From contig CM049316.1 in NCBI GenBank assembly GCA_026874595.1, positions 51,905,676 to 51,969,675 of the forward strand: a DNA stretch of 64,000 nucleotides, in the 5' to 3' direction. This document shows positions 1-64,000 of this stretch, in pieces; positions within the stretch are counted from its first letter, which is position 1; each line of letters opens with the position of its first letter. A model generated the notes under the pieces. It saw nothing but the letters and a program-made list of their open reading frames with translations, was not told the DNA's origin and did not search any database. Both the position numbers and the translations under genes were made by a program. This DNA is from Sipunculus nudus. Taxonomy: Eukaryota; Annelida; Sipuncula; Golfingiida; Sipunculidae.

Positions 1-810
1 TGAAAAACCAAATCTCCTTCAAAATTGATTGATATAAAGTGGATATTTATTTTATGTTTTCTGACATATGCAAATATATCTGTGATTTTCATAATATTTC
101 CCCCTTGTATCGGTTTTTTATAATGAATCCGAATATATAAGCACGCCCCCATTTGTTTAAATAGCTTTTCATCTAATTAAATGGTATGGTGTGGCTGGCT
201 GCGCACTGATGCATAAAGTGGACATATAGTGGACTGCCAACCAGACCACACATCCAACCAGACCAGTTGTGTTTAAGCCCCTTATCCATTATGACCATGT
301 CTTTGTTTATTCGAACAATGAAACAAAATGCAGAGTAAATAAGAGGATTTAAAATTATTAAGCACTAATAATTGCAAGTCAGACTTTTAAAATGTGGCGT
401 AGCGTGATTATTGGTTACCATTTAGATCTCACCAAGTCTTGAAGTAGAAGTAACAGGGACAGAACATAATAAAAACAATTTATATAAATATAGAGAGAAA
501 CGCCTCATCTAAAGTATATATAGTACAGAGTTTAAAAACGTATCATCAAAAGCAAGCATCGAACGCAGTGAAGGAAAACCCGATCTACAATGAGTATAGC
601 CCAGTTAAAGATATTCCACATTTAGAGTAGGTACAGAACACAGGAAAAAGAAATACCTCATCTGCTTGTAAGTATAGAACACAAAGAAAGCAATGCCTCA
701 CATAAGTAATTATAGAACACGGTTAAAGTAAAAACTCATCTAGAGTAATGATATAACCCAGAAAAAACCCTTCTCAATAGTATGGACATACTTGGAGTCC
801 AGTTAGAGAA
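1..810. other. GSS intron, no further exon seen
   Basis: AT-rich sequence downstream of the last visible GSS exon. From about 540 to 810 there is loosely repeated text (tagaacac, aatacctcatct and similar) that may be decayed units of the adjacent minisatellite. No coding block matching the next part of GSS was found. Confidence 0.5.
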
Positions 811-1054
811 ACACCTCATCTAGGGAATATAAATACCTGATCCAGGGAATATAAATACCTGATCCAGAGAATATAAATACCTGATCCAGGGAATAGAAAC
901 ACCTGATCAAGGGAACAGCATTTCCTAATCCAGGGAACAGAATACCTGGTTCAGGGTATAAAAACACCTTATCCATAGATCAGAAATATGTGAACAAGGG
1001 AACAGAAATACCTGATCCAAGAATAGAAATACCTGATCCAAGGAATAGAGTCCA
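811..1054 (-). repeat. Splice-donor minisatellite, 21-22 bp unit
   Basis: About eleven tandem units with minus-strand consensus CTGGATCAGGTATTTATATTC. The founding copy straddles the GSS exon end: the exon closes with CTATTCCTTGGATCAG and the intron opens with GTATTTC. Most units keep CAG|GTATTT or AG|GTGTTT, so in gene sense the intron starts with a ladder of 5' splice-site copies. Some units have decayed, for example TTAGGAAAT and ACATATTT. The outermost units on the intron side are the most alike. Confidence 0.93.
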
Positions 1055-1224
1055 GTAAACGTGGCCCGGATTCTCTCAACAGCGGCGGGATCCTCAATGT
1101 AGCGCTCCACGACACCAGGTGTCGCCAATACCTGCTGGACCTTCTTCGTACCAGCCAGATGATAATGGATACTGGGACATTTGATGGCTTTAGATCGTTC
1201 CAACAGCAGCCGAGCCCGCCACTC
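1033..1224 (-). CDS. GSS: GSS exon with LAGTKKVQQ block
   Basis: Acceptor taatgacag at 1225 and donor GATCAG|GTATTT at 1033|1032 bound 192 nt, exactly 64 codons. It encodes [19 protein letters not shown], then [18 protein letters not shown] and a segment ending [12 protein letters not shown]. Human GSS has [33 protein letters not shown] and RATFAGLYSLD. The lysine in GTKK corresponds to an ATP-contacting residue in the family. Just past the donor the last 14-15 exon bases plus the first intron bases are repeated about eleven times. Later exons are outside the window. Confidence 0.95.
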
Positions 1225-1343
1225 CTGTCATTAATATGCATTCATATATAAACGATTAAATCATCCATGTGATCATGTGACTGAGATTTTTGGATGAAGC
1301 TTTCTTAAGATTGTTCTGTATGGCCACATGATTACAGTATAAT

Positions 1344-1982
1344 CAGTTGCGGATCCAGGGGGGGGGGGGGGGGGTATGCTGTTTTTTTTTTTTAGTTTAT
1401 TCCTTTTTTATCTGTTTTATTTCCTAGCAATTAAATAATTAAGTAATCCACAGTTTCATACTTTATAATTCGTGAGTTGAGGATATTAATGACCAGCTCT
1501 GTGATCTGCTCCAGTAATTAACATAGCTTCCAAATATTACTATACTGAGAGAGGTGGTCTTTTCGTCATAACGCTCTGCTTGGTCATACTGAGCCCCCTG
1601 ACCAAGTGATAAACTTAGATGTATTTAGACCAACATGTTACAAACGAATGAATGTCCGGACTTTCCAGTTGATATCCTAATTTTGAAAATATTAAAGGCG
1701 GTCACACGTGAACCCCCCCCCCCCCCATCAATTCCGGTCACACATGAACCCCCATCACCCCATCAATTTGACTTCAATGTGCAAAGACATTCAAGAGAAT
1801 ATTATTTGAGGAACACTGCATATTTTAAAATAATCTGTAAATAAATATATATATATATATATATATATACAAAACATAAAGTTACATGTACAATAAGAGA
1901 ACTTATATTTATTTTCTTAATACCAATCAACCGCGAACCTAGTGTTAGCGCCCCTGTTCTCGAATTTCTTAATCCGCCACTG
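1344..1982. mobile_element. hAT-like non-autonomous DNA element
   Basis: The ends are CAGTTGCGGATCCAGG and, inverted, CAGTGGCGGATTAAG. They share CAGTKGCGGAT, typical of many hAT-type short elements. Flanks GTATAAT and GTAAAAT are a likely imperfect target duplication. A G tract follows the left end and a C tract lies inside (1711-1726); no transposase is seen. A (TA)n run is at 1843-1869. The element sits wholly inside one GSS intron. Confidence 0.6.
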
Positions 1983-2058
1983 GTAAAATGTACGATAATG
2001 TGTGTGATGGTGTGTGTGTAAGATGTGAGAATGTGTGTGAGCAGCATTGGAGACTGAC

Positions 2059-2128
2059 CTGGTCTGTTTGACATGTTGCTGGACTATATCCCGTCCTCAT
2101 GTAAACAATGGCAACTTCATAGCCGTCT
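2059..2128 (-). CDS. GSS: GSS exon with VYMRTGY block
   Basis: A 70-nt exon between acceptor ttcatatttcag at 2129 and donor GACCAG|GTCAGT at 2059|2058. It supplies the last base of a split codon and then DGYEVAIVYMRTGYSPATC and QTDQ. This aligns with human DGQEIAVVYFRDGYMPRQY; the arginine and tyrosine of the human active-site block (R..GY) are kept. It leaves phase 0 into the exon at 1224. About 639 of the 834 bp of the downstream intron is a hAT-like insertion. Confidence 0.93.
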
Positions 2129-2591
2129 CTGAAATATGAACAAATGTTGAAGAAATCGCACCATGTGGCTCCTTTTATAGTACCTCTACTTCCATGATCG
2201 TCATTTCTGTAAGGTGTTGATCGAATATAAATTGTTTTAAAATGTATTAAAAAGATGTATTTATATATATACTGAACACTGTTAATTTTGTTTGGACTGT
2301 AAAAAAAAGTTATTACAAAAAAGTGTACAAAAAAGGAGAGCCCGGAAAAAATCATTGGCCATGGACGAGACACTATAACCAACTCTCATAGCCACACGCA
2401 CATGAAAAGGCTTTGCGGCATTAAATAAATTCATACACAAAATTCAAGGACGCAAAGTCAATTATTTTCACTATTGCGTAATTAAGCACCATATCCTTAT
2501 TGCATTAGCCTGATACTTGACAAGATACTGTCAAATGCAGAGGTAGGTCCAAAAGTAATTGTATTTGAAGTAATTGTAACTAGAAATTTTT

Positions 2592-3799
2592 GGCATCTGA
2601 GATGCCGTAGTATCCCCGGACATATTAAGCATACCCCATTTTAAAATAGGCACACATCTTCTGAAGTATATATTGACCATGACAGGGCCTAGGTCATAAA
2701 TGTTTGAACATGTTAGACATCATGGTGGAGATTGAAATCCCGTTTCCACAGATTTGAAGACAGATAGGTCCTGTGATATTGACCTTTGACCTTGTGACAC
2801 CAAAATTGATAGGAATCTTCGCCTATTGCCAGGTGAACTATATTTGCAAGAGGGAAGGTCTGGGATGAAAAGTTTGGCTTAATATGCATCCACAATCTTT
2901 TTAAAGATGTGGGTCCTCTAACCATGACCTTTGACCTCATTCCCCCCCCCCCCCCGAATCAATAAGGGTCTTGCTTTTTAAATGGGACATATATAAGTCA
3001 AGTTGGAAATCCATATATCAATAAAATCTGGAATTATCAATCGGAAACTAATTTTTGACAGATGGCTCCTGTGTCCTTGACTTGTGACCTATATGTTCAA
3101 GATGGAAGATCTGGGATGACAAGTTTGGCTTAAAATGCATCCACAATATTTTTTTTAAAATTGCGTGTCCTGTGACCTTGACCTTTGACCCATGACCCTA
3201 GAACCTATAAGGTTCTTACTTTAGTTGTGGGCTAAACATAATTCAAGTTTGAAATCCATATGGCTATCAAAAATGGAGATATCATATGAGGTGCGTGGAT
3301 TTCAGATAATATGGAAATATTCAATTATTCAAAGGCCTCTCTCATGGTAAAGGTCATGATCCAAATATAAATTGACCTCATCCCATAACCCGTCTCTCTA
3401 CATTTTCATAATATGAAAGATTTTTGGCCATTAGTTTTTGACTTATAATGCTGACAGTACTGTCAAGTGGCAATTATGTGGGAATTATAAGGTGTGAAAA
3501 CAAGAAAAGGATAACAGGTGGCGCTACCAGTATCCGGCACATCACAAGGCTATGATTTTTGGACCAATTCATGCAAGCTTTCTTGTTATATTAAGGTCAC
3601 TCTCATAGTAAAGGTCATGTCCCCATTTTAAATAGGCTTCGTCCTCTTACCTCTATCTATACACATGTAAATTTTGATAAAGATCCATGAAATTATTTTG
3701 AGTTATTTCGCTCACATGATTTTTCTGCGGCGGCGGCGGCAATGGCGGCGGCGGGACCGTCATGAAATCATAGTATACCAGATATGTCTGGGGATACAA
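2592..3799. mobile_element. HINE/Helitron-like element, GTATCCCC family, copy A
   Basis: The left end is a hairpin GGCATC-TGA-GATGCC (2592-2606) followed by GTATCCCCGGACATAT. The right end is ATATGTCTGGGGATACA, so subterminal inverted repeats bracket the element and a hairpin lies outside one of them. This is the plan of Helentron-derived non-autonomous elements (HINEs). The core carries TGACCTTGACCTTTGACC-type motifs at about 2771, 2927 and 3175. No protein is encoded. It has inserted into sequence rich in AAGTAATTGTAATCG motifs. Confidence 0.6.
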
Positions 3800-3814
3800 T
3801 TGAAATTACTTTTT

Positions 3815-4205
3815 TCAAGTAACTGTATTTGTAATCGATTACATTTCTAATCCTGGAAAGTAATTGTAATTGTAATCGATAACTTTTGAAAAGTAATTGT
3901 TTGAACAATTAATTTTCACGACTTTTGAGTATGTTTGTCTCAAATGAATATAGATTGTTTAGGTTGTGCCTTTATTAAATTTATTACGACTGTTGAAAAA
4001 TGTTAAGAGCTCAAACCAATCTCTAACCAAGTTGCTGTTATAGCATGAGGTAAATGGTCCTAAAGTAATTGCAAAAGTAATTGCAATACTTTAAGAAGTA
4101 AATGTAATTGATAACTTTTCTGAAAACACAAAAGTAATTGTAACTGTAATCGATTACTTTTTATAGTAATTTGTTATTGTAATCGATTATCTTAAAGGTA
4201 ATTGG
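3815..4205. repeat. AT-rich palindromic repeats with GTAATCGATTAC
   Basis: The stretch repeats AAGTAATTGTAATCGATTAC-like text on both strands; GTAATCGATTAC is a perfect 12-base palindrome seen at least twice. Related motifs also lie left of the inserted element, around 2553-2575. Such palindromes occur near the ends of some DNA transposons, but no clear boundaries were found. Confidence 0.5.
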
Positions 4206-4389
4206 ACCCAAGTCTGGTTACATGACATTATATAGATAGCTATATTAGACATTAAAATTGATTTGATCGGTTGGCCGGGTTGGCCACATATGCCTCAGCG
4301 TGAATGTGATTATATCTGCATGCCGCTGTCGTGTGTTTTAGATAAGGCTGATAAGATCTCTTTTTTTATCAGTTACCCTACCGAGTTAA

Positions 4390-5741
4390 AACAAGTGGCC
4401 CATGGGCCATGACGCTCAGCTGAATTCAAGGAATGTTGAACAATGAGCAAAATGACTGCCAGAGTGCAAAAAAATCATGAATTTTGTAAATAGTCCTTCA
4501 AATGGTTTACAGTGGGCTTTTGGACAGATGACAGATCTGAAGGTCTCATAAATAGAAAGAAAAAATGCGTAAAAATTTGAAAAAAATACAGTTAGTGCCA
4601 CCAGTCTGCAGGAACTGATGAAACTCTCCATGATCAATATATATGCAAAGAATCATGGCTATCAAGGCATTAGTTATTCAGATACTGGAGCTTTTGTATC
4701 AAATTTTTAATTATTCTTGGGGGTACTAACAAGCCCTTTAGTAACAGAGACCTAATTTCAGGTTTCTAAAGAGATTTATTATTAGTCTCCATGGATGTCA
4801 AGTGAGAAGATTCTAGGTTCAACGGTTATGGTTTGTTCCGTTAACAGATGAGCACTTCATTTGAAGGTCTCATAAATAGAGAAAAAAATGCCTAAAAAAT
4901 ATAATTAAGGTGGTGCCACCAGTGTACAAGAACTGATGAGACACTACAAGTATCATAGCCATCAGTGCATTAGTTTTCAGATACTGAAGTTTTTTTATCA
5001 CACTATTAACTGGAAAACGGATAGTCGACAAGGGACAACGTGTATCTGCCGAAGTCAGAGTGGTACAGGTAAAGTGAGGGATGGATTGAGTGGTATGTTA
5101 CACCACTCCTAAATATAGTCCGTTTAATCTCTGAAAAAAAGGCAGTTTTCAAGAAAATTTTCCAAGATGGATAGACATGCCAAATTTAAGATGAATACCT
5201 TGAACCACTCCAGAGATATGAGCAATTTTCACCAAAAGCACATGTACAGATGGACACCACAGCAAAATGATAGCAGATGGCGCCACCAGTCTTGAGTACA
5301 AGATGGAGGAGTCCAAGATCTATGGATATGCACACTTTCAGGCCGATAGTGCAAATCACTCCTCAGAAAGGGCATAAATTTATTTTACTGAAACGAGAAG
5401 GTAGGTGGCGCCACCTGTCTGGTTTACGAAAAACTTTCGAAGATGTTTGGACATATATAAGTCAAGTTTGAAACCCATATGTCAATCCAAGCAAGAGTTA
5501 TCAACAGAAAAAGAATGTTTTGACAGGTAGCTCTTCTAACCTTCACCTTTGACCTTGTGACCTAAAATTGGATAGGGGTCTTCCTCTATTGGCAGGTGAT
5601 CTATATGTGCAAGATAAAAGATCTGAGATGAAACGTTTGGCTGAAAATGCATCCACAATCTTTTCAAGTATGTTTGTCCTGTGACCTCAGATCAATAGGA
5701 ATCTTGTTTTATTGATGATCCATATATAAGTCAAGTTTGAT
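4390..5741. mobile_element. Mosaic of HINE-like fragments
   Basis: It opens with AACAAGTGGCCCATGGGCCA, which contains the 14-base palindrome TGGCCCATGGGCCA (4396-4409), then GACGCTCAGCTGA, the 5' terminus of the second HINE-like family. Core text with AGAGACCTAATTTCAGG follows at about 4750. At about 4992-5085 there is an inverted copy of the 3' terminus seen at 21880-21950. AGGTGGCGCCACCT is at 5403-5416, and DR1-type motifs follow. The Gypsy relic is inserted at its right edge. No coding potential. Confidence 0.5.
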
Positions 5742-5743
5742 AC

Positions 5744-5897
5744 TGTCACATACAACCCGCCAGACTTGTGAACTGTAACAATCTTATTTATTCCGTAAAG
5801 GGGGTCGGCAACTGTCCAGCAGGGCCAACCAAAACATACTCTCCACGCAACATGTAATATCATGTAATAGTCTCTTATTTAGAATTACTCTGTGACA
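5744..5897 (-). repeat. 3' LTR of the Gypsy relic
   Basis: A 154-bp LTR with ends TGTCACA and TGTGACA (TG...CA). In minus-strand sense it is preceded by the polypurine tract AACAAAGGGGAAG (about 5898-5911). It contains GGAATAAATAAG, a likely polyadenylation signal. Such short LTRs are usual for invertebrate Gypsy elements. Confidence 0.8.
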
Positions 5898-6006
5898 TCT
5901 TCCCCTTTGTTAAGATATCTTTAGGGCCGGTTGTCTGAAATAAAGTGTCATACTCTTCAATGAAATCATTAAAACAAACATGTTACATTTAACCATATAT
6001 AAATCA

Positions 6007-9000
6007 CTACGAGTCTCTTACTGGTATTGGAGCTGAATTAACCAGCCTTCTACGAAAATAAACTTTCACCTTAACTGTTACTGTAATCACTTCGTCCATT
6101 GCATAATCATTATGCCACGCAGGTTTTGTTTGTTTTCTGGTACTTCTTCGCGGCGCTGGAATAGGTTTTGTTTGCACGCACGCGGTTTCTTGGTTGTCAT
6201 GTTGTGTTCGAGGTGATAATGGGGAGTCATCTCTGGGATGATCTGGTGTCTTATCCGTCGTTCTTTCCTCAGGGTGGTGGTCATCAGTATCACTGACAGG
6301 GTGCTGAAACTGAACTTGATTAGGAGATGGATTTAAGTATCTCTTGTTCCTCCTGTACGTTTGACCACACTCTGTAGTGACGTAGTATGATCTGGGTGTA
6401 TCATGTACTCCAGTAATAACAGCTGGGGTCCATGTTTTATCCATCTTTACTGTTACAATATCACCCAAGTGCGGAGATTTAGTAGGTCTCGCGTGTTGGT
6501 CATAGTAGTATTTCTGCTTCGTCTGTCGATTTTTCAAATGACATTTTGCCGAATCAACAACCTTTGGCTCCAGGGACTGATCGGAGCACGGTAATTTTTG
6601 GTCTTTTAAACGTCGACTCCTGAGCAACTGAGCAGGTGAGTAAGAAAGTCCACATATTGGTGTATTCCGATATTCCAGAAGAGCGATATGCGGTTCCTTG
6701 CCTTCATGATAAGCTTTCTTTAACAGAGTTTTCATGATGTTGACAAATCTATCACTCTGTCCGTTTGATTGTGCGTATGTAGGGGAACTAGTAACCGTAC
6801 GAAATCCCCAGTGTTGATCGAATTCTTTGAAAGTATATCTACCGAAGGGCATATTGTCACTCACCAAACATCAGGAATGCCGTGTCTGGCAAATATAGGT
6901 TTTAGAGCGTTGATTACTCCCTTAGCTGTTTTGCTATCCAACTTGGTTATCTCAGGATACTTTGAAAAATAATCAACTACAACCAAATATGTCTTTCCTT
7001 GAAAGTCAAACAGAAACCGTACGAAATCCCCAGTGTTGATCGAATTCTTTGAAAGTATATCTACCGAAGGGCATATTGTCATTCACCAAAACATCAGGAA
7101 TGCCGTGTCTGGCAAATATAGGTTTTAGACCGTTGATTACTCCCTTAGCTGTTTTTCAATCCAACTTGGTTATCTCAGGATACTTTGAAAAATAATCAAC
7201 TACAACCAAATATGCCTTTCCTTGAAAGTCAAACAGATCCGCCCCAAGTTTACACCATGGACGTTGAGGTATGCTGTGCGATATCAGCGGTTCTTTGTAG
7301 TTCGATCGCTGGTACTTGGCACGTGGCAAAGCGTTCCACGAACTTTATGGTGTCTTTGTTCATGTTAGGCCAGTACATGATATCTCGAGCACGATTGTTA
7401 CATTTCTCCATTCCAAGATGACCCGCATGTAGTTTGACAAGAATGTCCTCTTTCTTAGACTCAGAAATTATCAGTCTTTCTCCTACAAACAGTAGCCCGT
7501 TTTCCTCATGGATCTGATCGTGTAAATTCCAACATGGTTGAAAATCATGAGGAACTGAGGGTTTGTGCTTTGGCCATCCACAAGATACATAGTTTTGCAT
7601 TTTACAAAGGTCTTTGTCTAGTTTTGTCGCTGCGCGAATTTGCTCGTGCCTCGTTGGTGTCGCCGGATAAGTGGCTGTGACCTCATGAATGCGCATGTCA
7701 GTGCCAATTGTGTTATAAGCTGGTTTATCTGATACGTGCGCTCGCGATAGTGTATCAGCAATATACATTTTGGATCCTGGTACATATTAAATACCGAGCT
7801 GATATTTCATGAGCTTTAGGAGCATCAATTAGATCCTGGGGGTAGCACTATTCAGCGGTTTTCGAAATATGGCCTCCAGGGGGCGATGATCACTCTGCAC
7901 TTCAACTTGAGAACCATATATGTATTGATAGAACTTTTCTGCGGCAATCACAATTGCTAGTAGTTCCTTCTCTATTTGCGCATATCTGATTTCGGTATCG
8001 GTTAACGAGCGAGATGCGTACGCGATTGGTTGCCCGGCCTGTATTAAACATGCACCAAGACCTGTGGATGATGCATCTGCCTGAATTGTCAGCGGACTTT
8101 CAGGATCATACAACCGGAGAACAGGCTTACTACTGAGCACTCGTTTTATGTGATCCATCGCTGCCTCGTGTTCAGATTCCCATGTCCACGGTGTGTCAGC
8201 TTTCAACAACTGTCGCAGGGGGCTGATGACGGATGATTTGTTTGGAATAAATGTAGAGAAGAAATTCAACATTCCCACTAGGCGTTGAACTGACTGCTTG
8301 TCAGTAGGATTTGGCATGTCTAGTATAGCCTGGATTTTCGCGCTATCAGGCTTAAGTCCATCTGCACCGAGTCGCACTCCCATTTACATCACTTCCGACT
8401 TTTTGAGTTGCATCTTGTGGCGATTGAATTTAATGTTGTGCCTTCTTGCACGCTCAAGATCGTTATAAAAAATCTGGTCATGATGCGCTTCATCTGTAGC
8501 TGCTATTAGCATGTCATCAGCTACGACGTACACTCCTCTATATCTCCAAATATCTGGAATGTTTTCTTTTAATTTACCTCGCCGGCACTCGAGATACCAA
8601 ACGGCATCCGTTTAAAACAGAATCTGCCAAATGGTGTTTGACATGTACACAGTGCTGCGCTATCAGAGTCAAGTTGTACCTGGCAGTAGGCGTCTCTCTG
8701 GTCCAAGATTGAGAAAAGCTTGCATCCACTTAACTTGCTAACTATATCATCAAGCGTTGGTGTCTGGAAATGTTCACGGCGAATTGATTTGTTCAGTTGC
8801 TTAGGATCTAAGCATAATATCAAAGAGCCGTCTCGCTTTTCTGTGATGACGTGATTATTTACCCAATCAGTGGGTTTGTTATTAGGCTCAATGATCCCTA
8901 ACTCACACATTTCATTGAGTTTAGCACGAAGCGGTTCGTACAGTTTGTGAGGTACACGTTTTGGAGGTTGAATTGTCGGCTGAGCATCAGCACTTAGTTG

Positions 9001-9690
9001 AATGTGATATTGCCCGGGATACTTGCCAAGTCCTTCAAACACATCAGAGAATTTACTGAGAATATCGTCAGTTGACTATCTATGGCAATCTATAGTGTGT
9101 AGTTCTGTTGTAGCATTTGCTCCAGACTGAAGTAATCCTAATTTTATTGAAGCGTCAAGACCCAAGATCGGTGGAGATTTCTTCCTGTCACGAAAACTTT
9201 GGTTGTCAGACTGGTATTCCCGATTTTTATCGTTATCTGGGCACATCCTGCATGCTCTACCACTGTGTCACCTAATGCTCTCAGAAGGACGTTTGAGGGC
9301 TGCAGCTTTGGGCGGTTTTGTATGCGTTTCCATGTTTTCCATGGTATTGTGTTAACTTCCGCTCCGCTATCAGCTTTCATGCGAATCATACTATCACAAA
9401 TTTTCACAGTTTCAAACCATGCTTTTTGATCTGCAGCTACTGTCTCTATTGATTTGATAGTGAGTGGACACAAAAAGAATTCATCCTCTGAGCTTTAATC
9501 ATTCGATTCGGCGGAGACATTATGTACCTGCCTGGGTCTGGGATTACGCGTTCTACAACACCTGGCGAAGTGATTTGGCCTTGAACATTTTCTACACGTC
9601 TTGCCGTATGCAGGGCAATCTCTCGGTGTGTTTGTCTCGTGATTACGGCCACAACGAGCACACCTGTTTGACTGAGCTGATGCTGTGTTT
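6007..9690 (-). pseudogene. Gypsy gag-pol (zinc knuckles, PR, RT, RH, IN), broken
   Basis: Minus-strand order: CARCGRNH...DCPAYGKTC and RKCSRPNHFARCC zinc knuckles (about 9655-9560), a stop, then protease KADSGAEVNTIP (about 9370). RT spans 9042-8400 with LDQRDAYCQVQL, FGRFCFKRMPFG and a YVVADDML catalytic box. RNase H follows (IQADASSTGLGACLI, 8383-7829). Integrase has an HHCC finger whose first cysteine reads Phe (FATCQ), then the core VVVDYFSKYPEI and VSDNMPF. The expected catalytic glutamate in SNGQ.ER reads Asp (SNGQSDR). There are frameshifts near 8570, 7800 and 7250, and a TAA at about 8384. A 222-bp tandem duplication splits the integrase. Confidence 0.9.
6794..7237. repeat. 222-bp tandem duplication inside integrase
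   Basis: The sequence starting ACCGTACGAAATCCCCAG at 6794 recurs at 7016, and the copies run head to tail for 222 bp each with several substitutions and small indels. The unit spans the integrase core around the first catalytic Asp. Divergence between copies shows the duplication is not recent. Confidence 0.9.
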
Positions 9691-9726
9691 TGATCTCTGG
9701 TATTAGGTACAACATTACGTCTGGAC

Positions 9727-10560
9727 CTTCTGGAAATGAATTTTTGGACAGATGGCTCCTGTGCCCTTCACCTTTGACCCTGTGCCTTCAAAATGGACAG
9801 GGGTCTTCCTTTATTGGCTGGTGAACTTTATGTGCAAGATAAAAAGTCTGAGATAAAACGTTTGGCTGAAAATGTATCCACAATCTTTTCAAAGATGTGT
9901 CCTGTGACCTTGACCTTTGAATTGATCTCATGACCTCAAAATCAATAGAGGTCTTGCATTTTTAATGGGACATATATAAGTCAAGTTTGAAATCTATATA
10001 TCAAGCTTGAATTATCATCCCGAAATCTAATTATTGGACAGAAGGCTCCTGTGGCCTTGACCTTTGACCTTGTAACCCTAAAATTGATATGGATCATCAA
10101 CTATTGGCAAGTGAGCTATATGTTCAAGATGGAAGACCTGGGATGAAAAGTTTGGCTTAAAATGCATCCACAATATCTTTAAAGATGCGAGTTCAGTGAC
10201 CTTGACCTTTGACCTCATGACCCTAGAACCTATAGGGTTCTTATTTAAGTGGTGGGCCATACATATGTCACGTTTGAAATCCATATGGCTTTCAACACTG
10301 GAGATATCATATGAGGTGTGTGATTTTCACCAAATATGGAAATATTAAAGGTCAAGGCCACTCTTATGGTAAAGGTCATGACCCAAATTTAAATAGACCT
10401 CATCGCATAACCCATCTCTCTACATGTTCATAATATGAAAGAAATCTGTCCATTAGTTTTTTATTTAAAATGCTCACAGTACTGTCAAGTGGCCTGTTTA
10501 CCCCACCTGTGGGTCCTGGGTGAGCAACACCGAGGAAACCCGAAAGGCGTACTCATTTGT
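9727..10560. mobile_element. HINE-like core fragment with DR1 motifs
   Basis: Continuation of the repeat interrupted by the Gypsy relic. It carries CTTTGACC motifs at about 9770, 9905, 10060 and 10205 and the standard core text (gatgaaaagtttggcttaaaatgcatccac). It ends near the CCCCACCTGTGGG palindrome at about 10501. No coding potential. Confidence 0.55.
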
Positions 10561-11867
10561 CACTGTGTGTGATACAAGACGGTGGAATACAGTCTTCTTT
10601 TTAAACCTGGAAAGCACTTAGCTCACGGATTTTCCGCTGAGATTCAAACTCACGATCTACCGGCTTTGAGCCCTGTGTTGAACCCCTATAAAACCCACGG
10701 AAAGCGGTCAGTAAATGATGATTTATTAATACATGTAGTAATTTTTAACAATGTTTTGGACAGATTATTAAAATATGAACCCTGTGAACCATGCAATCTT
10801 TTGAAGTAACATGAGGAAGACGACACTATATTCAAATAGATACCTTAGTCTGTACTGTACTTACAGTATATCTTCGCATTTTATCAGCCCTACTCCTGTG
10901 TTTGTCAATGGTGAAATAAATATTTATGACTAGACTGAAAGATGTGAACAAAATGAAAAGCATGAAAACATTCATTAATTCACTATGTTTGCAAAATATA
11001 TTTAATTTCCAATACATTTTGCATAAATTCAGTTGTTTGTTTTGTGACAATAACCTCAAAAAAGGTAAATCTTCATATTCTGACAGAAATCACAAAGTTG
11101 TCAGTTTATTTCAGTTGGACTCACTAAAATATATTGACCAAATGTGTCTGATTTTTGTTTTAAATTCCTTGAATTATTGAAGTAATCCAGACAGGTTCAT
11201 GTGCAGTCAATGGCCTGTAACTATACTGACCACATCAATATATAAAGATGTTATGTGGTAATTTGTCAGTTAAATATCACTTCTGACTGTTAGCAAATTA
11301 TTTACACACACAAACATATACATTTAAAGTTATATATAAACAAATTGTCCTTTCCAAAATAGTAACAGGTCATAAATATTTAATGCAGTTGCAGTTATTT
11401 GTTAATTAAGTATTATGGAGTGGTCAAAATCAAACAGAAAACGGAACATGCAACATAACTTTCAGTGCACATATTTTCTCTTGGTACGTTGGCAAAAATA
11501 TATGCTTTAGTTATGTCCATAATATCATCTTTTAAAACATTACACTTAAATCTATAAAACTGCAAATAAAATCTAGTATTAAATCATCTTCTAAAACATA
11601 AGTCTGTTTCAGTCACACATCACTTCATCATCTAACATTTAAAATTATTCAAAAGCCGTGATTCTCTACCTACCTATTGTAAATTTTCGGAAACATTTTA
11701 TCTTGGTCTGAGCCAGAGCCACACAGTCAGATAAGATGACCTCATGACGGTCGTCATGGTGATTATCTTTTACTGCCGTGGCGGACATATACCTGAACTG
11801 TTGGAGCCGGCCTTAGTTGCGATATGTCATATTTTTATATTGCATTAAAGACAATAAAAGCACTCAC
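10561..11867. other. GSS intron, no recognisable feature
   Basis: AT-rich intron sequence. Short open frames at 10582-10809 and 10926-11180 have no recognisable domain and look like chance. Confidence 0.5.
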
Positions 11868-12032
11868 ATGATCAATTCGCCATCTTCGCCGAGGCAGCCT
11901 CGGTTGTGAATCTTTTCCAATGTCCTTCTGATAATTTTGCAGCCTTTTTGTGTCTTTACAACTGCGTGTTCTAACAGTCTCTGGTCATATATATTACTCT
12001 CTATTTCCATCACGAGGAATAATATCACTGCT
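11868..12032 (-). CDS. GSS: GSS exon with NIYDQR and IIRRTL blocks
   Basis: Acceptor ttaatttattttcag at 12033 and donor ATCAT|GTGAGTGC at 11868|11867 bound a 165-nt exon. With the split codons it encodes EAVILFLVMEIESNIYDQR, then LLEHAVVKTQKGCKIIRRTL and EKIHNRGCLGEDGELI. Human GSS has LVLLIAQEKERNIFDQR and HVIRRTFEDI at the same places. It was too short and too spliced to stand out as an open frame; it was found by reading the minus strand for the expected block. Phase 2 exit joins to the A at 2128, giving I-D-G-Y. Confidence 0.93.
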
Positions 12033-12299
12033 CTGAAAATAAATTAATACATATGGATGTAATCAAGAATTTTTAACCTTTGATGCAGATTTAATTATAT
12101 TAAAGAATTTTGTGAGAATGGTGGTTTTTATATGAACACTGCTCTATAAAGATACAGTTAGATAATATCTTATTTGTTAAGGAATAAATATGTTATCAAT
12201 CAACAGAATATATATGATTGATCTTATAATTTGTGCAAAACGTCTTTTCCCTGTTGTCTCTAGATCTTCTTGTGATTAGTCAATGTAGATGGACAGGGT

Positions 12300-12985
12300 T
12301 TGGACAGGGTTCAAACTAAAACTGAAGAGAAGACAAGTAACCAATACTACACAAAGGAGATATGATGTTACCAAACTACTACAACCAATAATAAAAGAAC
12401 AATTCTCGTCATAATTAAGGAACAGATATGATGTACTACATGATTATGAGGAGATGGAGGACAAAGTCAATAAAGGTTGGCTAGATTTTGAAAAGTCTTA
12501 GAATGAAATAGCAAAAGAAGTACTTGGATACAAAAAAAGCAGAAAGAAAGAAATCATGGGACCTTGTTGAAGAAAGAGGGAGAATCAAGAAGAACATGGA
12601 ACAGGTTAAATCTGACAGAATCAAACAATCTCAAAGAACAGTACAAGGTGAAAGATAAGGAAGTTAAGAAACACATGAGGTGAGACAAGAGAGAGAGCAG
12701 GGGCTGATGAGCTTGGTGAAACAGCAGAAACAGCAGCAGGTCAGGGGAGAATAAAGGCGTTATATGAGATCACAAGGACATTATGCAATGATAAAAGAAA
12801 ATCAATGAATGCGGTAAAATTCAAGGATGGAAATATGATAACAGAAGAGATCAACAGGGCGAAGAGATGGTATGAACATTTTGAATAAATTTTCAACAGA
12901 CCAGTGCCAGATAATCCTGTAACAGGTAACAGATGAGGAAATAGACATACAACCAGTCATAAAAGATATAAATACGTGTCTAATA
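12300..12985 (+). pseudogene. LINE ORF2, linker upstream of RT, broken
   Basis: With stops and shifts it reads RRYDVTKL, LRNRYDVLHDYEEMED, NEIAKEVLGYKKSRKKE, then a basic coiled segment and RWYEHFE*IFNRPVP-like text and DEEIDIQPVIKDINT. This is the segment between endonuclease and reverse transcriptase of a LINE whose RT resumes at 15422. The halves were separated by a HINE-like insertion. Confidence 0.7.
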
Positions 12986-15421
12986 ACAACAAGTGGCCCA
13001 TGGGTCATCACGCTCAGCTGCCAAGCATGACCTGTGACATCGTGGACTGAGATTCACAACTTCCAGTCAAATTTTGAAGAACCAATTTGCCAATTTGTTG
13101 AAAATTTTCTATGACAACAGAAACATATATCACCTATGTCTGGTTAAAACACAGTGAATTGATGGTCTGAGGAAAATGCATGATTGTTAAGCTATCAGGA
13201 ACTATTCCAACAGCTTGCTTGAAACCTGTCAGTCTCAAAGGAACACCACAAAGGGCAAATATAAGATCAAAATATATAGCAAAAATCAAGGAAATACATG
13301 TAAGAATTATTGAGAAACAGGTGCTTCTGTATGAATTTTTAGTCAATACAAGCCAACTGTACTGCACTTTTATAAATGATGGTAATATTTATTCAGAAAT
13401 ATTTGACCCAATCCTTTACAAGATTACATAAATATACATCCAACTGCACTCACTTTAACTGTTCTTGAGATAATATGATCAAAAGGAATTAAAAGGTGGT
13501 TGCCTGGTGGCCATATTGGACTTCTGACAAGTCTGAAATCAGACAACACACCATCTCTAAATCGGACCAAACATTAAAGAAAAATTACTGAAACTGCACC
13601 GAAGAAAGAATTTCTAAGGTGGCTAACTGGCAGACATAATGGATTTCTGACAAGTATGACATTTGATATCCCACATTCTCCAATAAGAGACCAAACTTGG
13701 GGCAAATTATCCAGTAATGAATGCCCAAAATAATTCAAAAGGCATGTCCAGGCCCTCATATCAGATTTATAGATATGCAATTGTAAAAAGTGTAAGTCCA
13801 ATATTTTTTATTATCACTCTGCTTTTCAATGGGGTCAGCAGGGTAGGAAAACTGCAAAATCTGAAAGAAAAGAAATGCAGAAAGCATGACTAAGAGTCTT
13901 GAAATAAAAAAAAAGCCATCCTAAATCAAGGTACAGATCCACATATTATGAGAACAAACACTTGCTTTTATATGTGGTGATATATATTAAAATATTCAGA
14001 TATCTAGGAAACTAAGTTTATTGCTAGGATTCCATAAAATAAACTGCAAAATGTTCCCATCATCTTATAAATCAGTAGCTAAACCTTAATACTATACTCT
14101 CATAGTCTTAATGCCTGGCTGAAGCATTCTGACAACAGTGTTTTTGTTATGAAGTAACGAGGTACTTATCACTGAGCCTTATCACTTAATAGGCTGATAC
14201 AAAAGGGAGTCATATGTCACCAGTGTCACTCACAATTACAGCCACACAGGGAGATGTACCAGCTGGAGTGGGATGGTTATATATACAAGAAAATAGAGAT
14301 GGTCTATAAAATAAGTAATTGTGAACATCCCTGACCTATTACCTTGGCCTTTTGCCCATATATCAACTGGATTCTTTCTAAATGATGGGTAACTACTAAC
14401 CACTTAAATCTGGTGTAATTACTTGACAACCTATGAGTGAATAACTTTGACCTGCAACCTTTAACCTGCTGACCAGCTGACCCCAAAATCAATAAGTTAT
14501 TTATTCAAGCAAAAAGACCCATAAATATGAAGTTTGAGTCAAACTGAGTGATGCATAGATGTGGCATATGTGAAAGACTGAAGGTTTGGGTTGAACAGTT
14601 ACACTTGAAATATGCTCACAAGCATTTAGAACAATTAAATATTGTGACCTTGACCTTTGACTTTTTGACCTCAACATTAATAGGCTTCTTCCCTTATTGG
14701 TAGGTAAGCCATATATGACAGATGGAAGGTACAGATTGAAAAGTTTGCCTGAAAATGACTCCACGCAAGAAGTGGGTGCTGTGAACTTGACCTTTGACCT
14801 CAAAATCAACAGGTCGTTTCACCTGTTGGCAGAGAAGCAATATCAGTGCTGGAAGGTTTGGAATGAAAAGTCTAGCTTGAAATGTGTCCACAACCTTTTC
14901 AAAGAAGTGACCCTGACCTTTGACCTTGTGACCTCAAAATCTATAGGATTCTTCTCCAACTTAGTAGGTGAGCTATATGTGAAAAATCAAAGAATTGGGA
15001 TGAAAGGGTTGGCTTAAAATGCATCCACAGGCTTTTCAAAGAAGAGGCTCCTGTGACCTTGACCTTTGACCTTTTGTCCTCAAAATAATTATGGTTCTTC
15101 CCCTGTTGGTAGGTGAGCTGTATGTGAAAGATGGAAGGTTTGGGATGAAAATTTTGTCTCACAGAGTTATTTCTGGGGGGTGCAAACACACCCCATAACT
15201 TCGAGAATATAGGTCGCAGTGACCTAATTTCAGGTTTGCAAGGAGATCTTTTTATAACCTCTAAGACTGTATAGGTTTCATGGCCCTAGCCCCTACGGTT
15301 ACGATTTGTGCCTTGCTAACGGCCGGACGGCCGGCCGGACGGCCGGCCGGACGGACAGACGGAAGGACGACGGACAAAGACCCATCGCTATAGCCCAGCA
15401 TGACTGAAAGTCAGCTGAGCT
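12986..15421. mobile_element. HINE-like element inserted in a LINE
   Basis: Inserted between LINE codons for DINT and TEIRKAV, so both boundaries are known to a few bases. The left end has AACAAGTGGCCCATGGGTCA and CGCTCAGCTG. The right end has GCATGACTGAAAGTCAGCTGAGCT, a hairpin with loop GAA. GCTCAGCTGA and its complement form subterminal inverted repeats. The core has DR1-type motifs at about 14650, 14795, 14912 and 15060, then a GGCCGGAC-rich stretch (15319-15352) and GACGGACAAAGACCCATCGC. About 2.4 kb; no protein. Confidence 0.7.
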
Positions 15422-16740
15422 AAAAACAGAAATCAGAAAAGCTGTAAAAAAATAATTAAAGAATGGTAAGGCAGGAGGGATAGATGGAATAACAGCAGAA
15501 TTATTAAAATCAGATACACAAACAAACGCTATTATCTGAACCAAGTATGATCTTCGGTAGAATTATTATAGACAGAATCAGAGATGGAGTTGCTCATCCG
15601 CTTAGGGATGAGCAAGCTGGGTTCAGAAGGAGAAGAAGTACAATTGAGCAATTATTTACGTAATATTATAGAACAAGTTGAGGAATGGAGGGCCACTCTA
15701 TATGTTACTTTTGTGGATTTTGAAATGGCTTTTAATTCTGTGCATAGGGATAACTTATGGAAAACTATGAAAAGTTATAGAATACCTGGAAAGATTATTA
15801 AAATGGTGCAAATTTTGTATGAGAACAGTGAATGCGCAGTAAGAGATGAAGGCAAACATACAGAATGGTTAAAAAGTTAAGACGGGAGTGAAACAAGGAG
15901 ATGTAATGTCAGGATTTATATTCTTATTGATTGTTGACTGGGTAATGAAAAAGGCCACGGAGGGGAGTAATACTGGTGACTTGGATTTCGCTGTTGATAT
16001 AGCACTTTTGGCATCAACTCACCAACACATGCAAAAGAAAGTAGAAAAACTGTGCCAATTCGCTAAAAAAGTAGGACTGAAAATAAACAAGAAGAAATCA
16101 GAGTTAATGACAATCAACAGCAGAAATAAAAGATCATTTAAAATCGATGGTCAAAATCTTAACACATTGGCAAAATACAAGTACCTTGGAGCAACCACAA
16201 GCAATGTATCGGCTGGTGAAGAAGACATTGGACACAAACTATATAGGACTAGAACGACTTTTATAGCTTTTTTATAACTTTTCAGTGCACTGGTCAAATC
16301 AGTTCTTACATATGGATGTGAAACATGGAAGATAAAAGCAAATTAACAATACGTTAGCGTCTTTTTGTTGTAATGTCTAAGAAAGATTTAAAAAACAAGA
16401 TGGCAATATACCATATCCTATTATGACATAATGATGAAAACTGAAATTAAGAGAATAAGTGAAGTCAAAATCAAGGGATGGAGGTTGATAGGGCATGTCT
16501 TGAATATGGAGGAGGATAACAACTGCCGAGTAGCGCTGACATGGAGACCAAAGGGAGAGAGGATGGTAGGACGTCCCCGAACCACATGGAGAAGAACTGT
16601 TGAAAGAGAAAGGAAAGAACTAGGGTGGAACAGTTAGAACATAGCCAAAACATAGCCAGAGACAGAACAAGCTGGAGGGAGCAAACTGCAGCCTTATGGG
16701 ACACAGGGCCCGAGCAGGATAGGTTAGGTGAGGTGTAAGT
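15422..16740 (+). pseudogene. LINE reverse transcriptase, broken
   Basis: RT blocks in order: LKNGKAGGIDGITAELLK, DEQAGFRRRRSTIEQLF, YVTFVDFEMAFNSVHRDNLW, TGVKQGDVMSGFIFLLIVDW, DLDFAVDIALLAST, then GRPRTTWRRTVERE in the C-terminal part. The family's catalytic FADD reads FAVD: the first Asp is Val (GTT at 15993-15995). There are stops at about 15450 and 15880, a shift near 15655, and more decay after 16277. The family resembles RTE/BovB-like or related LINEs; I cannot fix the clade. Confidence 0.85.
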
Positions 16741-16828
16741 AACTAAATTTGTTATTAATGTCCTTGAATGGATAAGGGTACATGTATTAAACGCCATGTT
16801 TATATGGGAGCGGAATAACGTCACTAAC

Positions 16829-16905
16829 TCCGTATTGCCGTATGCGGTCCACGCGGTCATGATTCCCAGAGCCAAATCCTGCAATGCGGTGTTGTCTGGA
16901 ATGCT
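16829..16905 (-). CDS. GSS: GSS exon following the unlocated segment
   Basis: Acceptor gatctgtattcag is followed by AGCATTCC; the exon encodes SIPDNTALQDLALGIMTAW and TAYGNT, ending in a split codon GA|. This matches human NNPSKGLALGIAKAWELYG. Donor ACGGA|GTTAGT at 16829|16828 leaves phase 2 and joins exactly to the exon at 12032. The acceptor could be at 16906 (start AGC, phase 0) or two bases further in at 16904 (start C, phase 2). Which is used depends on the preceding junction. The block is unmistakably GSS; the start is uncertain by two bases. Confidence 0.9.
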
Positions 16906-17280
16906 CTGAATACAGATCAAGCAATGGGATTAAAAAAAAAAAAACAGTAGACAGTACTACCACAGTCATAATAACCACGTGTCATAATTTGTCTAAGAAG
17001 AATGTTTGATATTACTGCGCATTATCATGTTCATTCCTTCCTTAACCAGTCCTTTTTATCTTATTGAGAGTAGGCAATAAAGGTGATATTAAACAAGTGA
17101 ATAACATATACATCATTGACTGTTATAACATACATGTATTTATACTTCTGAATCACTTTACTTTAGATTTTTTGTATCAATCAATATATTTTAGAACGTA
17201 AAAGTGTTATCCTAGTATCATTGATACTCTGAAAGTAAGAAATGCATGCCATGATGATAATGTTTACTCATTGTTCTTAA

Positions 17281-18264
17281 AGGTAAGTGCCACCCTTGCT
17301 ACTGCGCATCGCGGACGCACAGTTACTGGTGCACTTGCTACTGAAACACACTGAAAGCTGGGCCCAGACTGAGAAACCCGGGCCTAATTAAACACATGGA
17401 AAAAAGACCCTTACGTAATAGAAACGATCTTGCAACTGAGTTAATCATAAAGATAGGGTTTATCCCTTCTCTATGAAATAAAAGTTTAGCTGATAATTCG
17501 TATTTTTATAATGGTTAAAATGCCTCTATTCGGGGCCGTTAGAAAACCCAGGCCCACAGAAGAGATGACAGATCGATAATTAATTGCCTACTGCTGCTTA
17601 ATTAATTGCCCTCGACACAACCCTGTATACGATAAGAACTCCTGCTTAGTCACTTATCTCAGAATTTCATGTCATCATGCTCAGGGCAACCACTTTTTTT
17701 AGATATATGCATCATTTTTATACAATTTTTTATATTCTTGAAATACTGAAATTAGTGTTTGACTGCTTAGATCTGTGGTGACCCCCTATTTTTGTGGGTG
17801 AAAATTTATCATATAGTATAAGTGATTCATAGGCCAAAGTAAAACAAGAAATCAATTCTAGTTTTTGTAAATTTTACTTTGTTCCAGCAGAGGAGTGATG
17901 TATTCTGGTCATTTCCGCCAGGTATTTATTTTTTATTTTATATGAATTTTGGCAATATATTTTTTGTGTTTTTATATTAAAATGTCTTTATTTCATAAAA
18001 TAAATGATGTTGTTTACTTCTTTTATTAAAAAGGTTTTCAAATTACAATTAATTGCATATAGTAGCTTATCATATTCTTTAAATGATTTTTATCAGTCCA
18101 TCATAAAAGCCAGTTGACCACCGTCTTGTTTAATGGTCATATCTTACCAAAATGCATGGTGACCACCCTTGATCAGTTTGATTCCCAACATGAATCGACC
18201 TAAAGCACAAAGTATAAAAGTTTCAGTTGATTATCAATTCCAGAAATAATAGTGGCACTTAGCT
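17281..18264. mobile_element. TTAA-flanked non-autonomous DNA transposon
   Basis: Both ends abut TTAA (17277-17280 and 18265-18268). The terminal inverted repeats are AGGTAAGTGCCAC and, from the right, AGCTAAGTGCCAC. TTAA duplication is the habit of Kolobok and piggyBac elements. The 984-bp interior has no transposase. Confidence 0.65.
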
Positions 18265-18268
18265 TTAA

Positions 18269-19100
18269 AGCACTACATGGGGTCCCACGCATTTGATGGT
18301 CTCACGATGATTTATATTAAAACATTAAACTTGTTATCTCACCGAGTGTGCGTATGGAATGTCCATTTTATCCATCACTGCCCTGCAAAACGAAAACATT
18401 CCAGTCGAATCTTGAACATATGGATTGGTAAAATAGAGATGAAATTGAATTGAGTTAATGTAGAAACAGCTTGCAAAGTAGTTCAAGAAGCCCGTTAAAT
18501 TTTTAGTTAAAGATCCTAACATACGAAAACCTCCTTACGTGAGCACTAATTTATACATAGTAAATATGGATTGAACGGTAGATATATATATAGATTAAAT
18601 CAATGAACACATCCTTTTACTTGTTTTTTTATGATTAAGGTATCCCTCAACACAGCAATATACGACACCCACAGATATGTCTGGAAAACCATGTCTCTGG
18701 AACAACAGATAAATATGATTGATCTTATAATTTGTGCAAAACGTCTTTTCCCTGTTGTCCCGTTAGTGATGAAGTGCTGCGTCTTTGCCCTGGTGGTACA
18801 CCAGTGGGAGAGAGTCCTGTTGTTTGCCCTTGGTAGGTATCTATATTCTTTAGAAATCTACTTTGTTTTGTCCTTGTTTACATTTTATATTTCTAATGTC
18901 GCACCAGTGGTTTTATGTCGCATTTTTTTGTGTGCTTTTACAGCCATGCAGATTGTACATGTTGTATCAACCAAATTATCCCGTTCTGTTATATATGACA
19001 GTTGGAGGCTTTGTCTTGTAATACTGATGTCTGAGCAAAATGGTGAGCAATAAATTTCACATTTCTCATATTTGGCTGAAGCCAAGTCTTCTCTGTTTTT
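18269..19100. other. GSS intron with a short chance open frame
   Basis: An open frame on the plus strand (18631-19053, 140 codons) has no domain I recognise and a hydrophobic, AT-driven composition. A segment at 18705-18765 is nearly identical to 12198-12258, so part of this stretch is an unnamed repeat. Confidence 0.4.
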
Positions 19101-22100
19101 AGCTCTGCTGACTGAAAGTCATCTGAGCTATAGCGATCACTCTTTGTCCGTCGTCCGTCTGTCCGTCCGTTAACCAGGCACAAATCGTAACCGCTGGACC
19201 TAGAATCTTTTAACTTGGGATTCTGAAAGGTCGATAAAAATTCTCCTTGGAAACCAGAAATTAGGTCTCTGTTACCCATATCCTTCGAGCTATGGGGCTT
19301 CAAAGTACCCCCCCCCCCCAGAATAGTCAAAAATTTCATACGAAAATTCAATATCTCATTAACTACATCACTGATGGTCATGATTTTTGGCATACATATT
19401 AATCATGAGATGTTTCATCAGTTTCTGTAGACTGGTGGCGCCACCTGTATTTTTCGAATTTTTACTAATTGTTTTCTCTATTTTTGAAACCTTTAAAAAT
19501 GTGAACATCTGTTAACAGTGCACAAATCGTAAAGAATGGACCTAGAAATTTCTTCTTGTCACAGCGAGAGACCTATGAAAAGTCTCCGTGGAAACCTGAA
19601 ATAAGGCCTCTGTTACCCATATCCTTTGAGCTGTGGGGCTCCCAATTACCCCCCAGAATAATGGATAAATGGAATTTGATAAAAACAAACTGCAACATCT
19701 CAATAACTACAACACTGATGGTCAAGATTATTGGCATACATATTGATCAAGAGGTGTTCCATTAGTTCCGGCAGACTGGTGGTGCCACCTGTATTTTTTC
19801 AAATTTTCACAATTTTTTTTTCTCTTTTTTTTTTAAACGTTTAAGGATGTAGTTATCTGTCAACAGAGTACAAATCGTAACGACTGGACCTAAAATCTTC
19901 ATTCTTGACACACAGGGAGATCCATGAAAAGTCTCCATGGAAACCTGAAATTAGGTCTCTGTTACCCATATCCTTTGAGCTATGGCACTCCAAAATACAG
20001 CTCAGAATAATTGGAAATTTGATACAAAAGCTGAAGTATCTAAATATCTAATACAGAGATCACCATAATTGTTTGCATGGATATTGACCACCTGTATTTG
20101 TTCGGGGTTTTTTTGCGAATTTTTCCCTATTTTATAGACCTTTAAAGACATGAACATCTGTTAACAGGGCACAAATCATAACAACTGGACCTAGAATTTC
20201 ATTCTCGTCATGCAAGGAGGCCCATGAAAAGTGTCTGTGGAAACCTGAAATGAGGTCTCTGTTTCCCATATCCTTCAAGCCCTAGGACTCCGAAGTATCC
20301 CTCAGAATAATGGAAAATTTGATACAAAAGCTGAAGTGTCTAAACAACTAATGCAGAGATCACCATGATCCTTTGCATGGATATTGATTATGGAGTGTTT
20401 CATCTGTTTCTGCAGTCTGGTGGTGCCACCTATATTTTATTCAATTTATCGAATTTTTTTCTCTATTTTTTAGACCTTTAAGGATGCTGTCATCTGTAAA
20501 CGTAGCACAAACTGTAACAACTGGACCTAGAATCTTCATTCTTGTCATGCAAGGAGGCCCATGAAAATTGCCTGTGGAAACTTGAAATTAGGTCTCTGTT
20601 ACCCATATCCTTCAAGCTATAGGACTCCGAGGTATCCCTGAGAATAATGGAAAATTTGATACAAAAGCTGAAGTATCAGAACAACTTATGCAGAGATCAG
20701 CATGATTCTTTGCATGGATATTGACCATTAAGTGTTTTTATTAGTTTCTGCAGACTGGTATTTTTGTATCCGCCAAAACGAAGTTTTGCGGATACTATGT
20801 TTTTGACGGGGTTCCGCCGCCGCCTCCGTCGCCGCGGCGTTCGTTTCCGGAGAACTCCTCTGAGACTGCTGGACCGATTTTTCCGAAACTTACACCAATT
20901 ATCGGGTCACATGTGAACTGGTGCCTAACCAATTTGCGTTGACCTCTGACCTTTCCTCTCTGCCCAGTGTCCATTTGTGCGTTTGTTTCCACACATAAAC
21001 CCTCATATCTCGGGAACGTTTGACCGATCAGGAAAATTTTTTGTACAAATGTAGCCCTTGGATAGCTGTATAACATACATTAAAATGGTGGCGCCACCTG
21101 CAAACATGTTTGCACAGTGTCCATCTGTTCATCTGCCTTGGGTTAAAATCACTCATATCTCTGCAGTGAATTGACTAATTCACCTGAAATTTGGCATGTG
21201 TATACATCCAGGATAGCTTTCTTGAATTTTGACAGGTGGCACCACCTACATTCTCGTTCACGCTGCAGACATCTAAGTTCATATCTCGGGAACCGTTTGA
21301 CCGATCAGGACAAAATTTTGCATAGATCTCACATAGCTCTTTCTCATAGGAAAAACTGGTGGCGTCACCTGCAACCATTTTTGCACAGCGTCCGTCTGTT
21401 TGTCTGCCGTGGGATAATATAACTCATATCTCGGCAGTGGTTTGACCTAACTGCGCTAAATTTTACAGATTTATACATCCTGCACAGCTTTCTTGATTTT
21501 ATGACAGGTGGCGCCACCTACATTCTAGTTTACGCTGCAGACATCCAAGCTCATATCTCGGGAACCATTTGACCGATATGGCCAAAATTGTGCATGTGTT
21601 TAGATCTTACATAGGTCTTTATCATACACAAAACTGGAGGGGCCACCTGCAACCATTTTTGCACGGCGTCTGTCTGTTTGTCTACCGTGGGCCAAAATCA
21701 CTCATATACATGTAATGGTTTGACTTTTCTGCCTAAAATTTCGCATATGTATACAACTTGGACAGCTTTCTGGATTTGTGGTAGGTGGCACAACCTACAT
21801 ATACATTTAGGCTGCAGAAATCCATGCTAATATGCAACACACCTCGCTCTATTTCCCCTTGCCACTCAATCCATGCCTCATTTCACCCATTCCACTCTGA
21901 TTTAGGCGGATACACGTAGTCGCTTGTTGACTACCCGTATTCTAATTTTTAAAGTTTACGCATTTTTTCTTTATTTTTAGATATATATAAATACAAACAC
22001 AATCTTGGCCTGTTGGTTAATCTGTTTGATGCTTCAGTTGAATGGGTATATACTACCATTCTGATGATAAAATTTCCTTTTGCTAATCTCTTCCCTGTCA

Positions 22101-22131
22101 GCTGAGCGTCATGACCCATCGGTCACTTGTT
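19101..22131. mobile_element. HINE-like element with ~330-bp tandem core
   Basis: In inverse orientation to the 12986 copy. The left end is GCTGACTGAAAGTCATCTGAGC (hairpin) then TATAGCGATCACTCTTTGTCC; the right end is GTCAGCTGAGCGTCATGACC, then CATCGGTCACTTGTT. The core has five head-to-tail units marked by CTCTGTTACCCATATCCTT at about 19268, 19610, 19965, 20265 and 20600, spaced 300-350 bp. Flanks are T-rich (GTTTTT| and |TTTAACT), as expected for Helentron insertion between Ts. A second element (20768-21955) is nested inside. Confidence 0.65.
20768..21955. mobile_element. Nested HINE-like element, GTATCCGCC family
   Basis: The left end is TGTATCCGCC followed by AAAACGAAGTTTTGCGGATAC, a strong hairpin. 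The right end is GGCGGATACACG then GTAGTC-GCTTGTT-GACTAC, a second hairpin. GTATCCGCC and GGCGGATAC are subterminal inverted repeats. The core repeats ATATCTCGGGAACCGTTTGA and GGTGGCGCCACC at roughly 200-220 bp intervals. It interrupts the tandem core of the surrounding element. No protein. Confidence 0.6.
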
Positions 22132-22969
22132 TTTAACTGCATTAGCCTTGAATCTGGTTCCTGTATATCTGCACTAGAAACTAGAACGTCACCTGGATAG
22201 AGGAATGTTTGTCAGACATTGTTGCTGATAAATCTCGCCATGGAATCGATTTGTTCCTAAACGGTTTTATAAAGCTGATCATTAAGCTGGTAGTACCTGC
22301 TTGCGCCTTGCGGCATCAAAGAATGGAAATTCTGAACATTTATGAGCTTTCCTGTAAGATTTTGAATAGTGAGTAATAGGTAACCATCCCTCTCCCGCTT
22401 TACAGGCAATCCCCGTGCCGAAAATATAACATGTCATTACAATGTATTTTACAATGCATTTAACTCAATGCGAAGTGACCTCATTGGGTTTCCGTTCTTT
22501 CAAGCTCCGCCTAGATCTCAACACGAGAGGTTTTCTATGTATCAGGAATGTTGAAAAGGGTTGTTCCCTCTTCAATTACATCCCCTAACCCAAGGCCAAT
22601 ACCATAAACGCGCCAGCGACTTCGTCAAAATTGAGAAACGTGTGGTTTTCTACTCCTTTTCAGGCTCTCACTGCGTCAAACACGTTCCCCTCAATGTCTT
22701 ATCTCTCGCATGATCACTTGCGCTTCACGATCAGTGCGTTCTTCTACTTTTTTACACTGTTTATCATGTTCTCACTGCGTTCGTCCGGTCTATATATATA
22801 ATACGACAAATGCTGTGCTTTTTTCATTCATTCATCAGATTTCTCTGTAACGTCTCTGTAAGGTCACGAAATCGTCAAAAAGAGGCTTATGCTGGGCAAT
22901 TTTGCTACTTCCCATATAAAGTACATATGCATTAATTCGATGCTGTTCTTTAGGACCTACCTCTCCCGT
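22132..22969. other. GSS intron, no gene seen
   Basis: Unique-looking intron sequence. A possible short exon (acceptor at about 22353, donor at about 22293) was considered for the missing GSS segment and not accepted. Confidence 0.4.
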
Positions 22970-23535
22970 TCTTTTGAATCTTAAGATCATCCTCTCCCGT
23001 CCTTGAAGAACAGGAGATGAACATCCTGAAGAACGGGACAGGGAGGTCTAGAATAACGGGACAGGGAGGTCCTGAAGACGGGGGATGAAGGTCCTGAAGA
23101 ACGGGACATGGAGGTCCTGAAGAACGGGACAGGGAGGTCCTGAAGAACGGGACAAGGAGGCCCTGAAGAAAGGCAGAAGAAGGTCCTGAAGAACGGCAGA
23201 GGAAGGTCTTGAAGAAAGGCAGAGAAGGTCTTGAAGAAAGGCAGAGAAGATCTTGAAGAAAGGCAGAGGAAGGTCCTGAAGAAAGGCAGAGGAAGGTCCT
23301 GAAGAAAGGCAGTGAAGGTCTTGAAGAAAGGCAGAGAAGGTCTTGAAGAAAGGCAGAGGAAGTCCTGAAGAAAGGCAGAGGAAGGTCCTGATGAACGGGA
23401 GAGGGAGGTCCTAAATACGGGACAGGGAGGTCTAGAAAAACGGGACAGGAAAGTTCTGAAGAACGGGAGAGGAAAGTCCAAAAGAACGGGAAAGGAAGGT
23501 CCTGAAGAACGGGAGGAAAGGTCCTGAAGAACATA
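22970..23535. repeat. 23-bp minisatellite, acceptor-like in GSS sense
   Basis: About 24 head-to-tail units of 22-23 bp, plus-strand consensus GTCCTGAAGAACGGGACAGG or GTCCTGAAGAAAGGCAGAGG. On the minus strand each unit reads as a pyrimidine run ending TTCTTCAG|GAC, close to a 3' splice-site consensus. Two subtypes (AACGGGACAGG and AAAGGCAGAGG) form blocks, so the array grew by local duplication. Two ~200-codon minus frames over it are by-products of a unit without stops. Confidence 0.92.
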
Positions 23536-26139
23536 GCACGAGACTGCAGAGGGCGCATTGATTATAATATTCACCAAGTGACAACGCCATGCAATCTTAC
23601 TTGTCCGCGCCACAATTTTGCTATGTCCGTAAAGTCCCTGCTAAGTTTTAGTCACGTCGTAACTATGTCTTTAAACAGTTTTTACTGCGTTCAGAACTGA
23701 ACACATCCAAACTATATTTTTCTCAACGTGTCCGTTCGTGTTCGACAGAAATAAGAAAATCAAATGTATGATCTAATTTTCAAATCCAGTATTTACAGAT
23801 TTTTGTTAACGAATATGCATGATGGAAAATTGTACTTCCAGTTTTTTTTTAAATCTGCTTGTCACCGATCACGTCAAGATATTGATAAGATTCCAATTGT
23901 ATTTCGAGGTTTCCTAATAATTTAATCTTTTTGAATGTATTTGTCTGCAGATGCCCAATGCAGCAATTATCTTGTGGAAATGTTCGATATTATAAAAGAA
24001 ATTTTGCCTTGATGGGCATAATTTAAATATAAAACGTATATTGCCTATAATCACCGTATACATCTGTCATTCTAAAACATAGCGTTGACATTTGGTATCA
24101 ATAGCTTTTTATGGCATTCACCTGTACAACACAAATATGCCTGACAATGGTAGAGGATTAATAGTTACTGTAATGTACGATCTGGTTTCCATGGCAACCG
24201 AAGTGACCGTGCAAAAGTGCAGACATGTGAAAGAAATGGCCTACTTCTGGTGATCTTATATTAAAACTGTTAGCATAAACATCGGAATGCCACACTTGGG
24301 GATGATTTTAATCTAAGAACAGTTTAATAGCGCAAAAATGCATATCCTGATGTACAAAATTGTTGTTGTTTTTTATCGCAATTTCGATGTCTAATTTCCA
24401 TCAAATTTGTAAAATAAAAATGTATCGGCCTTGCGTACGCTATGTTCGGCTGGCGGAAACCTTCTTTAAGTACCAAAGTGTCGTATGAAAGTCGATGAAC
24501 GTCCTTCATAGCTCCTTAAGTCTGAAAGTGCGCTGGGAGTCCGATTTTCGGAGAATTCGCGAAATATAAATAGTATCTATCTGTGTATTATTATTATTAT
24601 TATTATCATAAAATTTATAAAGCTTTAAGGACAGTAATATTGTTGTCCTAGTACTTCTGGTGGCCCAGATAATTATATATTATATATTATATATATATAT
24701 ACGTATATATATAGAGAGAGAGAGGGAGAGATATCTTATAATAGTTTTGAGACTGGCAAATGACGCTAGCGAACTTATCAGTTTGTGTCAATATTATCAG
24801 CTGTGGGTTCAAGCATTGTCCTGAAATTAGAAAATTTTATTTAACACACGGCCGCACAAAGTGGCCTTAATCCCTTAACGAGTGTGCGGCTGCTGAAAAA
24901 GAGGAGAAGGTGCGAAGTCCCCTTGATTCCGCTTCTTCGACTAATGAGGTATGCATATTTCCGTTTCTTTCGTTAGGAACAGCTTCTTTGCCTTAAATCA
25001 TACATTTTTATATCTTCCTTACATCAATCTATCATTTATACGTCTAACAATAATAATATATGAAACCAGTCATGGCCATTTATTTAAATAACTGGATACA
25101 AATTACGTAAAGGCATAATTAAATAAGGTTGCCATGGACACCAGCTCATATCTTACAGAATGGTACCACCCCGGAACTTTAATAAGCAGTTTCTAATTGA
25201 GAGCCCAAAACATGATTGAATAACATCATCGATAGCATATGCCCATTTTGTTGACCGGCCATACTTTCAGGGGTGCCTGATTGAAAATTAGTATGATATA
25301 TACGGAAAAATGCATGTTTTGGCTGCCACATTTAAAACCAAGAGGGCGGCCACCAGAGGGCGTGATTTTTTTATGTCTATTTTTTTAAAGATGCCCTTTC
25401 ACTTACCTCTTGAAAAGAATACTTGTGATTTCTGGCTTCCTCTGTGTATGAAGTATTGATCTAAGGGTAATTTTGGTTGTGAAATATTCATTTAAGGCCT
25501 TCTCGAAGGATGTATATGAACTTGTTTATCAACAACATGTTTATCAACAACACAGTAATGTTGACAAACGGGATAAACATGTAACCTAAGGTGGTAGGTT
25601 GCATATATGCGGAGGCAGAAAGGTTATACGTGCAAAGCGCCATTTGCAAAGCTCTGTCTAACTAACTTGCTGCCAGATGCCTTTGCTGAATTTGTTTTGA
25701 TTATTTTGGCGGGCCCCCATATTTTATAAACACGTTGGTATAAATAAAACAATCAGCTTGTGTGCGGTCATATCCACGTTCTCTTGCCTATTTTTATAAA
25801 AGCACCAAGGGATTATCTTTAGTTTATAAAGGTCAGATAGGTGATTTGGTCCCCCTAAAGATGCCTAGGGGCAGTAGTATCACTGTTCAGAGTTTCATGC
25901 TTTATGCAAACTTTGAGCCATACTGCTGCTTAGCCGCTGTACTAATACGTCTCGTGACTTGAGGGTGTAACCTGTCTTTGCTTTTATGGCTCACAATTGA
26001 TGGAACCCAATTCTTTTCACGTGTCTTTGCTGTTCTACGTGACTAGTGATGGTCTCGTACCGGGCTTGTTACTTGTTTTTGTTATATCTGTCTTGAGATG
26101 TTTTATATGTGTATATGTGTCTATACTCTGTTGTCTTAC
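23536..26139. other. GSS intron, no gene seen
   Basis: AT-rich intron with simple repeats: (ATT)n at 24588-24606, mixed (TA)n, and (GA)n at 24680-24732. Dispersed-repeat-like text is at about 25240-25560. Short open frames here have no recognisable domain. Confidence 0.45.
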
Positions 26140-26297
26140 CTGTGATACCCCTGTACCTTACACGCCAGTCCCGCAGCGCCTGATGCCATCGTGTTAAACT
26201 CAGTCTGTTTGAGGACTATTTTGGCTTGGTCTACAGTCTCTTGTGGTGGACCACAGTCTAGCATGTAATCTGATCGATTCAGAGCCAAACTGACCGG
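26140..26297 (-). CDS. GSS: GSS exon 4 (substrate and Mg2+ binding block)
   Basis: Acceptor tttatttcag at 26298 is followed by PVSLALNRSDYMLDCGPPQ, then ETVDQAKIVLKQTEFNTMAS and GAAGLACKVQGYH. The LNRSDYM block holds the arginine that corresponds to human Arg125. The TEFNT block keeps the glutamate and asparagine corresponding to human Glu144 and Asn146, which bind Mg2+. The preferred donor is CACAG|GTAAGAC at 26140|26139, giving GYH plus a split Arg/Ser codon like human VHR. A second donor, GTAAG|GTACAG at 26157|26156, lies 17 nt upstream and leaves phase 0. I prefer the downstream one on consensus and homology. Confidence 0.93.
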
Positions 26298-27171
26298 CTG
26301 AAATAAACCACCCAGAGTGAAGTTCATAAAGGTAATTCCAAAATATTAATACCAAACATCAAATTCCTTTAGATCAAATAAACTGCGATAAAAGAAATGA
26401 CCATCTATTGCTTTCCTGTCATGGATTTTATATTTTTTTACTTTGGCTGAGAATCATTAACAGTTGATGAAAGGGTCGCGATGTTCATCTTACATGATGA
26501 TTGTATTACGGTGAAATATGTCTGAATGAGACACACTTGTCCAATATCATGATTCAATATACAATGCTTGAATGCTAACCAGAAATATTACCACCGCTAC
26601 CAGTTGTCTAAGAGCTCCAACAAGGCACCCATAGATTTATGGCGCTCAGCTGAATTTGCCTTTGACAAACAAACTAACATACAGAAACGTTTACATATTT
26701 TTGCTGCATTTGTTAATTGTAACGCTCCAGCCATTTGGCAATATTATCAATAAGTCACTCCTGCATGTAAAGTCTACTTTCTCTCAGTTCCAAATACTTA
26801 GGCGCCTACAATGATAATACATGCCGAGGCAGAGGAGGAAAAAAATACTTATTTGTATTAGATCCCAATTTATTATCAGATCATTCTTTGTTTTTTAAAT
26901 AAATAAAAATTTAGAAAATATAAGTTGATTCAGAATTGGCAAACATTTAAACATGGACACAGCTGAATACTATATTTCCCATTGTCCTGAGGCAAGAAAA
27001 TAATGAATGCATGTTTGCATTTGATCCTTTAAATTCATTTAAACATGATTTTGTAATGTTTAATAATACATTAAATGTGGCAAGATGAGGCTACGTCACT
27101 CACTGAAACTGATGTACGTGTTGTAGTTCGACCCTACGTCGTGAATCTGTTACGTCATTACCACAACGGTT

Positions 27172-27830
27172 TTGAATGTTTATTTGTTTGCCATGTTCGG
27201 CGGTAATCTCAACCAGAGATCACTATCGCTACGCTAATATCACCTTCGTTGAAGGCTACGAGCTATCTCCTTTGGACCCAGTCATAAAACTCACTTCACT
27301 CTTCGCTCACATGTTGGCAACATGGACAACATGGATGTGGAAAAAAGATATTAGAAGTCGCGAAGACTTATGGCAGTCGTCTGTGAGCTTAGGGATTCAA
27401 GGCTTGAAGAATTTACTTACTTTCAAAGATAATCTCGTTGTGAACTTACCGGTCGGTTATGGTAAAAGTTTTATTTAAAATTTGTTGCCAGAACTGTTTT
27501 GGAGGAAACACGTCATCGAAAAACCTACTGTGTTGGGCGTTAGTCATTTGAACATTATACACAAGGATCAGCTTCAGTTTCTGACACGACATTGGGTTCC
27601 TGCATGCATGTGTTGGTCGTAAGTCCCTTGACCATAATACACAAGGTTCAGCTTCAGTCTCATTGGATTCCTGCATGCCGGCTTGATATAAAGGGACATG
27701 TTGGTCTCGATTACGATGAAGCGAGCGTCATTATTAGTGCTGAGAGCATGTCTGTTCCTAACTACTACACGGCTGTTCATAGTTTTCAAATAAAATTACC
27801 AATAATCATTATATGAAATGTTTACTTTTG
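27172..27830 (+). pseudogene. RecQ-like helicase fragment, broken
   Basis: The frame from 27176 encodes LGIQGLKNLLTFKDNLVVNL followed by PVGYGKSFI, which resembles the RecQ-family Q region and Walker A motif (LPTGYGKS). After a stop it continues NLLPELFW, then KPTVLGVSHLNIIHKDQL, like motif Ia (VISPLNALMKDQ). An imperfect tandem duplication of about 80 bp then repeats the motif-Ia segment (27525-27606 and 27607-27680). DEAD and later motifs are missing. Probably a decayed gene or transposon passenger within the GSS intron. Confidence 0.6.
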
Positions 27831-27884
27831 AGTCTACATTTACGTTTCGTCCAAACATTGCCCATGTTTTTACACTTCATAATA

Positions 27885-27886
<2 letters not shown>

Positions 27887-27929
<43 letters not shown>
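27887..27929. repeat. (TA)n microsatellite
   Basis: Uninterrupted AT dinucleotides. A C tract and CCTGGATCCGCCCCTG follow at about 27977-28013; the latter looks like one end of a hAT-type short element whose other end was not found. Confidence 0.9.
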
Positions 27930-27933
<4 letters not shown>

Positions 27934-28434
27934 GCACTTTATCTGTTTCAAATTAAAACCAGTTTCTGATTATAGCCCCCCCCCCCCCCGCTGAAAAAAC
28001 CTGGATCCGCCCCTGATTCTTGCCCAAAAAAAGAGGGGAGTTTTCCCCAAAAGTAATTAATCCATTAGGAAACAAATTTGATGTTAATGTTTAAAGTAAT
28101 CCTTATAATTCGTTGGATACATAATTAATTGAAGATTTTGCTTAATCACTAAGAACTATATATCGAAGAGGCGGGATGCTGTAGTTACGTGACTCTTCTT
28201 CCTGCTCAGAAAATGGCGAATATGCGTGGTTTGTAATATTATGAGTCCCATATGATGTTCATGATTTATATCCTGGTTGGGAATACTTGTGATCTATACA
28301 GACTGGACGGAGAACCAGGGGGATTTATTTGATAGATCACGTAAGTGTTTATTACTGTGTCTGTCGTTACTGCATGCAAGGTCCATGCCAACCAACCAAC
28401 CAAAAGAAGTATACGCTCATCGAGCAGCTACAGC

Positions 28435-28781
28435 CACTTTAGCTGTGTTTCCACTTGTTCGGACACGCATATGGACGCGGATACGGTTGGAACAAAAGTA
28501 TGATAAAATATAAGGAGTGTTTCCACATGTACGGACACGGATACGGCCTCGCAATATCAGAACTCTCACTGTACTGTTCCCCTCTGGCGCCGTATACGGC
28601 TCCGTACGGGTATCGCTAAAGTCATGTAATATTTCAGGAAAAGCCTACAGCTATGTGCTCTCAAATGTTCATAATTTTTTAATTTTATCTTCACTATATG
28701 ACCAAATATGTGTATGCATAACAATACAGATATTCAGGGTAGGAAACAAAGAGGTGCATTATATTCATCATAGACTGGCGC

Positions 28782-28835
<54 letters not shown>

Positions 28836-29062
28836 TAGTATATATATATATTAAAATTACAAGAATATATATGGTATTATATCTCGAAATTACACTTGTT
28901 ATACTTGTTTTAACTGTCTTTAGGCCCAATTCAACCTGGCGAAACAACGATTTTAGCCGTACGGCGAACTTACAAGTGGAGAAATGCCCAAAGTATCTAT
29001 ATCCTTATCCAAATCCGTATCTGTAACAGTGTCTGGACAAGTGATAAAACAGCATAAGGTGC
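28435..29062. mobile_element. MITE-like element with TIRs
   Basis: The ends are CACTTTAGCTGTGTTTCCAC and, inverted, CACCTTATGCTGTTTTATCA, continuing with CTTGT.C.GACAC. The interior repeats GGATACGG-like motifs near both ends and contains a (TA)n run at 28783-28833. There is no transposase and no clear target duplication. Confidence 0.5.
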
Positions 29063-30494
29063 CCATGTTTAGTTCCATGTGTTTAAAGGTTTTTATCGCA
29101 GAGTTAATGTAAAATATGAAAGTGGTATTTTACTGTGACAGTAGACCTACCATTACCACTCAAGGAGGTATTATGTATTTTCCCATGTTTATTACCACAT
29201 GATGATAGGTTTGAATATAGTTTTATATGCTAAATGTCCACGATGTGCTATGTTTAAACGTCAAACATATAGTATATGCATCCAGTTGTATATGAATAGG
29301 CCTACTGAAGATTTGTAGCCGTAGAGATAACTTGATTTAACCAGTCAAGTACTTTAATAATATGCCATGATAATATTATATTGAGATAACAAGTAAGATC
29401 GAAACCAGGTTTAAACTTAAGAGTTTATTTATGTTGATATATGTACAACTGTGTGTATAGTAATATGAACAGGTCTATTATTACAGAATGTTTTAGGAGA
29501 TACTTTTGCTGAAAAAGATAAACAGTTATGATGTGACTGATAGGTACCAGCTGACACAGATAATTTTCTTACATGGATGAAAAAACTTGTTTTCTTCTTT
29601 TAATGTACAGTTATTAAAGGTTGAATTAAGGATGTATACACTACATTGGTAATGATATTGTTTTGTGTATTTATAGGATCACAAGCCACCACTTCGGCAA
29701 TCACTTGTTTTCTTTATTTATGATATTGTAACTCACTTCTTTGTTCATTAATTGGAAGTATATATAAACATAGTTTGTCATACGGTATACAGACATCCTT
29801 AGTATTTAAAGCCCACAGAGATGGGTACCCAAGGTAACAGATGGTGTCAGAAGTGGGATAAACTGTGCAGAGACTTGTTTGTAATATTACAAACTTGTTA
29901 CGTAAAGGTGGTTGACATTTCCCTGAGAAGGCATCATGGTAGATATCCCTGTCAGCCCAGAGAGATGTACTGATGTACCCAGAAAGATGTACTGATGTAC
30001 CCAGAGAGATGTGCTGATTAGCCACGATTATACAGAGAGATGACTACCTATGGGAAGCTGCACACAGTGTTAAAGAGAAATTCCTTCCAGTAAAGAAACT
30101 ATTGATGTCAGATGAAGAAACTGTGTGATTAGTGTCTACAAAAACCTTTGTTGTTTTGAGAACTTTTGTCACATTCCAAGAGTTTTATTATCGCCGAAGA
30201 GACTATTGATATCAGATCAAGAACTTTTGTCTTCAGTGTATAAAACTTTTGTTGGATTGAGGACCTTTCACTATTATACAAGTGAATATAAACAATGAAG
30301 AGACTATCAACAGCAGATTAATACTTTGCCAACAGAGCTGAGACATTGTTACCTGTTTTGAGAACTTTTATTACTTCAGTACCCGGCCAAAAGCTGTTGT
30401 CACCGCTGTACAAAAGATGTGTACACCATGGACTGTCCTAATTGTAATGAATCAGGGGCGAAGCCAGGATTGAGGGAGGGGAGGGGGCAATGAT
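29063..30494. other. GSS intron with a short tandem repeat
   Basis: At 29957-30020 there are three to four units of CCAGAGAGATGTACTGATGTA. From about 30090 to 30420, diverged copies of a motif with AAGAGACTAT and GAACTTTTGT recur at roughly 70-100 bp. No gene is seen. Confidence 0.5.
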
Positions 30495-31110
30495 CAGTGG
30501 CGAACCCAGAAATTCGAAAACGGGGGGGGGGGATAATATGTATGTTTGGGTACTAAGAAAACCGTTATTTATACGCATAAATATATGAATATTTATAGTT
30601 TTATTTATATTTCTTCAAAATAAGGATATAAAATTTAAACCGTTTTTAAAAAAAGTTAATGGCGCAAAGGCGCATTTACGTTACAACTTGCAAAATGTTA
30701 TCTTTTGAATGTAATGCTTGGAGTGAAATAACTGAAAAGTTTAAGTCTTATGGTAAACTTTACATTTTACCGGGGTCCGTGGTCTCGACAGCATACAGGA
30801 CTCCTAAGAGCACAGAACGCGAGTTCGAGTATATCGGTATCACAACAGGAGCCGTTCGATGGTTCACGGTCGACCCCAACCAGGGCCTGTTGTTCTGCAG
30901 CTGTTCATAAATAGCCTTTTCCTAAACTAATGACTTTGAAAGTAATAAACTGAAGATACCTTCCAATGGCCAATTAATTGCCAATTAATAAAAAGAAATA
31001 TGAAAAAAAAAAAACGAAAATTAATCATGAAAATTGGGAAATTAAATTGAGAGATATTGGAGCTCAACGGGGGCCGCGCGCCGAAGGCGCTGTTTCAGGA
31101 TTCGCCACTG
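30495..31110. mobile_element. hAT-like short element
   Basis: The ends are CAGTGGCGAACCCAG and, inverted, CAGTGGCGAATCCTG. A G tract lies inside the left end. An 83-codon plus frame (30659-30910) begins MAQRRIYVTTCKM and has no known domain. A related end, CAGGGGCGAAGCCAGG, lies just outside at 30454, so elements may be nested. Confidence 0.45.
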
Positions 31111-31138
31111 ATAGCAAAGGCAATTTAATGCATATATA

Positions 31139-31181
<43 letters not shown>

Positions 31182-31428
31182 AATTGTTGTATGGAGAATG
31201 CAAGAGACCTCAAGACATGATATGTCGAGGAATTATAGAGGTAGTAGTTGTACTACTCACTTGGTCTTACAGCTGTTTCACTGTCTCCAGTTGATCACAG
31301 ACTGAAGTGTAGTAGGTACATCTATTGTGGTTTTTCAGGTGCGCAGTCAGGCATGACGTGTCCGGGTCTTCGAGGCTTGTACACAGAGACGTGTGGCGGG
31401 CACCCCCACACAACTCTGCGTGCTTTTC

Positions 31429-31897
31429 TCAAGTTATTCTGTTAAGCATGAAGTTTTTACGATGTAGACATTTAGCCCCAATGTCATTTCTTTTGTTTAT
31501 GTTGTTGGGGCTAGTGCTGTTTTTCAATATTTCTAGTTTTTCTGACAGACATAAGTCACAGCATTTATCACCTGGTTGGTAGGTTTTGCACTGTTTGATT
31601 ATTTGCCATTTAATTTTTGGTTTAGGGTTCATTTTTTTGTCCCAGACGTATTGGGACAGGGTTGTGGCGTTCTTTTTAGATTGAGTTCTGAAAGAGTGAG
31701 TATGTTGGGTAAATCTGGTTTTAAATTTTCCTTGTGTCATGCCGACGTAGTTGATTTGGGTGTTTTCGACCGTGGCTTTGTAGATGACACCTTCCGTGCA
31801 ACATTTTCCGGGGATGGGACAGTTGGTTTTGTCCTTGCAGTTGCATTTATCTGTCTGATCTTGTGGAGTGGTTTGGTCATTTAACACTTTACGGTTG
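31429..31897 (-). pseudogene. Inverted copy of the Penelope GIY-YIG domain
   Basis: Identical in protein sequence to the last 156 residues of the plus-strand protein, from NRKVLNDQTT to HRKNFMLNRIT. The frame runs into the spacer antisense on its N-terminal side and has no RT. It is a duplicated 3' end rather than a separate gene. Confidence 0.9.
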
Positions 31898-31899
31898 CA

Positions 31900-33186
31900 T
31901 CCAAATTCACCTCCATCAATGATCTGGACAAGAAGATCCTCCACAACGCCAGAAAATCTATCCTCTACCACAACAAAGAAATATGGTCAAAGAACACAGG
32001 CTTATTCGATATCACCATGGGCGCCTTCGATGGTGCACAAATCACCGACTTGGTGGGCCTATACATCTTACATAAACTCAGAGAAAAGGCCCCCCAAATA
32101 GACTTTGGACTATATCGTGATGATGGTTTGGGAGTCCATAAGCGCATACCTCCCTCAGAAATGGAGAGAACCAAAAAGAGGCTACATAAATTGTTTTCTG
32201 ACATGGGCCTCAAAATTACATTGGACACTAACCTTGCTGCAGTTGATTTCTTAGACATCTCAATGAACCTCCACGAAAGCAACTACCAGCCGTACAGGAA
32301 ACCTAATGATACCCCCCTATATGTTCACAAATTGTCTAACCACCCTCCTAATGTGATAAAAAACCTTCCCAAGGCCATCAACAAAAGACTCTCTGAAATA
32401 TCATCTGATGAAACTCTATTTGACCAAAATAAGTATGAATATGAGCAAGCTCTCAAAAAAAGTGGACATAGCAGCCTACTTAAATTTCAACCAAACGCTG
32501 AAGGCACTTCTAGGAGAAAAAAGAATAGAAGTAGAAACGTAACATGGTACAACCCACCATATAACATGGCACTCAAAACCAATATCGGCAAGAACTTCCT
32601 AAAACTAATTGATAAACACTTCCCCAAAAACCACATCCTAAATCCCATCATCAACAGAAAAACAGTTAAAATCAGTTACAGCTGCTGTCCTAATATTGAC
32701 TCCATAATATCATCCCACAACCGTAAAGTGTTAAATGACCAAACCACTCCACAAGATCAGACAGATAAATGCAACTGCAAGGACAAAACCAACTGTCCCA
32801 TCCCCGGAAAATGTTGCACGGAAGGTGTCATCTACAAAGCCACGGTCGAAAACACCCAAATCAACTACGTCGGCATGACACAAGGAAAATTTAAAACCAG
32901 ATTTACCCAACATACTCACTCTTTCAGAACTCAATCTAAAAAGAACGCCACAACCCTGTCCCAATACGTCTGGGACAAAAAAATGAACCCTAAACCAAAA
33001 ATTAAATGGCAAATAATCAAACAGTGCAAAACCTACCAACCAGGTGATAAATGCTGTGACTTATGTCTGTCAGAAAAACTAGAAATATTGAAAAACAGCA
33101 CTAGCCCCAACAACATAAACAAAAGAAATGACATTGGGGCTAAATGTCTACATCGTAAAAACTTCATGCTTAACAGAATAACTTGA
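31900..33186 (+). CDS. Penelope RT (C-terminal part) and GIY-YIG endonuclease, 5'-truncated
   Basis: Open for 428 codons from the spacer edge to TGA at 33186. It begins within RT: KKILHNARKSILYHNKEIW, then NTGLFDITMGAFDGAQITD and the catalytic box YRDDGLG. The linker has RNVTWYNPPYNMALKTNIG and KNFLKLIDKHFP, typical of Penelope proteins. A cysteine-rich CNCKDKTNCPIPGKCC precedes the GIY-YIG domain (VIYKA ... YVGMTQGKFKTRFTQH). The N-terminal RT with the first catalytic Asp is absent. This copy cannot make a full RT, but the endonuclease half is intact. Confidence 0.9.
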   Translation, partial: SKFTSINDLDKKILHNARKSILYHNKEIWSKNTGLFDITMGAFDGAQITDLVGLYILHKLREKAPQIDFGLYRDDGLGVHKRIPPSEMERTKKRLHKLFSDMGLKITLDTNLAAVDFLDISMNLHESNYQPYRKPNDTPLYVHKLSNHPPNVIKNLPKAINKRLSEISSDETLFDQNKYEYEQALKKSGHSSLLKFQPNAEGTSRRKKNRSRNVTWYNPPYNMALKTNIGKNFLKLIDKHFPKNHILNPIINRKTVKISYSCCPNIDSIISSHNRKVLNDQTTPQDQTDKCNCKDKTNCPIPGKCCTEGVIYKATVENTQINYVGMTQGKFKTRFTQHTHSFRTQSKKNATTLSQYVWDKKMNPKPKIKWQIIKQCKTYQPGDKCCDLCLSEKLEILKNSTSPNNINKRNDIGAKCLHRKNFMLNRIT

Positions 33187-33396
33187 GAAAAGCACGCAGA
33201 GTTGTGTGGGGGTGCCCGCCACACGTCTCTGTGTACAAGCCTCGAAGACCCGGACACGTCATGCCTGACTGCGCACCTGAAAAACCACAATAGATGTACC
33301 TACTACACTTCAGTCTGTGATCAACTGGAGACAGTGAAACAGCTGTAAGACCAAGTGAGTAGTACAACTACTACCTCTATATATATATATATATAT

Positions 33397-33645
33397 TGCT
33401 ACGAAGACAAATTGTTCAGGGGAAAACATTGGGCGGATCCGGGATTCGAACCCATGTCTGTGGCGCACATGTCCGGCGTTCCAACCGCTTCTCTAGAAAA
33501 GAAAGCTATACTAGCGAGAAAATTCGGTCCGCTTTTATATCACCCTGTAACAGACACCCTCTTAAGAGCGTTCTGCTATCAGAACAAGACTAATTATCCC
33601 AGGAGTCACACTTTGGTGAGCTTATTCATGGCAGGTGCCAGGGAT
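33397..33645 (-). mobile_element. TRIM-like LTR and partial internal region
   Basis: The LTR is 33397-33552 (156 bp; minus-strand TGTTACAGG... CGTAGCA). It holds a perfect B box GGGTTCGAATCCC (33453-33441) and an A-box-like TAGAGAAGCGG (33495-33485), 42 nt apart as in tRNA genes. Then, on the 5' side in sense, come the polypurine AAGAGGGTGTC and internal sequence shared with the 42872-42960 copy, up to about 33630. The rest is lost at the junction with a LINE. Confidence 0.75.
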
Positions 33646-34975
33646 ACAATAAACGAAAAGGCTATGAAAGCCCTTTTCAAACTTGAAAAAAGTAAGTAAT
33701 GGAGCAAACATTCCAGTAAAATTAGGAATGAAATTATTTGAACAACTTATTAAACCTATCCTTAAATATGGCGCAGAGATTTAGTGTCTACCTGAAAATT
33801 TAAAAAGTTTGAATAGAAAATCCTCAGAAGAGATATTTAGTGATAATGCCAGAACCAAATTACCAGGAGAGAAGACGTGCTTCAAATATGCAAGAAATCT
33901 CTTAGGGGTACATAGAAAAAGCTCAAATACAGCTGTAAGAGGAGAACTGGGAATGTTCCTAATATATATAGAATGTATTATTTAATGTACAAAATTTTGG
34001 CAAAGATTATCAAAAATAAACCCTAACTCTCTCTTAGGTCAGACTTATAAATGTGAACTAGAAATGATGAACGAGAACAAAAAGTGCTGGATTAAGGGAA
34101 TAAAAATTGTGTTAGATAAATATAATATGAATAGCTTTTTCATACATTCAGAATATTTTAATGCAGATCTGCTGAGAGAAAAATTACAAGCCGAATACAT
34201 TTCAGTGTGGAAAAATAATATGTGGCAGGACAAAGAAAATGGAAGAGGAAATAAACTGAGAACTTACAGGAAATTTAAAACAGAATTTAAATTTGAGGGA
34301 TATTTAGAAACATTCACTAATAGAGAACAGAGAAGTAAATTTACACAATCAAGAATTAGTGCACACGAACTAAATATTGAAATGGGAAGATATATCAGAC
34401 CAAAAATTCCACCTGAAAAAAGAATCTGTACAAATTGTAATGAAGACATAGTAGAAGATGAATACCATTTGTTTAAATGTAATTATTATAAAGACATAAG
34501 GGAAAGATTTGAAATCAGTATATGTAACAGAAATGAGTTTATAGATAAAATGGGAGCCAATATTGATGAAAGTAATACTGGTGTTATAAGATTTGTATAC
34601 TATGCACTAAAAAAGAGAAAACATGGGAATAAATATACACAAAATTAAAATTATTAGTAAATAGAACCAACATGAAATTAAGCCAATACAGAATTACTGT
34701 CACAAAATTTAAAATGTAAATATGTTATATTCTAAAAAAAAAAGTTGAAATATAGAGGTCAGTCCTTTACTTTTAAATTCCGTCCACTAATATACATGTG
34801 TGTATGCACATGTATGTATGTTTTCACTAAGGATTAATGTTACATGTCTAATAGATGTTCCCATGTATGTAATTGTTTACATGTAGAAGTATTTTCCATG
34901 TATAATGTAGTCCTTGGCCCCCAGAGGGCGTATTGTGACAATAAACATTTGTATTGTATTGTATTGTATTGTATC
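33640..34975 (+). mobile_element. LINE 3' end (CR1/Jockey-like), 5'-truncated
   Basis: Degraded ORF2 sequence (33640-34060: KAMKALFKLEKS, KLFEQLIKPILKYGAEI, NLLGVHRKSSNTAVRGELG) leads into an open 195-codon C-terminal frame at 34064. The tail ends GTGACAATAAACATTTGTAT followed by TTGTA pentamers (34939-34975). Terminal short tandem repeats are usual for LINEs of the CR1/L2 type. Truncation at the 5' end is normal for target-primed insertion. Confidence 0.8.
34064..34648 (+). pseudogene. LINE ORF2 C-terminal domain
   Basis: A 194-residue frame containing NKLRTYRKFKTEFKFEGYL, RSKFTQSRISAHELNIEMGR and a cysteine-histidine cluster ICTNCNEDIVEDEYHLFKCN. This arrangement (C-x2-C ... H-x4-C) is the usual C-terminal knuckle of invertebrate LINE ORF2 proteins. 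It continues the degraded RT fragment upstream. Not an independent gene. Confidence 0.75.
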
Positions 34976-35739
34976 TTATTGTCATTTTTAATACACACAG
35001 GTATGGCTTTACCAAAGATTTTACATACGCTCTGGTGAGATCGCGAAAATGAAACCCTCGGGAAACATTCAAAATGGAGAAATCGCGAAATTTCAGACTC
35101 GCGAATATGAAGCCAACCACAGTATATATATATATATATATTAGTATAAGATTAAGTGAAATTCTGAAAGGAGTACTGGATGCGACCGGGGTGTACCATG
35201 GGGGGGGGGGGGGCATGGCCCCCAAAGCTGTTTGGCCAATGCTGGTAATAGCATTGTTGTTTGGTCAGTACTGGTTGTAGCATTATTGTATGTTTAGAAA
35301 GACCCTGACCCGAAGGGCAGGTTTGTCACTGTATTGTGCATAGTATATTAACCAGTGGATTTTGCATATATCTCAACAGTTGCGGTTTGGATCCATTGAA
35401 TAGTTCTGAGTGATATATGAGTAAGCTTTGCACTGAGATTTGTATAACTTGATAGTTATTTTTAACTTGTGTTGACAAGGGATTTGTTTCTTTCATATAT
35501 CACCCGAGCGTGACTTCACATTTTGCAGCAGGGATATACACATTGTCCACATAAATGTTTTAAAAAATAGTTTATGCTGTTCATCTTGGATGACTGGAAA
35601 ATCGCACAGCATTGATTCATATTCTAGTAGGCTGACCAGCGTTTATGTTCTATACTTATTGATATTTCTTGAAAGTTGTCAGCTCTATAGTCGACCTGTA
35701 GTTCTTAATAGTCATAGCTTAGAAAGATATCCTACCATA
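34976..35739. other. GSS intron, no gene seen
   Basis: Contains (TA)n at 35121-35141, a G tract at 35200-35213 and repeat-like text. This may include the decayed 5' LTR and leader of the Gypsy relic that follows, but no LTR ends could be assigned. Confidence 0.4.
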
Positions 35740-38700
35740 ATGGCCAGTGAAAAAGGAATTCACATTCACAGAAAACTTAGTAACTTTGTCTGAGATAAAG
35801 ATTATTTAGAAGACTGGATAGTAGAGAATGAAGCTGCACTTCATGCACAAGGTTAGAAAGGGGGGACTGCTGTTGACTTCCTGTTAGCTCATCTAGAAGG
35901 TCCAACTGGACGAGAAGTGAAATACGCACTAGAAACCGATCATCGTACTCCAGCTGCAACGTTTTAGAATCGGTTTTCGGTGAAAAGATGTCGGCCTCCC
36001 AAATTTTAGATACTTTTAACCATAGGGAGCAGAGGCAACGAGAGAGTCTTAAGAACTTTTCACATGCGCTTAGAAGTATCATTGACCGTTCTTCTAAGAA
36101 GGACCCTGAATGCTTTGCCAAAAAAGGACAGGGCCCTGAGGGACAGATTTGCTGAGCGCTATCGAGACCCAGATATTACGAGAGAACTAATACATTTAAA
36201 ATATAACAAGAAAGACATGTCCTTCAAAGAACTATGAGATGAAGCCATACGTAGGACAGAAGAAGGTAGCTCACCCACCTATTTTCGTGAAGTAAAGGTC
36301 GGCCATAGCTGTTCTCAGGAATCCAGGTAAAAATCGATGTAAATGGCCAGCTGGCTAAAATTGTTGAGGACAGGGGGTCGACTGAAAAATATAGTCAGAA
36401 AGCAGCAACAAGCTCTGGAGCAATTGATCAGGTAGCATTAGGAGCTGTTAGAGATTATCTCTAAGAGATCAGAGAATACTGCCAGTACACAAGAGACTTT
36501 AAATCAATATTTAAATCAACCAGCTCAGCTGATCGACAGATCAAGGCTTCCAAAGTGTAGTGTTTACACAGGCGTTAAACGATCACTTCGGAAGAATTTA
36601 CGCGGAAGAATAACTCAGTTTATCATTATCAGTATGGGCACATTGCCAGGGAATGTTCACTACGCTTGGCCGGATATCCTTCATCCAGTTATAGTTCAAT
36701 TTATCATTTGTTTCTCCAGGTTTTAAACTGTCTATACAGAGACAATGGTCACAACCTACAGGATATAGCCGGATGCCGCCACAAACTTGAATGCTGCCAT
36801 AAGGACCAGGTGTCACTCAGATTCAACAGAGACCCCTTATATCTTTTACAATTGAGAATCCCTTAGTTCCATTGGCGACTGGTAGTGAAATGGTTAGGGC
36901 TGAAAGAAAACTAGAAATTTCTAAGGTTGAGACCGACTCCAAAGGACTAGATGCAGATCTCAGAGAAAACAATCAGGAACAGGCCAGAAGCAGTTATTCA
37001 GATATATAGAGCTCCATCTGCTTTCTGATAGATTCAGGTTCACAAGTTTCTACAATCAGTGAGGGTTTCTTCGAGAGAAATCTTAAACATTTGAGCAATG
37101 TGGCTCCCCCAAATACTGTAAATTGGTTGTGTCCAAAAGCAGCAAATGAATTAGAGGTGCCATACTCTGGTTTTATCGTGACGGACCTACATGTCGATGC
37201 TGTAAATGTGACAGATGTAGGTGTATTAGTGGTTTAAGACACACCTTACTCAAAGGAAAAGCATTCTGTCTTTCCTGGAGAATAAGGTTTTTGCGTATCG
37301 AGCAGACTTCACCACAGCCTCCCAAGACCGGATTCACCCAAGTTGTACTAGTCAACAAAATCATGGTTCCACCAAGGACTATACTGAAGGTAAATGTACG
37401 AGGGCCAATGTGGAGCCCTAATGCCTTAGTAAAGCCATTAGAGGCATCTGAAGCTACCGTCTACTTGCGTGGATGCAACCCGTTGGTATTTTACCATTCC
37501 CATAGGAAATTTTGGGCCAACTCCAGTTACCTTGAAACCGGAAAATGTGTTGGACGATGAGAGAAACCCACAAAATTATGAAATACAGAGTTTCGTGCAA
37601 GATGGCTGCCGAAGCTGGATAACCAATAATGTTAGAGCTTCCATAGGTTGAGAACAAGAGTGCTTTCAAGAATCTGATCGCCGAGTATAAATCCATTTTT
37701 GTAGAGGACATTGAGACAGTTTGACACACTACTCCTTTCGTCATCAAATGAGAACCACTGATAAGATTCAAGTAGTACAGCCGTACAGACGGATCCCGCC
37801 AACTTCTCGGAGGAGGTGAAAGAACACCTACGAGTACTTAGCGCGTTATCATGTGAGAGAGTTTATCACCTTATGCCTCGCCCATTGTAATTGTGCTCAA
37901 GAAAAACTGGCAAAATAAGGGTTTGTGTAGATTACCGACAATTGAATAAAAAGATCCCGAGAGTTGCCAATCGTCTGCCGAGGCATCGGCAGAATCCAAA
38001 CATTTCATGACACTTAGCATGACAGCTGCCTAAAACAAAATTGAATTTGTAGAGGGTGATTGAGAGAAGACTACGTTCATTACTCAGTTCGGTCTTAACG
38101 AGTTTCCATGGATACCTTTTGGCTTATCAAATGCACCTACTACTTTCATGCGACTTATAATGCTGTGTTAAGAGAAAATATGCTAAAGACTTATATACTA
38201 AGATGATATGATTGTATTCTCCCAAACTGGGGAGGAACACCTGGAACGCTTGGGAAAAGTGTTTGCCAAACTCGAGCAACATGGTCTAAATCTTCAACCG
38301 GATAATTTCAAATGTATGCAAAGGAGAGAACAGTGCCTTGGTCACGTTGTTTCAGGAGACGGTGATAGCACAGATCCGGAAAAGCCGTTTCAGAGTGGGT
38401 AAGGCCACGGGTACTGCAGAAACTTCGTCGGTTCCTTTGTTTTGTAACATACTATAGCCGTTTTGTGAAGGGGTTCGTGCACAAAGCTGATCCTCTCCAT
38501 AATCTTATTGCAGCAGCGGTCGACAGATCAAAATCAAGTTGACAGTACCAACGAACCAATATATATGGAATGTGGACTGAGTATCATGGAAAGCACTTCA
38601 GGACATCAAGACAAGTCTAACATCTGCGCCACTGTTAGCATATCCTGATTATACCAAGCAATTCATTTTAGAGGTAGACGCATCTTATCCGGGAATTTGG

Positions 38701-39010
38701 GCTATCCTGAGCCAGGAGCAGGCAGGCAATCAGAAAAATCATTGCCTACACCAGTCGCAGCTTGAGATGATCGGAACAAAATATGTACAAAAAACTACAG
38801 TACCAGCAAACTTGAACTCCTGGCACTCAAGTGGACTGACAATTATCACCTCCTGTACTTACAACAGAAAAGCATACTAATATTTAACAGAGATGGGTGT
38901 CGGCTCTTGCAGCATTTGATTTTGTTATCAAGTACAGAGCAAGAAAGACAAACATATACTTTGATGCATTAACACGCCAGGAGAGCAGGCCTTGGGATGT
39001 CTCTGTAGAA
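35740..39010 (+). pseudogene. Gypsy/Ty3 relic, highly degraded
   Basis: Recognisable in pieces. Gag: ALRDRFAERYRDPDITRELI at about 36135-36200. Protease: IDSGSQVSTISEGFF at about 37030. RT: VCVDYRQLNKK at about 37920, then FAKLEQHGLNLQPDNFKCM and LGHVVSGDG in the frame 38208-38402. RNase H: ILEVDASYPGIWAILSQEQ at about 38665. Stops and shifts occur every few dozen codons. The order is the standard Gypsy one. This is much older than the Penelope and TRIM copies nearby. No LTRs found. Confidence 0.75.
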
Positions 39011-40710
39011 ACCTGGATGGAACGTGTGCTATACTGTGTAAGACATCATCTCTCTCATCATCTTATTCTATACAATTTTTTTATAAACAAATCTTATGAA
39101 TATAACAGCATGAAAACAAGCATTTTTAGGCATTTTTTCAGTATGTGTAGACAGATTAGACAACAGGCCAAGATATTGTCTGTATCTATGAATTGTTTAG
39201 CAGAATGCCAACTGTTTCATATTTGGAAAAAGGACAAGAGTCAATGCAGCCAGATACAGGTCAAGAGTTCACTCAGTGCAGTAGCAGCACCTGCAAATTA
39301 TTTTCGGTTCACTTGGGAGTAAATGTCTGCTTTAATTTAGCTTGGCCATCCAAGTATACCTGACTGAGAAGTTTGATGTATCAGCCTGAAATTGTGCATG
39401 TCTATACATCTCGGACTAGAGGTGACATCTACAATATTTTTTGTAGTGTATGTCTCAGCTTTTTTTCTCAAGAGTAATTTGATATGTCCGCCTTAAATTG
39501 TGCATGTTCATTGATCTCGAATAGTTTCGTTGTATACAAGACTTGTGGTTTTTCTTTAATAAAACAAAATAAAATCATTGAAAAATCAAGACATAAAATA
39601 TTCAAAGCATATATGAAGGACATATTTATAATTAATGGTTACATTAATATTTCTTAATCAGCATTAATTTCTAGGTCTTCGATCCCAAGCTCTACGTGTT
39701 ACGTATTTATATCTGTTAATTCAATTTCTTTTGGTGTGTTGAAATAAATACAATTGTTCTGCAAGCTCTATTTTATTTTTCAGCTGTAAATTGTAATAGG
39801 TATAATTTTATAGAGTATATACCAAAACCAAAAGAAAGTGTGCTTACAGCCATTATTAGAATATTCGGAAGTTTTCAGTTGTAAATTATTAAGCTGACAA
39901 TCAAGACATGAATAGAAGACAGTTTTAGCACTTTTAACATTCAAAATAACTTCCGTAACTGGCCCATTTTTAGTGCTTTTATTTTCAAATTTCGTATTTA
40001 ATAGCTTTAATCCATATATGTGCATCATTTGACAGTATAATCAATGGTGGACAAACTTAAGGTTATGATCTTGCATTCATTTTAAAAACTTAAAAAAATG
40101 CTTATCTAACATTTCGTATACAATTAAATCTCAAGTAAAATAAAAATATTTACAAAATACTTAACTTATTTCTGGCATATAATTAAATTTAAAATATTTT
40201 CTACAAGTTATACAATACTGACCAAATTGCTGGCATGTATATAGGAAATACAATAAAATATTTATGCCAGACATGAACAAAACAACAGCGGATTGATGTT
40301 AGGCAGCCTCAAAGTGAAACAATAGTAATGTAATGGAAAACAGAGGCCTTAATTTCTCGATGGAACGAAATTTAAGTTTGGTTAGTGTACTTAGGAACAT
40401 CTTCTTTATACTGAATTTCCTATTTCTAGGCCCAACGGTTTCAACACGTGCGCTGTTAACTTTCCGACCGGACTTCGAACAAAAGACCATCGCATTAACT
40501 AATATGATTTACAGTCATCTGAGCTAAAAATACAACCTATCCATGGTTAGGAAGGACTGGTGGCAGCACTGCTTATTTTCAAATTAAAATGCTATCCAGG
40601 ATAATAGAAAGACCTCAAATGTACATTATATCATTTTCAGGCAATGTAAAATATTTATCCTGCTACCTTGCTCATGAATGTGACAACGTATATTAAACTA
40701 GACATTTCTG
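39011..40710. other. GSS intron with repeat fragments
   Basis: At about 39330-39540 two diverged units resemble the core of the 20768 element (gcctgaaattgtgcatgtctatacatctc). At 40505-40530 TACAGTCATCTGAGCTAAAAA is a terminus of the GCTCAGCTGA HINE-like family. No coding sequence seen. Confidence 0.45.
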
Positions 40711-42706
40711 GGCACCGCAGGTGCCTGAGTATCCCCAGACAGAGTACGCCCCCCCCCTTTAAGAATAGGCCCCCATTTTTAGCAGCATATACTGACACTT
40801 GGCAAGCAAGTATTGTTTCTTCCATCTATCAATCCACAATCTTTTTGAAGATGTTGGTTCTGTGACCTTGATTTTTTTAAAGATGTGTCCTGTGACCTTG
40901 ACCTTTGACCTCATGACCCCAAAATCAATTCGGGTCTTGCTTTTCCAATGGGACATATACAAGTCAAGTTTGAAATCTATACATCAATAAAAGCAGGAAT
41001 TATCATCCAGAAACTAATTTTTGGACATATGGCTCCTGTGACCTTCACCTTTGACCTTGTTACCTCAAAATTGATAGGGTTCTTCCTCTCTTGGCAGGTG
41101 AACAATATGTGTAAGATGAAAGATCCGAGATGAAATGTTTGGCTGAAAATGCATTCACTTTTTTTTTAAAGATGTGTCATGTGACCTTGACCTTTGACCT
41201 CATGACCCCAAAATTCGGGTCTTGCTCTTCCAATGGGACTATACAAGTCAAGTTTGAAATCCATACATCAATAAAAGCAGGAATTATCATCCAGAAACTA
41301 ATTTTTGGACAGGTGGCTCCTGTGACCTTCACCTTTGACCTAGTTACCTCAAAACTGATAGGGGTCTTCCACTCCTGGCAGGTGAACTATATGTGCAAGA
41401 TGAAAGATCTGAGATGAATTGTTTGGCTGAAAATGCATCCACAATCTTTTTAAAGATGTGTCCTGTGACCTTGACCTTTGACCTCATCACCCCAAAATCA
41501 ATTTGGGTCTTGCTTTTCCAATGGGTCATATATAAGTCAAGTTTGAAATCCATACATCAATAAAAGCAGGAATTATCAACCAGAAACTATTTTTTTGACA
41601 GATGGTTCCTGTGACCTTCACCTTTGACCTTGTGACCTCAAAATTGATAGGGGTCTTCCTCTATTGGCAGATGAACTGAATTGGGATGAAATGTTTGGTT
41701 GAAAATGCATCCACAATCCTTTAAAGATGTGTCCTGTGTCCTTGACCTTTGACCTCACGACCCAAAAATCAATTGGAGTCTTGCTTTTTCAATGGGACAT
41801 ATATAAGTCAAGTTTGAAATCAATACATCAATAAAAGCAGGAATTATCATCCAGAAACTAATTTTTTGACAGATAGCGACTGTGGCCTTGACCTTTGACC
41901 TTGTGACCCCAATATTGATATGGATCATTCACTATTGGCAAGTGAGCTATATATTCAAGATGGAAGACCTGGGATGGAAGTTTGGCTTGAAATACATCCA
42001 CAGTATCTTTTAAGATGCGAGTCCAGTGACCTTGACCTTTGACCTCATGACCCTAGAACCTATAGGGTTCTTACTTTAGTGGTGGGCCATACATAAGTCA
42101 CGTTTAAAATCCAGATGGCTATCAACACTGGAGATATCATAAGAGTTGTGTGATTTTCACCAAATATGGACACATTAAAGGTCAAGGCCACTATCATGAT
42201 AAAGGTCATGACCCAAATGTAAATAGACCTCATCCAATAACCCATCTCTCTACATGTGCATAATATGAAAGAAATCTGTCCATTAGTTTTTGACTTATAA
42301 TGCTTACAGTACTGTCAAGTGGCAATTATGGGGGTATTAAAAGGCTTAAAAAACAAGAAAAGGATAATAGGTGGGGCCACCAGTTTCCGGTATATCACAA
42401 GGCTATACAAGATCTTCGGTCACCTTGATTTTTGGACCAGTCCATGCAAGCTTACTTGAGATATTTAAGAATTTGTGTTATTTTCAGCAAAAATGGACCT
42501 ATTCAAGGTCAAGGTCACTCTCCTAGCATAGGTCATGACCCCATTTTAAATAGGCTTCGTCCCCTTACCAATATCTATACAAATGTAAAGTTTGAAAAAG
42601 ATCAGTGAAATATTTTTGGAGTTATCCCGCTCACAAGGTTTTTCTGCTGCGGCGGCGGCGGGACCGTCGTGAAACCATAGTATCCCGACTTTGTCTGGGG
42701 ATACAA
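40711..42706. mobile_element. HINE-like element, GTATCCCC family, copy B with ~285-bp tandem core
   Basis: The left hairpin GGCACC-GCA-GGTGCC (40711-40725) precedes GTATCCCCAGACAGAG. The right end is TTGTCTGGGGATACA. The core contains units marked by CCTTGACCTTTGACCTCA at about 40897, 41186, 41469, 41742 and 42029, spaced 273-289 bp. Each unit carries two DR1-like sites, one of the form TGACCTTGACCTTTGACCT. A CGGCGG run precedes the right end (42650-42660), as in copy A. No protein encoded. Confidence 0.65.
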
Positions 42707-42716
42707 TAATTGATAG

Positions 42717-43373
42717 TGTTACGAAGTCAAATTGTTCAGGGGAAATACTGGGCCGCTCATGGATTCAGACCTATAATGGTGGCGCATAAGTCCTGCGTAC
42801 CAACCGCTTCGCTAGCAAAGCAAGCTTCACTAGCGAGACAGTTCGGTCCGCTTTTATGTCAACCCGTAACACACCCCCTTTTAATAACGTTCTGCTGTCA
42901 GAACAAGACTAATTATTCCAGGAGTCACACTTTGGTGAGCTTATTCCCTAGGCCATAAAGTTTACCGTCACGTTGGACGACCCCCAATTTTTTTTTACGA
43001 AGACAAATTGTTAAGGGGAAAATACTGGGCCGATCCGGGAGTCGAACTCATGTTGGTGGCGCAGTATTTTCCCCTGAACAATTTGCCTTCGTAACAAAAT
43101 GGGGGCTCGTCCGGGATGACGGATAGCAGAACGCTCTTTAGAGGGGACTTGTTACGGGATGACATAAAAGCGGACCGAACTGTCTTACTAGTGAAGCAAA
43201 AACAAAAAAAAAACTTTTTGTTACGAAGACAAATTGTTCAGGGGAAATACTGGGCCGCTCCGAGATTCGAACCTATAACGGTGGCGCACAAGTCCTGCGT
43301 ACCAACCGCTTCGCTAACAAAGCAAGCTTCACTAGCGAGACAGTTCGGTCCGATTTTATGTCACCCCGTAACA
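42717..43373 (-). mobile_element. Rearranged cluster of TRIM-like elements with tRNA-like LTRs
   Basis: Full LTRs lie at 42717-42871 and 43219-43373 (155 bp each; sense TGTTACGGG... TTCGTAACA). In minus sense the first copy is LTR remnant (about 43063-42993), a damaged primer site TGGGGGTCGTCC, about 115 bp of internal sequence, polypurine AAAAGGGGGTG, then LTR. Between them an inverted copy on the plus strand has LTR end (43062-43096), AAA, an exact TGGGGGCTCGTCCGGGAT primer site (43100-43117), polypurine AGAGGGGACT and an LTR start at 43150. Its whole internal region is 53 bp. No protein could be encoded. Confidence 0.8.
43264..43316 (-). promoter_or_regulatory. tRNA-like pol III A and B boxes inside the LTR
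   Basis: In LTR sense, TAGCGAAGCGG (43316-43306) fits the A-box consensus TRGCNNARYGG and GGTTCGAATC (43273-43264) fits the B-box consensus. The starts are 43 nt apart, the spacing of tRNA genes. The LTR also has ACATAAAA near its 5' end, which could serve a pol II promoter. Function is inferred from motif and spacing only. Confidence 0.65.
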
Positions 43374-43627
43374 ATAGTAAACTAAGAAATGGAGCCAGAG
43401 TCTGTATTTGTAATTATCAATATAATTCGTTTCCAATATATAAATATTATTCTCTGAATAGACCTGGGGATGATTACACTGACATCCCCCCTTACTAAAA
43501 TCGGAGGCATATATACCCCAATAACCCCTATGACGCCCCCTGATATTTCATCATTACATTTCCTGTGGTGCGTGAACGTTCTACGAGGGAATCCATGCAT
43601 ACTTTGAATAAAAAAAACAACCAGCAC

Positions 43628-43703
43628 CTGCTTTATTCCTTCTCCTCTGACGGTTTCATAGATCTTCCAGATCCGTCTTGTGAAGTCATCTACTTGAATA
43701 ACC
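43628..43703 (-). CDS. GSS: GSS exon 3
   Basis: A 76-nt exon between acceptor ttgtag|GG at 43705-43704 and donor AAGCAG|GTGCTG at 43627-43626. It completes the split codon from exon 2 and encodes RVIQVDDFTRRIWKIYETV followed by RGEGIKQ. This matches the human [20 protein letters not shown] segment. It leaves phase 0, as required by the next exon at 26297. The donor is a weak GTGCTG but phase and homology on both sides support it. The downstream intron is about 17.3 kb and holds the Penelope, LINE, TRIM and degenerate Gypsy insertions. Confidence 0.92.
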
Positions 43704-44109
43704 CTACAATGTGAGTTCATTAAAATTATCATGGAAAAATCTTGAAAGAAACACTTTTAAATAAATATATTTAGCGGCATAAGGTCCAATAATTGCAAAA
43801 CTCATGCTCTTAATACGTTCATAACTTTTCATAGAAATATATTTAGATCATTATATTGTACAACACTGTATCAATGTCTATTGCCATTATATTTGTATAA
43901 TTAATGATGTACTTTGGGTGGTTCGAAGAAACCTCACTATCGACATTTTAATAATAAGACTAGATAACTAGTCCATGAGAGATATAAAAACTTAACATAT
44001 TCCAAACCCGCAACAATCTGGAAATTTATAGTTCAACAAATGCACTTTCACCCTCAAGATATTGGGATATATAATCCTTTGTTCTACATTAACCCCCGTA
44101 CTACGTTGT

Positions 44110-44932
44110 ATAAGGAACCTTTGAAAACAGTCTCTTGAGCTAGTAACAGATGTAAAGAAACCTGTGCCAGAAGTCTCTTGAGGAAGTTGCAGTTGTGAAA
44201 GAAACCTGTGTCAACAGTCTCTTGAGGAAGTAGCAGTAATAAAAGAAACTTGAGTCAACAGTCTCTTGAGGAAGAAGCAGTTGTAAAAGAAACCTGTTTC
44301 AACAGTCTCTTGAGGAAGTGGCTGTTGTAAAAGGAACCTGTGTCAACAGTCTCCTGAGGAAGGAGCAGTAGTAAAAGAAACCTGTGTCATCAGTCTCTTG
44401 AGGAAGTGATGTTTATATAACGTACCTGTGTAAACAGTCTCTTTTGGAACTGATGTTTATATAATGAACCTGTGTAAACAGTCTCTTAGGGAAGTGATGT
44501 TTTTATAAAGTACATGTGTTAGCAGTCTCTTGAGTAGTGATGTTTATATAACTTACCTGTGTAAACAGTGTCCTAAGGAAGTGATGTTTATGTAACGTAC
44601 CTGTGTAAACAGTCTCTTAGGGAATTATGTTTATGTAATGTACATGTGTAAACAGTCTCTTGAGGAAGCAATGTTTATATAACGTACCTGTGTAAGCAGT
44701 CTCTTGTGGAATGATGTTTATATAACGTACCTGTGTAAACAGTCTCTTGAGGAAGTGATGTTTAAATAACGAACCTGTGTAAACAGTCTCTTGAGGAAAT
44801 GATGCTTATATGACGTACCTGTATAAACAGTCTCTTTAGGAATTGATGTTTATATAACATCCTGTGTAAACAGTCTCTTGAGGAAGTGATGTTTATATAA
44901 CGTACCTGTGTAAACAATCTCTCAAGAAGTCG
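44110..44932 (-). repeat. Splice-donor minisatellite, 44-bp unit
   Basis: About 19 units. In GSS sense a unit runs TTCCTCAAGAGACTG, TTTACACAGGTACGT, TATATAAACATCA. The founding copy spans the end of GSS exon 2 (TTCTTGAGAGATTGTTTACA, CAG) and its donor GTACGT at 44905. Donor-like cores across the array include GTACGT (many), GTTCGT, GTTTCT and one perfect GTAAGT (44556-44551). The units nearest the exon look most like it; those at the far end carry TCAACAG and GTTTCTTT variants. The array fills about two thirds of the intron. Confidence 0.95.
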
Positions 44933-45092
44933 TAGTCGTGCGCTACTTTGTGCATCAAGAGGTTTAAGTCTGTTTGCACATCTCGTGCCTGGTAGAAGAG
45001 CTGCTTTGGGACGGAACATGGAAGCAAAGTGACAGGTGCGTGGGCAGCTACATCTCCTGAACCAGGGTTTTGTCGAGTCCGCACTAAGGCTC
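44906..45092 (-). CDS. GSS: GSS exon 2
   Basis: The exon runs from acceptor ttctag|GAGCC to donor CACAG|GTACGT, 187 nt, entered in phase 1 and left in phase 2. It encodes GALVRTRQNPGSGDVAAHAP, then VTLLPCSVPKQLFYQARDVQ, then TDLNLLMHKVAHDYDFLRDC and LH. These align with human GSS around the YAPFTLFPSLVP block and the following helix (VQMDFNLLVDAVSQ). The last 20 or so exon bases and the donor are the founding unit of the 44-bp minisatellite that fills the downstream intron. Reading continues open into the array in one frame, but family homology ends at the donor. Confidence 0.93.
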
Positions 45093-45227
45093 CTAGAACC
45101 AAAATTAGCATGCAGAGTATGTGTGAGATTTACATGTGCAGCGAAGAATACATGAAATGGGCACATGTATAACTCCCTGCTTATAGATGAGGTAAGACCC
45201 TAGACTCGAGTCGAACTTGAACCCGTC

Positions 45228-45545
45228 TACTTTTGTCATATATCACTACATGTCGATATATCAGCCCGTACTTTTTTGTCATATAACAAACACTTCGTGT
45301 CGATATATCAGCCCGTCTGCTGTTGTTATATAACATCATTTGTCGATATATCAACCCGTCTGCTTGTCATAAAACACGTGCGATATATCAGCCCGTTTGC
45401 TTTTGTCATATAACACCACTTGTCGATATATGAGCCCGTACTTTTTTTGTCATATAACACTACCTGTCGATATATCAGCCCGTGTGCTTTCGTCAGATAA
45501 CACTACATGTCGATATATCAGCCCGTCTGTTTAGCCATATATCAT
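45228..45545. repeat. 43-bp minisatellite in GSS intron 1
   Basis: Seven to eight units built on CGATATATCAGCCCGTCTG and GTCATATAACACTACATGT. It sits between exons 1 and 2. Unlike the 44-bp array, it does not resemble either flanking splice site. Units vary by indels in a T run. Confidence 0.9.
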
Positions 45546-45641
45546 TACATATCAGGACATCATCTCATTTAACATTAAATATTTCAATGACATTTAAAAT
45601 TATATATCATTATCAGCTAGTGTATCAGTCACTCTGCTTAC

Positions 45642-45729
45642 CGTGAGTCATCACATAATCTTTCGCCCAAGGTATGAGGTCTTCAAGTTGATCACACGAA
45701 AGAGGCATATTGAAACACCCTTGCATTAT
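45642..45729 (-). CDS. GSS: GSS exon 1 (first coding exon)
   Basis: The acceptor is a pyrimidine-rich tcctcttcag followed by ATAATG, so an upstream non-coding exon is expected. Translation starts at the ATG at 45726-45724, giving MQGCFNMPLSCDQLEDLI and continuing PWAKDYVMTHG. This matches the N-terminal helix of animal GSS, for example the LQDKQQLEELA region of the human protein. The donor is CACG|GTAAGC at 45642|45641 and leaves phase 1. It joins in frame to the exon at 45092. No upstream in-frame ATG is visible before the acceptor. The promoter was not located. Identity rests on the joined sequence; this exon alone is weakly diagnostic. Confidence 0.85.
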
Positions 45730-47221
45730 CTGAAGAGGAAAATTTGAAACACAGTTTTTATGTGACTTAACACAGATTAAGTTTATTTTGCGTTCATTAA
45801 GCCGCGTTCACACCTATCCGGGTTAAATTGCCCTCGTCCTCCATCCGTTATCTCTGTTGACACCTACCCGCGTTCTTCCGTATCCGCTTCATCACCCTTT
45901 GCTCATATTATATATAATTATCTTTCATGTAGGTTTTGTCTTACCTTTCGTTTTTACATATACGGGACTTGTATGAAGGGGCATTGCCCGGTTGCAGTTT
46001 TGTAATATATACCCACTTTTTTTTAAATCCTGGATCTCCCCCTGTCAGGTCCGGAAAAGGGGGTTGAAACCCTAGTAGACTGGTCTGAAACCCTTAAAAA
46101 AGTTGCGCCAGGTGAAAAAGGGCTAGAAGACCTCGCACCGCAGTGTTTTACCGTCCTCCCGATAATACCCCACGCATGTTCAAACCGTATTCAACAAACC
46201 ACTGTTGCACACTAAATATCGCACACGGATTAAGCACATGGATTATCCAAACAATATCACCTAATGCTAGGGCACTCTCCATGGCACATATGGCGGCGTT
46301 AATTTTCCCAAGAAATGGAGAAAACCAGTCAACCAGGAGACTAGACGTCCAGCGCTTGCCGGAAGTTGATTGAGAAGGACAAACAAATGAACATGTTTAA
46401 ATATTCAAATTAATATACTTTAATGTGAGAGGAAGTAGAAAAAAAGATATAATTTTGAAGGTATGTTGAACTAGAACTAGGGACCCAGGGGTCTCAACGC
46501 TCAGCCTGTATTTGTCTATAAGGATATTTTGAAGAAATTTTTCAGAATGACGGTCCTCTGACCTTCACCTTTGTCTCTGGACCCTGAAAATCAAAATATT
46601 GCTTACTTAAGTGGTGGGTCGTTAATAGATCAAGTTTGAAGCCAATCTGTGTAGCCAATGCAGAATCCATAAACTAACTATCTTTGTGAAAGGATGGGCC
46701 CTGTGACCTTGGACCTTTGACCCTATGACCCCATATCGAAAAAAAAATCTTCCCCTATTAGCAGGTGAGTAATATCTTGAAGATGGAAGGTTTGTGATGA
46801 AAAGTTTGGCTTGAAATGCATACACATTCCTTTTAAAGAAATGGGTCCTGGGACCTTGACCTCTGACCTTTGGACACCAAAATCGACAGGGTTCTTACTT
46901 TAGTTGTGAGCCATATATATAAGTGAAGTTTGAAACAAATATGTCTAACTAAACTGGAGTAATCATCTCAAAACCAACGTGTGAACAGATGGCCCCTGTG
47001 ACCTTGACCTTTGACCCCAGATTCATTTATGCTCTCCTCATACTGGCAAGTCAGCTAAATGTGCAAGATGGAAAGTTTGGGATGATAAGCTTTGCTTAAA
47101 ATGCAGCTGACCTTTGACCAAAAAAAACCTGGGTGGACAGAAATCCAAGTAACAAATGGCCCATGGGTCATGACGCTAAGCCGACTGGCATGTTGACAAT
47201 ATGTCCTTGGACAGCAACTAA
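45730..47221. other. GSS upstream region with HINE-like core fragment
   Basis: The promoter and any leader exon of GSS should lie here or beyond the transposon that follows; no clear TATA or initiator was assigned. At about 46550-47150 a HINE-like core carries DR1-type motifs (about 46700, 46855, 47005). AACAAATGGCCCATGGGTCA at 47152 is a terminus of the same family as 12986. Text at 45800-45900 (GCCGCGTTCACACC) looks like an unnamed repeat. Confidence 0.45.
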
Positions 47222-47463
47222 TTAAAGGACATGACCAGCGAAATATACCCCATTTGTGTAGAGTGCATCTTACCCCTATTAAAGTGACATACCGCTGGTG
47301 ACTTGTGCTGACTGAGCTTGTTTAATGAGCAATTAGGCAAATATGTGGCTACTCGCCACAGGGTCAGTGCTACAGAGCCGCTCGGGTTGTCAAGTGCAGG
47401 CACAGGCTGTGACGTCAGCTCAGGAACTGCAGGCTTACTACGGCAGTCACCCTGTGTAGATAC

Positions 47464-47780
47464 AATGGCCACTGGTTTTTGTAACGATGTCCTTTCTGAA
47501 AGTTTTAATTCCATCACGGATTCAACAGTCGATTTTGACTCTTCAAGCTACGACAACTTTAGTGATCATTCAGGTAAAGATACAAGGATACCGGGGAGCG
47601 AAAATGTACAGCCGTAACTGTTACATGTTTGAGCCGACCCTGAGCGGGGATGATGACAATTCGAGTGACGAGTCAATAATATACAATCACCGTAACGAAT
47701 CAAGAACAAAGAATGGTTATTTTATAAGTCGTTTTTATTCCAAATATACATGTAAAATAGGTGAACATTATGTAAATTAA
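47464..47780 (+). pseudogene. Possible first exon of a transposon passenger protein
   Basis: From ATG at 47464 one frame reads MATGFCNDVLSESFNSITDS, an acidic-serine-rich start. About 120 bp on, a shifted frame reads RNCYMFEPTLSGDDDNSSDE. The YMFEP followed by acidic residues reminds me of proteins annotated P2X7-like in invertebrate genomes, which can travel with DNA transposons. TTCAG|GTAAAG at the switch could be a splice donor instead of a frameshift. The identity is a guess. Confidence 0.3.
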
Positions 47781-49776
47781 TTGCACATATTATGTGATAA
47801 ATGCACATCAATTTTTAATATAAGACATGTCAGCTGTGAATGATAAAAATCTCCACGTTAATATCGTTCCGCGTGAAAGAAAGGTGTGCAAGTCCTTTAA
47901 AATGATGCGAATGACTAACAGACGGGTATCTTTATGATATTAATATAATGCTTGATAATTTACATTTGCATAATATGCGATACATTTAACCAGGTCAGGG
48001 CTGACCGCAGTTTTAAGACGTCCTTCGATTTAGGTACGTGCTTCAAAGGAAGGACGGTCGTACTTAAATCGAAGTACGAAACCCACAGCGTTCGTGTTGC
48101 CAACTTGCGATTACTTTATCCGTTTTTTCTCCATATTAAGTCAATGTTTATTGGTCACTTTTGCCAATGAATCGGGCAACCTGATTGGATGCCAGTTGAC
48201 AAGATCGCATATTGATCATGGTGGCGGACACGCGCTGATCTTTGACAAGGTTCTTTGCACACAACGTTAAAATCAAGCTATTATGAGCGTATTATCACAC
48301 GGGCAACATCAATTTTAAGTTAGAATGAAGAATTAATTACTATTTTAATGGAATTAGGATAGTTAATTAAGATTCTATCGTCGATTTTAAAGCAATCCAC
48401 TGTTATCCATCGTTTGTAAGTTGTGTATGTTCGCGTACTAAAATCAAAATGCACGCGCATGCCGTGAAAAACGATTAAAAAATATGCAAAAATATAAATA
48501 AAGATATAGCTGTCAGATATTTTGTTGAAATTATTTATTTTGTGTATTCGATAAACTTAATAATATTATAAGGTATATAATGTTGATATGTTACATGTAG
48601 GCCTATATACCGGTGCATGGTGCAGTGTTTATGTGCAAGACGCACGTGTGTGTTTGCAAAATGTCAGTTAAATGTTCTGGTTGTTTATTCAAATTTAATT
48701 ATAAATGTTATATTGTAAAAAAAACTTGTATATTTAAAAAATAAAACTGTAGATATCAATCAATGTACCCACGCAGGAAATTTGTAATTAAAATACATTT
48801 ATTTTCTACATCTGTTAAAAATCGAATTACATGCCATCACAATGTCCATGGTGGACATTCACAAGTTAAAACTAAGGTGTTTTTAACCAAGTCATATGGA
48901 TAAGTTCTTAAATGTCTAATTTTGTTGAGTGACCATGGCATACTTTTAAGCTTGTGTTTCAACGAAATTGTATGCACCAAAATTCAACAATGAAATAAAA
49001 TGATGTTATCTATAATTTACGCTCCCCACCTCTCTGTCATGTGCAAACACATATAAATATATTTATATAATTTTTTATTTGTAATGGGTTATATTTATCC
49101 TGCAGGAACAGATGATAACAGCTATGCATCTTCACAGCTGTGGTCCGGCAGCAAACCTTCGTGGCAATTTTTGCATGCCTCCGGCCTTCCGATGAACTCC
49201 AGTTAACACTTCAGATCTTTTAAATCACGGTCATTCATCATACATTAAATCCATTTGTGTTGTGTTTTTCATATTTTTATGTTTCTGATAATAAAGTAAA
49301 ACATAATTGTGAAGAGGTTCAATTGATTTTTATCGAACATTTCAGGTTTTTATATATCACATGATTGAAAAATTAAACAAGATGTGTCATCATCTGGCTT
49401 TATTAGTTCTGGAATAAAATCTGCAAACAAAGAGACATATATGAATAATGATTTTTATGAATGTATTTTTATAATTTTAGGTCTTCTATGAATGAACATT
49501 GCAAAAAAAAACAAACAAATGTTGCCAATTTTAATCATGTTTTGATTCATTACACAGAAGTCTAGTAAATTACCGTATATTTTAAGATATACATAAAAAT
49601 CGCTCTAAGAAAGAATTTAGGAAAGCCCTTTTCCAGTTTAATCTGCAGTGGAGCCTTTGTGCATCACATGATGTTCTCATTTTGCTGTAAAAGTTTAATC
49701 CTTAAGTCAAATTCTTCAGCGGAACTTGTATAAATACAATGAACTAATCGTTTTATTCATGCAGAATTGAACACAA

Positions 49777-52700
49777 CCCAGTGGGCAATTGATGTTGAAT
49801 AGACATCAAATTGACATCAAACATTGATGTCAAAATGATGTCAAAAACAGGTTTACTTTTAAAATCAAATTGACGTCAAAATTTAGGCATCAAATTGATG
49901 TCAAACATTGATGTCAAAATGATGTCAAGAACAGGCTAAGTTTGCAGATCAAATTGACGTCAAAAGTTTTGACATCAAGATTTTGATCTAAATTTGTGGT
50001 CACTTTAAAGTCAAATTAATTTCATGTAAATGTCAAGTTATGTTAAAATTTCACCCTGTAGATTTTCTCCTTTAGTGTTAACACACACCAACTAACAAGA
50101 AGAATATCAAGTGAAGGAACTGATTTATTTTGATTTCAGTGTCCATGAATCTTGATTGCTGGAATGCGATCTTCAGATTTACAGCTGCCATCTGAAAAGA
50201 ATAGAGATTTTTTTAAGCATTCAGAAAAGCCTTGAGTATGTACCAGGAATTTTGCAATAGCAGGAAACATCTTTATTATTCTAAGGTGTATTTTAATCAT
50301 CATATCAAAAGAAGGGACAAATAATGTTTTTATAAGCTCAAAGATGTAAACACAACATTGTCTTAAAAGCATATTACCAGCATAGAAGGGTAAAATCTTT
50401 ATGTTCAATTCAGCCAGTAGGTGTAGCAAAAAAGGAACATACTTTTTTGACAATACATCTTTAGTTTCATTATGTTTGGTTAAATGTAAACAGTCACATA
50501 TGCCTTTTTCATGGTATAAACATAAAAAAATCAGTCAATATGTATGTAATGTAAACAAAAAGTATATTGCAAAAATGATACTGCCACAAACACTGCCCAC
50601 ACCTCCGAGAAAATATATATATACTCCTGAGTTGCAAATGGGCAGCAAATATCATTTGCATTGCCAACTGAGCTGAATAGTGTAAAATCCTAGCCATGCG
50701 CTGCCCACCATGTATTTTTGTATGAGTTAACTTGTTCACTGCTATATTGCACTTTTTGCCTAGATGCTGAGTGTGCAAGCAAAGTCAACAACCAAAATAT
50801 TACTATATTTATACCCTCTTGATAAGTGAATACAATATCAGATTAATGGAAATTAACTATGATGCCATATTAGGCAGAATAAACCAACTTTTAATAGGAT
50901 ATGGCAATATTTTGTTTTAAATATACAAAAAAAAGAAAGTTTGGATGTAAAAAATAAGATTTAATTAAAAAATTAAAGTTCTCTAATATGTATAGTAAAT
51001 CCTGAGTTATAACAATATAAAAAAGACAATCCTCTTTTCAGTATGGTAGGATTTGGTAAATTAATATAATAGGAAAATTCAGCTGAGCATCAGGACTCGT
51101 GGCCTGTTGTTATTTTAGACACATATGCATTCGGCCACTTGTATTTATGTATCAGTATATGTCACAGTGTGCATATTCTGTATGGAGCTCCAACAGCTTA
51201 CTGGTTTTCTATTCAGAACTCAACATAGCCACTAATATTCCAAACTTAAATAGTGACACAACCAGGTTTTTATGCTTTTACTTATTTACTTTTAAGATTT
51301 TATGAAACAATAATGGTAATAAGTAATGTCATAATCACAATAACATGGATGTCATATTATAAACATGAGTGAAGCACTTTACTAAAATCGCTTGTTATAT
51401 TAAATATATTTTACCTCTAGATGACCACTTTAATGGGAATTAAGTAGCACTGAATGACACCCTTAAGCATGGAATGGTTTCTTATGTATTTACTATCATT
51501 TTTGTAAATGCTCAGTGAAAATCATGATTTGTTCAGTTATTAACTTTTTAATAACATATATTTTACTGATTCTTATATACCCCTTTTAATCGCTAACTGT
51601 AACCTTTATGCATGCATATAGTGCTTCAAGTACATAAAATAATTGAAAAAGTTTTCAAACACTTTTGCCCCATTTTTACTTTTTACATTGATACTTTTTT
51701 ATCACTTAAAATTACTAATTCTTATTTAAACATGTTCAAAAATGGTAACTTAAAATTTTATACAAATTTTTTCATAAAAGTGTCTGTATAATTCTCGCTT
51801 TACCAGCCAGGCCTTAAAGCAGCAATATCCTATGTCAAGTCCAGAACTGATTCCCATACCTGCATGCTCAATGCTTTAGTATAAGACCTCTCAATTAAAA
51901 GGCTACAATTTTTTTCCATCAAAATGGCGGTCTGTATAAAGGAGTTTAAAAATGTGACATTTTCAAGTGACTGCAACTTTATGTACTGCATGTAGTACTT
52001 TCAGGACATCAAAATTATTATTAAGTTTTTTTTTCATTTTTCCCTAATATTTAATTTATTCATTTTATTTTAATATTCAATTTTGCCACCTTTTCTATTG
52101 AACTTCTAATTGAATAATCTTATAAAAAAATTACCAATGTCATTTCATAAAAATTATGTTTTACAATCTTATGGTAAAATACTATATAATATACATAAAT
52201 TAATATTCATTATATAAATATATATTTAAATTTTTTTTTAAACATATGAACGTGAATATAATGCCATGGTCATTTGCTTCATTAATGTCATTATAAAGTA
52301 TTTAATGAAGGTGAAATAAGGGATGAGGTCAACATTGCACGTTGTAAGGACAGAGTAAGGCTTCAGTGAATATGCTTATAAGGGCATAACATGACAGCCT
52401 TGGCACTGTTGTGGCTCAAGTTTATAAATGAGGTGAGGGAGAAAGAGAGGGGATAGTATGGTCTGTATAGGCCATGTAATATAACCTAAGGAATGCAGCA
52501 GGTTCAGGCTAGGTCAGACAATAATGGCTTTGGCTTCCTTTGCTTGAGTTGGTGTAATGCCCCCTGGCAGCTTCTCAGGAGCCAGTCACACTGATATGTG
52601 ACACTAAGACAGATCAACTACATGTACAGAAAACTTAGAATATAATCACACACAGTCACACACACATTTGAATTTATGTATGTGATTAGAAAAATATGCA

Positions 52701-53033
52701 AAAGTTCAGTTTTGAAAGTCAGATTCGAACCTCAATCTTCATTTTACATATTCCTACTCTATATATTTATGCTCTGTCACACCAACATGTACACACCCGA
52801 ACCTGCTCACAGTTATCCCATAATTAATCAAAACTTGATTATATCATTCAAACCCAACCAGTCACTTGCTCTGTTCTCGGAAGTGCTGAAAGAAGCGCAC
52901 AAGACATGGAATTGTGGGAAAAACTGGCCGAGGTTTATTAAAAATAACATTAAAATTTCCATATTCAACATATTCAGCAATTATCCCTTCTTTCCCACTG
53001 ACGGGAAGGTCGGGTACAACACGCCTTAGGCTG

Positions 53034-53097
<64 letters not shown>

Positions 53098-54228
53098 TGA
53101 TTTCAAACACAAACATATATGAACTACAAACATATATGAACTACAAACATATATGGATTGATTTAATTATCCTTATAAATACATTTCAGACTGACTGGCT
53201 TGTTTGCTAGGAAACCTCTCCACTTAATTACCAATATTTTTCATTATATAACATAGCAAGTATTAAAGCAGGAAGGAAGGAAGAAGAAAAATATACTCAC
53301 AATGCTTGAACACGTCTGGCCGATTTGACTGTTTTGGGCTGCACTGCTGATGTTTCCCGCCAGAATGTTGGCCTCACAAAGGACTCAGAAACCAAAGACG
53401 AACCCAATGCTGCTGGTGGTGGGGAGGGGATATACAAGTGCACTTGAGGGGATCATTTGACAAGTGACACACTGAGAGGACTGCAGTGTTCACAGGTCAA
53501 GTGTGGTTGCTGTACAGTCCAGCAATTAATTAATGGTTCCTGGATAAATTTCACATTTGGAAATAATAGCACAGTTTTTAATTACCAGATTCTTGATTGA
53601 TATATATAACCATTTTTATTTTGTTCACTGAATATACAAACCTCTGTCAGGAAAACAAAGCTTCCTAAGTTTTTAATGTATTTTATTGCTGGGGTGACAG
53701 TGTCGTCACATCATAAAAATGTTGATAGTATGTTCTTAATTACAGCATGCATTATACAGCAATATAACCGTATTTGACCATTTACAATAATTATTAATTT
53801 CTGACTGTATATAAATTGCACATTATTTGAATCACAACATCATCCCCATATAATTTATATCATTAAAAAATATTAAGGAAATGTGGTTACATTTTCTTAT
53901 GAGAATCTTAGGCTAAATGAACATGATTCCCTTATACTGAACAGCATTCAGGCACTCTTACCAAAAAAATATTGATGTCAGTTTGACGTCAATTTGACAT
54001 CAATTTGTTTTCAAAAACTCGACATCAATTTGATGACAAATGAACATCAATTAGATTGACCAAATTTAATATATATATTATAATTCCTTTTAAATTTGAT
54101 TTGCTTATTTCCTTATTCTACTTCTAGAGTAAATACAATCAAAAAAAATCTGAAATGACATTGTTTTACATTTTGATCAAATCTCAACCAATATTTGACG
54201 TCAAATTTACGTCAAGGTGCCCACTGGG
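49777..54228. mobile_element. Nested TIR element with TTGACGTCAA-type subrepeats
   Basis: The ends are CCCAGTGGGCAATTGATGT and, inverted, CCCAGTGGGCACCTTGACGT. Inside both ends (49790-50030 and 53970-54215) short words ATTGATGTCAAA, TTGACGTCAA and GACATCAA recur in both directions. The interior is AT-rich with a long (TA)n run at 53037-53095 and a HINE terminus at about 51078-51115. I see no transposase. It disrupts the Kolobok-like element, so it is younger. Confidence 0.6.
53037..53095. repeat. (TA)n microsatellite
   Basis: About 59 bp of uninterrupted TA. Frames through it give Ile-Tyr repeats and are not genes. Three ACAAACATATATGAACT repeats follow at 53108-53155. Confidence 0.95.
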
Positions 54229-55559
54229 AAAGACACGTTTTGTAAAAAAAAAAAAAAAAAAATACTATGTCAGTTCTTGGTATAGTCATACTTGCATTAT
54301 CTTATAGGCGCACTTCAAAATAAAATATATCCAGATATTTATTCGTTTAATTATGACACGAATGATTTCCATATGAAATCCATATGTTAATATGAGTGTC
54401 TGGGGATTTCCTTTCACTGTTATTGGAAAGAAGACATACTTTTGGTAAGTTATCTAGAGGCGTACTTCGATTTTAGCACGCGACTATATATAACTTACAA
54501 GCAATGGAGAAACAGTGGATTGCTTAAAATCGGCAAAAAACGCTGTACATCACCGGTAGGCCTACATATCAAAGTTATATATTTATAATATTATTGGATT
54601 TATTAAATACACAAAAAAAGGAATTTCCTTAAAATATACCTGTCAGCCAGATCTTTTTATATATAATTTTACATAATTTATACGAAGGGGTTCAATTTTT
54701 GTTGATTTTTAAGGCATGCTTGCAGGATGTTATAGATGTGTACTTGTGTGTTAAGTACGCGACTAAATACAACTTACAAGCAATGGGAAACAGTGGATTG
54801 GTTTCAAATTGGCAATATAATTTTAATTAACTATCCGAATTTCGTTAAGATAGTAATCAATTCTTCATTCTAACATAAAAGTTGATGTTGCCTGTGTGAT
54901 AATACGCTGACAATGGCTCGATTTTAACGAAGTGTGAAGGCTAAGCATAAAACGGAACGAGCCAATGGCCCCTCCCAGCTTGCCCGCCTCACGCGAACAA
55001 AGTTGACCCATATCTTCAAACGTTATTGCTTGCTCAAAGGAAACCTGTGTAAACTCACACCATCACGGTTTGTGATACTGCAGCGAAAGCTACACAACTA
55101 TTTGGCATTATTTTAACTATTAACGATCGAACGCAAAACAGAAAACGGTACACCTATTGTCATGAATTCACACATGTGGCTTTGTTATGACCGACTGCCG
55201 TTCCTGAGCTGACGTCATTCCGAATATTCATGAGGCACGAAACCGATCATTGCCGAACGTGGGCGTGGTGAAACCAAGCATCTTAGTGCTCTTATTAGAC
55301 GCGGTTTTAATTACTTTACACCGGCAGTAACGACTACACACAAAGCCAAAAGTTACAAAAACAATTCATCTACTGTACAATATGATCAAATTGCAGTTTT
55401 ACTTACGCTGGTCATGTCCTTTAAGATAATATAGGTGGCATCATAGTTCATGCATATTAGCTAAAGTTCATCAAGACCCATAAGCACATTATATTTGAAG
55501 ACAATCCATCCAGCTGTTCCTGAGGAATCTGGTATTTTGGATTATTTCTGGGGTGCTCA

Positions 55560-57202
55560 AACATGGTCTGTAACTCAGATAATATAGGTCACAGTGACCT
55601 CAATTCAGCTTTCTGAGGAGTACTGTTGAGGAACTCTCAGGATGTCAAGCAGGGAGATTCTAGGTCAAATGGTAATGATTTGTGCCCTACTTCGCTATCA
55701 AATTTTCAATTATTCTGACGGGTGTTTATAAGCCCATAGCCCAGAAAAAAATATGGGTAACCGAGACCCAATTTCAAGTTTCCAAGGGGAAGTTTCATGG
55801 ACCTCCCTGGATTAAAAATTAGAAGATTTCAGGTCCAATGGTTATGATTTCTGCCCTGCTTTGGTATCAATTTTTTTAACTAAATATATCTTGGCACTGC
55901 AGGTGCCTTAGTATCCCCAGTCAATTAATCCCTCCCCCTTTAAGAATAGGCCCCCATCTTCAGCAGCATACACTAAGCAAGCGAATATGGTTTCTTCCAT
56001 CTATCTAACTTGAGAAACAATATTTTTCACCAAATATGGGGATCAATATGTTGAATCTCTCTTGAGAAAAGAGCATTAATTTATTTTACAGAAACAGGAA
56101 AGCAGGTGGCGCAACCTGTCTTGTTTCCAAAAAAATTTACAAGATGGATAGACATGCCAAATTTAAGACCAATACCTTGAACCACTCAAGAGATATGAGC
56201 AATTTTCACCAAAAGCACATTTTCAGATGGACACCAGAGCAAAACAATAGCAGATGGCGCCACCAGTCTTGAGTAAGAGGTGGAGGAGTCTAAGATCTAT
56301 GGATATGCACGATTTCAGGCCAATATTGCAAATCACTTCTCATAAAGAGCATTGATTTATTTTACGGAAACGGGAAGGTAGGTGGCGCTACCTGTCTGGT
56401 TTACCAGAAAACGTTCCAAGATGGTAGACATATATAAGTCAAGTTTGAAACCCATATATCAATCCAAGCTGGAGTTATCATCAGAAATTTTTTGGCCAGG
56501 TGGCTCCTGTGACCTTCACCTTTGACCTTGTGACCTAGATTGAAGGACATGCCAAATTTCAGACCAATACCTTGAACCAATCTGGAGGTATGAGCAATTT
56601 TCACCAAAAGCAAACGTACAGATGTCGCCACCAGTCTTGAGTACAAAATGTCGGAGTCCAAGATCTATGGATATGCACATTTCCAGGCCAATAGGGCAAA
56701 TCACTTCTCAGAAAAGGGTATTTATTTATTCTACAAAAATAGGAAGGTAGGTGGCGCCACCTGTATGGTTTATGAGAAAACGTTCCAAGATGGTAGACAT
56801 ATATAAGTCAAGTTTGAAACCCATATATCAATCCAAGCTGGAGTTATCATCAGAAATTTTTTGGCCAGGTGGCTCCTGTGACCTTCACCTTTGACCTTGT
56901 GACCTAAAAATGGATAGGGGTCTTCCTCTATTGGCAGGTGAACTATATGTGCAAGATAAAAGGTCTGAGAAAAAATTGGCTGAAACAGCATCCACAATCT
57001 TTTCAAAGATGTGTGTCCTGTGACCACTGACCTCATGACCTCAAAATCAATATACGTCTTGCTTTATTGCCATGTTTAAGTCAAGTTTGAAATCCATATA
57101 TCAATCTAAGCTGGAATAATCATCCTGGAACCTAATTTTTGGACAGATGCTTCTGTGACCTTCACCTTTGACCTTGTGCCCTCAAAATGGACAGGGGTCT
57201 TC
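55560..57202. mobile_element. HINE-like repeats incl. GTATCCCC family copy C
   Basis: Core text of the AGAGACCTAATTT type at 55580-55860, then hairpin GGCACT-GCA-GGTGCC (55893-55907) and GTATCCCCAG, the left end of the third GTATCCCC copy. AGGTGGCGCAACC, AGGTGGCGCTACC and AGGTGGCGCCACC occur at about 56105, 56380 and 56750. A segment of about 170 bp (from AAACGTTCCAAGATGGTAGA) is present twice, near 56408 and 56774. It is interrupted at 57202 by the LTR element. Confidence 0.55.
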
Positions 57203-57953
57203 CTGTGAACAACATGGTTACAGATGTCTGTTTTATTGTGAGCTGTTGATATGTCTCTTTTATTGTGCGCTGTTGACATTCTGATTCGTGTTGGGCTCAA
57301 GCCCTGGGCGTTGCTATGCTACAGCGTTCCTTGTTCAAGCTGGCCGGGTGAACTCTACACAGCGCTCGGTTTAATCTATGCCGTGTGAACCCTGACATGT
57401 GGAGACACAGCGTTCCTTGTTCTAGTTTGTTCTTTAGGCGCGTGTGTATGTGGTTTATTTCAGGTTCTTTGTGTATTGAACTGGACTGTTATTTTCTGAG
57501 AAGATTTATGTGAACTATTCATCTAGATTATATGCTTTAAAGGACTTTTTGTCGCTGTGACAGTGATGGTATCAAGGTACTGTACACTTTATTTTAAGTT
57601 TGTATTGATTGACTGTTGTACTGTTGTTATACTGTGTAATTGTATTGATTTAGTGAATTATTATGTTAGGATTGTTTTAATAAAAAATTATGATTATTTG
57701 TTAACAAAAAACCACTGAATTCTTTATTCATTCCCCTAGAAATTTCACGCTGCCTAGTGTTACAGAAGGTTCCGTAACATAAAATTGTGGGCTCGTCCGG
57801 GATGCTTAATAGTTTTGAAAATTTATTAGGCCTGGACCTAGACACCTTGTATACAATTCATTTTTTACAAGATTCCACATTCTTTACATTACATTGTTTA
57901 CAAGATTTATCTCAGTGTTTTTTTGTTGTTGTTGTTGTTTTAACATCTTAACA

Positions 57954-58842
57954 TGGCAGATTTCAAACCTGAGACATGATCAATTTGAGCAGTTGATAAA
58001 AGATCAGTTGTTGCGTTTGGGACAACACTTAGGGCTAGGTGTGAAAAAAAAGCTTTGAGAAAGCCTGATAACATTGCTAAAATCGTGCAAATTCTAGTTA
58101 GAAAAGGTTTAATTGAAGAGAGTGAAGTGGAAACATAAAAAAATTACAGCCTTGCTATGCAATTAGAATTAAAAAAGTTAGAAATGCAACATAAACTAGC
58201 ATTAAAACAATTAGCATTAGAAAAACAAAGAGAACAGAGGAAAGAACATGAAAGGCTAAAACAGTTAGAATTAGATAAAGAAAAACAAAGAGAAGAGAGG
58301 GAATTAGAAAAACAAAATGAAATAGAAAGAGAAAGACTAGAAAAAGAAAAAGAAATTGAGTTAATTACACATAAGACTGGTCCCACCTTTTCAAGAAAAA
58401 GAGGTTGATAAATATTTCTTACACTTTGAGAAGGTAGCTGAAAATTTAAAATGGCCAAAGGAAAATTCGACTATGCTATTACAAAGTGTATTGACTGGCA
58501 AGGCCAGAGAAATTTATACAGAGCTTTCAGTAGAGGCCGCTGCTGACTATGACCAGGTTAAACGGTTAATAACGGAAATTCAGAAATTGGGAAAAGCGCA
58601 AAGAACAGACCTATGTCGAATTTGCTAGGACAAAAGAGCAGTTGTTTGATCGCTGGTGTAGTTCTAAAAATGATATGAAAGATTATGACAGTTTGCGCTG
58701 CATTAACGCAGATGTTAAAACTTTTCTTGATGAGAAAAGTCCTGAAACACTGGACATTGCTGCTCAATTAGCTGATGATTATTCATTAACACACAAAATG
58801 TCCTTTACTAGCAAATCAAACCAGTCATTCACAAAAATGTAA
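57954..58842 (+). pseudogene. SCAN-like gag of the Gmr1-type element
   Basis: Starts MADFKPET then shows stops. A highly charged helix (58157-58408, rich in KQREERELEK-type heptads) is a likely coiled coil. It continues KYFLHFEKVAENLKWPKE, LTGKAREIYTELSVEAAADY, FARTKEQLFDRWCSS and TLDIAAQLADDYSLTH. This is the capsid type from which vertebrate SCAN domains arose, found in Gmr1-like Gypsy elements. Frameshifts near 58390 and 58600 break it. Confidence 0.75.
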
Positions 58843-58940
58843 ATCAGTATGGTCAAAAGAAGTTTAAAGCGCAGTCACCCAGTACTAGTAGTCCTGAAAG
58901 TTCTGCAAAGTCAATTGCTTCACCTCAGTCCACGTCCACT

Positions 58941-60560
58941 GTGGCTGAATCCAACCAAGGCCATTCATTTTCAAAGAAAATCTGTAAATACTGCAAGAAG
59001 GAAGGTCATCTAAAATCTGACTGCTGGAAACATGCAAATAGACCAAAGGGTAAACCTCCTGGTTTTGTTTCAAAATCTATGCATAGCATAGTACAAGAGC
59101 CAGGCTCTTTTCATGTAAATAAGGGGTACAACTCCTTTATTGACTCTAAAAAAGAGTTTGATGCTACGGAGGCCAGGAATTTAATAAGGCTAGGTCCTTT
59201 CAAGACGCCTGGGAGGAGTATCCTTTAAATAAGGCTAAGTCCTTTTATGACTCTTGCGAGAGTATTTCAAATGAGGCCAGGTCCTCTAATGACAAACAGA
59301 AGTTTGTTTCTCCTGAGAAGAATTACTCTGTTGACTCCCATTAGAGTTTCATTGTTATAAGGATGTAGATTCCTTTAATGACTCTGGAAAAGAGTTTAAT
59401 GACACTGTCAATGTCAGTTCTTTGTTTGATGAAAATGAGGTAGTAGATTCCTCTCCTGACTCTGAAATGGAGTTATTTGAGCCATTCATACAAGATGGTT
59501 TTGTTTCACCTTCCAGTGATTTTCCAGATTCTACCCCTATTAGAATTTTGTGGGACACTGGTTCAGGCCAGACTCTCATGTCAAAATTTTGCCATTTTCT
59601 AATAGGTCTTTCACTGGTGCACATGCACTTGTTAATGGTGTGTTTTCAGACAAGCACACTTCAGTTTCGCTTCACAGTGTACATTTAAAGTCAGATTTGA
59701 TTTCTGGGAATATTACTGTTGCATAAGAACTACTTTATCTTTTAAGGGAATTCAGTTGCCGCTAGGCAATGATATTGCAGTGACAAAGTACAGCCTGTAC
59801 CAATAGTGACAGAAAAGCCGTCACTTGATCAGGACACTGATCCTGACAGTCAGGAAATTCCTGGTTTGTATCCTTCATATGCTGTAACAAGAGCTATGGC
59901 CAAGAAAAACACACATGAGGATAATGGTCCAGATAATAACACTCTGGGAGTCACTAGTGACTCGTCTAACGACTCGCCCGTACAGGATGCAGCATTTTCA
60001 AGGTCAGAACTTATCGCGGAACAGCTTAAGGACCCTTATATTTCATGTTTGTTTCCCAGGGCAGTTTCCAAAGATGAACTGTCACAGAACCTAGTTTGTT
60101 TCTATGTTGAAAATGGAGTGCTTATGCGTAAATGGTAACCACCTGATGTATGCGCTGATGATGAGTGGGCCATCAAACATCAAATAGTATTGCCCAAAAG
60201 CTTTCGCAATTAAATTCTAAGCATGGCACATGAGACTCCTTTGTCTGGCCATTTAGGTATAAATAAAACTTATTAGAAAGGTAGTACACACTTCTGTTGG
60301 CCTAACCTCAGGACTGATGTTGTACAATATTGTAAATCATGCCATACATGCCAGATGGTAGGCAAACCCAATCAGAATCCTCCTAAAGCCCCACTTAGGC
60401 ATATTCCTGCTTTCGATGAACCATTTAGTATGATTATTGTTGATTGTGTTGGACCACTGTCCAAAACAAAATCTGGACATGAATACTTGCTGACAATTCT
60501 GTGCACTTCTACCAGGTTCCCTGAGACAATACTATAGCGCAAAATTAATGCCAAAAGTGG
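58941..60560 (+). pseudogene. CCHC knuckle, protease and integrase fragments
   Basis: The zinc knuckle CKYCKKEGHLKSDC is at 58983-59024. Protease ILWDTGSGQTLMS is at about 59543. A spacer domain follows (FSRSELIAEQLKDPYISCLF), then integrase: HETPLSGHLGINK ... YCKSCHTCQ (HHCC finger) and IIVDCVGPLSKTKSGHEYLL with the first catalytic Asp. It ends at about 60590 in the LTR, so the rest of integrase, RT and RNase H are absent. Integrase directly after protease is the Gmr1 order. Stops at 59230, 60138 and 60535 among others. Confidence 0.75.
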
Positions 60561-61260
60561 TGTCAAGGCTCTGATAGCTTATTCCAGCAAGTTATGCTGT
60601 TCAGTTCTGTGTATTATGTTTGGTTCTTTAGATTGTTCGGGAAATGGTTAGTTCTCGGCTTGAGGTGAAAAGTTATAAATAAGGGGTTGTGTTTTAGAGT
60701 CGAGAGAGAGGAGAGATATATTCCAGCGGACTAAGAAGAGTGTAAGTCAGTTTGTGGACCTTTTCCTGTAATTGCTGCCGTTATAGTTTTTCTTCTAATT
60801 TTGTGACGGATCTTACATATTCTTCATTTTGCTTTCGGGATTATAACAAGAACTTCACTTTTGGATAACAGTAAATTGATTTTGTTATTGAACTGGACTG
60901 TTATTATCTGAGAAGATTTATGAAGAACTATTCATCTGGATTATATGCTTTAAAAGACTTTTTGTCGCTATGACAGTTGTGATATCCGGGTGCTGTACAC
61001 TTTATTTTATATACTTGTATTATTTGACTGTTGTACTGTTGTTATACTGTGTAATTGTATTGCTTTAGTGAACTGTTATGTTAGGATTGTTTTAATAATG
61101 AATTATAATTAATTGTTAACAAAAAAAAACACTGACTTCTTTATTCATTCCCCTAGATATTTCACGCTGCCTAGTGTTACAGAATCTGATTTTTTTACCT
61201 CCATAACAAAATTTATGCTCGTCACGGCTACGTGATCTGTTCATATTAGGTTCCGTAACA

Positions 61261-62722
61261 TGCATCCTCAATATCTTTAAAGATGTGAGTCCAGTGACCT
61301 TTACCCTGGATGTCAAGTTAAAAGATTCTAGGACCAATGGTCACAATTTGAACCCTGTTAACGGACGACAGCATCTTTGAAGGTCTCAAAAATAGAGAAA
61401 AAAATGTTTTGAGTCCAGGTGTCGTCACCAGTCTGCAGGAACTGAGGAAACACTCCATGATACATATGCATGCAAAGAATCATACCGATCAATGTACTAG
61501 TTGTTCAGATACTTGAACTTTTGTATCAAATTTTTAGTTATTCTTGGGGGGGGGGATACTTCTTGGTCCCATAGCTAGGACCATATGGATGACAGAGACC
61601 AAATTTCAGGTTTCCATGGAGATTTTTATTGACCTCCTTGGATATCAAGAAAGAAGATTCCAGTTCAAATGGTTAGGATTTGTGCCCTGTCAACAGACGA
61701 CCACATCTTTGAAGGTCTAAAAAATTAAGATAAAAATGCGCAAAAATTCGAAAAAGTCCAGGTGACGCCACCAGTATGCAGGAACTGATGAAACACTCCA
61801 CGATGTATATGTATGCAAAGAATCATGCCGATCAATGTACTAGTTGTTATGACTCTAGAGCTTTTGTATCACATTTTTTTTTTAGTTATTCGGGGGGGGG
61901 GGGATTCTGAGCCCCATAGCTCGGACAATATGGGTGACAGAGACCTAATTTTGGGTTGCCAAGGAGCCTTTTTTCATGGGCGTTTTCTCTAGGTCCAGTT
62001 ATTACAATTTTTGCCCTGTTGACAGATGACCACATCTTTAAAGTTCTTAAAACAGAGTAAAATAGTAAAAAAAACCGGTGGCGCCACCAGTCTGCAGTAA
62101 CTGATGATACACTCCATGATTAATATCCATGCAAAGAATCATGGTGATCAATGCATTAGTTGTTCAGATACTTGAGCTTTTGTTTCAATTTTTTTCATTA
62201 TGCGGGGGGGGGGGGGGTATTAAGCCCAAAGCTTGAAGAATATGGGAACTAATTCCAGGTTTCCAAGGAGACTTTTTATGGATCTCTGAATGCACTGTAA
62301 GAAAATTCCGTGTCCAGCGTTTACAATTTATGCTCTGCAAACAGATGACCGCATCTTTAAAGGTCTCAAAAATAGAGAAACAAACCGTAAAAAATCGAAA
62401 AAAAATACAGGTGGCGCTACCAATCTGCAGAAACTGATGAAACACTCCATGACCATATCCATGCAAAGATCATGGTGATGAATGCATTAGTTGTTCAGAT
62501 ACTTGAGCTTTATTATTCGTGGGGGTACTTCGAAGCCCCATAGTATGAAGAATATGGGTAACCGAGACCTAATTCCAGGTTTCCAAGGAGATTTTTCATG
62601 AACCTCTCCGGATGTAAAGTTAAAAGATTCCAGGTCCAGTGGTTATTAATTGTGCCCTGTTAACGGACAGACGGCCGGACGGACGACGGACAAAGAGTGA
62701 TCGCTATAGCTCGGATGACTTA
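61261..62722. mobile_element. HINE-like tandem core and terminus
   Basis: Four diverged units of 310-345 bp marked by GACAGAGACC or its variants at about 61592, 61940, 62245 and 62562, in opposite orientation to the 19101 array. G tracts (61541-61555, 61892-61902, 62203-62218) replace the C tracts of that array. It ends CGGACGACGGACAAAGAGTG, ATCGCTATAGCTCGGATGAC, the same terminus as at 19101. It abuts a Helitron helicase fragment. Confidence 0.6.
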
Positions 62723-64000
62723 CAGGGGCTCGAAACAGCATTTGATCTCTTGGTCCTTGTACTCTTTGCGCACCTATTTCAAAAGTTCACCAATACCTTT
62801 CTCATTTTCCTCATGGAGGCAGCCATGTACATAACATATGCATAGGCATCTATGATATACTGGATATCAATGTTTGCCCGCCATGCTTTAAGTATCACCG
62901 GATTGTAAGGATTGACGCGAGTTCCTGCAGGTGACCTTTTAAACACTATTGTTTTGCCCTTTTGCGACAATGTAACTGTTGAAGGTATTCTTGCACTGAA
63001 AGCTTGGCCTGATCAAGAATTTGTTCAAGTGTGGCATCTTTTGATGTATCATCATTAGACAATATGTCTTTCACTGTTTGCAGTAAACTTAGTGCAAGGT
63101 CTTTCTTCAAATTTGCCGTTTAGTCATCTGGTTCTTTAGCAAATATTGTTACTGGACAAGGTGGTCTAGGAAAGCTAAGTCTACACGATCCTTTCTTCTT
63201 GCAATAAATTGAGTGAGTGTGAGTTTGTAATCCCCTCACAAGCCCTTGGAGAAGCTGATCTTCATCACCAGGTATAGCACAAGAAATGTATTTATCATCA
63301 AATGATGTCACTACTTCATCTGCATCAGTGTCAATTTTAGGTGCGACTTTCACCCACAAGAGTTTATATGCATGTGGAGAACCACGAGCCTGAAACTCAA
63401 TTCGAATAACATAGTCATCTATTTCTCCCAACGGTTGCTCTTTGGATTTGAGAACATCTCTAAACAAGAGTTCTAATTCCAATAGCTCGTCTTTTTTAAA
63501 TGAAGTTATTAAATCACTTGTAACTTGTTTACATTCCGTTGCATATTGTGCGCTGAAAATGTACTCAATAGATCTTGGAAACCTCCCATCAACATCAAGC
63601 AATGTTTGGTTGAAATATTTTCGAGGATTCAAGTACACAGTTCGCTCACCTGTCAGAGCATTTGTTCCATCAGGATACATGTCTGGATTTGATAATACCT
63701 CAAAGCTTGGATCAATCAAAAGGGGCATCGGTTTTTCTCCATCAGCTAGTGCAATTCATATTATTTTGTTCAGCAATTCATGATCTCCTAGGTCTTCGTC
63801 GTCTTCAGAACTTGACATGCTTATTTCTACATTTTCACTTGCAATCTGTGTGCACTGGGCATTATCATCAGCATCTTGGCCAACATCCTGTTGATTCATT
63901 CATTCAGTTGTCTCACTGTATGGAATCAAATATCACATAATGCGACTGTCCCATAAGTCCGAGATCAAATTCATTGGTTTCACCACTTTCAAGCCTTGTG
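62723..64000 (-). pseudogene. Helitron Rep/helicase protein fragment
   Basis: Minus strand: ADGEKPMPLLIDPSFEVLSN, then RKYFNQTLLDVDGRFPRSIE and IEFQARGSPHAYKLLWVKV, then KYISCAIPGDEDQLLQGLVR, CRLSFPRPPCP and (after a shift near 63120) TIVFKRSPAGTRVNPYNP, AWRANIDIQYIIDAYAYVMY. This is the Helitron Rep N-terminal nuclease domain and the linker before the helicase. The HUH motif reads HAY instead of HxH. Stops at about 63955 and 62765 and truncation at 62723 show it is dead. It runs past the right edge. Confidence 0.88.

Follow-up and report, generated by a model that had tools for sequence, protein, structure and literature searches.

The GSS gene of Sipunculus nudus carries a minisatellite that spans the 5' splice site of exon 2. 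About 19 copies of a 44-bp unit (44106..44930, minus strand) begin inside the exon and take up 800 of the 1,202 nt of intron 2 (positions are those of the window, the whole stretch of 64,000 nucleotides that was analysed). Very probably the array is a tolerated duplication of the kind published as mirages: the first donor would be used, and the ladder of donor copies behind it would need no function.

Anatomy and origin of the exon 2 array

We found that exons 1, 2 and 3 of the window gene, with AG/GT borders, give a single open frame when joined (...DYDFLRDCLHR|VIQVDDFTRR...). Because the frame is continuous over the three exons, the end of exon 2 is well supported. Exon 1 (45642..45729, minus strand; ATG at 45726-45724, donor CACG|GTAAGC) and exon 2 (44906..45092, minus strand) together match Pfam GSH_synth_ATP (5e-19). 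Exon 3 (VIQVDDFTRRIWKIYETVRGEGIKQ; 43628..43703, minus strand) was placed by homology and open-frame joining. Intron 2 (43704..44905, minus strand) opens with the authentic donor of exon 2, GTACGT, at 44905. An intron 2 of 18 kb was considered and rejected, as exon 3 lies only 1.2 kb further on. A family search found a second GSS gene, on contig C3, and the protein joined from its exons matches human glutathione synthetase 2HGS (1.8e-60). Counted from homology, each of the two genes has 11 exons.

The array was built from the exon-2 donor region, as a preliminary description of this DNA had proposed, and three methods recover it. TRF reported a 44-bp period with 16.4 copies at 44204-44922 and an overlapping row from 44105. 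Manual cutting gave 19 units of 43-44 bp. Wraparound alignment placed the array at 44930-44106, with 18.8 copies and a mean identity to the unit of 0.86. The array starts within exon 2, with its first 25 nt there by alignment and 17 nt by TRF. In the alignment, unit 1 is the genuine exon 2 end (44930-44906) plus the donor GTACGT, so the authentic donor is the first rung of the ladder, again as proposed. The unit does consist of exon tail, donor and intron bases; its division is 25 exonic and 19 intronic nt, and the figures first given (~23 and ~21) did not stand. The intron head of units 1-12 is the present one (like GTACGTTATATAAACA). Units 13-19 have the exonic half in common with units 1-12 and a different intron head (like GTTTCTTTTACAACTG).

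We found that the end of exon 2 is homologous to the unit. The tails of the two differ by an edit distance of 4 over 25-26 bases, which was equalled by none of 20,000 shuffles. Without gaps, the exon end matches at 19 of 26 positions, compared with 18 of 26 at the best other place in 119 kb, so the homology of the upstream part of the unit depends on allowing an indel. The exonic half of the unit is 3 edits from the exon end of the C3 paralogue and 4 from its own, and the two exons are 7 edits apart. These distances, over a short stretch, would fit an array that is older than some of the changes in the exons.

Could the array be an artefact of assembly, or an unrelated satellite that adjoins the exon by chance? 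Assemblies often go wrong in tandem arrays, and this genome is very rich in minisatellites. However, the units differ from one another, as their mean identity to the unit indicates, and the exon tail is itself unit 1. In addition, a 36-base pattern from the unit, with up to 3 mismatches allowed, had at least nine matches in the 1.43-Gb genome, and all nine lay within the window array. We regard both possibilities as highly improbable.

Published repeats across exon-intron boundaries

Judged by its sequence, the window array belongs to a known kind, the mirages, which are minisatellites that span an exon-intron boundary. The preliminary description had held that no family of such arrays was described; amphioxus mirages and a 31-bp VNTR in human CBS are both published. 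The mirages, published from cephalochordates, are reported as minisatellite-like repeats across exon-intron boundaries in Adh3 (units of 10-72 bp) and the globin genes BflGb6 and BflGb9; they are reported to be unstable in length and in the soma, and a part in intron gain has been proposed for them (PMC3087553). A second paper adds troponin C and PGBD5 to the mirage genes (PMC3902484). The 44-bp unit falls inside the published range of unit sizes (10-72 and 150-160 bp). Like the mirages as reported, the window array has short units that span the exon-intron boundary (25 exonic and 19 intronic nt), and AG/GT occurs in many but not all of them (14 of the 18 downstream copies). There are also differences. 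Mirages are described at both 5' and 3' boundaries, whereas in the GSS pair arrays were found at 5 of 20 donors (4 by TRF) and 0 of 20 acceptors. The amphioxus reports include RNA and instability data, whereas the GSS array is known from one assembly.

The name of the CBS repeat, c.1444_1467+7(16_21), implies a unit of 24 exonic plus 7 intronic bases (PMC2630376). As in the GSS array, an exon end and its donor are repeated (16-21 times in CBS), and the copies carry substitutions. Unlike the GSS array, the CBS repeat has a 31-bp unit, lies in another gene, and has copy-number alleles known in people.

Tandem duplication of AGGT or boundary sequence has been put forward as a route of intron gain (the Rogers model as cited; PMC4974935), and repeats at exon-intron boundaries are reported for human duplicated genes (PMC2812944). 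The window array shares with these models (PMC4974935, PMC2812944) a tandem duplication across a splice site, and its geometry resembles that of duplication models (PMC4974935, PMC3087553). This likeness favours the earlier suggestion that the array is a step in intron birth through AGGT duplication. However, exons 2 and 3 of the C3 paralogue meet at the same junction and in the same phase, with no array there by TRF. Intron 2 is therefore older than the array or independent of it. Unlike the case in the models, no new intron has come from the GSS array, and we give intron birth very little credence here.

Donor copies and the splicing of intron 2

We found that many downstream copies keep AG|GT with a good donor, in line with the preliminary description. 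GT is present at the aligned donor position in 17 of 18 downstream copies, and AGGT in 14 of 18. Scored with a donor matrix for human sites, 7 of the 18 reach at least 4 and 6 equal or exceed the authentic donor. One of these six, GTAAGT, scores 12.6 vs 9.8 for the authentic donor. Copy 2, the closest competitor of the authentic donor, has lost its GT (AG|GATG). The donors of copies 13-19 are GTTTCT-like and weaker.

A stop codon lies 10 nt past the authentic donor. Read-through finishes one codon and then adds YVI (RYVI*), so a longer exon 2 would be non-productive. This stop speaks against variable exon ends as useful isoforms, another of the roles first suggested. It would suit a splice-regulatory ladder, in which downstream donors would yield poison isoforms, NMD would tune GSS output, and copy number would set the level. 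Every extension meets the stop after 10 nt, seven downstream donors score at least 4 and six reach the authentic score, and the human CBS repeat offers a precedent, as a cited title ties that VNTR to reduced CBS activity (PMC2630376). Set against the ladder are the loss of GT in copy 2, the absence of an array at the exon-2 donor of the paralogue (by TRF), and the conservation of the donor block, which in the window array is no better kept than the spacer (rank 32/44 among rotations of the unit). We consider a regulatory ladder unlikely.

We found no consistent trend in donor-block conservation among the 12 aligned arrays that were ranked (five in the GSS pair, the intron-1 array and six elsewhere). 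For the five GSS arrays the ranks were 32/44, 4/22, 25/42, 4/40 and 30/35. The extremes were 1/32 (locus L066) and 39/43 (intron 1). The high rank of the block in two GSS arrays (4/22 and 4/40), in L066 and in locus L071 (5/42) counts against an unused ladder.

In favour of an array of U1-binding sites, acting as a sponge or as a guard against premature polyadenylation, 6 of the 18 downstream donors match or pass the authentic score. However, conservation specific to the donor is not consistent, intron 2 is short, and copies 13-19 have the weaker GTTTCT-like donors. Such a role is scarcely probable.

Each AG|GT unit could also combine an acceptor with a donor, so that multiples of 44 nt would be removed stepwise and the message would come out right whichever donor was used. 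The 14 downstream copies with AGGT are compatible with dual-specific or recursive splicing of this sort, of which human UBC, with its tandem dual-specific sites, is a documented case (PMC10809524). Like the window array, polyubiquitin UBC has tandem AG|GT sites, and its introns can span whole numbers of repeat units. In contrast, the units of UBC are coding monomers, and the GSS array lies in an intron and meets a stop after 10 nt. The arrangement is also not general, as downstream AGGT is absent from three of the five GSS arrays (0/27 copies at C3 exon 1, 0/6 at C3 exon 8 and 0/4 at C3 exon 9), and intron 2 is only 1.2 kb long. Pyrimidines make up 0.47 of the bases before AG in the units, a value that falls between the extremes of 5 acceptors (0.38-0.75; those found of 7 motifs sought). 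It is likewise 0.47 in exon ends with arrays (n=4) and 0.39 in those without (n=14), a comparison that leaves out 2 of the 20 donors (window exon 2 and C3 exon 10). We think recursive splicing very unlikely.

Our preferred reading is that the array is tolerated because the sequence after the first donor is still intron. An unused ladder is supported by the lack of consistent donor conservation, the missing GT in copy 2, and the stop 10 nt in. Because donor conservation is inconsistent and AGGT is absent from three GSS arrays, the array can be explained without invoking donor function or recursive splicing. Published mirages are reported to leave regular splicing undisturbed (PMC3087553), and the continuous frame of exons 1-3 fits regular splicing of the GSS mRNA despite the array. 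A short piece reaching from the exon-2 end into intron 2 would have been duplicated head to tail in DNA, and further slippage or unequal exchange would have raised the number to about 19 copies. With the first GT in use, the mRNA would be unchanged and all later copies would stay intron. The surplus donors would then decay at the pace of the rest of the unit. As a counterpoint, six downstream donors match or exceed the authentic score, GTAAGT clearly so, and plain competition among such strong donors might predict mis-splicing.

Arrays at other donors

We found arrays at other donors of the two GSS genes. A second donor-seeded array in the window (782..1049, minus strand) consists of about 12 copies of a 22-bp unit (TCTATTCCCTGGATCAG|GTATT); it follows exon 8 (1033..1224, minus strand) and starts 17 nt within it. 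In the paralogue, intron 1 contains about 28 copies of a 42-bp unit made of the exon 1 end plus GTAAGTTT, and the alignment reaches 39 nt into the exon. In the 40-bp array behind exon 8 of the paralogue, GT is missing from the donor position in all 6 downstream copies. A 35-bp array follows exon 9 and starts exactly at the donor. The unit lengths of the five GSS arrays (44, 22, 42, 40 and 35 bp) and their sequences differ, so the arrays look independent. Similar events, probably separate ones, would have occurred at these donors and in further genes.

The arrays compared with exons have a period of at least 8 and at least 3 copies, with overlapping rows removed. By wraparound alignment, arrays start 0-39 nt upstream of 5 of the 20 donors of the GSS pair (window exons 2 and 8; C3 exons 1, 8 and 9). 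By TRF the count is 4 of 20, at 0-36 nt upstream, as the C3 exon-8 array then starts 18 nt downstream of its donor. Arrays abut 0 of the 20 acceptors, and the nearest array end is at least 130 nt away (some acceptor positions are approximate). The contrast between donors and acceptors is weak (two-sided Fisher test, 0.047 for 5/20 vs 0/20 and 0.106 for 4/20 vs 0/20), and it covers 20 donors and 20 acceptors of two genes in one assembly. The tolerance of chance duplications alone does not account for donors without acceptors, weak as the contrast is.

Eleven arrays in 153 kb have a TRF score of at least 200. Five of them (alignment) or four (TRF) begin at a donor, where 0.059 would be expected, a rate some 70-85 times that expected from array density. 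The binomial probability is 2e-9 or 3e-7, and 1.4e-7 or 1.5e-5 with the window array removed; these values assume uniform placement and use 41-nt windows set after the data were seen.

Other arrays of the GSS pair lie away from donors. A 43-bp array of about 7.6 copies in GSS intron 1 (window 45222-45548, minus strand) was considered as donor-derived and rejected, as both TRF and the alignment start it 93 nt past the donor. A 23-bp array of 23.5 copies (GTTCTTCAGGACCTTCCTCTCCC) occupies a GSS intron at window 22999-23532 (minus strand), and its 3' end meets copies in the opposite orientation. Between exons 7 and 8 of the paralogue (C3 90678808-90676603) there is a 52-bp array of about 42 copies, 629 nt past the exon-7 donor.

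To look beyond GSS, we searched the genome for three AGGTRAGT motifs 22-52 bases apart, which gave at least 13 distinct places with arrays, located on C1 and at the beginning of C2. Twelve of the listed places were examined (the one on C2 near 6.06 Mb was left out), and the 5' end of the array was visible in nine; in L064, L065 and L068 it fell outside the sequence examined. In five of the nine (L061, L063, L066, L069 and L071), an open frame extends as far as the first donor, and the array starts 21-72 nt within it. Three of these five exon-like stretches have protein support. That of L066 matches Pyridoxal_deC (3.5e-9), and that of L071 matches ABC_membrane (3.1e-6; 27.5 bits, slightly below the curated 28). 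The L069 stretch resembles a PH domain at 0.016, under the cut-off, and SKAP55 in the PDB (1u5d) at 8e-4. L061 and L063 have no family match, and their frames of 47 and 33 codons are possible by chance at that length. The other four lack such a start. No exon was recognised at the array in L031, L062 or L070, and L067 was rejected as exon-anchored, since its array begins 57 nt past a donor-like site. Because all these places were picked by a donor motif, they show that such arrays exist in other genes, not how frequent they are.

Genome-wide enrichment of donor-bearing arrays was not shown. The AGGTRAGT triple pattern had 2,396 matches, compared with 1,472 for a reversed-pattern control, and a few long arrays dominate these numbers. 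Among the matches listed, the first 7.6 Mb of C1 held 2 distinct arrays for the donor pattern and 4 for the control. An acceptor-like pattern (TTTNCAGG three times) had 3,555 matches vs 2,064 for its control. Within the first 8.5 Mb of C1 it marked 7 distinct places, which exceeds the number for the donor pattern; none was traced to exons. Acceptor-motif arrays are at least as numerous as donor-motif ones, and arrays at acceptors may exist elsewhere in the genome.

We tentatively raise the possibility, which on present counts we think rather doubtful, that minisatellites in this genome arise preferentially at 5' splice sites, through a donor-linked event that would repeatedly seed exon ends rather than exon starts and leave ladders in many genes. 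An R-loop or a U1-bound donor, acting at the level of the transcript, could be the cause, as could strong selection against duplications of acceptors. A literature search, mostly without subscription papers, found no count of boundary arrays at donors versus acceptors. Taken by itself, the window array adds one case to a published, little-known phenomenon. What is notable is the density: in one gene pair, between one in five and one in four donors gave rise to an array. If that density held genome-wide, duplications at donors and acceptors could be counted directly, the choice of the spliceosome among many equal donors could be tested, and boundary duplication, proposed as raw material of intron gain, could be viewed.

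Three of the loci showed further features. At L066 (C1 near 80.74 Mb), related 32-bp array sequence flanks the decarboxylase-like exon on both sides (1-205 and 354-1299), and the 32-bp unit matches the end of that exon, which suggests that exon and array together have a duplicate upstream. At L061 (C1 near 6.78 Mb), the exon-like stretch (about 434-506) itself takes in some 1.7 units of its 41-bp array; the exon end looks as though it had shifted downstream by one unit. L012, on a 50-kb contig (C107), has intronless-looking reading frames of eukaryote-type GSS at about 3478-4870, with a frame change; they possibly come from a contaminant or symbiont.
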